DNA of 64,000 nucleotides, taken from Onchidella celtica (Eukaryota; Mollusca; Gastropoda; Systellommatophora; Onchidiidae). Made by a program: the position numbers and the translations under genes. Positions 1 to 64,000 of this stretch are shown piece by piece. The stretch spans positions 42,642,521-42,706,520 of the forward strand of contig OZ007569.1 of NCBI GenBank assembly GCA_963931925.1, written 5' to 3'. The notes under the pieces were generated by a model, which was not told the DNA's origin, searched no databases, and saw only the letters and a program-made list of their open reading frames with translations. How positions within the stretch are numbered: the first letter of the stretch is position 1; the number at the start of each line of letters is the position of its first letter.

Positions 1-3000
1 TGCCTTTTGGCATAAGTCTGACATATGCCATTATCCTAGAGCGGTGACGGTAAGGAATATTTTACTTGGCTTAGCTGGCACAAACAAAGAAAACTAATAG
101 ACATAGAGTATTTATGTGCAAAACCTGACAGGAAGATAACAGCGTCATTGCCAGGACCATGGGAAATGTCAACAACCTGTCAAAATACGTGCTTTCAATT
201 TCTCTTCAGTGCCACCACGAATGGCACTTTCATGTTGTTTTTGGGGTGAAAACAGCATTTCTTCACATTGATGAAATAGTAAGACGCTGTTTCACCATTA
301 AGCAGCTGATGCATGAAAATAAAATTTTAAAAAGCTTAAACTCTGCCAGCAACAACAGCAACAATAAAACGGCGACAGAGGCCCGAAGCAGAATTGCACT
401 TTTTTTGCTATCTTTTTCGTATCTGCCAAATTCGTCACTTTAATGGGGATGGGTTTTTCAAATATGAGTCAGCCATTCCGTTTGACCATCCACAGGAGAA
501 CTACATGAACTCAGAAAGCAAGCATTATCTACATATATTATGTAGAACTCACAGAGGCCAAATGTCAGGTACAAGCTAATGCACTGATGGGTTTTTTGTT
601 TTTTTCTCGTTGTCACCATCCAACAGAAATCCCATTTCGAAAGTATTCAGAAATCAGTTTTGCCGAAAAAAAATTCTGTTCCTGCTCAGAGACATGCACA
701 AGTTGCTGTAGTGTTTGAACAGTATAAGTCAGACAGTCTGAAGCTGGCCCAGGCAAGAAAATTTAAGGGACAGAAGCAGGCATGAAGTGACACCAGTTGG
801 ATGTGTGCCGAAGAGCTGGCCCACATATGTACAAAACAATGAGACAAATCAGAATAGCTTCCTCTGCTGGCTAACAGTATACATAATATACAAAATGGCA
901 GTGTATAACAAGAAATGAAAAGAGTCTGCAGCAAGACAGATAGGCAGACAACCCTTTGCACACATTGAAAAGCCTGATTAAAGATTCGTTCATCTGAACC
1001 CTTCAGTTATTTACGTCTATGTTACAACTGACTCTATTCACACACACCTATATAACAAGTATTGCAGTATTTTCTTCACCAGCTGAAACTGTGTGAAATG
1101 CAGAAACTGTGGGTCTCTTTTTGGCACAACAAGAAAACGATGACAGCTACCTGTTCATGGTCTTGCAACCAGTTTAGTCTCAGGGCACCACAGAGCATAG
1201 CTTTCATGCCTTCAGCGATTGCGGTACTATGTCAGCCAACATAGGAAAAAGGGAACTCAGATATAAACTACCCTTGCCACACCTTTCAGCACACTTTTGG
1301 TAAAAAAAAAACCAAGTGCAGAGATCTGCTTTCTCCTCTTTACAGATGAACGCATTTACTGTGAATTATTCTTCTTGATGATGCCGTTAAGCCCCAAACA
1401 CGTACACAGATAAATTCAAGATCGAGATTTGGCTCCAGTGTTAACGCTATAACCACGGCCCTAGCATGAAATCGGAGAAATGTATTCCATGTGCCTTACG
1501 TGTATGTGACAACTCTTTTTTGCCAAATATGCCGTGGAGGAAACGTCTTGCAAAATATGTCATTTTTACCATCGAGGAAGGAGATGTACAATATTTCAGT
1601 TATTTAATACTAAAAACAATGTATGAATGATAAGGAATGTAATTCACCTAAAACAGTTGTCTCCCCATCCCCTGAAAAATTATGTCATTCGCATTTTGTG
1701 CGGTTTCAGAATGAGACCAGTGATACAATGATCTACTTTCTTGCTAAAGCCATTTTTCTTATTGTGTAGGTCGTTTCGATGAAACGATTTTACCAAAAGC
1801 CTTTCCACAGGCAGTCGATCTGGCACTTGGCATGTCTGCCCGTCTCTTGACAAAGTCGGGATGAAGATGATGTATGAAACGTAGGTAATAGAGCCTGTAG
1901 CTTGAAAGCAAATGGAGTGGTTTGCCATCTTCTCTTTCGGTTAGTACAAAAGCCACATTGATAAACGCAGTCTCAATTCAGGCAGTTTACCTACCGTTGT
2001 ATCGTTCATTGACATTTTTTTCAATCACTTCGAGCATGGCTGAGGTCGCCTCTTCATGGATCGACATGTTGAGTTCTGGTCTCAGATGTTTCTGAACGTC
2101 TAATCACAATACCGAGATCACTGCAAGTTGATTCATCGCCTGCTATGTCAGCCAGAATTGTGCCTCACTCAGTATTTCCCACGTTGTCATAGTATCAGGC
2201 TCTCATGTCCTCAGGATCATCAATATTCAGCATTAATGTTGTGGCGTCGTAGGTTGGAGCCTCAAAAGATACCTAGCGAGACCCAGTATCGCGAATGTCC
2301 AACATCAATACCCAATAAGTCGTTGCTTAATTCTCGATGGCGAAACACTTCCGCCTCCATTAAAATCATTTTAAAAAGCACGCTTAACTGACATCAGTTA
2401 GTAGCATCAAACAAAATTACAGTCGGTGGCTGTCTAACAACTCAAACCATCTCAAAAAAATTCCATATGAATCTTGAAACAAGGTTTGAACATCCTTACG
2501 TAGAAGTGACGATTAGACCATTTTTAAGGTTACTACGAGTTTGTTAAATTTTGTTGATAATGAATGAAACAGGCCTCCTCAAATAAACAGAAAAACATGA
2601 CCATAAATTGACATGAAATTCAGATGTCAAAATGTAATATATAGAACTTATAAAGGGTACTTATTTAGTTGTTTGTTTTCTACTTCTTTATTTCTTTATT
2701 TTCTGTTTATGTTTTTATTTATTTTTTTCATTTATTGACATGTATTTAATTTTATTTATAATGGATAATAACAACAATACTAGCAAGAACAACAACAGCA
2801 ACACAACTTACGATATTATGGACCCGACACTAATACTCCAGTAAAAGAGCTCGAATTTCTGATAATTCGAAGTCACCAAGCTCGCCACTCCCAATGTAAT
2901 GTGGCTTTCCCGCCTGATGCAAAACTCATACTCACCAACAAAGCTCTGTTCAGCAATTCTTAACTGTAGCGATCCAGAGGAAGAGGGGAGGCGGGTAGGA

Positions 3001-3234
3001 ACAGCATAATACAGCGATTGTGGCCTCCCAGCAACCTGCTGAAGGTACAGTTGGCCAACAGGTGGGATACTGCATGAGGTCCTTGGACTTTGATCACAGT
3101 AGGCACGCATGATGTAACTATTTATTGATTGATAACGTCACGATATCACAAGCAACAACAATAAGAACAACACAACCCACGATAGTATGAACAAAATTGA
3201 TAATCCAGTAAAAGAACTTGAAATGTGTTTTTGA
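1..3234. other. Non-coding stretch, no recognisable gene
   Basis: I see no conserved protein, RNA gene or repeat boundary here. Open frames are short and lack recognisable motifs. Two of them, around 1759-1956 and 2877-3110 on the minus strand, were examined and not accepted (see rejected items). The sequence around 2640-2800 is T-rich low-complexity DNA. Confidence 0.5.
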
Positions 3235-3292
3235 TGTCGTTGTTGTTGTTGTTATTGCTGTTGTTGTTGTTGCTGTTGTTTTTGTTGTTGAT
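3235..3292. repeat. TTG/GTT trinucleotide microsatellite
   Basis: An almost uninterrupted run of GTT units with a few GCT interruptions. Shorter AAC/GTT runs lie at about 2770-2810 and 3590-3602, so this part of the window is generally rich in the motif. No coding role is visible. Confidence 0.85.
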
Positions 3293-4342
3293 GAAGCTTT
3301 AGTTATAATGAAGACATTTGAATTTCCTAAAATTTCTGAATTCTTGACATCATATTGATTAATGTTTCAAAAGTATTCATTACCAACAGTGTCCACTGAT
3401 TCAACGATGTTGTGTAGATGAATTGGGCAGACTCTTATAAGCAAAGACGAAGAAAACGCAACTTGACACAGGGAATGATCATAATTTGCAAGGCGTCGTG
3501 CCATAGACCTTTTATCTTGGTGATGTGGTGAAGGAGGAAGGCATTGGAACCTGCTGACACTTCCATAGTCCCTTACACCGAAGTTTGTTTGTTGTTGTTG
3601 TTTCTTTGCGAAGCAATTCATTGTTTTAGAGGAATTCTCGTGATTAATGTATGTCGCATGTGTAATATTTCTAATGTATTCATAGTGTAGGATTGATTCG
3701 TGCTTGTATTTTATGAAAGATTGTTTAAAATGTATGGTTAATTGCAGACCACACAGCTGTTGTCTAGGCCATTTGACATTTGACAGGCATATCATGCACA
3801 CACACACAGTTTAAAAAATGAACTGAGATTATAAACTTTAATAGACAGAAAGACACGCACCAAAGATCTGAAAAGGATCTTTTATTGACTAAATGTAAAT
3901 GAACATGTCATGATGACTTGTTGGCACATATCGAACACATTGTTGTTGATGTTGTTGTTTTAAGAAACCTGTCTCCATATTATGAAGATTAAGTACCGAA
4001 TAAAGTAAAAATGAAACTCTTGAGTGACAGAGATTAAAGTCAAATGTAATACGCGTTGTGGGCACGGCCTACCACAAACATGGAAGGTAAAAAAAAACAC
4101 CACATCTTCCGAGAATGTGAAGAATGTTCAGCTCACAGTAATATTCCCCAGCTCTGTCGGAGTAAACCTTTATTATTCTACTTTAAAACACTGTTGGAAG
4201 CTTGAACTAATGTATCAAATCCTTGAAATTAAGCATTATTTGGACATTAAATACAAGAAGTGAAAAAAAAAAAAAGTGTTGTGCTTGTGCATACAAAGCG
4301 TAAGCGTATTATTAGTAATGTGGTAACTGACATGTGCTTGCG
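3293..4342. other. Non-coding stretch, nothing recognised
   Basis: AT-rich sequence with scattered short GTT runs. A 146-codon open frame on the minus strand (3367-3807) has no recognisable domain and low-complexity Q runs made by the microsatellite, so it is not called as a gene. Confidence 0.45.
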
Positions 4343-4354
4343 GAGAGGAAGAGA

Positions 4355-4425
<71 letters not shown>

Positions 4426-4426
4426 G
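4343..4426. repeat. GA dinucleotide microsatellite ending in a G-run
   Basis: About 70 bases of GA repeats run directly into a tract of about 12 G. The arginine/glutamate open frames that cross it are artefacts of the repeat. Confidence 0.9.
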
Positions 4427-5393
4427 AGACAGAGTTCAGCTTTAGATCTCATTTCGGAGGGTGGTAAGGAACTGGGCAGGTTCTATTGCAGTACTTTGGC
4501 ATTTCGAACAGATTTTGTGGTTGTTGTCCGATCTTGAAACTGCTCGGGTAGAAAGTCAAATTGTGACTGATTTTGAGGACCACCTGTAGAAATAATAGTA
4601 AAGAACCACGGTTTTAAAATATTATAAAACTGATAGATCATTCCAAAATAGTTACATCAATAATAATATTCATAGAGGATGTTCTAATCCCAGTTGACAT
4701 TTAGTATGAACCGTAGGGTGGTTAAGTCTTATTTAAAATGTGAAAAATGAAAATCGAACAAGTCAACCCCCCCCCCCCCCCCCCCAAATCAAAATGGCCT
4801 ACATAATAATACCCAGCCCATCATTGTGCGAAAATTCTAAAAAACGTTTCAGAATTTCACCGATGTCCTAAAATGTATATGCTACGTATCTGCTAATTTC
4901 TATTTGTGCAACTTAAATTGAAGGAACTCTGAATACCAAACATAAATAAAGTACACAAATAGACCCACAAAGTGGTCGTTATCGTGCCGGGGCCAGGTAA
5001 AACCCAAACCCAAACTCTAACTCAAACACCCCTCTCGTGGCGCACTCTGAGAGTTAAGTTTGTTCGTTTTGTGCTACGCTTTGTCCATGTTATTGACAAC
5101 CATGGTTGTCAAAGATAATACGATGTTCATTGTTCTCAGTCTGTGCAAGTTTGTTCCTAAAGTTCACTTTCATGTTGCATTAACGGATAGACATACAGAA
5201 AGAAATGTTTGAAAATTACCATTCATTCATGGGTTTTCAATGAAATTTTAAAAAGTCTTATATTTCTCAGTCTTCACAGATAATTTTTTTTTTTAAATCC
5301 ACTCACTTCATGATATCTGCAAGGCTGCCCCGAGATGTCGGCATACTAACTCGGAGGCCACAGCTCCAGGTTTACCCCAGCCGTAACATGTCA
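4427..5393. other. Non-coding stretch with a poly-C tract
   Basis: No gene seen. A run of about 19 C lies at 4767-4785. The rest is AT-rich unique-looking sequence up to the LINE tail. Confidence 0.45.
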
Positions 5394-7598
5394 TATTAAT
5401 AATAATAATAATAATAAGTCATTTCTATAGCGCCTGATTCCACAGAAGAGTGCACTAAATTATAAAGCGCCTAACAGTTCTCTCAGTCACACAACACACA
5501 TTTTCATCAACCTATACATAATCACTGTCTCAAGAATGTTACATATCCTGCGTATACGCTTTTGTAAACAACGCTGTTTTAAGTTTTCTTTTGAATTGGA
5601 TCAAGCTGTTTGAATGTTTCACATGATCAGTCAAGTCATTCCACATTTTAGGTGCACACACCGAAAAAGCTCTTTCTCCAATGATTGTTCTTGATCTGGG
5701 CACTACTAATAAATTTGCTTCTGCTGATCTCAACTTTTTGGGTGGAATGTATTTTTCAATGAGCTCTGAAAGATATTCCGGTGAGCTTTGATTGAGGCAT
5801 TTAAACACAATGCATAAAATCTTAAACTGAATACGCTCTCTAACAGGCAACCAGTGAAGGTTTTGGAGAACTGGTTGAATGTGTTCTGATGTTTTTGATA
5901 AAGTAACAAGTCTAGCAGCCTTGTTCTGGATCTTTTGTAATCTATAAATAGTTGCCTCAGGGATCCCAATGAGCAAAGAGTTGTAATAATCTAGATGACT
6001 GACAATAAATACCTGGACCAGAATCTTTGCGGTCTCTTCATCAATACATTTTCTGATCTTACTGATATTCCGCAAGTGAAAGTGCATTGTTTGGCAAAGT
6101 TTTGTAACATAGGTTTTCATGGACAAGTCTGAGCCGAAATAGACGCCAAGGTTCTTAATGGCTCCATATGTTACGTTGATGGTAGTACCGTCCAGATTTA
6201 AGTTATCAATTTTCACATTAGATCTAGAATTTTTTGCTCCAAGTAAAATTATCTCAGTTTTGCTGTCATTGAGTTTGAGTTTATTGTCAAACATCCATTG
6301 CTTGACATCCTGTAAGCAGTTCTCAATGGCCTGGATCCGTTGTTGCTCATCACGGCAGATGAGAATGTACACTGGAGTGTCATCAGCGTACAGGTGATAA
6401 TCCAATCCATGACGGCTGATGATGTCTGATAGGGGTGATGTGTACATGATGAACAGAATGGGCCCTAAGAGGCACCCCATAGATAAATGGTGCTGATGCT
6501 GATGTTATTGCACCCCTTCCAGATGTTGAGGAATGAATGAGAACTGATTGTGATCGGTCAGTTAGGTAAGATTTAATCCATTCTAATGCTTTCCCTCCAA
6601 CCTTGAAATATGATCTCAGTCGCTCTAAGAGTAGAGCCTGGTCAATCGTATCAAATGCAGCGCTGAGGTCAAGAAGAATGAGTACCACACATTGTTTCTG
6701 GTCTGCATATCTGATGATGTCGTTGTGGACTCGCAAGAGGGCAGTTTCCGTAGAGTGAAACTCTCTTTACCCAGATTGAAATTTCACAGAGAGGCCTTTG
6801 TTGGTAAGATGCGCCTTCAATTGCATTGCAACCAATCTTTCGATGACTTTAGAAAGGAAAGCAATGTTGGAAACGGGTCGATAGTTGCTCTAGTTGTTGC
6901 TATCGAGGCTGGGCTTTTTGAGAAAAGGGGTCACAAGTTCTTGTTTTAGTGCGACCGGTACTGTGGATTCATGAAAACTGCTGTTTACAATAGATGTTAT
7001 TGATGGGGCGAGTTCTGTAGCACATGATTTGAGAATCCAAGTCGGAATGGCATCTAACATACATGTTTTGTTTGATGACGACAGTAATAGTTTCATGATT
7101 TCATCCAAATTGACAGGCTGGAATTCATTAAGCAATACATCTGAATCAATTTTTTCAGGCATATAATGATCGTCTCCCTTTTGTTGGTCAAATTGGTCTC
7201 TGATTGTTTGAGTTTTGTTAACGAAAAAGTCTGAAAAATCCCGAGCCAGTTCTTGGGTGTCAGTGTACAATGGTAGACTATTTTGATCTGCTTCATGTCC
7301 CATCAGGCCTTTGACTATTTTGAAAAGTTGTTTGGGTTCGCGTTTTGCCTCATTGATGTTTTGGAGAATGTGTTTTCTTTTGGATTGTAATATTAATTTA
7401 TTGGTTCTGATTTTTGCCGCGTGATAGTTCTGTCTATCAATTTCCAAATGAGTTCTTCTCCATCTTCTTTCAGAACGACGCCTTTCATGTTTGGCGAGTC
7501 GAATTTCATCATTGTACCATCTGGTGTTGGGTCGCAGGATGATCTTACGTTGTTTCAGAAGTGCATGTTTCTCTAGATCAAAGGGGTGAAAGCTTGTT
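5394..7598 (-). mobile_element. L2/CR1-type LINE, 5'-truncated
   Basis: A non-LTR retrotransposon fragment on the minus strand. Its 3' end is an ATT trinucleotide tail (5394-5417 as read on plus), preceded by a TATAGCGCC-containing 3' UTR, a common arrangement in L2/CR1-type LINEs of marine animals. Upstream, in minus-strand order, come a basic post-endonuclease linker, the reverse transcriptase and the conserved C-terminal module. No endonuclease domain is present, so the copy was truncated at about 7598 during insertion. A second, shorter relative lies at 50815-51638. Clade assignment within L2/CR1/Rex-like elements is an inference. Confidence 0.85.
5539..7590 (-). pseudogene. LINE reverse transcriptase, broken ORF2 remnant
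   Basis: Read from high to low coordinates. The linker (about 7447-7590, with RWYNDEIRLAKHERRR) continues through 6890-7447, which contains FSDFFVNK and DAIPTWILK. The RT follows with HSTETALLRV near 6740, LLDLSAAFDTID (motif A, about 6670) and YADDT (catalytic motif C, about 6390). The C-terminal part, 5539-6480, ends with the family-typical ERAFSVCAPKMWNDL block. The frame changes between 6890 and 6736, and again at about 6480 where the expected PQGS motif before LGPILF is disrupted; an in-frame stop lies in the 6737-6890 stretch. The copy cannot make a full RT. The YADD core itself is intact. Confidence 0.85.
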
Positions 7599-7943
7599 CA
7601 AAAATGATAATAATAATAATATCGAATTTAAGAAAAGATGGGACAAGATAAGACACCTTCACTTTATTGTCCCATGAGGGATTTTTTTTTTTTTTTACTT
7701 AGCGATTAAGAGCACATACGTGGTACATACATTACATGCATTATTACCTGACTATATTGTTATATCGCAATATATCACAAAAATGGTAAATCCCATAAAA
7801 ATTCAGGATATTTATTTATTTATTTATTTACTGGGTATTTCTTCAATTTCTGGAACCAAACACTAGCAGATGGTGTGTTAAGAACGTAGGTGATGGTACT
7901 CGGTGGGTTGGTGATTTGTTATGAAAAGAGGCAAATATCAGAT
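7599..7943. other. Short intergenic stretch with LINE-tail-like sequence and TTTA repeat
   Basis: At 7640-7690 the minus strand carries an ACAATAAAGT...TTATCTT arrangement that looks like another LINE or SINE 3' tail, followed on plus by a T-run. A TTTA microsatellite lies at 7808-7831. The last five bases, CAGAT (7939-7943), are one copy of the outer retrotransposon's target-site duplication. Confidence 0.5.
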
Positions 7944-9165
7944 TGTCACAAATCCCAGACTGGGAGATGTAATAAGTATGACAGGACAACAATCACAAAC
8001 AACAAGTTTAACACTTAACAAAACAACCCATCAGACTCACACATTTATTAAACATAATTGTACATATACTAGCGCAATTACATATATTATATTATTGAAA
8101 TGACTGCCGTACAACGGCCTTATTCTCACACACACGCTCCCTCGGATCCACAATCCGGTAGTTACTCCTAAAGGCACTTCGGCCTCAGCCTCTCCCCTCA
8201 GGGTCTTAATAGTACATTAATGATTCACTGGCACCGCAGTCTCTCAATACCACCTTCCTATTGTCATACACCTTAGCACTCCCCTAGCACCTCCGCAGGG
8301 CAATAACACATTAGTATTTCCATAGCCATCAACATGGCAACAACATAGTATCAGTTCACTAGCCTATCAACATGGCAACAACATAGTATCAGTTCACTAG
8401 CCTATCAACATGGCAACAACATAGTATCTCATTCACTCTCATATCTACGTCCCTGTCCGTGGCCTGACTGCCACGACTTTATGTGCCTCCACTGTCCTAC
8501 ACTGACAGCCTCACTTCTGGCCTATGTGTGGCCTCCGGCCCTATGCTGGCCTATCCCCTGTGCTCATCGAGGTGGCTCTGCGGCCCGTCCCCGACACCTA
8601 CAAGAATAACATTACATTGGTATAATACCCTACCATTTCTATTCACTCCACCTCTCCTTACAGTCCATGACGCAGACACACACTAGTTCACCTTTCACTC
8701 ACCACACATCTTACGGTAACACACTTCCATCGGAGTACACACTACTCACTCGCGCTACAAATCCATGAACTCACTTTCATCTATCGCTCATGGGGCACAT
8801 TGCTATATCCAATATCAAGGACTTCCACATTCCTCACATATACTTATTCACATCATGGTAATAGACGAATATAATATAATACATCAATCATAATAATCAA
8901 TCAACGTTCTACATACCAGTCATAACTGGAAAGACTTTCTCCTAGTCTTCTCGACTGCTCCCTTTATGTCTGCCCGATGGGCTATTATTCACAGATCCGC
9001 TCCCTAGGACCTTCTAACTTGCAGTGATAGTTATACAGCGCTTTCGCCTCCTTCAGACCCCCCACTCATGACATGCACGACTTTTCTTCCCTGTCTCCGT
9101 GCGTTAATTTTACTCTCCTCCTTTCCCCCCGTAATTATTAACTATCGCTCACTCCACTCGTGACA
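7944..9165 (-). repeat. 3' LTR of outer element (long form)
   Basis: 1222 bp, TG...CA termini on the minus strand. It contains three copies of a 36-bp tandem unit (about 8330-8435) and, at 8598-8916, a 319-bp segment that begins GTATGT and ends TTGTAG on the minus strand and is absent from the inner element's LTRs. A polyadenylation signal AATAAA lies about 105 bp before the LTR end, near 8050. Adjacent bases 9166-9181 are the polypurine tract. Confidence 0.93.
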
Positions 9166-9515
9166 TCATCCCCCACCCCAAAAAAATTAATGCAATTAAT
9201 TTCAAATCGCATCAAGATGACTGTCAACGAGTGAGCCTGAGCAATACCTACATTAAAAAAAACTGACCTAGCCGTTCCCCTAGTATATAAAATACCGAAA
9301 TCAGGGGAAAATATGGGGATCAATATGGCCTGCATATATGTGTCACATCATGAATAGCTAACTAATCACAATACTTAATACAGAATCAAAAACCATTCAA
9401 CCTATCAACCATTCTTCATATCATATTTATAATGTCAATATTTTAAAGTCGACTCATTCACACAGATCCTGTCAATGTTCCTGTCCTCTGATGTATAAGC
9501 TCCTGAAATCTTCCC

Positions 9516-10433
9516 CTAGGCTCGACTAAGGTAGTCGGCGATATGATTGCTGGTTCCTGGAATTGGTTGAATAACGAAGGTGTACGGCTGTAAAGCCAAT
9601 GCCCATCTAGACAAGCGTGGGCTGGACGAACGATTCTTCGACAAAAATGTCAGTGGCTTGTGGTCTGTCTGGATACAAAATTCTCGTCCCATGAGATAAC
9701 GTCCTAGTTTCTGGACGGACCAGACAATGGCAAGACACTCACGCTCTATCACAGAATACTTTCTTTCTCTCTGCAATAACTTCCCACTGACATAACATAC
9801 AGGATGGAGACATTCGTTCTTCTCCTGTAGAAGACAAGCGCCGACACCAGAGTCCGACGCATCCGTTCTGAGGATAAAATTAGATCGAAAATCGGGTAAT
9901 ATCAGAATGGGTGACGATGATAATGCTGTCACCAAATTATCAAATGATGTCTGACATTCAGACGTCCACTGGACCTTATCGGGTTGTCCCTTCTTAGTAA
10001 GGTCAGTAAGAGAAGATGACAAGGAGGAAAAATTTGGAATGAACTTTCTGTAATAATTTAAAATTCCCACTAAGCTTCTGACTTGTTTCTTTGTTTTAGG
10101 GATTTGCAACCCTACTAACTTGTCAATTTTTGTTTCTTCAGGTCTCTGAACACCTCTACCCACAATATGTCCTAAGAATACTATCTCTGGACATGCCAAC
10201 TCCATCTTTGCGGGTTTAGCAGTTAACCCAAAATGACGTAATCGTTTAAAAATTACTGTTAGTGTCTGAATATGATCAGACCATGTCGACGTATGGCATG
10301 CTATATCATCAAAGAATGACACGGCATTAGGTATGTCCTTCAACACTAATCTCACCAATCGTGCAAACGTCGCTGGCGCGTTTACCAACCCAAATGGCAT
10401 GACCTTAAATTGGAATAATCCAATGGGCGTTTG
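9516..10433 (-). mobile_element. Outer element: 3' part of pol (RT end and RNase H)
   Basis: The minus-strand reading shows the second half of a gypsy-type reverse transcriptase, from PIGLFQFKVMPFGL through the SFFDD catalytic motif and FLGHIVG. The thumb follows, then an RNase H with TDASDSGVG and QTDHKPL, ending HIADYLSRA near 9516. The upstream rest of pol lies beyond the inner insertion, from 17595 on. About 350 bp of non-coding 3' sequence separates it from the polypurine tract. Confidence 0.9.
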
Positions 10434-11300
10434 TGTCACGAGTGGAGTGAGCGATAGTTAATAATTACGGGGGGAAAGGAGGAGAGTAAAATTAACGCAC
10501 GGAGACAGGGAAGAAAAGTCGTGCATGTCATGAGTGGGGGGTCTGAAGGAGGCGAAAGCGCTGTATAACTATCACTGCAAGTTAGAAGGTCCTAGGGAGC
10601 GGATCTGTGAATAATAGCCCATCGGGCAGAGATAAAAGGAAGCAGTCGAGAAGACTAGTGAGAGTCTTTCCAGTTATGACTGGTGTCGGGGACGGGCCGC
10701 AGAGCCACCTCGATGAGCACAGGGGATAGGCCAGCATAGGGCCGGAGGCCACACATAGGCCAGAAGTGAGGCTGTCAGTGCAGGACAGTAGAGGCACATA
10801 AAGTCGTGGCAGTCAGGCCACGGACAGGGACGTAGATATGAGAGTGAATGAGAGACTATATTGTTGCCATGTTGATAGGCTAGTGAACTGATACTATGTT
10901 GTTGCCATGTTGATGGCTATGGAATTAATAATGTGTTATTGCCCTGCTGAGGTGCTAGGGGAGTGCTAAGGTGTATGACAATAGGAAGGTGATACTGAGA
11001 GACTGCGGTGCCAGTGAATCATTAATGTACTATTAAGACCCTGAGGGGAGAGGCTGAGGCCGAAGTGCCTTTAGGAGTAACTACCGGATTGTGGATCCGA
11101 GGGAGCGTGTGTGTGAGAATAAGGCCGTTGTACGGCAGTCATTTCAATAATATAATGTATGTAATTGCGCTATTACATGTGTAATTATGTTTAATAAATG
11201 TGTGAGTCTGATGGATTGTTTTGTTAAGTGTTAAACTTGTTTGTTCGTGATTGTCGTCCTGTCATAAACTATTACATCTCCCAGTCTGGGATTTGTGACA
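10434..11300 (+). repeat. 5' LTR of inner element (short form)
   Basis: 867 bp, TGTCACG...GTGACA. Compared with the 1222-bp form it lacks exactly the 319-bp GT...AG segment and one 36-bp tandem unit (319 + 36 = 355, the whole length difference). A TATA-like TATAACTA lies near 10564 and AATAAA near 11192. Confidence 0.93.
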
Positions 11301-11301
11301 T

Positions 11302-11338
11302 TGGGGGCTCGTCCGTTGTGACATTGGGGGCTCGTCCA
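11302..11338 (+). promoter_or_regulatory. Tandemly duplicated primer-binding site, tRNA-Pro type
   Basis: TGGGGGCTCGTCCG occurs at 11302-11315 and again at 11325-11338 (second copy with one change at its end), in two 23-bp repeats directly after the 5' LTR. The 14 bases complement the 3' end of animal tRNA-Pro, the primer also used by murine leukaemia virus. The outer element has the same duplication. Confidence 0.85.
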
Positions 11339-12247
11339 TTGTGACTCGTCCATTTTCGTAATATTTAGTTGTAGTTAGTTAGTAGGTAATTGTGCTGTCT
11401 TGTTCGTTGGATGAATGGACATTTCATGATAGGATTTATGTATAATAATGAATGTATATTGATGCATGTATTGCTATGAATAGGTATTAATGTGTATTTA
11501 AACTTTCCAGAGTGTGTGCGTGCAGCCTGAGGAGACAAGCGGCCAGAGCTCCGATTAAGGGGAGGAGTTAAACTCAAAATTCGAAGTTAAGTGAAAGTCA
11601 AAATTTTTGTGCCCTGGATTGTGGGCTGTTCCTTTAATCTGTCTTTTTCCCTGTTTTGCTGTTGTTGTCGTTATAGGTTATACGGGCGGTGGCGCGGGTT
11701 TGCTGTGTTGAACTTAGTTTATCCTTTTAAAAAGGTGTGGTAAACTTTGGAACTTCGTTCATCACAGTGAACAGTTCTGTAGGGACCTGTAATATTGTTT
11801 AGTTGTAGCGTCGATATCTTCTCTGTTCCGCAGGAAGACGTATTCTCTTGTCCCTCTTTCTACCTATCTATAGATACGTTCTTTTTTTTCAGACTCTGTT
11901 CTTGTTCGTACCTTGTAGTGTAATCGGCGTAGTTAGGTTGCATTTTTTTCCATTATATTTTCCTTTTTAGGTCGTTGTCCTAGTCTGGTTCGTTGTCCTT
12001 GACGTACTTGTGGTCCTTCTACTGTATTTCTTCATTCTTGTCGTTTCTATTTTCTTTTATAATTAATAGTGCATACATTTTATAGATATAGAATTAGTTT
12101 TGCTGTAAAGGTAAATTTCTGAATTGTATTCTGAATTGGGTATTGTTATATCTGGTGTGATCTCAGGTCTCTGGTCGTGTTGCTAGTGATCATACCGACA
12201 GGGTAGCCGTTTTCATAGTATACATACCATAACCATAAATCTGTGAA
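11339..12247 (+). other. Leader region of inner element
   Basis: Untranslated leader between the primer-binding sites and the gag-like start. It is T-rich, with no sustained reading frame. The matching leader of the outer element lies at about 20880-21825 on the minus strand. Confidence 0.7.
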
Positions 12248-14100
12248 ATGGCGGAACTCCAACAACTAATGAAGTTGGGTAAGGAACTTGGCCTGGAGGG
12301 AGAGGAGCTACGCGGCTGGATTAAAGAACAGCAGGCGGATTTGCGCGATGAGCGTGCTAAGGATAGAGAGCGAGAAAAAGAGGCTCAAGACCGACAGAGA
12401 GAAGAGGAGAGAGAGTTTAAGTTAAAGGAGTTAGAGGCTCAGCAACAGGAAAGGGAGTTAAAGTTAAAGGAGATAGAAGCTCAAGAGCGGGAGACAGACG
12501 CGCGAGTAAGAATCGCGGAATTAGAACTCAAAAAGAATGCGCCAACAGAAACAGTTGAGCGGCAGGTACACAATAAAGGTGGCGTTAGGATTAAGCTCCC
12601 TACGTTCGACGACCGGAAGGACGACATAGACGCCTTCCTTTACAGGTTCGAACTGAACGCACAATTGCAATGGGGGGAAAATAAGGAATTATGGGCCACG
12701 TACCTGGCGTCTCTATTGCAGGGGCGAGCGTTAACCTACTTTAAAGAGCTACAGCGCGAAGACGTGCAAGACTACGATAAGCTGAAGGCTTTGCTGCTTC
12801 GCCGATTTGCGCGTACCGAGGAATATTTCCGGGAGCAGTTTAGGCGAGCACGTGCAGACACCAGGGAGGACTTTGCTGCCTTCGTCGCGAGACTAACTGA
12901 GTATTTCGCGAACTGGGTAGACTTGGCGCATGTGGGCACGGATTTCGCTAAACTGAAAGACCTAATGATCCGTGACCAGCTGTACGCGTCGTGCCACAAA
13001 GATCTGGTGGCTTTCCTGAAAGAGAACGAACCCGCGACGGTGCAGGAGGCGTCTAAGTTGGCGGAGGCATACCGTACGGCGCATCCGTCCAAACCAGTCG
13101 CCAGGGCGTACGTCCAAGATACTGGGTACGTCGCCGTTGTCGAGGGGTCGCCGGCAGGCCTTGGGGACAGGTCGCGTCAGCGTGGTGCCTATTGCGGGCA
13201 AGCCCAGGGGCAGCGTAGGGGCTATCACCAATCACCGGCATATGGATCCGGTAAGTTTGACCGAGCAGGAGGGCTAGGTCGCGGTAATGGCCGGGGGCGA
13301 ATTGTGACCTTTGCCGATGACCGACGGCATAGGGACTCTAGTTCCGGTCGCGATGGGTCACGGGGACCCAGGCCTAGGGCAGCACAGGGAGCGGAGTGTT
13401 GGACTTGCGGACGCGTGGGTCACTTTTCGCGCGAGTGTAGGGCCGCGAAGTGTTGGAACTGCGGAAGAGCAGATCACATCAGCGTGAACTGCCCGGCAGG
13501 TAGGATAGCGGCGAACGTGGACAGTAGCTCCAGTCCATGTTCCCCAAATAAATTTCACCATGCGGCTGCGTGTGTTACATCGGACAACGGAGGCGGACAG
13601 TATTCTAAGTGTCCCAGTTGTGAGAAGTTATTATCTTCCGGTGTTTTACCTTGCGGGAGAAAGATCCCCGTTATAAATTCATGTCATACAGGAGGTGGTC
13701 TTAGGGTTTATCCGGGGTTTGTTGGGGACGAACCGGTCTCGGTTTTACGAGATACAGGATCTACCGTTGTGGGAGTGCATAGGGACTGCATTCGGGATTC
13801 ACAGCTTACAGGTGAGACTGTCCCGTGCATCCAATTTTCGGGGGCCATTGAGAAGTTACCCATGGCAAGAATAGTGATAGATACACCTTTCCTTAGCGGG
13901 GAAGTCGAAGCAGTCGTTGGTTGTTTTCCAGGCGCCCAGCTCATCATTGGGAATGTATCACGGGTAGTTTCCCCTTCCGATGAGAACGTGCAAGCATGGT
14001 CGCAATCAAAAGGTATTGACTTTTGCGCCGCGGTCGAAACACGCCGACGGGTAGCCGATAAAGATAAGATTAGACCTTTGGCTACGCCAGCGGTCAACCT
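12248..14100 (+). mobile_element. Inner element: gag-like and protease region
   Basis: Starts at ATG 12248 with MAELQQLMKLGKELGLEG. A highly charged Glu/Arg/Lys coiled-coil stretch follows (about residues 30-100), then a capsid-like helical region related to retrotransposon gag domains (IDAFLYRFE...YFKELQ...), then a Gly/Arg-rich linker and CCHC zinc knuckles of the CWNCG...H...C type (about residues 380-420). An aspartic protease-like segment with the catalytic-type RDTGSTVVG sits near residue 500. Expected role: virion-like particle formation, RNA binding and processing. Confidence 0.88.
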
Positions 14101-16376
14101 AGATATCACGCCAGAGCGCTTGGCGAAATTACAAAGGGAGGACCCGTCATTAAACCCATGTTTTGGGGAAGCGCGAACCGAGAAAACGAGGAGATATAAG
14201 AACGGGTCGTCCTCTTTTTTTGTTCAGGCGGGCATTCTGTTCCGTATGTACGTCACAGTGGCTTCCGTTCAAAAGCAGGTCGTCGTGCCGCGGTCGTTAA
14301 TTGCTACAGTATTGCGTCTGGCCCATGATGTCCCATTAGCGGGTCATATGGGAAGTACTAAAACCAAGCAGAGAGTTCTGAAAGATTTTTATTGGCCGTC
14401 AGTATACAGAGATGTACGTTTATATTGTAAGACGTGCAGTGCGTGCCAAAAGACGACGCATAAGGGTCGTTCACCCCAGGCTCCTCGTCAAAAGATCCCC
14501 ACGGTTTCGGAACCGTTTAAAAAGGTTTCAGTACCTTGTTGATTTAAGAGAAAGACTATCTTCAGCGCGCACTATAGCAGAAAAAGCGTCTAGTATCGCT
14601 TCGAAAAGAGCAAAAGACTATAAAGATAGAGGTTCCAAACTGAGAATTTTTGAGCCAGGAGACAAGGTTCTGTTGTTGTTACCTACGGACCATAATAAGT
14701 TATTGATGACATGGAAAGGTCCTTATGTTATTGAGCGAGTTGTTTCAAAGGTAGATTACGCTATCCACATTGATGGAGCGAGTAAGGTTTTCCATGTTAA
14801 TATGCTACAGAGATTTTATGAGAGACCACAGTATCTGTGTGCACAGACAAGACCAGAGGAGACTGTCTTCTCTATTGCTTGTACGGGGGTCGTAGACCAG
14901 TTGGACTGTGACGTAAGCGACACCGAGGCGCAGGAGGAGTTACAAATTCAATTGCCGGAGTTAACTCCGACACAAGGTTACAGGGACGTAAAAATTAACC
15001 CTGACCTTACAAGTTCAAGGCGTAGGGAACTTGAGACCCTGTTAGCGTCATTTCCGGATGTTGTTACGGATTTGCCGGGTCGCACTACGGTGATCCAGCA
15101 CCAAATAAAGTTGACTTCGGATAAGCCGGTATTTCTTAGACCTTGTCCGCTGCCGTTTTCTTCGAGAGATAGAGTCATAAAGGAAGTGGAGTCAATGTTG
15201 AAGTTAGATGTGATAGAACCATCAACATCGCCGTATTCATCACCCATCGTCCTCGTGAAAAAACTTGATGGATCGGTGCGGTTCTGTATTGATTTTCGAA
15301 GATTGAACACTATTACGGTAGGCGATAGGGAGCCTATTCCGTTTCAGGAGGAACTAATAGCTTCATTGGCCGGGTCCACGTGGTTTTCCAAGATAGATTT
15401 GACGAAAGGGTATTGGGAAATCCCGCTTACTGAGGAGTCTAAAAAATACACGGCGTTCCAAACGCCCATTGGATTATTCCAATTTAAGGTCATGCCATTT
15501 GGGTTGGTAAACGCGCCAGCGACGTTTGCACGATTAATGAGATTAGTGTTGAAGGACATACCTAATGTCGTGTCATTCTTTGACGATATAGCATGCCATA
15601 CGTCGACATGGTCTGATCATATTCAGACACTAACAGTAATTTTTCAACGATTACGTCATTTTGGGTTAACTGCTAAACCCGCAAAGATGGATTTGGCATG
15701 CCCAGAGATAGTATTCTTAGGACATATTGTGGGTAGAGGTGTTCAGAGACCTGAAGAAACAAAAATTGACAAGTTAGTAGGGTTGCAAATCCCTAAAACA
15801 AAGAAACAAGTCAGAAGCTTAGTGGGAATTTTAAATTATTACAGAAAGTTCATTCCAAATTTTTCCTCCTTGTCATCTTCTCTTACTGACCTTACTAAGA
15901 AGGGACAACCCGATAAGGTCCAGTGGACGTCTGAATGTCAGACAGCATTTGATAATTTGGTGACAGCACTATCATCGTCACCCATTCTGATATTACCCGA
16001 TTTTCGATCTAATTTTATCCTCAGAACGGATGCGTCGGACTCTGGTGTCGGCGCTTGTCTTCTACAGGAGAAGAACGAATGTCTCCATCCTGTATGTTAT
16101 GTCAGTGGGAAGTTATTGCAGAGAGAAAGAAAGTATTCTGTGATAGAGCGTGAGTGTCTTGCCATTGTCTGGTCCGTCCAGAAACTAGGACGTTATCTCA
16201 TGGGACGAGAATTTTGTATCCAGACAGACCACAAGCCACTGACATTTTTGTCGAAGAATCGTTCGTCCAGCCCACGCTTGTCTAGATGGGCATTGGCTTT
16301 GCAGCCGTATACCTTCGTTATTCAACCAATTCCAGGAACCAGCAATCATATCGCCGACTACCTTAGTCGAGCCTAG
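14100..16376 (+). mobile_element. Inner element: pol region (integrase-type segments, RT, RNase H)
   Basis: First comes an integrase zinc-binding segment (H...H...CKTCSACQ, about 14.3-14.45 kb), then an integrase C-terminal GPY-type segment (WKGPYVIERV, about 14.7 kb). Reverse transcriptase follows: VRFCIDFRRLN, KIDLTKGYW, FGLVNAPATF and SFFDD. RNase H (TDASDSGVG...QTDHKPL) ends near 16376 with YLSRA. Integrase ahead of RT is copia-like order in a gypsy-type RT and is the hallmark of the Gmr1 group. Confidence 0.88.
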
Positions 16377-16722
16377 GGGAAGATTTCAGGAGCTTATACA
16401 TCAGAGGACAGGAACATTGACAGGATCTGTGTGAATGAGTCGACTTTAAAATATTGACATTATAAATATGATATGAAGAATGGTTGATAGGTTGAATGGT
16501 TTTTGATTCTGTATTAAGTATTGTGATTAGTTAGCTATTCATGATGTGACACATATATGCAGGCCATATTGATCCCCATGTTTTCCCCTGATTTCGGTAT
16601 TCTATATACTAGGGGAACTGGTAGGTCATTTTTAATGTAGGTATTGCTCAGGCTCACTCGTTGACAGTCATCTTGATGCGATTTGAAATTAATTGCATTA
16701 ATTTTTTTGGGGTGGGGGATGA

Positions 16723-17589
16723 TGTCACGAGTGGAGTGAGCGATAGTTAATAATTACGGGGGGAAAGGAGGAGAGTAAAATTAACGCACGGAGACAGGGA
16801 AGAAAAGTCGTGCATGTCATGAGTGGGGGGTCTGAAGGAGGCGAAAGCGCTGTATAACTATCACTGCAAGTTAGAAGGTCCTAGGGAGCGGATCTGTGAA
16901 TAATAGCCCATCGGGCAGAGATAAAAGGAAGCAGTCGAGAAGACTAGTGAGAGTCTTTCCAGTTATGACTGGTGTCGGGGACGGGCCGCAGAGCCACCTC
17001 GATGAGCACAGGGGATAGGCCAGCATAGGGCCGGAGGCCACACATAGGCCAGAAGTGAGGCTGTCAGTGCAGGACAGTAGAGGCACATAAAGTCGTGGCA
17101 GTCAGGCCACGGACAGGGACGTAGATATGAGAGTGAATGAGAGACTATATTGTTGCCATGTTGATAGGCTAGTGAACTGATACTATGTTGTTGCCATGTT
17201 GATGGCTATGGAATTAATAATGTGTTATTGCCCTGCTGAGGTGCTAGGGGAGTGCTAAGGTGTATGACAATAGGAAGGTGATACTGAGAGACTGCGGTGC
17301 CAGTGAATCATTAATGTACTATTAAGACCCTGAGGGGAGAGGCTGAGGCCGAAGTGCCTTTAGGAGTAACTACCGGATTGTGGATCCGAGGGAGCGTGTG
17401 TGTGAGAATAAGGCCGTTGTACGGCAGTCATTTCAATAATATAATGTATGTAATTGCGCTATTACATGTGTAATTATGTTTAATAAATGTGTGAGTCTGA
17501 TGGATTGTTTTGTTAAGTGTTAAACTTGTTTGTTCGTGATTGTCGTCCTGTCATAAACTATTACATCTCCCAGTCTGGGATTTGTGACA
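16723..17589 (+). repeat. 3' LTR of inner element (short form)
   Basis: 867 bp and, by eye, identical to the 5' LTR at 10434-11300. Preceded by the polypurine tract GGGGTGGGGGATGA. It ends TTTGTGACA and is followed by target duplication GTTTG. Confidence 0.93.
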
Positions 17590-17594
17590 GTTTG

Positions 17595-20500
17595 AAACGC
17601 CGTGTATTGTTTAGACTCCTCAGTAAGCGGGATTTCCCAATACCCTTTCGTCAAATCTATCTTGGAAAACCACGTGGACCCGGCCAATGAAGCTATTAAT
17701 TCCTCCTGGAGCGGAATAGGCTCCCTATTGCCTACCGTAATAGTGTTCAATCTTCGAAAATCAATACAGAACCGCACCGATCCATCAAGTTTTTTCACGA
17801 GGACGATGGGTGATGAATACGGCGATGTTGATGGTTCTATCACATCTAACTTCAACATTGACTCCACTTCCTTTATGACTCTATCTCTCGAAGAAAAGGG
17901 CAACGGATACGGTTTAAGAAATACTGGCTTATCCGAAGTCAACTTTATTTGGTGCTGGATCACCGTAGTGCGACCCGGCAAATCCGTAACAACATCCGGA
18001 AATGACGCTAACAGGGTCTCAAGTTCCCTACTCCTTGAACTCGTAAGGTCAGGGTTAATTTTTACGTCCCTGTAACCTTGTGTCGCAGTTAACTCCGGCA
18101 ATTGAATTTGTAACTCTTCCTGCGCCTCGGTGTCGCTTACGTCACAGTCCAACTGGTCTACGACCCCCGTACAGCCGTAGAGAAGACAGTCTCCTTTGGT
18201 CTTGTCTGTGCACACAGATACTGTGGTCTCTCATAAAATCTCTGTAGCATATTAACATGGAAAACCTTACTCGCTCCATCAATGTGGATAGCGTAATCTA
18301 CCTTTGAAACAACTCGCTCAATAACATAAGGACCTTTCCATGTCATCAATAACTTATTATGGTCCGTAGGTAACAACAACAGAACCTTGTCTCCTGGCTT
18401 AAAAATTCTCAGTTTGGAACCTCTATCTTTATAGTCTTTTGCTCTTTTCGAAGCGATACCAGACGCTTCTTCCGCTATAGTGCGCGCTGAAGATAGTCTT
18501 TCTCTTAAATCAACAAGGTACTGAAACCTTTTTAAACGGTTCCGAAACCGTGGGGATCTTTTGAAGAGGAGCCTGGGGTGTACGACCCTTATGCGTCGTC
18601 TTTTGGCACGCACTGCACGTCTTACAATATAAACGTACATCTCTGTATGCTGACGGCCAATAAAAATCTTTCAGAACTCTCTGCTTGGTTCTAGCACTTC
18701 CCATATGACCCGCTAGTGGAACATCATGGGCCAGACGCAATACTGTAGCAACTAACGACCGTGGCACGACGACCTGCTTTTGAACAGAAGCCACTGTGAC
18801 GTACATACGGAACAGAATGCCCCCCTGAACAAAAAAAGAAGATGACCCGTTCTTATATCTCCTCGTTTTCTCGGTTCGCGCTTCCCCAAAACATGGGTTT
18901 AATGATGGGTCCTCCCTTTGTAATCTCGCCAAGCGCTCCGGCGTGATGTCTAGGTTGACCGCTGGCGTAGCCAAAGGTCTAATCTTGTCTTTATCGGCTA
19001 ACCGTCGGCGTGTTTCGACCGCGGCGCAAAAGTCAATACCTTTTGATTGCGACCATGCCTGCACGTTCTCATCGGAAGGGGAAACTACCCGTGATACATT
19101 CCCAATGATGAGCTGGGCGCCTGGAAAACAACCAACGACTGCTTCGACTTCCCCGCTAAGGAAAGGTGTATCTATCATTATTTTTGCCATGGGTAATTTC
19201 TCAATGGCCCCCGAAAATTGGATGCACGGGACAGTCTCACCTGTAAGCTGTGAATCCCGAATGCAGTCCCTATGCACTCCCACAACGGTAGATCCTGTAT
19301 CTCGTAAAACCGAGACCGGTTCGTCCCCAACAAACCCCGGATAAACCCTAAGACCACCTCCTGTATGACATGAATTTATAACGGGGATCTTTCTCCCACA
19401 AGGTAAAACACCGGAAGATAATAACTTCTCGCAACTGGGACACTTAGAATACTGTCCGCCTCCGTTGTCCGATGTAACACACGCAGCCGCATGATGAAAT
19501 TTATTTGGGGAACATGGACTGGAGCTACTGTCCACGTTCGCCGCTATCCTACCTGCAGGGCAGTTCACGCTGATGTGATCTGCTCTTCCGCAGTTCCAAC
19601 ACTTCGCTCCCTGTGCTGCTCTAGGCCTGGGTCCCCGTGACCCCTCGCGACCGGAACTAGAGTCCCTATGCCGTCGGTCATCGGCAAAGGTCACAAGTCG
19701 GCCCCGGCCATTACCGCGACCTAGCCCTCCTGCTCGGTCAAACTTACCGGATCCATATGCCGGTGATTGGTGATAGCCCCTACGCTGCCCCTGGGCTTGC
19801 CCGCTATAGGCACCACGCTGACGCGACCTGTCCCTAAGTCCTGCCGGCGACCCCTCGACAACGGCGACGTAGCCAGCATCTTGGACGTACGCCCTGGCGA
19901 CTGGTTTGGACGGATGCGCCGTACGGTATGCCTCCGCCAACTCAGACGCCTCCTGCACCGTCGCGGGTTCGTTCTCTTTCAGGAAAGCCACCAGATCCTT
20001 GTGGCACGACGCGTACAGCTGGTCACGGATCATTAGGTCTTTCAGTTTAGCGAAATCCGTGCCCACATGCGCCAAGTCTACCCAGTTCGCGAAATACTCC
20101 GTTAGTCTCGCGACGAAGGCAGCAAAGTCCTCCCTGGTATCTGCGCGTGCTCGCCTAAACTGCTCCCGGAAATATTCCTCGGTACGCGCAAATCGGCGAA
20201 GCAGCAAAGCCTTCAGCTTATCGTAATCTTGCACGTCTTCGCGCTGTAGCTCTTTAAAGTAGGTTAACGCTCGCCCCTGCAATAGCGACGCCAGGTACGT
20301 GGCCCATAATTCCTTATTTTCCCCCCATTGCAATTGTGCGTTCAGCTCGAACCTGTAAAGGAAGGCGTCTATGTCGTCCTTCCGGTCGTCGAACGTAGGG
20401 AGCTTAATCCTAACGCCAGCTTTATTGTGTACCTGCCGCTCAACTGTTTCTGTTGGCGCATTCTTTTTGATTTCCAACTCGGCGATCTTTACTTGCGCCT

Positions 20501-20879
20501 CTATCTCCTTTAATTTTAATTCCCTCTCCTGAGCCTGTTTCTCCTGTTGCTGATGCAACTCCTTTAACTTAAACTCCCTTTCCTGTTGCTGAGCCTCTAA
20601 CTCCTTCAACTTAAACTCTCTTTCCTCTTCCTGAGCCTTAGCCTCTCTTTCCTGTTGCTTAAACTCCCTTTCCTGTTCCTTATCCTTAGCCTCTCTTTCC
20701 TGTTGCTTAAACTCCCTTTCCTCTTCTCTCTGTCGCTCTTGAGCCTCTTTTTCTCGCTCTCTATCCCTAGCACGCTCATCGCGCAAATCCGCCTGCTGTT
20801 CTTTAATCCAGCCGCGTAGCTCCTCTCCCTCCAGGCCAAGTTCCTTACCCAACTTCATTAGTTGTTGGAGTTCCGCCAT
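17595..20879 (-). mobile_element. Outer element: gag, protease and 5' part of pol
   Basis: Minus-strand equivalents of the inner coding parts. The gag-like start is ATG at 20879 with a longer coiled-coil repeat (extra EREFKQQEREAK units), then capsid-like region, zinc knuckle, protease-like RDTGSTVVG, integrase-type segments and the first part of RT (KIDLTKGYW near 17640). The protein level is very close to the inner copy, so the two share a recent source. The main visible difference is the number of coiled-coil repeat units. Confidence 0.88.
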
Positions 20880-21825
20880 TTCACAGATTTATGGTTATGG
20901 TATCTATTATAAGACGATCAACCTGTCGGTATGATCACTAACGATACGACCAGAGACCTGAGATCACACCAGATATAACCAGGCCTACTTGTATCAAATA
21001 CAATTCAGAAATTTACCTTTACAGCACAACTAATTCTATATTCACAAAATGCACTGCACTATTAATAATAAAAAGGAGTAGAAAAGACAAGAATAAGGAA
21101 ATTCAGTAGAAAGACCACAAGTACGTCAAGGACAACGAACCAGACTAGGACAAAGCTTCTACAAAAAAACTATACTGGAAAAAAAAATGCAATCTACTAC
21201 GCCGATTACACAACACGGTACGAACAAGAACAGAGTCTGAAAAAAAAGAACGTATCTACAGAAAGGTAGAAGAGGGACAAGAGAAACGTCTTCCTAAAAC
21301 AACGAGGAAGATGGAACGGCACAATCTAAACACAAATACAGGTCCCTACAGAACTGTTCACTGTGATGAACGAAGTTCCAAAGTTTACCACACCTTTTTA
21401 AAAGGATAAACTAAGTTCAACACAGCAAACCCGCGCCACCGCCCGTATAACCTATAACGACAACAAAAACAGCAAAAACAGGGAAAAAGACAAATTAAAG
21501 GAACAGCCCACAATCCAGGGCACAAAACTTCAGCTTCACTTAACTTTTGAAATTTTGAGTAAAACTTCTCCCTTCAATCGGAGCTCTGGCTGCTCGTCTC
21601 CTCAGGCTGCACGCACACACACTGTCTCTCTGAAAGTTTAAGTACACATTAGTACATATTTATAGCAATACATGCATCAATACATATTTATAAACATATA
21701 TAAATCATATCATCATGACATTTCCATTCATCCCACGAACAAAGACAACAGCACAAATTCCTAGCACAACAGAAAAACAACTAGACACAACGAATGCACA
21801 ATGTCAAAATGACCACAGGCAAACA

Positions 21826-21861
21826 GGACGAGCCCCCAGTGTCACAACGGACGAGCCCCCA
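21826..21861 (-). promoter_or_regulatory. Duplicated tRNA-Pro-type primer-binding site of outer element
   Basis: Reverse complement of TGGGGGCTCGTCCG at 21848-21861 and a near-copy at 21826-21838, directly inside the 5' LTR. The same tandem arrangement as in the inner element shows that the duplication is a family trait. Confidence 0.82.
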
Positions 21862-21862
21862 G

Positions 21863-23084
21863 TGTCACAAATCCCAGACTGGGAGATGTAATAAGTATGA
21901 CAGGACAACAATCACAAACAACAAGTTTAACACTTAGCAAAACAACCCATCAGACTCACACATTTATTAAACATAATTGTACATATACTAGCGCAATTAC
22001 ATATATTATATTATTGAAATGACTGCCGTACAACGGCCTTATTCTCACACACACGCTCCCTCGGATCCACAATCCGGTAGTTACTCCTAAAGGCACTTCG
22101 GCCTCAGCCTCTCCCCTCAGGGTCTTAATAGTACATTAATGATTCACTGGCACCGCAGTCTCTCAATACCACCTTCCTATTGTCATACACCTTAGCACTC
22201 CCCTAGCACCTCCGCAGGGCAATAACACATTAGTATTTCCATAGCCATCAACATGGCAACAACATAGTATCAGTTCACTAGCCTATCAACATGGCAACAA
22301 CATAGTATCAGTTCACTAGCCTATCAACATGGCAACAACATAGTATCTCATTCACTCTCATATCTACGTCCCTGTCCGTGGCCTGACTGCCACGACTTTA
22401 TGTGCCTCCACTGTCCTACACTGACAGCCTCACTTCTGGCCTATGTGTGGCCTCCGGCCCTATGCTGGCCTATCCCCTGTGCTCATCGAGGTGGCTCTGC
22501 GGCCCGTCCCCGACACCTACAAGAATAACATTACATTGGTATAATACCCTACCATTTCTATTCACTCCACCTCTCCTTACAGTCCATGACGCAGACACAC
22601 ACTAGTTCACCTTTCACTCACCACACATCTTACGGTAACACACTTCCATCGGAGTACACACTACTCACTCGGGCTACAAATCCATGAACTCACTTTCATC
22701 TATCGCTCATGGCGCACATTGCTATATCCAATATCAAGGACTTCCACATTCCTCACATATACTTATTCACATCATGGTAATAGACGAATATAATATAATA
22801 CATCAATCATAATAATCAATCAACGTTCTACATACCAGTCATAACTGGAAAGACTTTCTCCTAGTCTTCTCGACTGCTCCCTTTATGTCTGCCCGATGGG
22901 CTATTATTCACAGATCCGCTCCCTAGGACCTTCTAACTTGCAGTGATAGTTATACAGCGCTTTCGCCTCCTTCAGACCCCCCACTCATGACATGCACGAC
23001 TTTTCTTCCCTGTCTCCGTGCGTTAATTTTACTCTCCTCCTTTCCCCCCGTAATTATTAACTATCGCTCACTCCACTCGTGACA
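21863..23084 (-). repeat. 5' LTR of outer element (long form)
   Basis: 1222 bp, about three differences from the partner LTR at 7944-9165. It contains the 319-bp GT...AG segment (22517-22835 by offset) and three 36-bp units. Target duplication CAGAT follows at 23085-23089. Confidence 0.93.
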
Positions 23085-23089
23085 CAGAT

Positions 23090-23696
23090 AAGCGTGAGAT
23101 TTGTCCGTTTTTCCATTTCATACGCAAAATAATTGAAAATAAAAATACAAAGGGTGTGGAAATGATGCCTTCTTGGAGTTCCATTCATATGTTTTGTGAA
23201 CTGCGAGTCATCAATAAAATTATATCGTGGATCTCCCTGAGTGTATTCTCACAACTACAGAACTCTCTTTTGCCAAATATTCTGTGAACTCCTTAAAGGA
23301 ATTTTACTCTTTTTTTTTCCATTGATTATGGGGAATTGCAATATCTTAAGTGTTTATGAATAAAAGATAAGGAATACATTTCCTGCGAAATATGTTCTTT
23401 TTTTTTTTTTTTTTATTTCCTCTCCTGTGAAATTAAGCCCTTTGCACTTGCTCAGTTTCGTGATAGTGTCGGGGAAAAGAGAATCAAAGTAAGCTGTTGC
23501 TCGCAGATGGAATCACTCTTTACTTTGATGTAGAGTCTCCTGAAAAAAAAACAAAAAACACTTTGCGGCGAGCGTTCAGTACAACAGGCTTTACGATATC
23601 ATTAATTAGTTTTGGCAGAGTAGACGAAAGCCACAGGTCTTTAATTTAAACTGAGCCAGGACCGATGACTCATACAATGTCGGGTATAGTTTAGGA
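23090..23696. other. Non-coding stretch between retrotransposon and gene A
   Basis: AT-rich, with a T-run at 23398-23415. I looked here on the minus strand for a fourth exon of gene A (a conserved PDW...C...W block) and did not find one. Confidence 0.5.
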
Positions 23697-23852
23697 CAGT
23701 GTTTCTCAACCTTTTTTTGTTCCAGCCCCACCTCACTTCACACACACACACAAAAACGTGCTTCCCATCGTGATCGGACAGTATGTACAAACAGATTTTC
23801 CCATGCCCCACCAAAATAATGCCACTCCCCACAGGGAAACATTGGGTAAAGG
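23697..23852. mobile_element. hAT-like terminal fragment
   Basis: ACAGTGTTTCTCAACC at the left edge is the typical end of hAT-family elements and their MITEs. No matching opposite end is visible before the next MITE, so this is probably a fragment that was itself interrupted. Confidence 0.4.
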
Positions 23853-24050
23853 TAGGTTTCCATGTGTACGTAATGCGTAATGCGCAATGCGTGATGCGTA
23901 AACAACGTTTACATGGAAATTTAACTAAAGTGTATCCATGTGTGCGTGATGCGTTGTGCGTATTCGAACATACACGCACACATGGAAAAGGGCAATACGT
24001 ATTACGCATCACGCATTGCGCATTACGCATTACGTACACATGGAAACCTA
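23853..24050. mobile_element. Near-perfect hairpin MITE with TA target site
   Basis: Terminal inverted repeats of about 49 bp, starting TAGGTTTCCATGTGTACG and ending with the exact complement, enclose about 100 bp that also contains shorter inverted copies of the same ATGCGT motifs. Flanking TA on both sides suggests a Tc1/mariner-type target. Total 198 bp, no coding capacity. Confidence 0.85.
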
Positions 24051-24063
24051 GCTTAAGGGGGGG

Positions 24064-24275
24064 GGGGGGTATCACACTGAGCAGGGTCAGACACAGTCAG
24101 ATGCTGCCAGTAAAATTAACACCAAAACAATAATGGTAAACGCTGACTGTGTCTGAACGGGCATAGTATGATAGGGTCATCCCGGATTTACTAAGAAAAC
24201 ATAAGAAACTGTGGTGTGCACTTCTTGTCTGTCAGCACCTGACTGTGTCTGGCTGGGCTTAATACGATACCTCCC
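24064..24275. mobile_element. TIR MITE (GTATC...GACACAGTCAG ends)
   Basis: The left end GTATCACACTGAGCAGGG...CAGACACAGTCAG is matched by the inverted right end at 24240-24275. An additional internal inverted copy lies at about 24145-24170. Non-coding, about 210 bp. It lies just downstream of gene A exon 3. Confidence 0.65.
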
Positions 24276-24311
24276 TTAGGAAGTAAATTGAACTGTCGTA
24301 AAAACTCTTAC

Positions 24312-26881
24312 CCCTCGGCTTCCCGCACAATCTGCAGCACGTCCCAGGTATTGGGTAACTGACACACAAGTCCTCTGTGGGCGTGAACAGGAGGCTGCAG
24401 TTTCCACTGTAGAGACATTTCGATGGCGATATGAAGATTAGTTGTTTTTTAAATGTTTGTTTGTACGACAGTCAATCAATCATTTCCTTCCATGCCTGTC
24501 AGTCACTTAGGAGATCCGCCGATCTATCAGTAGTCCATCTATCTGTCTGTCAGTTTTGTTTGTCTGTCCGTCCCAGCGTGCATCCATCCATCCATCCACC
24601 CATCCATCCACTCACCTGATATCATCCGGACTCAAATCCTGACCCTGACAAATGTTATTGTGCTGCCCTTCATCGTGGTCAAACCGCGCTTGTCGGTTAT
24701 CATAGTCGTAATACCAGGTGCCCTCATTACTACCGATCACGTGACCACCCAGAACCAAAACCTGTTACAGAACACAGAAAAACAATAGTATACGTTAGCG
24801 GTATGTCGTGGGTCTCAATGACCCAGAAGGAATAAAATTATATCACTTCTAGTGATTGTTTCTTGCAATTCCAGATATTCCTCAATGATGTCATTACCCA
24901 TTTTCCCATAGTTTTAACATTTTAAAATATTCACATGCGTGCTCACTAACGCACAGACATTTTTAATATTTGTAGCGTCTGCAAGCTACCCCTTGCCCTT
25001 TCCCGTTGCTTGTTATACTGGTGACTGAGCACGTGTTCACTTCTTTTTTCATTGTGAACTCCGTGACCTTGCCCTCCCTTCCTTGTGGGTAGTTTTTTTC
25101 TTCGTAAATATTATTATGTTCCCGAACATTCGATAAAGGTGTAGCTATAGATGTTACGCCAAATTTGGCCTTGAGTGATGTAACTTAGTGACGTATTGAT
25201 ACGTGATTGGTTAGTTTGTGTGTTTCGGGAGAGGGCAGAGGTTACATTTATTTCGGGAACTTTTTATAGAAATACCTTTTGATCTATATGGACCCATGTG
25301 AGTGGTTGGTCGGTGAGTAAGTGAGTTTTCCTTCTCGTGTGGCGTAGGATATTTAGTTGTTCGCTGGTGCCTTCCTAGTATTTTATTGTTAAGATACAGT
25401 TATTAAACTTTGGTATTATTTAATCGATCGTCGGATCTCGTGTTTATTTATTCTACAGCTGTAATAGTTTCGTTTTCTAAAGGGTTGTAGTTAGATCCAC
25501 TAACTCCCCCTACTATAACGTGCCAGAACAACCTCAGCTGTTACACTATTCCTACCCGTACGTACGTGGGTCTCAAAGACACCGTACTTGTAAAGAAAAT
25601 ATTATTGTAGGATTTTATTGTCATACCCTTTGTCGTACGTCCGAGGGTCTCAGACACACCAGACTCCTAGAGAGGATTTTATTGTTTTAAAAGAAAATAC
25701 ACGCCACACTGTCTTGTAAAATACAGGTAATTAGCGTCCTCTCTCCTGACTGAACGGTTAGCTTGATACTGATAGTGAAGGTGTAATTACAACAGAATGG
25801 AAAAATTAGCGATAGGGATTGTTTTGTAGAATGTCTGATTGATTTTGTTACCTACTTCATGTGGCATCCCAGATGTTACAGTATCACTGTGAATTTCATC
25901 CAAATGATTACGTCAACAAAAGAAATACTGAGAGATATTCTGCTATTATTATTATTAGCCGACCCGGGCAAAGTAATGTTGCAAACTTTCCTTGCACCAA
26001 AACCAGCAGCAGATCTATGCCACATTACAGTGACACTTTGATTCGAAGCTAACACTAATAGACCTTTTTGTTACACCACAATTCCTTCCCAGTTATGATA
26101 AAATCGACTTTTGGCCAGTACTGTGTAATGAGTTGCTCAGAAGGAAATTTACGGTCACACTTTTTGATTCATGTCCGAATACTTTTCTGTCTGTTCAACT
26201 CACTTCTGGCTCAAAATCATCGAAGGTATGAAAAATATAGCCAACTTCAAGGCCAAATAAAGTATGCCCACGTACACCTCTACAGTTTTCTATGCTTAAT
26301 ATGATATTTTGTAGAATTTAAGGCATGATAACACTGGAGGCCTCACTTCCTTAATAATATGATTAGTAGTGGTAGTAGTTGTAGTAGTAGTAGTAATAAT
26401 AGTAGTAGTAGTAGCAGTAATAGTGATACTAATAAAATGCATCCCTACCACTCTACCCCCACCCCCCACCCCCCCCCCCACCCCCAAACCCCTCCAAAAA
26501 ATAAACCGCGACGTGTCTGCTACAGTTGTAACTAAGCTGCAATGACACTAAGGCAAAAATTTGCAAATGGGATTAAAGAAGTATACAAATTATTGTTTCT
26601 GATGCTACTAAAAATGTGTTCCCTCAATAATACAACCCGTATACAGGGTAAGTTTAAGATCAACCAGTCATATTATGATAACCCGGCTCATGTTGACTTC
26701 GCTGAACATTTGCTCGGTATGATAAAGTCACTTCACCAACCTCATGAAAGGAAATGCTGAACGATGATGGAAATGTGGGCGGGGTCGGATCAGGCAGGGT
26801 CAGTGACGTCACAAACCCGGCATCAGGTGACAAACTGCCAAAGATGACTCCAACCCAGCAGGTTCTGATGTAGGTGTGCAT
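24312..26881 (-). CDS. Gene A: secreted cysteine-rich protein, paralogue of gene B (partial, last exon not found)
   Basis: Three exons on the minus strand, none of them a long ORF. Exon 1 is 26741-26881: ATG, hydrophobic leader, then DPTPPTFPSSFSISFHE; donor GAG|GTTGGT. Exon 2 is 24616-24761: acceptor CAG, contains GTWYYDYDNRQARFDH and NNICQGQDLS; donor GTGAGT. Exon 3 is 24312-24406: acceptor CTACAG, contains CSLLFTPTEDLCVSYP and TCCRLCG; donor GTAAGAG. Phases join without a break, and each exon aligns with the same exon of gene B. The fourth exon (PDW...CP block) was not found here; the outer retrotransposon lies 1.2 kb downstream. The family resembles anonymous secreted proteins like plant At4g14100 (my recollection); function unknown. 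It is either a live gene with a distant last exon or a decaying copy. Confidence 0.72.
24575..24613. repeat. CCAT tetranucleotide microsatellite
   Basis: CATC/CCAT repeats directly abutting the splice donor of gene A exon 2 (intron side). Confidence 0.8.
24971..25545 (+). mobile_element. Possible solo LTR in intron 1 of gene A
   Basis: 575 bp starting TGTAGCG and ending TGTTACA, with flanks ATATT and CTATT that match at four of five bases. Inside are a TATA-like TTTTTATAGAAA near 25260 and ATTAAA near 25405, in the order expected of an LTR. No internal element is present. Family unknown; the call rests on end structure alone. Confidence 0.38.
25546..26340. other. Intron 1 of gene A, with a short imperfect tandem duplication
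   Basis: Two diverged copies of a sequence containing CGTACGT..GGGTCTCA..GACAC followed by GGATTTTATTGT lie at about 25558-25630 and 25632-25700. No exon was recognised. Confidence 0.4.
26357..26488. repeat. TAG/GTA trinucleotide and C-rich low-complexity tract
   Basis: GTAGTA-type repeats (26357-26425) followed by a C-rich tract (about 26455-26490), in intron 1 of gene A. Confidence 0.8.
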
Positions 26882-28636
26882 GGCCACGAAGCAGTTGTAG
26901 TTAAGTTCTACGTGGATGAAAGAAAGAGGGAAAGAACAAATTCAGAGACATTTTTTTCCCGTGTTTTACATAAAGTTTTAAGCAGTTTAGGAATGGCTGT
27001 ATTCGTGTCACCGAAATGGTTACAATCCTCACTCCAAAAATAGACAGGGATACACATACGCACGTTTACAATTATTTCGTTTCCAAGAAATGTGTAAAGA
27101 GTTGTGAAGAAGTCGTATTATATTCACCTGTGCTTGAAACATATGACGGGTGAGCGATTTAATTGGTTTTTGTTGTTGTTGTTGTTGTTATAGTTGTTGT
27201 TGTTGTTGTTGTTTTATAAGTGAAGCGCAAAATTTCTTGTTCACAAGAACTCCAGTTTTGTCAAGCTTGGTTGGGTGTGAGATTAATAACTGTGTTTTAA
27301 ATCACTTGGTGCTATATTTGTCGTGAACAGTACACGAGAGCACAAAGTGTCATATAAATTCAGTGTCACACCTCACCTAAACGTAGTAACGATGATGATA
27401 ACGTTTAAGCGGTGGTTTTCTCAAACTCCTAGTCTAAAATTTGTATTGTGACAATTAATGTTAAGTAGCAAACTGTCCTAGTTTTAGCCTACATCTTGTC
27501 TAAGCTTACTTAATTGTGTAATTTATGTGCCCATAAATGACAGATAAGAGATGTTATAAAATAAACTGCCCTAACAAGGCCTTTCCAATACATTACTGTG
27601 AATATAAGTTCATTTACAATTCCTCCTTCCCTGCCTATAATACAAATGTCCGTTTTCATATTTCCTACTAACAATGACGCTTACTTAACAAACAAACAAA
27701 AAAAAGTGTCTGTGTAGTTATATTAACTTACTCATTGTGTGCCACAGTACTATTACTACATCTGTACCTCAACTGCTGTTTTTGAGTAGTAAAAAGGAAA
27801 GAGTCATTGGGTGCCTTACCAAATTTAATGAGAAAGAGAGCGCCCTTTATGCCCAAGTGTATGAACTTGAACAGTGATACAGATTTTAATCAAAATGCCG
27901 AAGATCAGAGTCTACAAAAAAGGTAATTCATGAAAACTTTAGCAACGGCAGTATAATTATTGTTTGTTGCATCAAAGGACAACAACAACAAAAAAAATGC
28001 ATCTTCGTTTGACAGGCAAGGAGTTTATCAAACATTGGTACTCAAAATCTTTAAGCAGGGAGTGTTTAACAATTTTTAACACGTTTTGCTCCACATTTTT
28101 TGAGTGCCCATGCTCATTAACGCCTTGCATGGCAAAGGACGACTCACTGTCGTCCCATTTTCTTGCTAGAGTAACTCCTTACAGTGCACATACGCTACAC
28201 GCACCGCCTTTTGTCAACTAATGGCCACATTTGTTGAAAGAATCACCTGAGTGCCATTCCTCAAGAAATTATAACACATTCAAATTAAATACATTTTTAC
28301 ATACGCCAGAAAAATCATAAGAATAAGGAAGAACAATACTTACAGTGCAAAAATATCTTTAACCTATGATTTTTGGGTTTGACAATTAGCCTGTCCCGTC
28401 GCTATCATTGAAAATCAACGCGTTACTTAGTCCAGCTGGGAAGCATATCAGAGATGGTACACATAATGAAATAGCCGGTCACTGGTCATTTAAAAACTTA
28501 GATTCTGTTATCGTTGATGACCATGACCCTCGCTACACAGTAGTAGTTCTAACTGACCATTTCAACTTTGGCTCTCGCTGGCCAACTTTCAGTTGTTATC
28601 AGATTAATCATTTCAGTCTGTTTTCTTTTGGAAAGA
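26882..28636. other. Non-coding stretch upstream of gene A
   Basis: Expected to hold the promoter of gene A, but no clear TATA or CpG-rich block is visible. A GTT microsatellite lies at 27171-27212. No other gene recognised. Confidence 0.45.
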
Positions 28637-28822
28637 GTTCCGCACGGCATGACCACTCAGTCAAAATACCCTAACCTATCCCTAACCCTGAGCCTAATCT
28701 TGTCCCTAACCCTGTTCCTAATCCTTTGAATCAGAAAACAAAGGTTTAGTGTCAGAGAAAAGAACGGGGTTAGCTAGGAATAGATTTGGGGTATCTTGAC
28801 AGGGTGGTCGGGACCACAGAAC
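28637..28822. mobile_element. TIR MITE with telomere-like interior
   Basis: About 34-bp imperfect terminal inverted repeats: left GTTCCGCACGGCATGACCAC..., right its inverse ending GACCACAGAAC. They enclose a CCCTAACC-type repeat. 186 bp, non-coding. Confidence 0.6.
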
Positions 28823-30732
28823 TTTTTTTCTCTTTTTCTTTTTTTTTTTTTTAGTTTGTCCAGACTAAGTGTACTGCATGGCACCGTTGTTGTCATGGGA
28901 TGTATTTGAAATAAAATATTAATGCAGGAGTTCTTCCAAATTTTCTAACCATAGTGAAAGACGACCAGGCAATGTTTTTTGTCAGCACCGGTTCTTAAGA
29001 CAAACTCTCAGAGAAAGACGGAATTGTCGATGTTTGCTTTTAGATGAAGAAATGATACCAGTTTGTGAGTGCAAACCATCACTGTTGTTCACTATGCAAA
29101 CGATTTGCTTCCTCGCCGTTCATCATCTTCTCATTCTTCTTTTTTTCTGCTTTTCGGCCTCATCATCGCCATCTTAACTTTTGCGTCTTCTCCCTCTGGT
29201 TTTTTTTTGGTTTTTTTGCCTTTATCAGCCATCCATTCCTCACTAATTAAATAAAAAAATGTTATCATCATCAATTATTATATATTATTTTTCACGACTT
29301 GCCGATGCTTGGCACCATTTACTGACTAAATCATAGAAAGTACTGTATTATCTTCGAAATTTGTATCAGCTTACTGTCGCGAATGTGGTTTATAGCAATC
29401 GACTGCAATTCAAGAGGAAAACACACACTCGACGAACACACTAACTTTCCTACTGGAATTAGTTAACAACTCAAATGAATTAGTTTTGTCAGACCTGTAG
29501 GGCCACAATAATGTATTGGGTTAGCTGCATAAGATAACATATATAAATGAAATGACCGTCAGCGTAACTGCAAAATGAGAATACAATTTTAGAATGGACT
29601 AAAAGGTCCTAGTACTGGATCAAATATAACTAATGACTCATAGGATATTTAATACAAATTATAGTCTTCGCTGTCTCAGCACACGCCAGCTCCATTGCAA
29701 TGGCTCCTGTCATATATTCTAATACTGGCACTGCCTGGCTGTGACTCTAGGAGCAGACTCTCATACTGCTGGTAACATCTGAATTCTGACATACAATTAC
29801 AATGCATACCATTTTTCCCTGGCCATCAAGAACCAGGGAATATCAAATAGAGCGTTGCATGGTGGACAAAGTCCGGGTAGCTATTAGCTGGAGCTCGTCA
29901 TTTCTAGGCTCCTCATATAGATGGTCTGCTCTATTGCGTCTCTGTTCCGATCTGGCTCGAAATTAGCCGACCACTCCGCAGTGGATACTTTTCTGCATGT
30001 GATAATGGACATAGGTATGGGCTGACTTTTATAATGTCTAGCCACCTACCGTCCAAATCCCTAGATTTGATTGGTGCGGTCATGCGAGCTGAGCTCGCAG
30101 TATTAATTTATTCTATTGTGTTAGTCGGTTACGGCCTTGCACTAAGACAGACAAGGTCGTCTTCTAAATAGGTTAATAACAATTAAATCCAAAAATCTTA
30201 TTAACCTGACTCAGCACAATTCGTGCTTTCACGAACCACTGAATGTCAACAGTCAATTACAACCACCTCACACCCTCTAACAATGCTATTAAATCACGAA
30301 CTGGAGCTGCTCTACCATCCCTGGTTTACCTACACATATTCCTTTTTAACCATCTACAGTTTTTATGTCAAAAAAAAACACTCAAAACATGTTGCTCACG
30401 AGAACAGCTCAAGGACACTTCACTAGATTTTAAAAAAAACTCTGAATTCAACCCGTGGCCTAGCACGGCATTTACAAGCTTAACCTGCTCTTGACACTTA
30501 CAGTGGATAATCAGATCAAAACAAGATCACTGATAATAACCAATATTCAGGTGTCTTTTTTTAAAACGCACATTTTGCATGTCATTTTGTCCTCGTGTGA
30601 TGTCCACTTTCAGCTTTCATGGTTTTAATTTTAAATGCCATTCAATTCGGTGCACTTTTCCCTAATAGGAACAGCGTACGTAGTGGACTGATGTGCATGG
30701 GAGACTGTTTTCACAGGAATGTTGCTACAAGT
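28823..30732. other. Non-coding stretch; LTR- or promoter-like segment near 30.0 kb
   Basis: No gene recognised. On the minus strand a CCAAT-type ACCAATCA (about 30067-30076) stands some 40 bp upstream of ATTATAAAAG (about 30024-30034), a promoter-like pair inside a repeat-looking block from roughly 29640 to 30200. No TG...CA boundaries could be fixed. Confidence 0.35.
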
Positions 30733-31014
30733 ACGTAAGTCCCACAAAGTTTTTGCGCTAGGGGTAGTACTTTAAAGCCTTCTGTGACTCCAGAACTAGA
30801 GAACTCCTCTCGAAGGCCTCCTGAAATACTCCTAACAACAGTCGTAATTGATTGTTCTTTCAGATTTTCTTTTTGTCTTCCTCCTGAGTTTTGACTGAAA
30901 AGTTAGGGGACAGGGTCAGGGATTCGATAAGATCTAGGGTTGAGGATAAGGATGGATAGGTACGTATACGCACACGCAAGCTCCCCTAGCGCAAAACGTT
31001 TGGGGTGCGTACGT
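30733..31014. mobile_element. TIR MITE, copy 1 of a family present twice
   Basis: The left end ACGTAAGTCCCACAAAG...GCGCTAGGGG is matched inversely by the right end CCCCTAGCGC...GCGTACGT. The interior carries CTTCTGTGACTCCAGA and GGGATTCGATAAGAT, both shared with the copy at 61144-61435. 282 bp, non-coding. Confidence 0.7.
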
Positions 31015-32424
31015 GCTTATAACAACAGCCATTTCAGAGAGAGAGAGAGAGATGGGGAGAGAAGTGGTACACGGAGAGGGATGGAGGGCGGAGACAAGTT
31101 TATCCAGGGCAACCCCGGGAGCCTCAGCAGTCATGTCATAACTATTTCATCCGGGTGGTGAGTTAGACCACCATTTAGATTTCTTCTGGTCCCTGTGCCT
31201 TTCAATTTTGTTTCCTGTGCGAGACTAAGAAGACAGAAATGTTTTTTTTGACAAATATTGTGTGATCTACTTGAAGGATTTTTTTTTTGGGGGGGGGGGG
31301 GGGAGGGGAGGATTAAGTGAATTACAATATTATAGTGTATTTGAATAGTTTTTCTGCTCAACGAAAAACGTATAAAGACTTTTTTTAAATGCACTTCAAG
31401 TAAAAGAAAATACATGTAACGCAATGAGATTATCGTGATGGAAATAAAAATACAAGTATTAGTTTACACCTGCAAGAAGTTTTCGAAGTGCTTTCAACCA
31501 AGTTACCAATCAGCCTACCTTCTAATCTCACCTCATTTTGCACTGGAATAATCTCATTCATGCCAATCCCCCCGCCCCCCCCACCCCCCCCAACCCCTCA
31601 TTTTGCAAAATTACGTTTCACACGAGAGGTTTCATAATATTGATCAGTGATACCACAGTACAGAGAAACATTGTAATGTGTTACAGCTGACAGCTTCTTC
31701 ATCTGTTCAGTCTTTTAATAGAATTGCTCTTTGTTATAATTGTGTGGCTTTCGTTTCCACTTTATCCATCCCCCCCTCCCCCACCCACCTCCACCCTCCA
31801 TCCCACTTTTCACACACATATAGAGAGACACACTTACATACACACACCGAGAGCTAATGTGAGACAGAAAGGAGGAGAGACGGGGACTGGATAAGGAAAC
31901 AGAAAGGACAGGGAGAAAAAGCGGGGTGGGGGAGGGGGAAGGAGAGAAGGACAAATAGACACACACAGAATACAGACACGGTGAGAGAGAGGCAGAGATT
32001 AGAGAGAGAGACAGAGCGAGAGTAGGAAGAGACAGCGACAGAGAGAAAGAGAAATGAGAGGCAGACAGAGAGAATGAGACAGAAAGACGAAGAAAAAGAG
32101 AGACACCCAGACAGACGACAGACACGTACACAAACACCCACACACACACACCTACTGTTTTAAACGCCTCCTTCTCATCCATTAGAATTGTAAGTTGTTA
32201 CTAGGGTTAGTGCTAGGATAAATATTAATTACGTGCCATTGATCAGAGATCCCTAAAACCAAATCTTCAGTTCATGACTTTTTCACTGGATGAAGTAGAT
32301 CTAAAATCTGGACACAAACACACTCATACACACAAGTACACACATAAAACACATACATTTAATGCATAAAGCCAGCTATTTTAGACGTCCCTTTATCACC
32401 CTTTAGAAGTGCAAGTTCTTGTTT
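31015..32424. other. Low-complexity region (G-run, purine-rich tract)
   Basis: A G-run at about 31279-31295 and a purine-rich GAGA tract at about 31855-32150. The serine/leucine-rich open frames on the minus strand here are products of the repeat. No gene seen. Confidence 0.6.
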
Positions 32425-35400
32425 TATTGCCAGCATAAGTCTGATAAATCTGCCACACAAGTCTGACCAGAAAGATGCACAAGTCCAACCAGCTGGCCAA
32501 AAAATAACGACGTCTTACGCACAAGTCTGACAAGTTGGCCAAAAAATCTGACAAGTCTGACGCACAAGTCCAACAAGTTGGCCAAAAAAATTCAAACAAG
32601 TCCGATGCACAAATCGAACATGTTGGCCAAAATAAGTCTGACAAGTCCGACGCACAAGTCCAACTAGTTGTTTGGAAATTCCAACAAGTCTGTTGCACAC
32701 GTCCAACAAGGTAGCCGGATAAATTCCGACAAGTCTGATGCATCAGTTCGACAAGTTACCCAGAAATCTGGTAAGTCTGAAGCACAAGTCCAACAAGTTG
32801 GTTTAAAAATTGTGACAAATTTCTTGCACAAATAAAACAGGTCTGAAAAATCCGACATTTTCGACGTGAAAGTCCAAAAGTTCGCCCAAAAAGGTTTACA
32901 AATGTGACGCTCAAATCCGACAATTTAGCAGAAAAAGTCTGACAATTCTGATGTACAAGACAAAATGTGCGGAAGTCCAACAACTATCGCAAAAAAATAC
33001 GACAAGTCCGAAGCCCAATTCCGAGAACTTGGCCAAAAATTTTTGAAAAGTCTAACGCAAAATTCTGAGATAGAAAAAATATAATTTTGACAAGTCTGAT
33101 GCACAAGTCCGACGTTTGCCAAAAAATCCAAAACAATCCGATGTGGAAGTATAACAGGTTGGGTTGAGAAATTACGACAAGTCTGACACACAAGTCCGAC
33201 GATGTGACCAAAAAATCCGATAACTCCCACTCAGAAGTCTAACATGTTGACTGAAAAATTCTGGCAAAGTCCGACAAGTGGACCAAAAATTCTGGTGAAG
33301 CAGTCAGACAATTCGGCTAAAAATTCTGACAAGTCTGATGCACAAATCGAACAGGTTGCCCGCAAATTCTGACAAGTCCAACGTGAAAGTCCAACAAGTT
33401 GGTCGAAAAGTTACTATAAGTCTGATGCACAAGTTCAACAAGTTGGCTGAAAAAAGTCTGACAAGTCTGACGTGTAAGTCCAACAAGTTTGCCGAAACGA
33501 TACGACAGGGCTGATGCTCAAGTTTGATTAGTTGGCCAAAAAATCTGACAAGTCTGACAAGTTGGCCGAAAAATTACGATAGGTCTGATGCACAAAGTCC
33601 GACGAGTTGGCCAAAAAATCTGACAAGAATGACGCACAAGTGCGACAAGTTGGCCAAAAAATCTGACAAGTCTGTCGCACAAGTCCAACAAGTTGGCCAA
33701 AAAATTACGATAAGTCTGATGCACAAGTCCAACGAGTTGGCCAAAAAATCTGACAAGAATGACGCACAAGTGCGACAAGCTGGCCAAAAAATCTGACAAG
33801 TCTGTCGCACAAGTCCAACAAGTTGGCCGAAAAACTGTGACAGGGCTGATGCACAAGTTTGATAAGTTGGCCAAAAAATGTGAAGAGTCTGACGCACGAG
33901 CCCGAAAAGTTGGCCCAAAAATCCGATAAGTCTTATGCACAAATCCAACAATTTGGCTGAAAAATTCTGACTAGTCTGACGCAGAAGCCCGAAAACATGG
34001 CCCAAAAATCTGATGAGTCTGACGCACAAGTGAGAAACTTTGGCCGAAAAATCTAATAAGTCCAAGTTTGGCCGAAAAATTATGACAAATCTGTTGAACA
34101 AATAAAACAAGTTGGCCGAAAAATCTAATAAATCTAACAGTTTGGCCGAAAAGTTATGACAAATCTGTTCAACAAATAAAACAAGTTGGCCGAAAAATAC
34201 AACAAGTTCTACGTGCAAATCCAACAAGTTTGCCCAAAAATTTTGACAAATCTTACAAGTTTTCTGAAAAATTCCAAAAAGTCTGACGCATAAGTCCAAG
34301 AAGTTGACCGAAAAATCCAACAGGTTGGACAAAAATATCTGACAAAACTGAAGCACAAGTCTGAGAAGTTGGCCAAAACATTTTGAAAAGTGTAACGCAA
34401 AATTCCAAGATGGAAAAAAAAATAATTTCGACAAATCTGAAGCACAAGTCTGACAACTTGGCCCAAAAATCCGAAAAGTCAGACGCACAAGTCCAAAAAG
34501 TTGGTCAAAACGTTCTGACAAGTAAAACATGTTTTACGACAAGACTGGCGCACAAGTCCAACGAGTTGGTTGAAAAATCTGATAAGTCTGCCACACAAGT
34601 CAAACTAGTTGGCTGAAAAATTGTGACAAATCTGTTGCCAAAATAAAACAAATTGTCAGAAAAATCCGGCAATTCCGACGTGAAAGTCCAACAATTTGGC
34701 ACTAATGTGACTCTCAAATCCAATAAGTTACTTGCAAAAAAGATTCTGACAAATGTGACTCTCAAATCCGATAAATTACTTTCGAAGTCTGATGCACAAA
34801 TTTGATAACTTGGCCAAAAAATCTGACAAAACTGATGCACAAGTCCGAGAAGTTGGCGAAAAAAATCCAAAAAATCTGACTCACAAGTCCAACAAGTAGG
34901 TCGAAAAATTCTGGCAAGTCTGATGCACAAGTCCAAAAACTTGGCAAATAAATCCGATAACTCTGACGCACAAGTGAAACATATTGGCCAAAAAAGTCTC
35001 ATAATCCTGATGCACAAGTCCTATAAGTTGGCCGAAAAATCTAACCAGTCTGATAGGTTGGCCGAAAAATTATGACCAATCTGTTGCACAAATAAAACAA
35101 GTTGGCCGAAAAATCCGACAAGTTTGTCGTGCAAGTCCAAGAAATGGGACAAAATTTTTTGACAAATCTGACGCACAAGTCTTACAAGTTTTCCAAAAAA
35201 TTCCAAAAATTCTGACGCACAAGTCTAAGAAGTTGACCGAAAAATCCAACAAGTCCAACATGCAAATAATTTGGCCAAAATGTTACAACAAGTCTTACAC
35301 ACAAGTCCGACGAGTTGGCCAAAAAATCTGTCAAGTCCAATGCACAAGCCCGAGAAGTTGGCAAAAAAAATCCTATAAGTATGACTCACAATTCTAACAA

Positions 35401-36500
35401 GTTGGTAGAAAAATTCTGACAAGTCTGACGCATAAGTCGGACGAACTAAGCAAAAATCTGACAAAGATGTCTGACAGGTTGGATGAAAATCCCAACAAGT
35501 TTGATGCATAAGTCCAAGAGGTTGGCAGAAAAAAATCTGACAAGTCTGACTTACGAGTCCAAAAAGTTGGTCAAAAAATTTTGAGAAGTCTGATGCACAA
35601 GTCTAACAAGTTAGCCGGAAAAATTTCGACAAGTCTGATGTACAAGTCCGACAAGTTTTCCCAAAATTGAGATAAGTCTGACGCACAATTCTAAAAAGTT
35701 CGTCGAAAGTTCTGTCAAGTAAAACGTGCAAGTCCAAAAAATTGGACAAAATGTTATGACAAGTCTGACGCACAAGTCCGACAAGTTGGACAAAAAATCT
35801 GACAAGACTGACGCACAAGTTCAACAAGTTGGTTAAAAAATCTGATAAGTCTGCCGCATAAGTCCAACAAGTTGGCTGAAAAATTGCGACGAATCGCTTC
35901 CACACATAAAATAAATTGTCAGAAAAATCCCACAATTCCGACTTAAAGTCAAAAAAGTTTGCCAAAGTCTGAAGCAGAATTCCAAGAACTTGGCCGAAAA
36001 AATCCAACAAGTCCGATGTGGAAGTACAAGTTGGCCGAAAATTTATAGCAAATCTGACGCACAAGTTCGACGAGTTGGCCAAAAAATCCAATAAGTCTCA
36101 CACAGAAGTCCAACATGTTGGCTAAAAAATTCTGGTAAGTCCAAAGCACAACTCCGATGAGTTGACCAAAAAATCTGGTGAACAAATCTGACAATTTGGC
36201 CAAAAATTCCAACGTCTGATACACAAATTGAACAAGGTGGCCAAAAAATCGGACAAGTCCGACTTACAAATCCAACAAGTTGGTCAAAAAATTTTGTCAC
36301 ATCTAATGTACATGTCCAACAGGTTGGTTGAAAAAAATTGAGAAGTCTGACGCACAATGTCCGATAAGTTGGCTGGAAAATTGTGACAAGCCCGACGCAT
36401 AAGCCCGACAAGTTCGCTGAAAAATTCCAAGTACGATGTCCAAGTCCAACAAGTTGGCCGAAAATTACAACAAGTCTGACAAGTTGGCCAAAAAAGTCTG
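32425..36500. repeat. 43-bp satellite array
   Basis: About 4 kb of head-to-tail, diverged units with a period near 43 bp. In the most regular part (33.6-33.85 kb) each unit carries the blocks CAAGTTGGCCAAAAAATCTG, ACAAGTCTGACGCACAAGTC and CA. The consensus has no stop codon in any frame of the minus strand. Since 43 is 1 modulo 3, the frame rotates every unit, so long Leu/Phe/Cys/Trp-rich open frames run through the array (up to 318 codons at 33574-34530). I treat these as repeat-derived, not as genes. Confidence 0.93.
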
Positions 36501-37515
36501 ACAAGTCCGATGCACAAGTCTAACAAGTTAGCCAAAAGACTCAGACGAGTCCGATGTACAAGACCAACATGTTGGTTGAAAAATCTGACAAGTCCAACAA
36601 GTTCGACAAAGCCGCACAGGTGCGACAAATCCAACAAGTCATCCTGCACAAATCTGCCGTCCAGGTTTGACAATTCCGCTGGACAAATCTGACAAGTTCA
36701 CTGCACTAGCCTGACAAGTCCAATAAGTGTGCCGAATAAGTTCGTCCAGTCCGATAAGTGAGACAAATCTAACAAGTCATCCGCACAAAATCCACAACTT
36801 TGACATGTCTGACATTCCAGCTGCACAATTGTGACAAATCTGACAAATCCACTGCACAATCACAACAAAGTTTGCCAAACAAGTCCGCCAAGTTCAACAT
36901 ATCTGATAAGTCCACCACAGACATCTGATAAGTCCGTCAAATCTGCACAACAAATCAAACAGGTCTGCAGCATAAGTATGACCAGCCAGGGGCACAAGTC
37001 TGATGAGGCTGTCTAGTCTGCCGCACAAGTCTGACAAGTCCCCAGAACAAGTCAGACAAGTTTGCCGCAGAAGTTCGACAAGTCCAAGAAGTCTGCCGCA
37101 CAGGTTCGACAAGTACGACAAGTTTACCGCACAAGCTGGACAAGTTTGCCGCACAAGCCAAACAATCCCAGGGCACAAGTCTGACAAGATCAACAAAAAG
37201 TAAAAAAAAATCTGATAATTTTAGCAATCCTGACATGTTCAACAAGTCCGCTGTACAGGTTCAACAAATCCGAAAAATCCACAGCTCAGGTTGGACAAAT
37301 CCAACAAGTCTGCTGCTCAGATTCGACAGGTCTGACAAATCTGACAAACCCAACAAATCAGCCGCACAAATCCAACAAGTCTGAGGCAGAAGTCCAACAA
37401 ATTTGACAAGTCCGACAATCCAAAAAATCTGTCACACAAGTCCAACAAGTTTGCCGGGCAAGTCCGACAACACCAATAAAGCCAACAAGTCCGTTGTACA
37501 ACAAATCTGACAAGT
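36501..37515. repeat. Variant satellite block
   Basis: The array continues with a shorter, different sub-motif (TCTGCCGCACAAGTC, GACAAGTCC) and without the GGCCAAAAAA block of the main unit. The period is irregular, roughly 25-36 bp. It probably reflects a second expansion from the same precursor. Confidence 0.8.
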
Positions 37516-37755
37516 CTTTCATAAACTTTGTTTCCATGAGATAAGTGGTTTGACCATGACATCGACCTTACGTATGATAATTTGGAGGTTATATGATTTT
37601 TAGTGTTAAAGGTAGTGAGGTATGGCAAGTCCGACAAGTTTTTCCCTTCTTCTGTAAAATTTTGTTTCCATTAGATAGGCGGCTTCGCCATGACACCGAC
37701 AATGAATATCATAATTTAGAAGTTATGAGATTTTTAATGGTAAGGATGGTGAAGT
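37512..37755. repeat. Tandem duplication, two units of about 120 bp
   Basis: Two diverged copies, beginning at about 37512 and 37635, share TTTGTTTCCAT.AGATA, CCATGACA.CGAC, and GATTTTTA.TG. The satellite motif AAGTCCGACAAGT separates them, so this flank was duplicated together with the array edge. Confidence 0.75.
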
Positions 37756-39239
37756 CATCTCCTTGGTAATGGGTGTGTCCATTTGGTATCGAATTTCGAA
37801 TCCTAAATAGGGACTTTCCTATAATGTCAGACATGAAACTATTATGAAATCATTTTAATGCTTTGTTAAACCTATTTATTTGCATTCAAACTTGTAAACC
37901 AGAGGGCCAAAAACCCTAATGTAAATGCACGTGTTCGAGAAAGTAATGGAAAGTATTCAATCTGTTGTGACATTCGCTTGAATGATAATATATAGTGGCA
38001 TCGATTCCCACTTCTGCTTCCGATTTGTAGATAAAAGTCAAGAAGATGTCAAGGGTAAAAGAAGATAATCATGTATGCAGTTTACACTTTTTGCAAAAAG
38101 AGTATTTATTGTCCTATTTCCAATAGAAGACTTATATCTTTGGCTTGTTGAGTCAGTTGAACGTGTGTGAGTGAAGACCATGTATTTTAAGTAAGGTTTG
38201 CAAAGAAATGGCTTTAATATGTGAGCTTATGCATAATGAGGTCAAACCCATAACGGCAGACAATGTATGGATTCTGTGTCATATAAGAAAAACCCAATTT
38301 TATTTATAGTAGGGGAACAGCCACTTTGGGGAAACCTTGGTGGTCACTGGCTCCTGTTTCCATGTAGCGTTGAGGTCGGCGGTCGACCAAGGTACTCGCA
38401 CGGCTAGTCATGCCCAACTAGTCTGTAAAGCTTAGGGTCTGGCGAGATTTCCTCCCTTAAGGCGCTACTGAGGGACTTAGAGTTGTGGTGGAGTTTGGTC
38501 GGCGGTAGGTCTGTCAAAACATACGGATTAGAACCTACTTCCTTAGATCTTAAGGGGCAACTGGTACTTTACAGTATTAGACTTAGGATCGTCCATGTCA
38601 TGGGAAAAGTGCTCTCGCAACCACATAGCCACACGGCACATCTGTGCTAGGTAGGGTAGTGTGTGCTGGAGTCCTCGTGCCACTATTTTTTTATTTTTTT
38701 GATTCACTTATTTAAACAGAATTCAATGCACAACAACAATAACTGCTGAGCATTTGCAACGTTCACAAGAAAGTGGGATGTATTTTTTAATATTGTCTCT
38801 GTTAGGGGATTTCACATTTCTGTAGCAAATATAAATTTAATGTTTCAATTGTGAAAGGCCGGGTTTTGTTTATTGGCTTGTCGAAATACAGCGTTTCAAG
38901 ACCGCAGGACTGTTTGTATAAATGATGGCAGAAAGTGTAGGTTTTGAGTCGTAACGGAATAAGATCGCCCTGTGCTCTTGATTTGCACAACTATCATCAG
39001 GGAGAAAACATAGAGAACCCTTCAAGGGGGGGGGGGGAAGCTAGCTCTTCAAGACAAGCGCTTTACACTACAGCTTCGTGAAGTATTCCACTCAAACCCT
39101 TTTGACATACATGGAAAATTCACAAGTCAATATAGGTGAGCAGAAGCTCGGGGGGGGGGGGGGGGGGACAGAGCATAACAGATTTAAGATAACAGTTTAA
39201 GAGAAAATAATTATTAGCCGGACCACAATTTTGGTCCGC
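37756..39239. other. Non-coding stretch, unassigned repeat-like block
   Basis: No gene recognised. 38290-38700 is less AT-rich than its surroundings and ends in a T-rich tract, which may be an old SINE-like repeat, but I cannot place it. G-runs lie at 39026-39036 and 39150-39168. Confidence 0.4.
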
Positions 39240-40165
39240 CTAATGAACCTTGAACCTTGAACCTAGGCGTTGTCCCTCCACTGCAGGATGTAGCCCTCTG
39301 ACAATGCCTTCCATTTGCTTCGATCTTGCGCACTCCTTGTCCAGGTCGCACCCTCTGTTCTTGTGATGTCGTCTCTCCATCGTCCTACTGGCCGTCTTCG
39401 TGATCTTCTCCCCGTCCTCGGTCTCCACTCTGTGCATCTTTTTGTCCATCTGTTATCTTGTGTCCTGGCTAGGTGTCCTGCCCATCTCCATTTTAATATG
39501 AGAGCCATTTTCACCAAGTCCGTAACATTTGTTTGTTTTCGTATTTCCGTGTGTGGTACTTTGTCTTGTAGCTTTATGTTTAGCATTTTTCTTTCCATTG
39601 CTCTTTGGGTGGTTCTTAGTTTCGTGGTGATCTGTCTTGACATGGTCCATGTCTGGCATCCATATGTGATCGTGGGGATTACGCATTGGTTGAACACTTT
39701 TCTCTTGAGGGATATTGGTATGTCTTTATTTTGGAAAATTTCTCTGTACCTTCCAAAGCAGCTCCATCCTGCTCTTACTCTTGCACTCACTTCACAGCTT
39801 GTTTGATTTCCATTTGAATTGTTTGGCCAAGGTATTTGTATTGGTTTACTCTTTCAATTACTTTATTTTCCACTTTTATATCTTCATCTGTTTCATAATT
39901 TGTCATATATTTCGTTTTGTCTTTGTGTATCTTCAGTCCGATCTTTTACTGTGTTTATTTAGTATGTTCAGGTTCTTCTCCATTTGCTTTGTGTCTCCCG
40001 TGCACAGCGCCACATCGTCTGCGAACCTAAGGTCTTTCAGCTGTTCTCCATCAATATTTATTCCAAGTTCCAGACCTGATGATTTGAAGATTTCTTCTAT
40101 TGCTGCTGTAAATAGTTTAGGTGATATTGGATCTCCCTGTCTCACTCCTCTTTCTAATACTTATG
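39240..40165 (-). mobile_element. RTE-type LINE fragment, 5'-truncated
   Basis: Minus-strand non-LTR element. The 3' end is a short tandem tail, AACCTTGAACCTTGAACC as read on plus (39246-39264), typical of RTE elements. Coding remnants, high to low: 39933-40145 has RQGDPISPKLFTAAIEEIF and the catalytic FADDV; 39263-39790 has the RTE C-terminal region (CVIPTITYGCQTWTM, LKWRWAGHLAR, GRRSRRRPVGRWRDDI). The two lie in different frames with an interval missing between them, and the first frame starts in the middle of RT, so this is a dead, truncated copy. Confidence 0.87.
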
Positions 40166-40889
40166 GAAAATTGCACATATTATAAAGCTTGCTGCGTAGA
40201 GCGCCGCTTGTAAAATCAAGAGCGTTTTGAAACATTGAAAGTGAATTCTTTTTCAGGCTTTGAAGCGAGTTGCTGTGTAACAAAATGGATGTCGTCTCCT
40301 TATCTTAAAACACGAGAGGGTGTTATGACTGGTGAAGCACTTGCTTTTCCGGGCTTCATCTATGTGCATCCTCGGCAGCAACAGGCGAGTAGTCTGAGCT
40401 TTACTCGTGGCCAGGTGTTTGCCTCACCTTCTCCACTCATCAATCTTTTTGATGGCTGACCTACATTCAGCTAGCTGGGTTTTCCCCAAAATGTTGTTTT
40501 CTATTATTGGCAGTTGAAACAGTGATAGTTTCAAAATGTCAGAGCAAAGTTAGTCAAACTGTCTTGCAGCTTCCACTTGTACACCCACCAAAGCAAATGT
40601 AAAAGAATATCATAACAGTCGATAGTTGCAAAAATGTAACTCAATAGGGATTAGAAAATACTTTTCGAAAATCTGATTTTCTTTGGATGCGTAAATAATT
40701 AAATGCTTTTGGGACAATTGTTTAGAAAATTAATGGTTTAAGATGCCATTTACCGCAAGAACTCAGTTTAGACCCAGTGTCATTTCGTTACAGTTTTTGT
40801 CTCTTATCTTGAAGCTTGACCCTCGAAGGTCGATAACTGCCCTATTTTCACATTTTATACATATGACTACCACCTTAGCAAGACAATTA
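40166..40889. other. Non-coding stretch, one weak open frame
   Basis: A plus-strand frame of 74 codons at 40235-40459 has no recognisable domain. Nothing else was seen. Confidence 0.4.
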
Positions 40890-40978
40890 TCACAGTAAAA
40901 AAAAAAAAAAAACGACATAAATTAACCTGTTGACGCCACAGTACAAATAAATAAATAAATAAATAAATAAATAAAAAA
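40890..40978. repeat. A-run and AAAT microsatellite
   Basis: An A-rich run followed by AAATAAAT repeats (about 40945-40976). Confidence 0.85.
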
Positions 40979-41023
40979 TCAACAAAATGACCGAACTCCT
41001 AAAGACACACGCACACAATTGCA

Positions 41024-41063
41024 AGACAAGTCCAACAAGTCCGCCCGACAAGTCCGACCAAAC
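41024..41063. repeat. Isolated fragment of the satellite motif
   Basis: GACAAGTCCAACAAGTCCG and GACAAGTCCGACC occur here, 3.5 kb beyond the end of the main array and just downstream of gene B. It is either a seed or a relic of the same satellite. Confidence 0.65.
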
Positions 41064-41162
41064 ACTCAAATATATATCTGAAAATAGCAATATGAAAATA
41101 TTTTAAAATAAATTGATCATGATCCCGATATAATTATTTGGTAGAACATATTGTGTCTGAAG

Positions 41163-41168
41163 TTTATT
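41163..41168 (-). terminator. Polyadenylation signal of gene B
   Basis: AATAAA on the minus strand, 27 bases after the gene B stop codon. Confidence 0.6.
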
Positions 41169-41194
41169 TCAACAATATGAATGGAATCTGTGAT

Positions 41195-44100
41195 TTATGG
41201 AATACCAAAAACGTCAAATTTTTCCTTGTGTAATCCTGGTGTAGGAAAAGGCCGGGGGCATTTCTTGTGGCAATAATCTGGCACAGTGAACAGATCCGGG
41301 TTCTGTGGGCCGATGACGTAAGTCCCGGGGTAAAAGGTCAGGTTGTGAGAAACATTGATCAAGACCTCACTGTAGCGACAGGGCACGATGTCATAGGTCA
41401 CCAGCAAGATGTCACCATTAGACCTTGCTCCTTGCTTCACCCACCCGTAACACGACAAACCATTGATGAATTCTGTAGCATACATTGTGCCGCCTTCCAT
41501 CCAGTCAGGGCGTAATATTGTACACCTTTCAGGACAAAGTTCAAACCATGAAAAATTACGACTTCAGATAATTGGTTTCGAAACAATATGTTGAGATGAG
41601 AAAAGGTGAAATCATTTTGGCAAAACGTTAATTTAAAAATATATAAATTTGTTACTTAATAAATAAACAAATAAATAAATAAATTTTTTAATAATCTTGT
41701 AATAAAAGAAATAGTGGCTGGAGTATTTCATTGTGGTGCAATTTTGGTCCCTTTGCTTAACGTCACAGCCTAAATGACAATTTCAAAAATTGTAATCTAG
41801 CCCTATTTCCTTTCTTTTGACCTATTGTGTTTCATGTTCTATGCAATCTTTTAAAAATAGATAAAAATGGCAGTCAAAATTCATTAAAAGAAACTTCAAA
41901 CAAAACGATGCCACTTTACTTGCATTTCCACGCACTGGCATGCTGTATCGTTGTGCTTTTGTTCTGGATAGAAAAACTATATTTCAAATACATTCTATTT
42001 GCGTTCGATCTAACCGTGATGATAAATGCACCCGCCATAGCTCCAGTGGAAAACTATATTTCAAATACGTTCTATTTGCATTCGATCTAACCGTGATGAT
42101 AAATGCATCCACTGTAGCTCCAGTAGAAAACTATATTTCAAATACATTCTATTTGCGTTCGATCTAACCGTGATGATAAATGCATTCACCATAGCTCCCA
42201 CTAGAAGACTATATTTCAAATACATTCTATTTGCGTTCGATCTAACCGTGATGATAAATGCATTCACCATAGCTCCCAGTGGAAAACTATATTTTAGGTA
42301 CATTCTATTGATGGTCGATCTAACCGTAATGATAAAAAATTATATACCCGACTTTGTTCTCAGAAGAAAACTATAATTCAAATGAAGACTACAGGAGAAA
42401 GACGTCAGTTGTCACAAAATGAAGGTTTGGAGAAATTCGCATTTTAAAGTTTGAAAATCCATAGGTTGAAGAGAGGATGCCTTGTCTAAATTTGTTTCTA
42501 TTGCTGGACAAGAGTTGTTTTTCACTTAATCGGTTCAGAGGAACAAAGCTAAAGATATTGGCAAAGAGCTGAGGGGGTAATCATAAAATTCGCTTTTGCG
42601 ACAACTGATGTACTCCCCTGTAGTCTTCAAACACATTCTGGTGATGTTTGACCTAACTATGATGATGAATGTATCCATCCTTGCTCTTAGAGGAAAAACT
42701 ATATTTCAACTACTTTCTAGTTATGTTCGATCGAACCGTGATAATAAATATACCCACCCTTGCTCTTTTCCACACAGCCAGCAACATGTTTTCTGTTCGG
42801 GGTAATGAACGTACATGTCTTCAGTTGGAGTAAACAGCAAATGGCACGGTGCGCTGTGGACAAAATAAAGTAATTAAAAGTTGTTAAATAATTAATTTCT
42901 GATTTGTATGGTGGATTTTATTGTACTGAAACCGAGTTCAGAGCGAGTTTTTGGATATTTTAATATGAGAATTCCAGTTTTACATTTTGTTATACGGACA
43001 TATTGTTCATATCTCAGTGCAATCAAATTTCTACACCATCTAGGAACAACAGAATAAGACATATGCGAGGAAACAGAAAAATAATACAAGATAGTTTTTA
43101 CATCTGCAATTCACTTCAACAGCTCGCTGTGACTAGATTTGCTCCTTACATTATTAACCCTTATAGTGGCAAGTAATTTTCTCTCCCATAATAGACTTTT
43201 TTGGATATTGTTGGGGGAGCGTAGTCTTATTACAAAGGCAAATAGAGAAAGTATTGAGCTGTGTTCACTGCTCGGCTCTAGTTTTCTGTGTAAAATACTG
43301 CGCACTCCTAACAAGATCCAAAAAACTTCCGACTTGGCTGTTTTTAGGGGACCGTGGCATGTTACATGGTAAACTGTAGATGAGCAGTGAACACTAGTCA
43401 GTATTATCTCTATAACGGCTTTGTAATTACGCTACGGCCTCCTAACAACAATCACTCCAATATTACTTGGTCAATTACCTGTTTTAATCGGTTAATGCCA
43501 CTTTTCCACACCATGTTGCTTCATGGCATCTTACGTCTATTACTGACTTAGGACGTGTTCAAACTATAATACAATACATGCTCTTAGTCTTACATTCTCT
43601 GTGAAAAAAAGTTTTCCAACGTGGAATTATAAAGCGATTCTTACCTTACTTGACAAGTTCCAACATATACAAAAACAATGTTATTGAGTTCACAGACAAT
43701 GAACGACTGCTCACAGACAACCAAAAACTCATCTAGGCCTATTCAGTAAAAGCTTCGTTGAAAGAGCACTCACTCCGGCTCGTGGTCACTCAGATTCTGG
43801 TGCATACAGAAATCGTCATGTTGCCCCTTCAGATGGTCGAATCTAGCGGTCCTGTGGTTGTAGTCGTAGTACCAGCTGCCGTTGTTGGATGAGATGTAAC
43901 CATCGCTAAAAATTTGTTTCTTTATCTGACGGAATTAGGACATACACATAAATATAGATTTGATGTGAGCCGCTTGGCATTTAACGTAACCACAGGTGCG
44001 ACCAGTTTACAGATGGGAAACAGATTCAAGGTTTCTAAGCTTGCGTTTTTGACCATCAGAAATATTTAATTTGATTTCTACTCAAGACTTTCTTCCTTCA

Positions 44101-44670
44101 TCTATCCCAATCTCGTCCACACTTGCATTCACTCTGCATCCATCTATCCATCTATAGATCCATCCATTCATCCACCCATGCATCCACCATCTACCCATTC
44201 ATCCATCCACCCATCTATCCATATACATGTATACTTATGTCTTTATCGGTCGAATCGTCCATGAAGCAAGCGGCAATGTCATGTTAATTCATTTTTTGTT
44301 TAGTCCCAAGAAAAAACTTTATTTATGAGTAGTCGAAAATTATGATGCAGAAACTGTTGGTGGTTCTTCCAGGTTATGTCTAATCGAACTTGTCTCAACA
44401 TTCTAATGCAGAACTGCTGTCTATCATTAACTTTCAATGCACCCCTGACATTGCGTGGTGCCCTGTGTCAATAGTGGTACTTTTTTTACCTGAGTTATAT
44501 TGAATTTTGTTTTTCAGTGGCTGGACAAAACATATTGTCTTTACCTCAGCAAAATGAACACTGAATGCTTCAGGTAACACTGGAGGTTTGAATGGATCTG
44601 CTAATCCAAAGTTTATGGTAAACAGACCCCACATAGGAATTAAGGCCAGCCATGTTTGACGGGGCGTCAT
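41195..44670 (-). CDS. Gene B: secreted cysteine-rich protein, At4g14100-like (complete, four exons)
   Basis: Exons on the minus strand. Exon 1, 44545-44670 (ATG to GAG|GTAAAG), encodes signal peptide MTPRQTWLALIPMWGLF and DPFKPPVLPEAFSVHF. Exon 2, 43774-43925 (acceptor CGTCAG, donor GTGAGT), encodes GSWYYDYNHRTARFDH. Exon 3, 42758-42853 (acceptor CCACAG, donor GTGGGT), encodes CHLLFTPTEDMYVHYP and TCCWLCG. Exon 4, 41195-41525 (acceptor GAAAG), encodes CTILRPDWMEGGTMYATEF, LSCYGW, NVSHNLTFYPGTYVIGP and DYCHKKCP, then the stop. Phases 0, 2, 2 join into 234 residues. Expected secreted, with many cysteines and N-glycosylation sites (NLS, NVS, NLT). The PDW...C.W...H.LTF...P.YC order recalls plant At4g14100-like proteins; that relation is from memory. 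No biochemical function is known to me. Confidence 0.88.
41971..42765. repeat. 78-bp minisatellite in intron 3 of gene B
   Basis: Four to five regular units at 41971-42345, starting GAAAACTATATTTCAAATAC and containing TCGATCTAACCGTGATGATA, then a gap, then two diverged units at 42625-42765. The last unit runs through the exon 3 splice donor into about 11 bases of exon 3 (CTTGCTCTTTT as read on plus). Confidence 0.88.
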
Positions 44671-45889
44671 TGTGTAATTGTGTAGTCGGGTGTATGTTGC
44701 TGCGGGTCTGCTGGTCAAACCTGCAAAATAATGTTTAAAAAAAAAAAAAAATGCTAGGAGAGCAAGGCTATGGGAGAGCATCGGAGGGATGGAACCCCGG
44801 CCAAACCCTTGACTTGACTTCCTCTATGGGAGCCAGCCCACGCCCAGGTCATGAATCTGTTTGTTTTTTCTTTTGTCTTTTTTGACAGTTAGATTCCAGT
44901 TGGGTTCGAACCCATCTCAATGGTAACGATTCTCATTGATCTGTGACATTACAAGTTGCCAGCAAAGTAATGTTCAGAACAAAGCTATCACTTAATTGGC
45001 TGGCCTGCATTTCTATCATTCTTATCAAATTTCCATTACTAGAATTTAAAAAGAAATGGCAAGCGAAATGCTCTGCTGATATGGACGATAATCTTCAAAA
45101 GTGATTACAGTATTCTAAATCTTAATTTTAATGCTAGGGCTGATTTTGAAGGACAAATTTCTCTTTTCATTCTCAGCTGATAAGCACAAGGAACCATAAC
45201 ACTATATAATTTCACCCACCATCTTTGGCGAAAGTAATATCTCTTCCGAACTGTTGGCAAACGTTATCTCGTTATACACAACCACAATAGACGCTTACTA
45301 TTTAATTGCAGGCTCCACTCAACTACAAATATGACATTCAGCACTAAGTGTGACGATCTCTATCGACAGTAATTTTTCTCTCAGTTGTTAATAAACATTA
45401 TCTTGGTATACACAACCAAACTGGACGTCTACTGTTTTACTGCAGGCTCCACTCTACTACATACATGATATTCAGTACTAAGTGGGAAGAATTGTACTGC
45501 ATAAGGCTGCTTATGTAACTGATCGAATTGTCTCCGTCAGTCACGCTCAGTAAACGCTCCAAAATAAAGCACTATGACTAATATTATTAGGATTCATTAA
45601 AATATGATAGCTAAGACTTTGTACCTCGCCATTTATGTATGTACAGACACAAAAGTTGAATGTATTCACATGATTACTTACTTCAAGCTGCATCATCATG
45701 ATCACTCTTAGTACGAAGTTGCTAAGAGTTTGAAAATTGCTATCGGACACTCTGATAAAGAAAAGTTACAAGCAGGCAGTTTATCGCACTTGTGATTACA
45801 TGATCCAGGCCCTGTGGTGACAAGGAGTCGTAAGCCAAATTTGATTCTTTTTATCAATGAAGGGGTGACTGTGTTAAATAGAAGATTAT
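44671..45889. other. Non-coding stretch upstream of gene B
   Basis: Should contain the gene B promoter; no obvious element stands out. GGGTTCGAACCC at 44901-44912 fits a Pol III B box, but no matching A box was found, so no tRNA or SINE is called. Imperfect duplicate phrases (TTATCTCGTTATACACAACC / TTATCTTGGTATACACAACC) lie about 140 bp apart at 45265 and 45409. Confidence 0.45.
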
Positions 45890-48850
45890 ATTTTCAGTGG
45901 CCAAACGGTTGGAGGGCTTGGCGCCTGTGTGGACGGTCCCGGTGTAGCAGGCCAGATTATACCCCCGCCAGACTATACCCGGGGTTAAACTGGCCTAGCC
46001 CAGAATATCCCCCGGGGTATATTCTGGGCTAGGCCAGTTTATACCCCGGGGTTTACTTTGGGCTAGGCCAGACTATACCCCCCCAGTCCAGATTATACCC
46101 CCTACTTTTTTTTTAAAACAAGTCAAGACCGCAGTTTATTTCAACTTTAGTTTGAATTGTCCATTATCACTGTCATCAGATATCATATTGAAGCATACAT
46201 TTTTGACTCTTGTAAATTATGATACATTTAAAAGGAAATAAACATGCTTAAAAAGCATTGATATACAAAAGGATTGAAAATCCATTGAAACTGATATGAT
46301 TAAACTTTAACACTAATTTTACTTGTGTCCGTTGGTATTATTATTGTTTTGGTTTCTTTATAATTAGTTGTTTATGAGTTAAACATGTATTGTAATCTTT
46401 TTGTTTGGCACCACTAACATATACTTAGTGGCAAGGTATGAACTAATTATAAGACTCATAAGTGTAAAGTTATCTGAATCTTATTTTAATTTTTGAAAAT
46501 CAGAAATGTGCTTGATATGTCGGAACAATTAGATCTACATACAAAGTTACACTGATGCAGAGAGAAAGGCCAGGAAAGAATACATAGAGAAAAAAACAAC
46601 AACATTTTAACAACTGAACTGGCAGATGGTGCAATTTCATCATCCAGCAGACATTAAATACTTCACACAAAACTAAATACATACTAAAATTGTTTCACAT
46701 AATGAATTTAACCTGTCCAGATCCACTTGAAACGTTACAGAATGCTAACCAGTAATATACCATAATAACAATAAGAACACCAAATCATCTTATTTACTCT
46801 TGAAAATAAAGAGAATATAATCAATATCAGAATCACCATCATCTTGGAATAATACAAAAATAAGAGGGAATATAAGAATGACCTACACATCATTCTAGAA
46901 TCTATAGGCAGCAATAATATATGTGTGTATGTACCAAGTACATGTAAAAGAAAATGTGTTAAATCTTTTCAACTATTCAAGTAGAACTGGACTGAAAGCT
47001 TTAGCGAAGTAGCTTTGATTATCATGTAAAATGACAGATTAAATCCACTGAGACAACAGTGCATTGCAGAAAGTAATTACAGTATGTTGTGGCAAAAATT
47101 CGATGGATCATGTTGCATGAACATGTCTTGTTAGTAAATTCTTTGATAGCGTATTAATATTTGTAGAAATGTATACATTTTATGTAGCTCATGGTTTAAG
47201 GCACTGGATTAGTTTCACTCACGTTCGTTGGCATGTTGTAGTTGTTTTTGTAGTTGGTTGCCATTGAGTAACATTTGCATGGTACTGTTTGTTTGGCGCT
47301 GACATACACTTAGTCCCAATGGATGAAATAATTAACGGACTTGTAAAAATGAAGTCATTTTCAATATTTTTTTGTGTACAAATACAGTTGTTAAATCCTT
47401 TGGCAAGGGACGTGTTAAGCTTAGGAAGGTAAAGACGGACTAGGTCTTTTTTTTTTTATTATTATTATTTCACTCGCGAGTGACATGCCCTTATTCACTA
47501 TAACACATAGGTTCAATCTTTCAAAAGCCTTGCAAACTAATCCAGTGTCTTAAACCATGATGTACATGAAATGTATATCTTTCTACAAATAACCTATCAA
47601 AGAATGATACTCACTAACAAGAAATACTGTTAATGTAACATGATCCATTGAATTTTGCCTCAACATGCTTTAGATCTAATTAACTTTTACAACGCACTAC
47701 TTTTGTTTCGGTGGACTTACTCTGTCGGCCTACACAACTGTCAAGGCTATTTCACTAAGGCTTTCTGTCCAGTTTTACTTGAATATTTGAAAAGATTTAA
47801 CACGTTTTTTATATATAGTTGATACACATACATTCCTGCTTATAAATTCTAGAATGATTTGTAGGCTTACGCTGCCATTTTTACACTCCCTCTCATATCT
47901 TTGCAATTTCCAAGATGATGATGATGATTCTGATATTGATATTTCTCTATATTTTCAAGAGTAAATAACATGATTTCGTGTTCTCATTGTTATCGTTATT
48001 ACTGGTTAGCATTCTGTAACGTTTCAAGTGGATCTGGAAAGGTGGAGTTCATCAGTCGCAAACATTTAGTGCCTATTTAGTTTTATGTCTGCTGGATGAT
48101 GGAATTGCATTATCTGTCAATTGGATTATCATTATGTTTTGTTTTTTTCTGTGTGTTCTTTTCTGGCCTTTTCTCTCTACATCATTGTAACAAAAAATAC
48201 AATGCATGTTTTACTCATGGCCAACCAACTATCAAAATAATAATAATAATAATATCATCATCAACACACACGAGTGAAATTAATGTTGAAGTCTAATCAT
48301 GTCAGTTTGAATGGATACTCAACTCTTTTGTATATTAGTGCATTTTAATGCATGTTTGTTCCTTCTAAAATGTATCATGATTTACAGGAGTCGAGAATGT
48401 ATGTCTGTACACCAAAGTAAACTAAGGCTGAAATAAACTGTTATTATTATTTTCTCTAAATTGCATTATGACTTGTTGGGGTCAAGAATGTGTTCATGTT
48501 TGTATTAATATGATATCTGGTGACAGTGATGAAAAACAGGCTGAAATAAACTGTGGTCTTGACTTGTTTAAAAAAAAAAGTAGGGGGTATAATCTGGACT
48601 GGGGGGGTATAGTCTGGCCTAGCCCAAAGTAACCCCGGGGTATAAACTGGCCTAGCCCAGAATATACCCCGGGGTATATTCTGGGCTAGGCCAGTTTAAC
48701 CCCGGGTATAGTCTGGGCGGGGGGTATATTTTGGCCTGTTACACCGGGTTCAATTCCTGCCCTTGACTGCGACCAACCTAGGTGATTTCGTGGAGCGTTT
48801 TTAAGACACTGGCTCATCTATAAACAAATAAAGCAAAGGTTGGGGTGGGG
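45890..48850 (+). mobile_element. tRNA-derived SINE, split by the foldback element
   Basis: The left part (about 45893-45942) has an A-box-like TGGCCAAACGGTTGGAGG. The right part (48744 to about 48850) has a B box GGTTCAATTCC, then a tRNA-unrelated body ending in an A-rich tail. The halves are separated by a 2.8 kb insertion flanked by CCGG on each side. The order and A-to-B spacing without the insertion fit a Pol III promoter. Confidence 0.65.
45943..48743. mobile_element. Foldback element with about 1.27-kb inverted arms
   Basis: 2801 bp with ends TGTAGCAGGCC / GGCCTGTTACA and the target duplication CCGG (45939-45942, 48744-48747). The arms (about 45943-47215 and 47540-48743) are inverted copies along their whole length, around an unpaired centre of about 325 bp. 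The outer 150 bp of each arm is a chain of smaller palindromes built from GGCCTAGCCCAGAATATACC and CCCCGGGG blocks. No transposase is recognisable in any frame, so it is non-autonomous. Superfamily not assigned; arms differ by roughly 15-20 % by eye, so it is not young. Confidence 0.85.
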
Positions 48851-50814
48851 AGGAGATGAGAATGAAATGTTGTTCAAATGAATAGGCGAAGGGGCTTTAT
48901 GCGCCGAACTTAAGGCAAGTTTCACATGAACAGGGGCCTAAGATACAGAAATAATACACTCATCTGAATGTAAAGTTTAAAGTTTGAGCTTTGATTTACT
49001 TACGATGTATGTAAAAAAGCAATCCTACTCTCATTACTAGAGATCTTTTAAATTCTTACTACATTTGTATACTATTGCCTGCTTATCTACCTGTCACCTC
49101 CCCCCTTTTTTCTAAATGTATCTCCTTTTGTCTGTCTGTCCGTCTGTCTTTAACCCATCCATTCGTCCACAAATGTGTGAAAACGCTGATTCATGGAATC
49201 GGGCAGTGTGACCTCTGTAGCAAAGAAATTTGACAATTAATTCATCCTAAACTGAAATTAAAAACACATAAATAAAACTCAGCCTTTCCGAGTCCTTCTT
49301 ACTTCATTACACTGAGAGAAAGACGAGATCAGCAGGGTATATTCAATTTCATGACGTCCATTCTATAAGTATTAGAGTTCATCAACGGAATTTGTCATCT
49401 CCACCAGATGTCTTTTCACTTTGAGTGAGAGCCTCTGGGTGCATTATCGTACAACGAACTAGGTAACGTTCAAAACTGAACCTTCACAAAAGGAATTTCC
49501 CAGTGAGCAGCCCATGTCTAAGAGAACTGTAGAGAATTGCGCCAACTCCAGTGATGGGAGTAAATATGACAATGCTCTATTGCCTTATTCCGAATCATCA
49601 CTGGGTACCTCTGCAACTTAAGTAATAAATATTGAGCACTAAGATTTAATGGCTTTAGTGTAAGCAGCTGAGATGGTACCCCAAAATGTGACAACGCTCT
49701 GCAATGATTCAAACCTCAGAAACTCCCGCTATTTAGGGTGCAGAACTTACCAGTGTCTACATGGGTCATGACTCATTATTTTCATCCCTACTTTACAGAG
49801 CTTATCTGTGGATTAAGACACATTGCTACAAAGTTTTATTATAAATGTTGGTCTGGTGACAGGACTGGTGAAGTTGGACTATTTATGCACAAAACTGCAA
49901 CGTGTTAGATTTTACAGTGTGACTGCATCTGTTGTCATTCATATTTTGCGTAAGTTTACATGACATGAAGTATTTATTTTTTATTCTGTTAAAATAACTG
50001 GCTACATCTACACCACTGAATCAGTAAATACATGAACGTGTATACTATGTTAATCTTACTACATTGTATAATGGTGATAGGCCCATAAATGTGTTTAATA
50101 AAATTAAAAAGGCTCCAAAGCCACTCATGAAAAAATAATTATGAAAATTGGTTATCAAGTATGTTAGCTTGCAGATTTACATGCACCTATTTGTCTAAGA
50201 CACAGAGCCTTTGCAATTTGATACTTTCACCATTTTGTCCGTTTGGATCAGGGAAACATCGTCACCTCAGTCCACCATTTTAAGAAAGAGTTAAAAGCTT
50301 AATGAGTGTTCAAAATGTGTGTACTTAGTGCACAGAGTTTTATTCGCTGATTTACTGATCATTTTCCCTCTCCAAGAGCTGGGGGAGAGAGAGAGAGACA
50401 GACATACAGAGACAGAGACAGGGATATAGGAGAAGGGCCAGATCAAGTCAACGCAAGTTATCTCATCTGGGTATATTTGTTATCTTTTCCATTTTTTTTT
50501 CTCTCCATTTGTAGATTGGGAATTTTGCTTGCAATCATACAGCTGCAATAATCCATTCAGAACATAAATCATGAAGTGAAAAAGGGTCTTTATTTCCAGG
50601 CACTTCACATTCACAAAATCAATACATGCATCAAATCACACAACCTGCACAAGTGAAGTGATGGTCCAGGATTATTGCTGGTCATTTCAAGAACAAAGAC
50701 TGGACACTGGGCACTGTATGATTGGAACAAACTCAGATCATAACAGAAGAAGAAGATGGACTATGCGTCGGCTTTACCGCCAGCACAGGTAGAGTACTTA
50801 ATCACACTGTTTCT
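48851..50814. other. Non-coding stretch, nothing recognised
   Basis: AT-rich, no exon or repeat boundary recognised. A short GA run lies at 50380-50400. Confidence 0.45.
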
Positions 50815-51638
50815 AAATAATAATAATAATAATAATAATAATTGATTTATATAGCGCCAAAATCCACTTAAAGTGCTCGGTGGCGCTTAACAAACACATA
50901 GAATACACAGTCTCAAACACTCCAGTATATCACACCTACACACTAACACATCCAAAGATACATTTCAGTAACAGTTCTAGTATCATCTATAAATCATACA
51001 CTTTTTTGAAAAGCAATGTTTTGAGTTTCGATTTGAAGTGCTCTATTGAATTATTTGTTTTTATATCATAGTTCAGATTGTTCCAAAGTTTTGGGGCACA
51101 GATGGAAAATGCCCTTTCTCCAAGCATTGTTCTGGATCTAGGCATGCAGAGCTGACTGTCATTTAAGGACCTTAAATTGCGTGGCGGTGTGTACTTTTCT
51201 ATAAGTTCTGAAAGGTAGTTTGGCGAACACTGATTTAAACATTTGTACACCATGCAAAGGATCTTAAATTCAATACGTTCTTTTACAGGCAACCAATGGA
51301 GAGTTTTTAAAATATCCTCGGTATGATCCGAAGCTTTACTCAGTGTTACAAGTCTCGCTGCTCTATTTTGAATCTTTTGAAGTCTTGAAAGAGTTGAATC
51401 GGGAATGCCAAAAAGTAGGGAATTGCAGTAGTTCAGATGGCTCAGAATGAAAGCATGAACAAGAATCTTTGCTGTGTTTTCATCAATAAATTTTCTTATT
51501 TTTCCTATGTTTCTAAGGTGGTAGTGCATGGTTTGACAAATTCTTGTCACATGGGTCTTCATAGAAAAGTCAGGGTCAAAATAAAAGCCAAGATTTCGTA
51601 TGGCACTAGATGACTCAACCTTAACAGTAAATGCCTAA
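50815..51638 (-). mobile_element. L2/CR1-type LINE 3' fragment, second copy
   Basis: The AAT tail (50815-50841 on plus) and TATAGCGCC 3' UTR match the LINE at 5394. An open frame of 191 codons (50987-51562) covers only the C-terminal module: MKTHVTRICQTMHYHLRNIG, RLQKIQNRAARLVT, LHWLPVKERIEFKIL and ERAFSICAPKLWNNL. The coding match continues to about 51636 and stops, so the copy is strongly 5'-truncated and lacks the RT core. It is diverged from the first copy (a different subfamily member). Confidence 0.87.
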
Positions 51639-53177
51639 GCAATGCTGTTGGCTTCTTAAGAGAGTTTTATTCTAACCTATTAAATTTTGTTAAAAAATAT
51701 TTTACTTTAATTCTTATTAATGTATCCAAAATACATGTATATATAATTTTATACCATAACGTACATGTAGAAATAAAGCATTTAACAAGACTGAAAAAAA
51801 ACACAACATAACCACTTTACCTTTCTTAACAATCATAAAGTAAATGCAAGCAAAATGTGTAAAAATATGCAGGACCTGGAAACTTAACACATCATGTTCC
51901 ATAATTCATACTATCATCAACTGCACACCATCAGCTAGCTTTTATAGACTGCATAATAGTTCAACCACACGCACCTCAGAAACCAGTAATTCCAGTTTTT
52001 CAAATCCAACATAATTATCCCCCTGATGATTATTTATTATAACAGAAGCTCTTCTGGGTCAGGAGTGTTCCAATTCAATTACATGTAGTGTTACACAAAA
52101 TTCAGTATTGGAAATGCTCTTGAACTGGTTGTCCATGATGATTACTTTTGGGAAAGAATGACAAACATGTTCATAGTAAATGTCCTTTCTTTTGGTTTCA
52201 AACAAATTTCCACATTGATAGAAATCCATGTAACAAGTTTAATGCAATGGTGTGTGATGCCCTGCCTAAAAAACATTTATCTGAAGCACAATTCCCGAAA
52301 TCCTATCTTGTTAAACTCTGTAATTCATTTCAGGACATTTTTCAGGTATTACTTTGTCACCGTTCCCTAAGACTGTAGTAATTAAAAAATCTGAACAATC
52401 GATTTCAGTTACATTCAAAGCTGCATTGAATGATCTTGGTTATAAACTCCTAAGCTGAAAAACAACTGAATAGTAAACTTTCAAAAATCCTAGTAACTAT
52501 ATCAGTTGTGCTGAAATAAAACAGTATTTTGCTTCTCCTGAAAAGTTGCGAAAATCGGTTACTACAGTTTTAGGGAACAATGACAATTTGTGAACAAATA
52601 TAACATATAAATGACCTTCCATCAACATTAGACAGAACTGTGCGAGTTTAAGAAGGGAGAAGAGTTGTCAACTAATACAGTAATAGCATGCTTTTTATCT
52701 GATAGATGATGCCAAACCATTATACTAATCCACTCAACATTCAATGACAAGTACAGTGCTCCCCTGGAGGTAATATCCTCCTTTCCCAGCAATGTACTAT
52801 GTGAGGAACTGAATTGCGATATTACTTGGACATATGAAGAGTATTCACTTGGAGTTGGCAGCGCTGTAGATGTGTGTGCCATAATACTGGAATATAATTT
52901 TTTTTTAAATATATATTCTACACCAGTCACCACATCAGATCTCACATAGTGAGTGGTCATTACTACTAAACTGCTAAATTTCTGACAAATGTACGTTAAG
53001 TAATGAAACATAAAAGTGTTACTGTCATATTCTGCACGTTCTCTCAAGCACTGCAAATCTCTTAAATTATTTAGTTCATTTCTGAGTGGCAATCATCTCT
53101 AAACTGTATAATTTTTAACGGTGTGACAGGACTACTGTTACAAGGCCCAAATGAATATCAATGAATGGTCACTATGG
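51639..53177. other. Non-coding stretch, in part probably 3' UTR of ZNRD2
   Basis: No conserved coding sequence. The part next to 53178 should be ZNRD2 3' UTR. An AATAAA on the minus strand near 52036 is a possible, unproven polyadenylation signal. Confidence 0.45.
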
Positions 53178-56100
53178 TTATATTCTTGCACTCCGGACAG
53201 CTACAACTGCTTCTGCTGCATTCTTGATCAACTGACACAGCTGGATACTATATTCCACACTACAGGTATCTTTCAGTTCTCGACTAGCCCATTCCACCTT
53301 CTCACAGAGTCTAGCAATGCTTGTAGATGATAAACTGGAGGATGGTACTGATGAGCGAGTCATAAACTGTTGAGAGGAGGTTTGGGATTTGCTGTTGTAC
53401 GCAATAGGTGATGAACGAGGATCTGATAAGGAAGGCAGACCTGAGTCTGGGTCAAGGTCATTGTTAATTTGTTCTGGTTTTATTGACAGTTCGGGTTGGA
53501 CAATCTCTGCATTAGCTGGCCAGCTCTGGATGTCAATACTGGACATGCTGAGTGTGTGCAGTCCGTCCTCACCGTTGGCAGGATTATCAGGGTCTGGATG
53601 AACTGTTTCAGTGGCTGCCAGGTGACCCTGTGGCCGTGGTGTACCAATGGATGCAGTGTCTCTTGTGGAAACTCTCGCTGTAGATCTGGTATTTGGTGGT
53701 GCAGCCTGCGCACTTCCTCCTGTTGCCAGCTCAATCTCTCTAGCCATAGAAATTGCTGCACTCTGGTTTGTCACTGCAAATGGAACAAAGTCAGATTTTG
53801 TATATTTATCTACCAATTCATGTAAACTAGAGCTTGCAAACAATAAATTAATTGTATCTGCCCCACCCCCTTCCACACAATGGAATGGATTTGTTACTTT
53901 TCACAATGAGTTAGGACATCTTTAAATAGCAGGATTGTCAAATTCACAAGATCAAAATGAGAGACACCTTTGAAACGCACAAAGGATAGTGATCCATGCG
54001 ATGAAAACTAGGCTTTGCCCACAGAAAGAAGAAAAATCATACAAAGTTATCAAATGAACCAAAGAAGTTCCCACTGCTGCTGTCATCTCCTCTACAATTA
54101 TTATCCAAACAGCCTTCTTCTTCCATCTCATTATTTTTGCTCTTAAATCTTTAATCATGATCATCTTCCACTGTTCTATCTCGATTTCTCGGTTCCAATC
54201 TGACCTATTTCTTTACCTGTTAACTATCAGACAATATTTGCTTCCCAAATGATTCTCGCAATAAAGGTAGGAGAATAACAGCGCTTTCCACAACATCTGT
54301 TATCCAAATTGAGGGTAACCAAAATATTAAGACCCTAATATTACACGGTATTACAAGTTACAACAGGATTATGAGTACAAGAACAAGGACTCACATAACT
54401 TGGCTGACTTACAAGGGTTATCTTTATCTGTGTCAGAATCCAGCTCAGAGCAAGCCACACAATAGTTGTTTCCCTGTCGGTCTTGTAGTAAGATCGTCTG
54501 TCACAAAAGAAATACATGTATATGGGAAAAACAGAATGAATATTCTAGGTCACTCCCTCATAAGATTCTTTTGGAGAAAACCAGAAATGCAGTTTTTTTT
54601 TATTCACAGCAAAATAACGCAAACGACTTGAGAGCAAACAATATTTACACAGATGTCTGTTACAAATGTTTGTGCAGACAGAATAACTACTTCTCAGAAA
54701 GTATAAGTGTTTTTGCCAAATTATGTTAACCCTCACCCTGCGAGGGGCGGCAAAAGTCGGGAAGGTCAAGCTGACCGAGCCATGCGCAAGCCGTATTTTC
54801 ACGCATCAGGTCACTGACCTTTTTGAGACGTAACCACCGTCTTATTGTTCACTGTATCTCTTCTAAATCAAATGCATTGTGACGTGGACATGTTAACCAG
54901 TGAACCACTGGTCGGAATCACAAAGACTAAGCTTTCAAAGGCTCTCCCCACACTTTCAAAAGATGTAACATCGACATGCGAACTGTTGCTCAACAAATTT
55001 GCAATATTATCTCATTTTCTCACAAGCTGACCACCATCTGGAGTTGTCTGTATCTAAGAACCAATCAGAAACAAGGTCTGAAATGATTTCTGCCCCAAAT
55101 GCCCACATTGGTTTATTATTATGTGTCAGTCAGGATGAAACCATTTGTGTAGGGTTTGGGAGGGCGTGGCTAGTTATCATGCTTCGTTCTCACGAAAACT
55201 ACAGCTGTCAGTTTGGAATCATAAGACAGATCATTGGTTAGAGACTGACAGACTAAGGTTTTGCTGGTTAATTCATTATCAAGCGTGATAAGGCATAGCA
55301 GCGAATGTTTTCATACCGATCAATAAAAACCGAACCACATGGACAGCGTTTGTGGTCATCGCATAGCGGCACGGGTCAATGACCCCAGATAAGATTCTCC
55401 GCGAGTAAGGTCACTGACCGTGCAGCGGGCTTTACGGGTAGCGCGCGAGGTATGGGTTAATTATGCAAATGAACTTCAAGATAACTTGCAATTTATCTAC
55501 ATACTGTGCATTGCTGTCATTGAAAATCTTAAAGAAGACAAAGAAGTTTCAAGAAATATTTCTATTCCATCATATTAATTAATAAATGGTACTGCAGGTG
55601 GTAGACACTTTTATGAATCTCTTTCCTACTATCTCGTCAGTAATCTCCAACAGAAGTTTAAAAACAGTTTGCATTTTCGATACTAAATAAAGGGTCAAAA
55701 ACTTCCAGTCACACACTGGTGTCACATCAATCATATCAATTGTCTCAGATGCAAACTATCAAATCTAGAAAAGTCAACTTTACTCGAGGAAGAAAAATTG
55801 ATTAAATATAGAAAAATCCAACTGAAATAGACCACAGTTTCAGTTTGGGTTGAACTATGTGTCGAAACAGTAAAGGCCTTCACAGTCTTTTCAGGTATTT
55901 TATTTAAGTTTGGTAATCAGAGCTTCATCAATTTAAATTTCATGAATAGAATTAAATAGTTCTATAAAAACTTGATTACACTGGTAAAATTCTAAAAATT
56001 GTTTTGTATAAATCTGAAAAGAACATTGTAAATGTCTATAAAACATTTCAAATCAAGGTGTAAATCTTAGCCTCTTTCAGGAGGGACAAGGCACACTCCT

Positions 56101-59100
56101 ATGCATCCATGTCAGAAACTGATTCTGTCATGAATCCGCAGGTTGTGTGGTATAGTGCTTTTTTCGAATATGCATGAAATCCACATATTCAGTTTAAGTC
56201 TGATATATCATAAAAACCACAGAAAAACTGTGGGGTCGCAGCAGGGCCATAAGCAAATCAAAATTGGGCAAAAAGAAAAGGTTGTATGTTGCGAAACCCC
56301 ACGTGAGAAATAAAACCCAAACAATACAAAGCAAACTAAAGAGTGTCACGAGTGGAGTGAGCGAGATTCAAGGATTACGGGGGCATGGAAGTGAGGGATT
56401 GACTCACGGGATAGTGAGGCTGTTCACCTATATTGACTTCTGTTAGTTAACGTTAAAGCGTGAAATGTTGTGAGTTGGGGGGTCGGCATGAGGCGAGAGC
56501 GCTGTACTGACAATCACTGCAAGTTAAGGAGTCCCAGGGGACAGACGTGAGATCAGAGGCAGTCGGGAGATTGTTGTGTGTTTTCCAGTGATGACTGGTA
56601 GGTTGAACTGTGATTTATAATTATGATGATTGATGTATTATATTCGCCTATGACCATGATGTAAATAAGTATATGTGAGGAATGTGGAAGTCAGTGATTA
56701 CTGTGTATAGAAATGTGCGCCATGAGCGATAGATGTAAGTTAGGTTCATGGATTCGTAGCGAGAGTGAGTGCTGTGTGGTACGGTGGAGGTGTGTTACCG
56801 TAAGATGTGTGGTGAGTGAAAGGTGGACTATTGTGTGTACGCTTCATGGTTTGTAATGAGGGGTGAAGTGGTTAGAAATGGTATGGTATTATACCAATGT
56901 AATGTTCTTCTTGTAGGTGCCGGGGTCGGGCAGAGACGCCACCCGCGGTAAGCGAACTAGCACAGGGGATAGGCCAGCATAGGGCCGAAGGCTACGCATA
57001 GGCCAGCGGAGTGAAGCTGTCGAGCAGAACAGGAGGGGCGTATGAGTCGTGGCAGTCTGGCCACAGACAGGGATGTGTATATAATTGTTAATGTGCTCTT
57101 AAGATGTACTACATGTGATCGTGATATACGACTGTGCTATTGTGATATTAATGTGAATTGAACTATTAACGTGCTATTGCCATGTGAGGAGCTCTTGGAA
57201 TGCTCAGGTGTTATTGCCATAGGGAGGTGCTATTGAGAGACTGCGGTGCGAAAGAAATACTGTGTTATTAAGACATCGAGTGGAGATGCTGAAGCCGAAG
57301 TGTCTTTAAAAGTAACTACCGGGTTGTGGACCCGAGGGAGAGTGCTTGAGGGAAGAAGGCCGTTGGACGGCAGTTGAATAGAGTAATATACTGTATGTCA
57401 TTGCACTGTTATCTTTATCTTTATGTTTAATAAATGTGTGAGTCTGATGGGTTGTTCTGTTAAGTGTTATACGTGTTCGTTCGTGATTGTTGTCTTGTTA
57501 TAATTTATTACATCTCCCAGTCTGGGATTTGTGACAAAGAGAAGACGCTTCGTTCCTGTTGAAGTCTTTTATTGTTCGATTTTTTTTCACTTGAAAAAGG
57601 CGAAAGCCGAAAATTTTGTGTATTTTCTGTCTTCTCTTTAGTTTGCTTTGTATTGTTTGGGTTTTATTTCTCATGCGGGGTTTCGCAACATACAACCTTT
57701 TCTTTTTGCCCAATTTTGACTTTAAGTATGATCTGTTTTCTTGATAGTTGGCAATTGCATTCCACACATTTAGAGGTATCTTCCCCCCTGAGTGAAAGTT
57801 TTGATTAGAATGTTTGTTCTTTTTGTGCTTTTACTGCTTTTTAGGCTAAGCTGTTTTACATACTAATATGCTGTACAATGACGTCCTCTTTTGTTTCCAT
57901 CAAAAGGCAACTCTGTGAAATTTCAGAGTTGTGCCAGAGACCATCGATATAACGCCAAAGCGATATAATAAGCATTTGTGAGCGAGTCCCACTAACCTCA
58001 ACGGAAGTCGCGCTGGACCAAACGGAGAAAATTGCGACGAAACACAAATATCTGATTTTTTGGCGATTTTTATATTTTGGTTGATACTTAAATTTCAACC
58101 ATTTTTCTACATTCTGTGAAAATATTATGTCTCACATCAGCCTCTATATATGATAAATATTGCCTTTAATGCCTTTAATTATGCCTTTGACATCGAATAT
58201 CACAGCAATAATGGGGTTCATTGAACTCCTGATATCTTGAAAATGCATAAGTCTATTGTCACAAAATTTTCACATAGCGTGTATCATTTATATTGGCATA
58301 GAGACAAGCAAAATTTCAAAGCTGTAGATTAATTACTAGTGCCCCATGCTAAGAAGATAGAAAGGTACCCATCTCGCCGAAAACGAAAATTGCTCCTCCA
58401 TCTTTAATGGCGATTTTCTCAGAAGTTGCTTCCGTTTTTTACCAGGGGGTAGGTGTCTTTAAAAAGCCATAACTTTGCAATAAAAAGGAGTATTGCAATC
58501 ATTTTTACACCAAATTAAAGATGAGATTCCATACGTTATGGTGATATTCATAACTCAAAACTGAAAAATACGTCTTCCGTTGAGGTTAGTGAGGCTAGCT
58601 CACATTTAAGATACACCACTAGCACCAGTATGACAAAATCTGTTCCAGTTGCAAATCAGTGCAAGCTGTTACATAATATTACGATATTACTTTATGGTCA
58701 CCACAGTAAAACATCCTGTGCAATGCATGCAAGACAAAAAAAAAATAATGATAAAGTATATATATGTCAAAGTTTGGTTTTACAGGGCACCTGCTCAACT
58801 GTGACAAATGTTTAGACAGTTATGCTGACAGGGTGTAATCAAGCACCAATATAACTTCAATTAATATAAGGTATAGAAAAAAGTTCAAGTGTATAAACAT
58901 GACCTTGAACAATTCAGCAACATGAATAATTATGCACTGTTTGTACACTGATTGTTTCATGAACAGAATCTTAACACCTGAATGTTTATGTCTCATCAGC
59001 CTTCATATAGCTAATTATACCAAAACCAATTGAACCATACTCTTCCCGTATCCCCTTACATACATACCTATAATAAAAAAAACATCATTTGGACCATAAC

Positions 59101-59653
59101 AATTGGGTCTGAATAGCTGCTGCTATGATAACTGGAAAGTTAAAATGTTTTACTTCTGTTTCATTTTTACCTAAGCCAAATACGATGATGCTGAAACATG
59201 CTGTGAATCTTAAATGTCAAAATTATATTTTTTGCTATTTTTCTATTTTCTTTATTCTTTATTTTAACCAACTTGTTGAATTTAAAATCAATTAAATTTG
59301 ATATCATCTGAAAGGTAATCATTTTTCTTTTTGAAAATATTTTTTGGAGATTGACTGAAATAGATTTGAGTGTATAATGGCAGTTTTTATGAAGGTCTTT
59401 GAATTGCTTAGACTTGTTCCCCTTTCACTGGGGCAGCCGAGGTGGTTCTTGGGGCAGCCCCTGGGAAGGTAACGGTTAACAGTAGCATCACTCATTGACT
59501 CACATCACATGTGCTGCAAACGGAACCCAGCATCTTGTAACCTTTGAGCAGGTAACTGGACATGAGTTTGGAGATTTTGTCAGAGCGTTCTCGACGGGCC
59601 TGAATCAACTTCATCTCTGCTTCTGTTGGTGGCTGCCAGTCAGAACTGTCCAT
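53178..59653 (-). CDS. ZNRD2: ZNRD2 / SSSCA1 (p27) zinc-ribbon autoantigen homologue
   Basis: Three coding exons, minus strand. Exon 1, 59504-59653, runs from ATG, encodes WQPPTEAEMKLIQARRERSD, LLKGYKMLG and the first zinc pair C46xxC49; donor GTGAGT. Exon 2, 54413-54497 (acceptor GTGACAG, donor GTAAGT), encodes TILLQDRQGNNYCVAC (C63xxC66) and ELDSDTDKDNP. Exon 3, 53178-53773 (acceptor TTTGCAG), encodes a Ser/Thr/Pro-rich linker and the conserved C-terminal helix KVEWASRELKDTCSVEYSIQL, then the stop. Joined length 276 residues, against about 199 in human ZNRD2; the excess lies in the linker. Both ends match the human protein as I recall it. It is a small intracellular zinc-binding protein; its role is poorly defined. 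An acceptor-like CAG before the ATG (59693) hints at an upstream non-coding exon. Intron 1 is 5 kb and full of transposons. Confidence 0.93.
54726..55460. mobile_element. piggyBac-like non-autonomous element (TTAA target), in ZNRD2 intron 1
   Basis: Bounded by TTAA at 54726-54729 and 55457-55460. The ends CCCTCACCCTGCG / GTATGGG are imperfect inverted repeats, and both sides carry GGTCACTGACC-type motifs just inside. No transposase recognised; the open frame at 54845-55030 is anonymous. Assignment to piggyBac rests on TTAA plus the CCCT start. Confidence 0.6.
55461..56257. other. ZNRD2 intron 1, unremarkable
   Basis: AT-rich intronic sequence with no recognised exon or repeat. Confidence 0.5.
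56258..57719. mobile_element. Hairpin MITE with about 90-bp inverted ends, interrupted by a solo LTR
   Basis: The left arm starts at 56258 (TCAAAATTGGGCAAAAAG) and runs to the LTR. The right arm (about 57629-57719) is its inverted copy, ending CTTTTTGCCCAATTTTGA. Without the LTR and the duplicated AAGAG the element is about 265 bp and non-coding. Target duplication not evident. Confidence 0.78.
56344..57536 (+). mobile_element. Solo LTR of the Gmr1-like family, in ZNRD2 intron 1
   Basis: 1193 bp, TGTCACGAG...TTTGTGACA, with target duplication AAGAG on both sides (56339-56343, 57537-57541). It is clearly related to the LTRs at 7944-23084 but diverged, so it represents an older or sister subfamily. 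It has the long form, including a 319-bp GT...AG segment at 56598-56916 of exactly the same length. No internal region: this is the product of LTR-LTR recombination. Confidence 0.92.
57990..58591. mobile_element. TIR element (CACTAACCTCAACGGAAG ends)
   Basis: The 18-bp ends CACTAACCTCAACGGAAG (57990) and the exact inverse (58574-58591) enclose about 565 bp of non-coding sequence. No clear target duplication. It lies in ZNRD2 intron 1. Confidence 0.6.
58592..59503. other. ZNRD2 intron 1, nothing recognised
   Basis: AT-rich sequence up to the exon 1 donor at 59503. Confidence 0.5.
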
Positions 59654-61143
59654 GGTTGTTGTATCAGACAAGTGGGGTTCTTGAAATGTGACCTGAAGTA
59701 ATACACAAAAACAAAGATAATGACAATTTCAGTTCAAAAAAATAACAATAACTGTGTGCTTTCAATCTTCAATACTGAGTTTTATAGAAACACTACCAAC
59801 TCATCAGCAGTATTTTACAAGGATATTTTCCAGGATTCACACAACAATAGATTATACATGTGTATCTTAATTAAAATACATGTATAATTTTGAATTATAA
59901 ACCCTGTGCATTCATATGCTAAGAACGACATTTTACAATGCCATGAAGAATCCATAAAACAAATTATTTAAAGTCATGCAGTGACATCACTCCTCAGTGT
60001 TAATGTGATCTTTTTTCCTGCCATTTCTTCTTTGAATTAATTTTTTTTTTAAAACGATGATCAATTGGCTATCCCTGTCCCAAAAAGGTTATCTGGGTCA
60101 AATGGCAGAAGACTGATAGCATACTTTTTTTTTTTAACTGAATGCCTAGTTCCACCTCCAAACAGCCAACCAACAAAGTAGTACAAGTAACTAATGCAAA
60201 TATGGCAAGTTCCCTTTATCCCGAGATACATCATGTTTGAGTAGTGAGGTAATGTGATACAAAGCAATGGGCTGTTGAAGTATGGTGGCATTTCAGCTGA
60301 TTCAGTAAAATATTATTGGGATGAAGTTAATGGTGCAGATTCTGACACATATGTTAGTAAATGTTTGATTTTATGTCTTTTATCAGTGCATGCCCTAAAG
60401 TTTCCCTCGTTTTGCCCCGACTCTGATAATAATAAGTGACGAATGAAGTTTTTAGTAAGGCATCAATCTGTATTTGGAGTAGGCAAATAACTGCTACAAA
60501 AAAAAAATAATAATAAACTCTTAACTGACATTACAGAAACTAAAATTTAGATCTTTTCTTGCGTCTTCACTTTTATTGATCTCAAAGCAATTATATCACT
60601 AATTAAATCACATATTTTTAACATACTTTCTGGTATCCAATATGACGACAGTGCATATGAATGTATAAAAAAGTAGTCATGACAATGAGAGCATTTAAAA
60701 TATGGGCAAAATTAAAGTCAATCAACACTAAATTATAAAACCTCTCTGCTGAGTTCGCAAAGGACTAGAAAAAAACTAACCACACATTAATCCACTAAAA
60801 TACTCTATGACATGACTTTACTGCCCCCATTTTCTGAGATAATCTTTCACAAATGCAGTCTATAACACACAGTAATAAATTTTATAAAGATTTAGCAAGC
60901 CTGGGAAGTTAAGTTTATACAGTTTGGTGACATAAATGTTCAGACAAGAATTTCTTTATTTGTGTCTTGCACTATCATCAAGCATATTTCCTCCACGGAA
61001 AACAGGGTACCCTAGTACCATCCTAAGTCTTCTACAATGTGAAAAAGAATATCTCCCTACCACTTAATATGTAGGCCAACATAGCAAATTATATAGAGAG
61101 CCCCAGCACAAATAAAAACATTCTTGAAAGGATGTTGTTTCAA
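59654..61143. other. Upstream region of ZNRD2
   Basis: Probably contains the 5' UTR and promoter of ZNRD2 on the minus strand. No CpG-rich block or TATA box is obvious. No other gene was seen. Confidence 0.4.
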
Positions 61144-61435
61144 GTACAAACATCTTCCAAGTTTTTTGCACTAAGGAGTACGTATTTTAAAGCCTTCTGT
61201 GACTCCAGAGCTAGAGTACTCCTCCCGAAATGTTCAGTAACAGCAGCCTTAATTAATTATGATTAATTATTCTTTCAGATTTTCTTTTTTTGTTTTAATC
61301 CTGTGTTTTGATTGAAAAAGTAGGGGGCAGGCTTAGGGATTCGATAAGATTTAAGGTTGAGGATAAGGGTGGAGTTAGGGATAGTACATTTATGTACATG
61401 CCCCTAGAGCAAAAACGTTTGGGGTACGTACATGT
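61144..61435. mobile_element. TIR MITE, copy 2 of the family at 30733
   Basis: Shares CCTTCTGTGACTCCAGA, TTCTTTCAGATTTTCTTTTT and GGGATTCGATAAGAT with the first copy in the same order. The ends (AAGTTTTTTGC... / GAGCAAAAACGTTTGGGGTA) are more diverged, so it is older or less well preserved. Confidence 0.68.
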
Positions 61436-62021
61436 GATGTTTCCACTTTCTCTCACTAACTTTCTTCTGACACCAGCCGTGATGGGCACGGCACAAACAC
61501 ACTAAATAATCGACTATCTCTCTTCTATAAGTTATAACAAACGATATCTGTATTGCTTACATATATACAATAATTATTAATTCATTCAATAATAATAGGA
61601 ACATAGGTCATACAATTTCATGTGAATTTCGATGGAATGAAGTTGATGCAAATCAGTACATGCTAATTAAATGGCTTCGTAATATTCAATCTCTAGCACA
61701 TTTTATAAAACACATGGGAACATTCAGCATAAGGAAACCTCTCCTTTAGGGGTGTATGGCGCTATCTGGGCACTGGTTCTTCCTCTCTACCCTGGCTTGA
61801 CTGCGCAGTTAGATCAACAGGTATCGGCAGGTACCAATAGGTCGGGAAGCCAAGAAGCCACGATGTCGTTAATCAAAGTACAAGAAGTTGAGACCAAGAA
61901 GGTGTTGTTCTTCCTCCTCTGTAGAAAACAATCGCAAAGTCCTAATCTACTGCTGGAAGGCATGACTTCCATACTTACTCCATGACGGATATTCATCATT
62001 AACACTTTTAACCGCTGACAC
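61436..62021. other. Non-coding stretch, nothing recognised
   Basis: No gene seen. It may include internal remnants of the LTR-like block that follows, but no motif supports this. Confidence 0.4.
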
Positions 62022-62775
62022 TGTTATAAGTCAGGCTGCAGCTCCCATACTCCATAGGCTCCCATATAGGCAATAGAATAAACGATCAATACAGTTTTAA
62101 TGATATTTACACGTTCCCCACGAAGAATAACGCTCTCTCTAACGGACCCCATCCTATAAGGTTTCGTAACATATATATAACGGCGTTTCCGTGACTCTCT
62201 CAGAGGCAGTAGTTATACCAAAGTAAACCCACTAGATTTGGGTTCTACAATCATGAACATTAAGTAAAATACACATACATCGTACAATTAACTTACCACT
62301 CAGCAACAGCCCAAATGCCGACAAGATACCAAAGATACCACGCTCTGACAAAGGATGTTTGCGGGTTCCCTGACCTTCCCCACTCACAAGACTAGTACAA
62401 AGTTGCAGTTGTGGTCTCCTCTTCGGCACGAAGCTGGTGAGTGCTCTCAGCGGTCTGAAGTTGGAAGGAGCGTTCGGGGATTTATACCCAGTCGGGTAGC
62501 GTCCCAAGACGCTCACCGAGTGTACATTAGTTATCCTAATAGCCACCCCCGTCGACTCCACGTCAAATACTATTGAAACAGCTCTACCCCCCAAGCAATT
62601 CCCAGGTGATCTGATCGACAAGTACGGCGGTCAAGTAAACACTACCCTTTTCGGGTGTCAAAGCGCTTCAGTTGCATCGGCTACTTTCCCCCTCTGGCCT
62701 ACAATAACTCTGTCTCCCCGCCGTTAGCTATCTTCCCACGCTAGCTATACCTTGCCTGTCTGTCGCCCTGTTACA
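62022..62775 (-). mobile_element. Possible LTR (unassigned family)
   Basis: On the minus strand the 754-bp block starts TGTAACAGGG and ends CTTATAACA. It has a TATA box (GGGTATAAATCC near 62490), a splice-donor-like GTGGTAAGT (near 62300), and base composition distinct from its flanks. The flanking 5-mers do not match, so it is either not a solo LTR, or is old, or has misjudged ends. Confidence 0.35.
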
Positions 62776-63186
62776 GTACATACTTATAACAACAGCCTTC
62801 TTGAAAACATAATTTTGGCTGACATGATGAATTCCAATAAGCATTTTCTCAAGTATAAAGGCTGTGCTGAGCACATTTTCCAAGTGTACAGAAACAAATG
62901 ATTTTCAGCGGACCTATGGTTGAAGGAGAAGTAATAGTACATCCTCAGTAAGACTAAGTGCAGCAAAGAGAATGAATTTTTTTTTCTCTAGTCTTAAAAC
63001 TTGGCAAAAATTTTGCTTCATGAGAAAGCAACTAATTTTTTTGCATGTTTCCACTGTCAATTATGTGTGTGAAGAAAACAAACAATACAAACTGCAACAA
63101 TGTTCTGATTTAAAATCATTTTCAGTGGAGAAACAATCCTGTCTCCCTTCCCAATCTCCTTCTTCAACCATTTCAAAGCTTGTCTT

Positions 63187-63442
63187 TCAGAGGATTGTTT
63201 GATCTTCATTGACCTTTATTCGTGCATTATTTTTCTTTGCTTCTTTCTGCTTGTAGTATCTTCTCCTCCGCTGCTCATTCAGAAATCTTCTTTTCTGTGG
63301 GGTTAAACTGTCCCTCCACATCTGCTTTCTCTCTCTGTCCTTCTCTTTTCTTTCCACTTCTATATTTGTATCCAGGCAGCGACTAATTCTTCTTCTGATT
63401 TGTGCCACATTTGTCATTTGTTGTTCCTGTTTCTTCTTTGCC
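63187..63442 (-). CDS. Last exon of an unidentified gene (partial)
   Basis: A minus-strand open frame preceded by an acceptor-like TTTGAATCAG at 63443 and ending in a stop at 63187. The roughly 85 residues are strongly basic (VERKEKDRERKQMWRDSLTP, QKRRFLNEQRRRRYYKQKEA) with a predicted charged helix. The frame stays open upstream of its first ATG to the acceptor, which is why I read it as an internal-to-last exon. The basic LTP.KR...R..YY repeat-like pattern occurs in some DNA-binding and transposon-encoded proteins, so a host gene or a transposon gene are both possible. The rest would lie beyond the window. Confidence 0.4.
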
Positions 63443-63443
63443 C

Positions 63444-64000
63444 TGATTCAAACAGACAAACAAAAAAACAAAAAAGCTGATTTAGTAATACTGGATGAGT
63501 GGTAATTTCAAATTAAAAAAAGGAACAAAGAAAACTCCTGAAACTTCTTATCCAGCTGTAGCCTAACTATTTTCGTAAAGGGTATTTTAGATTTAAAAAA
63601 TACTGATATATTTTCAATAATTTTAACAGTTATTATGAATTGCGTAATGCATGCACCTCTCTAAGCATTTTCTTCATGTTTTTTTGGTGAAGCATGAATA
63701 ATTTCTTGCATGCACACTTCACTTGGTATTCCACTTTTGTATTAAAAAGTGATAAGTATACCACTATACATTACACTGTGACCATAACTTCAGATTTTTT
63801 TTTTCTATAAACATAGTGCGAAAAAAAAGAAATATTATAACTACTGACGTGAATACTTATTGTTATGGTTTACTAACAGAACGCAAGGTTTAATATGTAG
63901 AAAAACTACATCTCTGCTTTGGTGAGGAGTGCTTAACAAGGTAAACCTTTCCTCAAAATACTTAAGATATCATGGTTCTGCCGCATGCGCATTTCAGTAC
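63444..64000. other. Window end, nothing recognised
   Basis: AT-rich sequence. If the exon at 63187-63442 is real, this is its upstream intron. Confidence 0.4.

Follow-up and report, generated by a model that had tools for sequence, protein, structure and literature searches.

The window analysed here, a stretch of 64,000 nucleotides from the Onchidella celtica genome (contig OZ007569.1), contains two nested LTR retrotransposons of the same family in opposite orientation, together with a solo LTR of an older subfamily (Table 1). Their target-site duplications (CAGAT, GTTTG and AAGAG for the outer element, the inner element and the solo LTR) mark three separate insertions. Both elements have the features of LTR retrotransposons, including 5-bp target-site duplications, identical or near-identical LTR pairs, and primer-binding-site-like and purine-rich sequences adjoining the LTRs. 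The LTRs of the inner element are identical to each other over 867 bp, and those of the outer element differ at 3 positions across 1222 bp. The primer-binding site is present in tandem duplicate, 23 bp apart (TTGGGGGCTCGTCC or CTGGGGGCTCGTCC; window 11301-11345 and 21818-21862), and presumably resembles a tRNA-Pro primer site. Elsewhere in the window, positions 33288-36600 hold a long stretch of degenerate repeats with spacings of ~43 and ~130 bp.

Table 1. Elements, LTRs and intron-like segments in the window (window coordinates; TSD, target-site duplication).
Feature	Position	Strand	Details
Outer element	7944-23084	sense on minus strand	TSD CAGAT
Inner element	10434-17589	plus	TSD GTTTG
Long-form 3′ LTR, outer element	7944..9165	-	1222 bp
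Long-form 5′ LTR, outer element	21863..23084	-	1222 bp
Short-form 5′ LTR, inner element	10434..11300	+	867 bp; junction between 10682 and 10683
Short-form 3′ LTR, inner element	16723..17589	+	867 bp; junction between 16971 and 16972
Solo LTR, older subfamily, long form	56344..57536	+	1193 bp; TSD AAGAG
Intron-like segment, outer 3′ LTR	8598..8916	-	319 bp, GTATGT...TTCTTGTAG on sense strand
Intron-like segment, outer 5′ LTR	22517..22835	-	319 bp; 2 differences vs 8598..8916 segment
Intron-like segment, older-subfamily solo LTR	56598..56916	+	319 bp, GTAGGT...TTCTTGTAG; 85% identical to young one
AATAAA poly(A) signal, long LTR	9044..9049	-	downstream of intron
AATAAA poly(A) signal, short LTR	11193..11198	+	
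Inner-element coding region	12239..16376	+	gag-like part, zinc knuckle, integrase H2C2, then RT, RNase H

The integrase H2C2 motif lies in the first open reading frame of the coding region and reverse transcriptase (RT) and RNase H in the second, placing integrase upstream of RT, an order described as a trait of the Gmr1 clade in the accessible text of two earlier studies (PMC6238403, PMC8220671). The initial annotation had called the family Gmr1-like, a label that this domain order supports. A domain search found no rve domain in the open reading frames of either window element, and compared with a relative (L106) both are missing ~0.5 kb of the integrase catalytic core (inner ~14525-14541, outer ~18511-18527). 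The deletion is common to the two window elements, which are probably mobilised in trans. When the gap was considered as a possible second splice event, no GT..AG placement was visible by eye, L106 being only 83% identical upstream of the gap. No relatives were confirmed in IMG/VR. Protein searches gave named relatives among molluscs (Ylistrum, Littorina, Pinctada) and in a hemichordate, in line with a molluscan host, and a non-LTR RT search returned no informative name.

All three long LTRs of the window carry a segment of exactly 319 bp that starts with GTATGT or GTAGGT and ends with TTCTTGTAG, as the initial annotation had described and direct reading confirms. The description of the inner element was equally accurate: in both of its LTRs, ATGACTG is joined straight to GTGTCGG and the 319 bp are cleanly absent. 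The 355-bp difference in LTR length had been ascribed to this segment plus one 36-bp tandem unit; the first part of that account holds, and the remaining 36 bp are instead the net result of a 38-bp unit and single-base indels. Tandem-unit number varies within long and short forms alike, and thus the unit is not part of the intron-loss event. The 38-bp units (window 8268-8428) vary in number such that the 3′ flank measures ~579, 617 or 655 bp; among the sampled LTRs, the 617- and 655-bp classes are found in both forms and the ~579 class only in intronless copies.

Judged by its sequence, the segment is a candidate U2-type intron, with GT..AG on the transcribed strand and consensus-like splice sites. 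When GTs and AGs within the LTR were scored with splice matrices, the donor ranked 3rd of 118 and the acceptor 2nd of 109, and GT and AG are present in all 36 long copies read. The polypyrimidine tract (TTATTCTTGTAG) is short; no branch point emerged when the 12-60 nt preceding the acceptor were searched for strict yTnAy.

A survey of both LTR forms, proposed by the initial annotation and carried out across the source genome (1.14 Gb, 43 contigs), found each to be abundant. Allowing up to 3 mismatches, the young intronless junction had 2,035 matches (reversed-pattern control 0) and the young intron donor, marking the long form, had 12,485 (control 3), an intronless share of 14.0% of 14,520 by young patterns, with the 3-mismatch limit letting exact old-type copies into both counts. 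For the junction that the old LTR predicts, 471 matches were obtained with at most 1 mismatch (control 0), and for the old donors 5,372 (control 0), giving an old-type intronless share of 8.1%; an exact match to the old junction differs from the young pattern at 3 positions, and the young and old counts overlap and are not additive. The short form had been taken for one young derivative, a view that does not survive the occurrence of the junction ~2,000 times and in more than one subfamily. On contig C11 (39679198-39706184), five long LTRs are arranged at a regular ~6.67 kb spacing, probably as a tandem array of elements with common LTRs.

Variable or imprecise boundaries, which would have spoken against splicing, were sought by two spacing scans, and only one off-length junction came to light. 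Fixed anchors around the junction gave 0 matches with 20-50 intervening bases and 1 match with 0-18, the exact product having 19; the scans need exact anchors, and these off-length results are bare counts and not a rate. The single exception (L059) carries a further 4-bp loss. Imprecise deletion is ruled out by these exact-anchor scans, and a genome search for the same donor joined to a tandem-unit AG instead had 0 matches at up to 3 mismatches. In the LTRs read, which had been selected for matching the intron or the junction, the gap between the flanks was exactly 0 in 63 (62 exact 24-mer matches, from 62 of 100 listed places, and one window copy) and exactly 319 in 36 (36 of the 40 scored intron matches, themselves from 106 candidates). 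The two remaining were L059 and the diverged old LTR; the automatic gap of 328 obtained for the latter reflects an anchoring effect, and its intron is 319 bp by direct reading.

Reverse transcription makes both LTRs from one RNA template. Absence of the segment from both LTRs had been presented as evidence of splicing, but since both LTRs inherit whatever change the RNA carries, such absence is insufficient alone and points to loss before integration. Consistent with this, 47 same-strand LTR pairs lying 4-9 kb apart (from 124 exact-match LTRs in the first 70 Mb of contig C1) comprised 37 long-long, 10 short-short and no mixed pairs, compared with 15.7 mixed pairs expected under random assignment. 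Both LTRs have thus already lost the segment when the element integrates, as a route through reverse transcription demands. Deletion after integration, which would yield mixed pairs, was rejected on the same count.

The LTR flanks of the older subfamily are only 72-78% identical to young ones, and the segment lies at the identical place with the identical length; the presence of the intron in so diverged an LTR indicates that the intronless state is derived. Among the old-type intronless LTRs read (6 of 471 places), one (L101) is 98.0% identical to the old long LTR over 254 bases of one flank and 96.9% over 584 bases of the other, compared with 66.7% and 78.9% for the young LTR. It also has in common with the old long LTR an 8-bp insert ~35 bp from the junction, which is absent in the other five. 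Over the 762 flank bases of the nearest young long-short pair (L092/L069), 145 of them preceding the junction and 617 following it, there are 2 differences. Phylogenetic trees require form to change 15-19 times, with 3 of these changes (3′ flank) or 7 (both flanks) imposed by well supported branches, and a single clade of intronless LTRs is rejected (AU p 0.0003 for the 3′ flank and 0.004 for both flanks). Form is nevertheless clustered on the trees, with 15 changes vs 28.9 on shuffles and none of 500 shuffles as low, a clustering that is partly due to LTR pairs.

The core idea of the initial annotation, that a spliceable intron is lost via reverse transcription, is strongly supported by these genome-wide tests; its placement of the intron in R and its single young derivative are not. 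We put a probability of roughly 0.86 on the reading that the segment is a spliceosomal intron within the LTR, recurrently lost through reverse transcription of spliced RNA, where both the spliceosome as agent and the spliced RNA as template are what we infer from sequence. The LTR of this Gmr1-like Ty3/gypsy family would hold a 319-bp spliceosomal intron in the sense direction, and part of the genomic RNAs would be spliced and then packaged. Reverse transcription of such an RNA would build both new LTRs from the intronless copy, and a doubly intronless element would integrate, with the loss repeated in at least two subfamilies. The intron would be retained in most packaged RNAs, keeping the long form in the majority; given that majority, most replicating RNAs must presumably be unspliced.

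An alternative is that a single ancient loss, whether through splicing or a chance deletion, was spread across backgrounds and into both subfamilies by template switching between co-packaged RNAs. In its favour, the LTRs are clear mosaics: the distances of the 5′ and 3′ flanks are uncorrelated (Mantel r 0.0) and intron distances only weakly track those of the flanks (Mantel r 0.08 for the 5′ flank and 0.18 for the 3′ flank), and thus the changes counted on trees overstate the number of losses. Several intronless copies are also mutual nearest relatives, and U3 types measuring 292-305 bp were seen in 15 of the 62 intronless copies and in none of the 35 long ones (5′ flank measured, element partners counted twice), a confinement that suggests intronless lineages probably multiply. 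However, form shows almost no coupling to SNPs at a distance of 18-24 bp, a range at which frequency-matched SNPs are still coupled. Within 25 bp, mean r2 between form and SNPs was 0.021 (only 3 pairs) vs 0.377 (51 pairs) between SNPs of minor frequency 0.25 or more, and at 26-60 bp it was 0.027 (only 7 pairs) vs 0.188 (89 pairs); local r2 fell below that of form in 1 of 19 comparison SNPs. Intron state therefore seems, on this sequence comparison, to change more often than recombination reshuffles adjacent bases. One haplotype, at sites -8, -16, -17 and -20, was present in 4 of 30 distinct long rows and in no intronless row, partly because exact junction matches were sampled. Further, the match of L101 to the old long LTR on both sides, insert included, would take two crossovers near the junction, and recombination accounts for the spread of a loss but not for a first exact GT..AG loss. 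We consider a single ancient loss unlikely. The second subfamily, the rejection of one clade and the weak linkage together argue for repeated independent losses.

Ordinary deletion at a short GGT repeat, through end joining or reverse-transcriptase slippage, could in principle have produced a junction that is intron-like by chance, and the short repeat at the ends does let the breakpoint slide across three positions, from only one of which GT..AG can be written. But 424,295 distinct deletions of 50-800 bp are possible in the LTR, of which 4,476 (1.05%) can be written as GT..AG and 6 score as high as the real one or higher (by splice matrices), so that such a match to splice signals is rare by chance. 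A repeat of this length would also hardly account for ~2,000 identical junctions in two subfamilies with one off-length junction found, and if the deletion followed integration it predicts the mixed LTR pairs that are missing from all 47, making this origin very improbable. Similarly hard to credit is a mobile insert, introner-like or a transposon, that was gained by the long form or excises precisely. The segment is more alike between subfamilies than the flanks are, as a mobile insert might be, but its position and length are unchanged in the diverged old LTR, which makes absence of the segment the derived state. Moreover, an Rfam search of window 7900-11400 gave no match and no obvious terminal repeats were visible by eye, while the 40 scored genome matches (from 106 candidates) span the full segment length and the 36 of them that were read all lie at the identical LTR position.

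With a spliceosomal intron as the preferred reading, its position within the LTR depends on the promoter. Of 94 LTRs scanned, 55 have a TATA-like motif ~119 bp upstream of the donor and 91 have a second one 42 bp upstream of AATAAA. Placement in R, as the initial annotation had it, is accordingly not established: a promoter at the second motif would put the intron in U3, from where it would be spliced out of the 3′ UTR. The proposed mechanism of loss works in either position. Compared across subfamilies, the introns show 85.2% identity, 4 gap columns and the same length of exactly 319 bp, against 71.6% and 77.7% identity and 67 and 62 gap columns in the LTR flanks. Conservation is thus higher in the intron than around it, a difference that plain intron drift leaves unexplained; the intron may have a function, or segments of it may have been exchanged between subfamilies. 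We tentatively suggest, at somewhat less than even odds, that the LTR intron is a maintained facultative switch, kept since unspliced RNA is normally packaged or since the intron is regulatory. Each slipped splicing would then write a heritable intronless allele with a different U3 or leader, and the ratio of long to short forms would record how often spliced RNA is reverse transcribed.

Splicing of retroelement RNA normally leaves no genomic trace. If the favoured reading is correct, each intronless LTR is a lasting record of a spliced RNA (or a descendant of one) that was packaged, reverse transcribed and integrated. As one genome contains ~14,500 LTRs, long and short together, the rate at which spliced RNA leaks into replication becomes estimable, and the population allows testing of whether intronless copies are fitter or dead ends. 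It also raises the question of why the intron persists in an element whose own replication by reverse transcription can remove it. Should the intron indeed act as a facultative switch, the genome would contain natural indicators of retrotransposition in large number. LTR annotation also calls for caution, in that the length classes of a family may be splice products and not separate families.

Lentiviruses offer a precedent for an intron in LTR-derived sequence, the R-U5 intron of SIV and HIV-2, for which PMC1766366 cites Viglianti 1992. We know of no large genomic population of intronless LTRs from these viruses. According to the accessible part of one report, the SIV/HIV-2 leader RNA contains a functional intron in the R-U5 region (TAR splicing; PMC1766366), which makes it like the window family in having a spliceosomal intron within LTR-derived sequence, and unlike it in belonging to a lentivirus and not a Ty3/gypsy element. 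The Gmr1 clade of Ty3/gypsy elements has the order of integrase before RT in common with the window family, but LTR introns are not described for it in the accessible text of two studies, where "intron" occurs 0 times (PMC6238403) and once, within a reference title (PMC8220671). Among the matches listed (titles, abstract starts and hit counts), the open-access literature yielded no natural retrotransposon LTR intron with an intronless genomic LTR class. LTR retrotransposons with spliced transcripts include the plant elements Ogre, EVADE and BARE1, which have introns, and Cer1 with its spliced mRNA, where splicing leads to subgenomic RNAs and proteins, as presented in the available portion of a recent account (PMC12786077). 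Unlike these, the window family carries its intron inside the LTR, and many genomic copies lack it in both LTRs. A further parallel is the engineered intron in TyH3 and in later retrotransposition reporters, whose precise loss is given in the same portion of that account as the classical proof of an RNA intermediate (PMC12786077). The TyH3 intron is artificial, whereas the putative intron of the window family is natural and located in the LTR, and precise loss is common to both.
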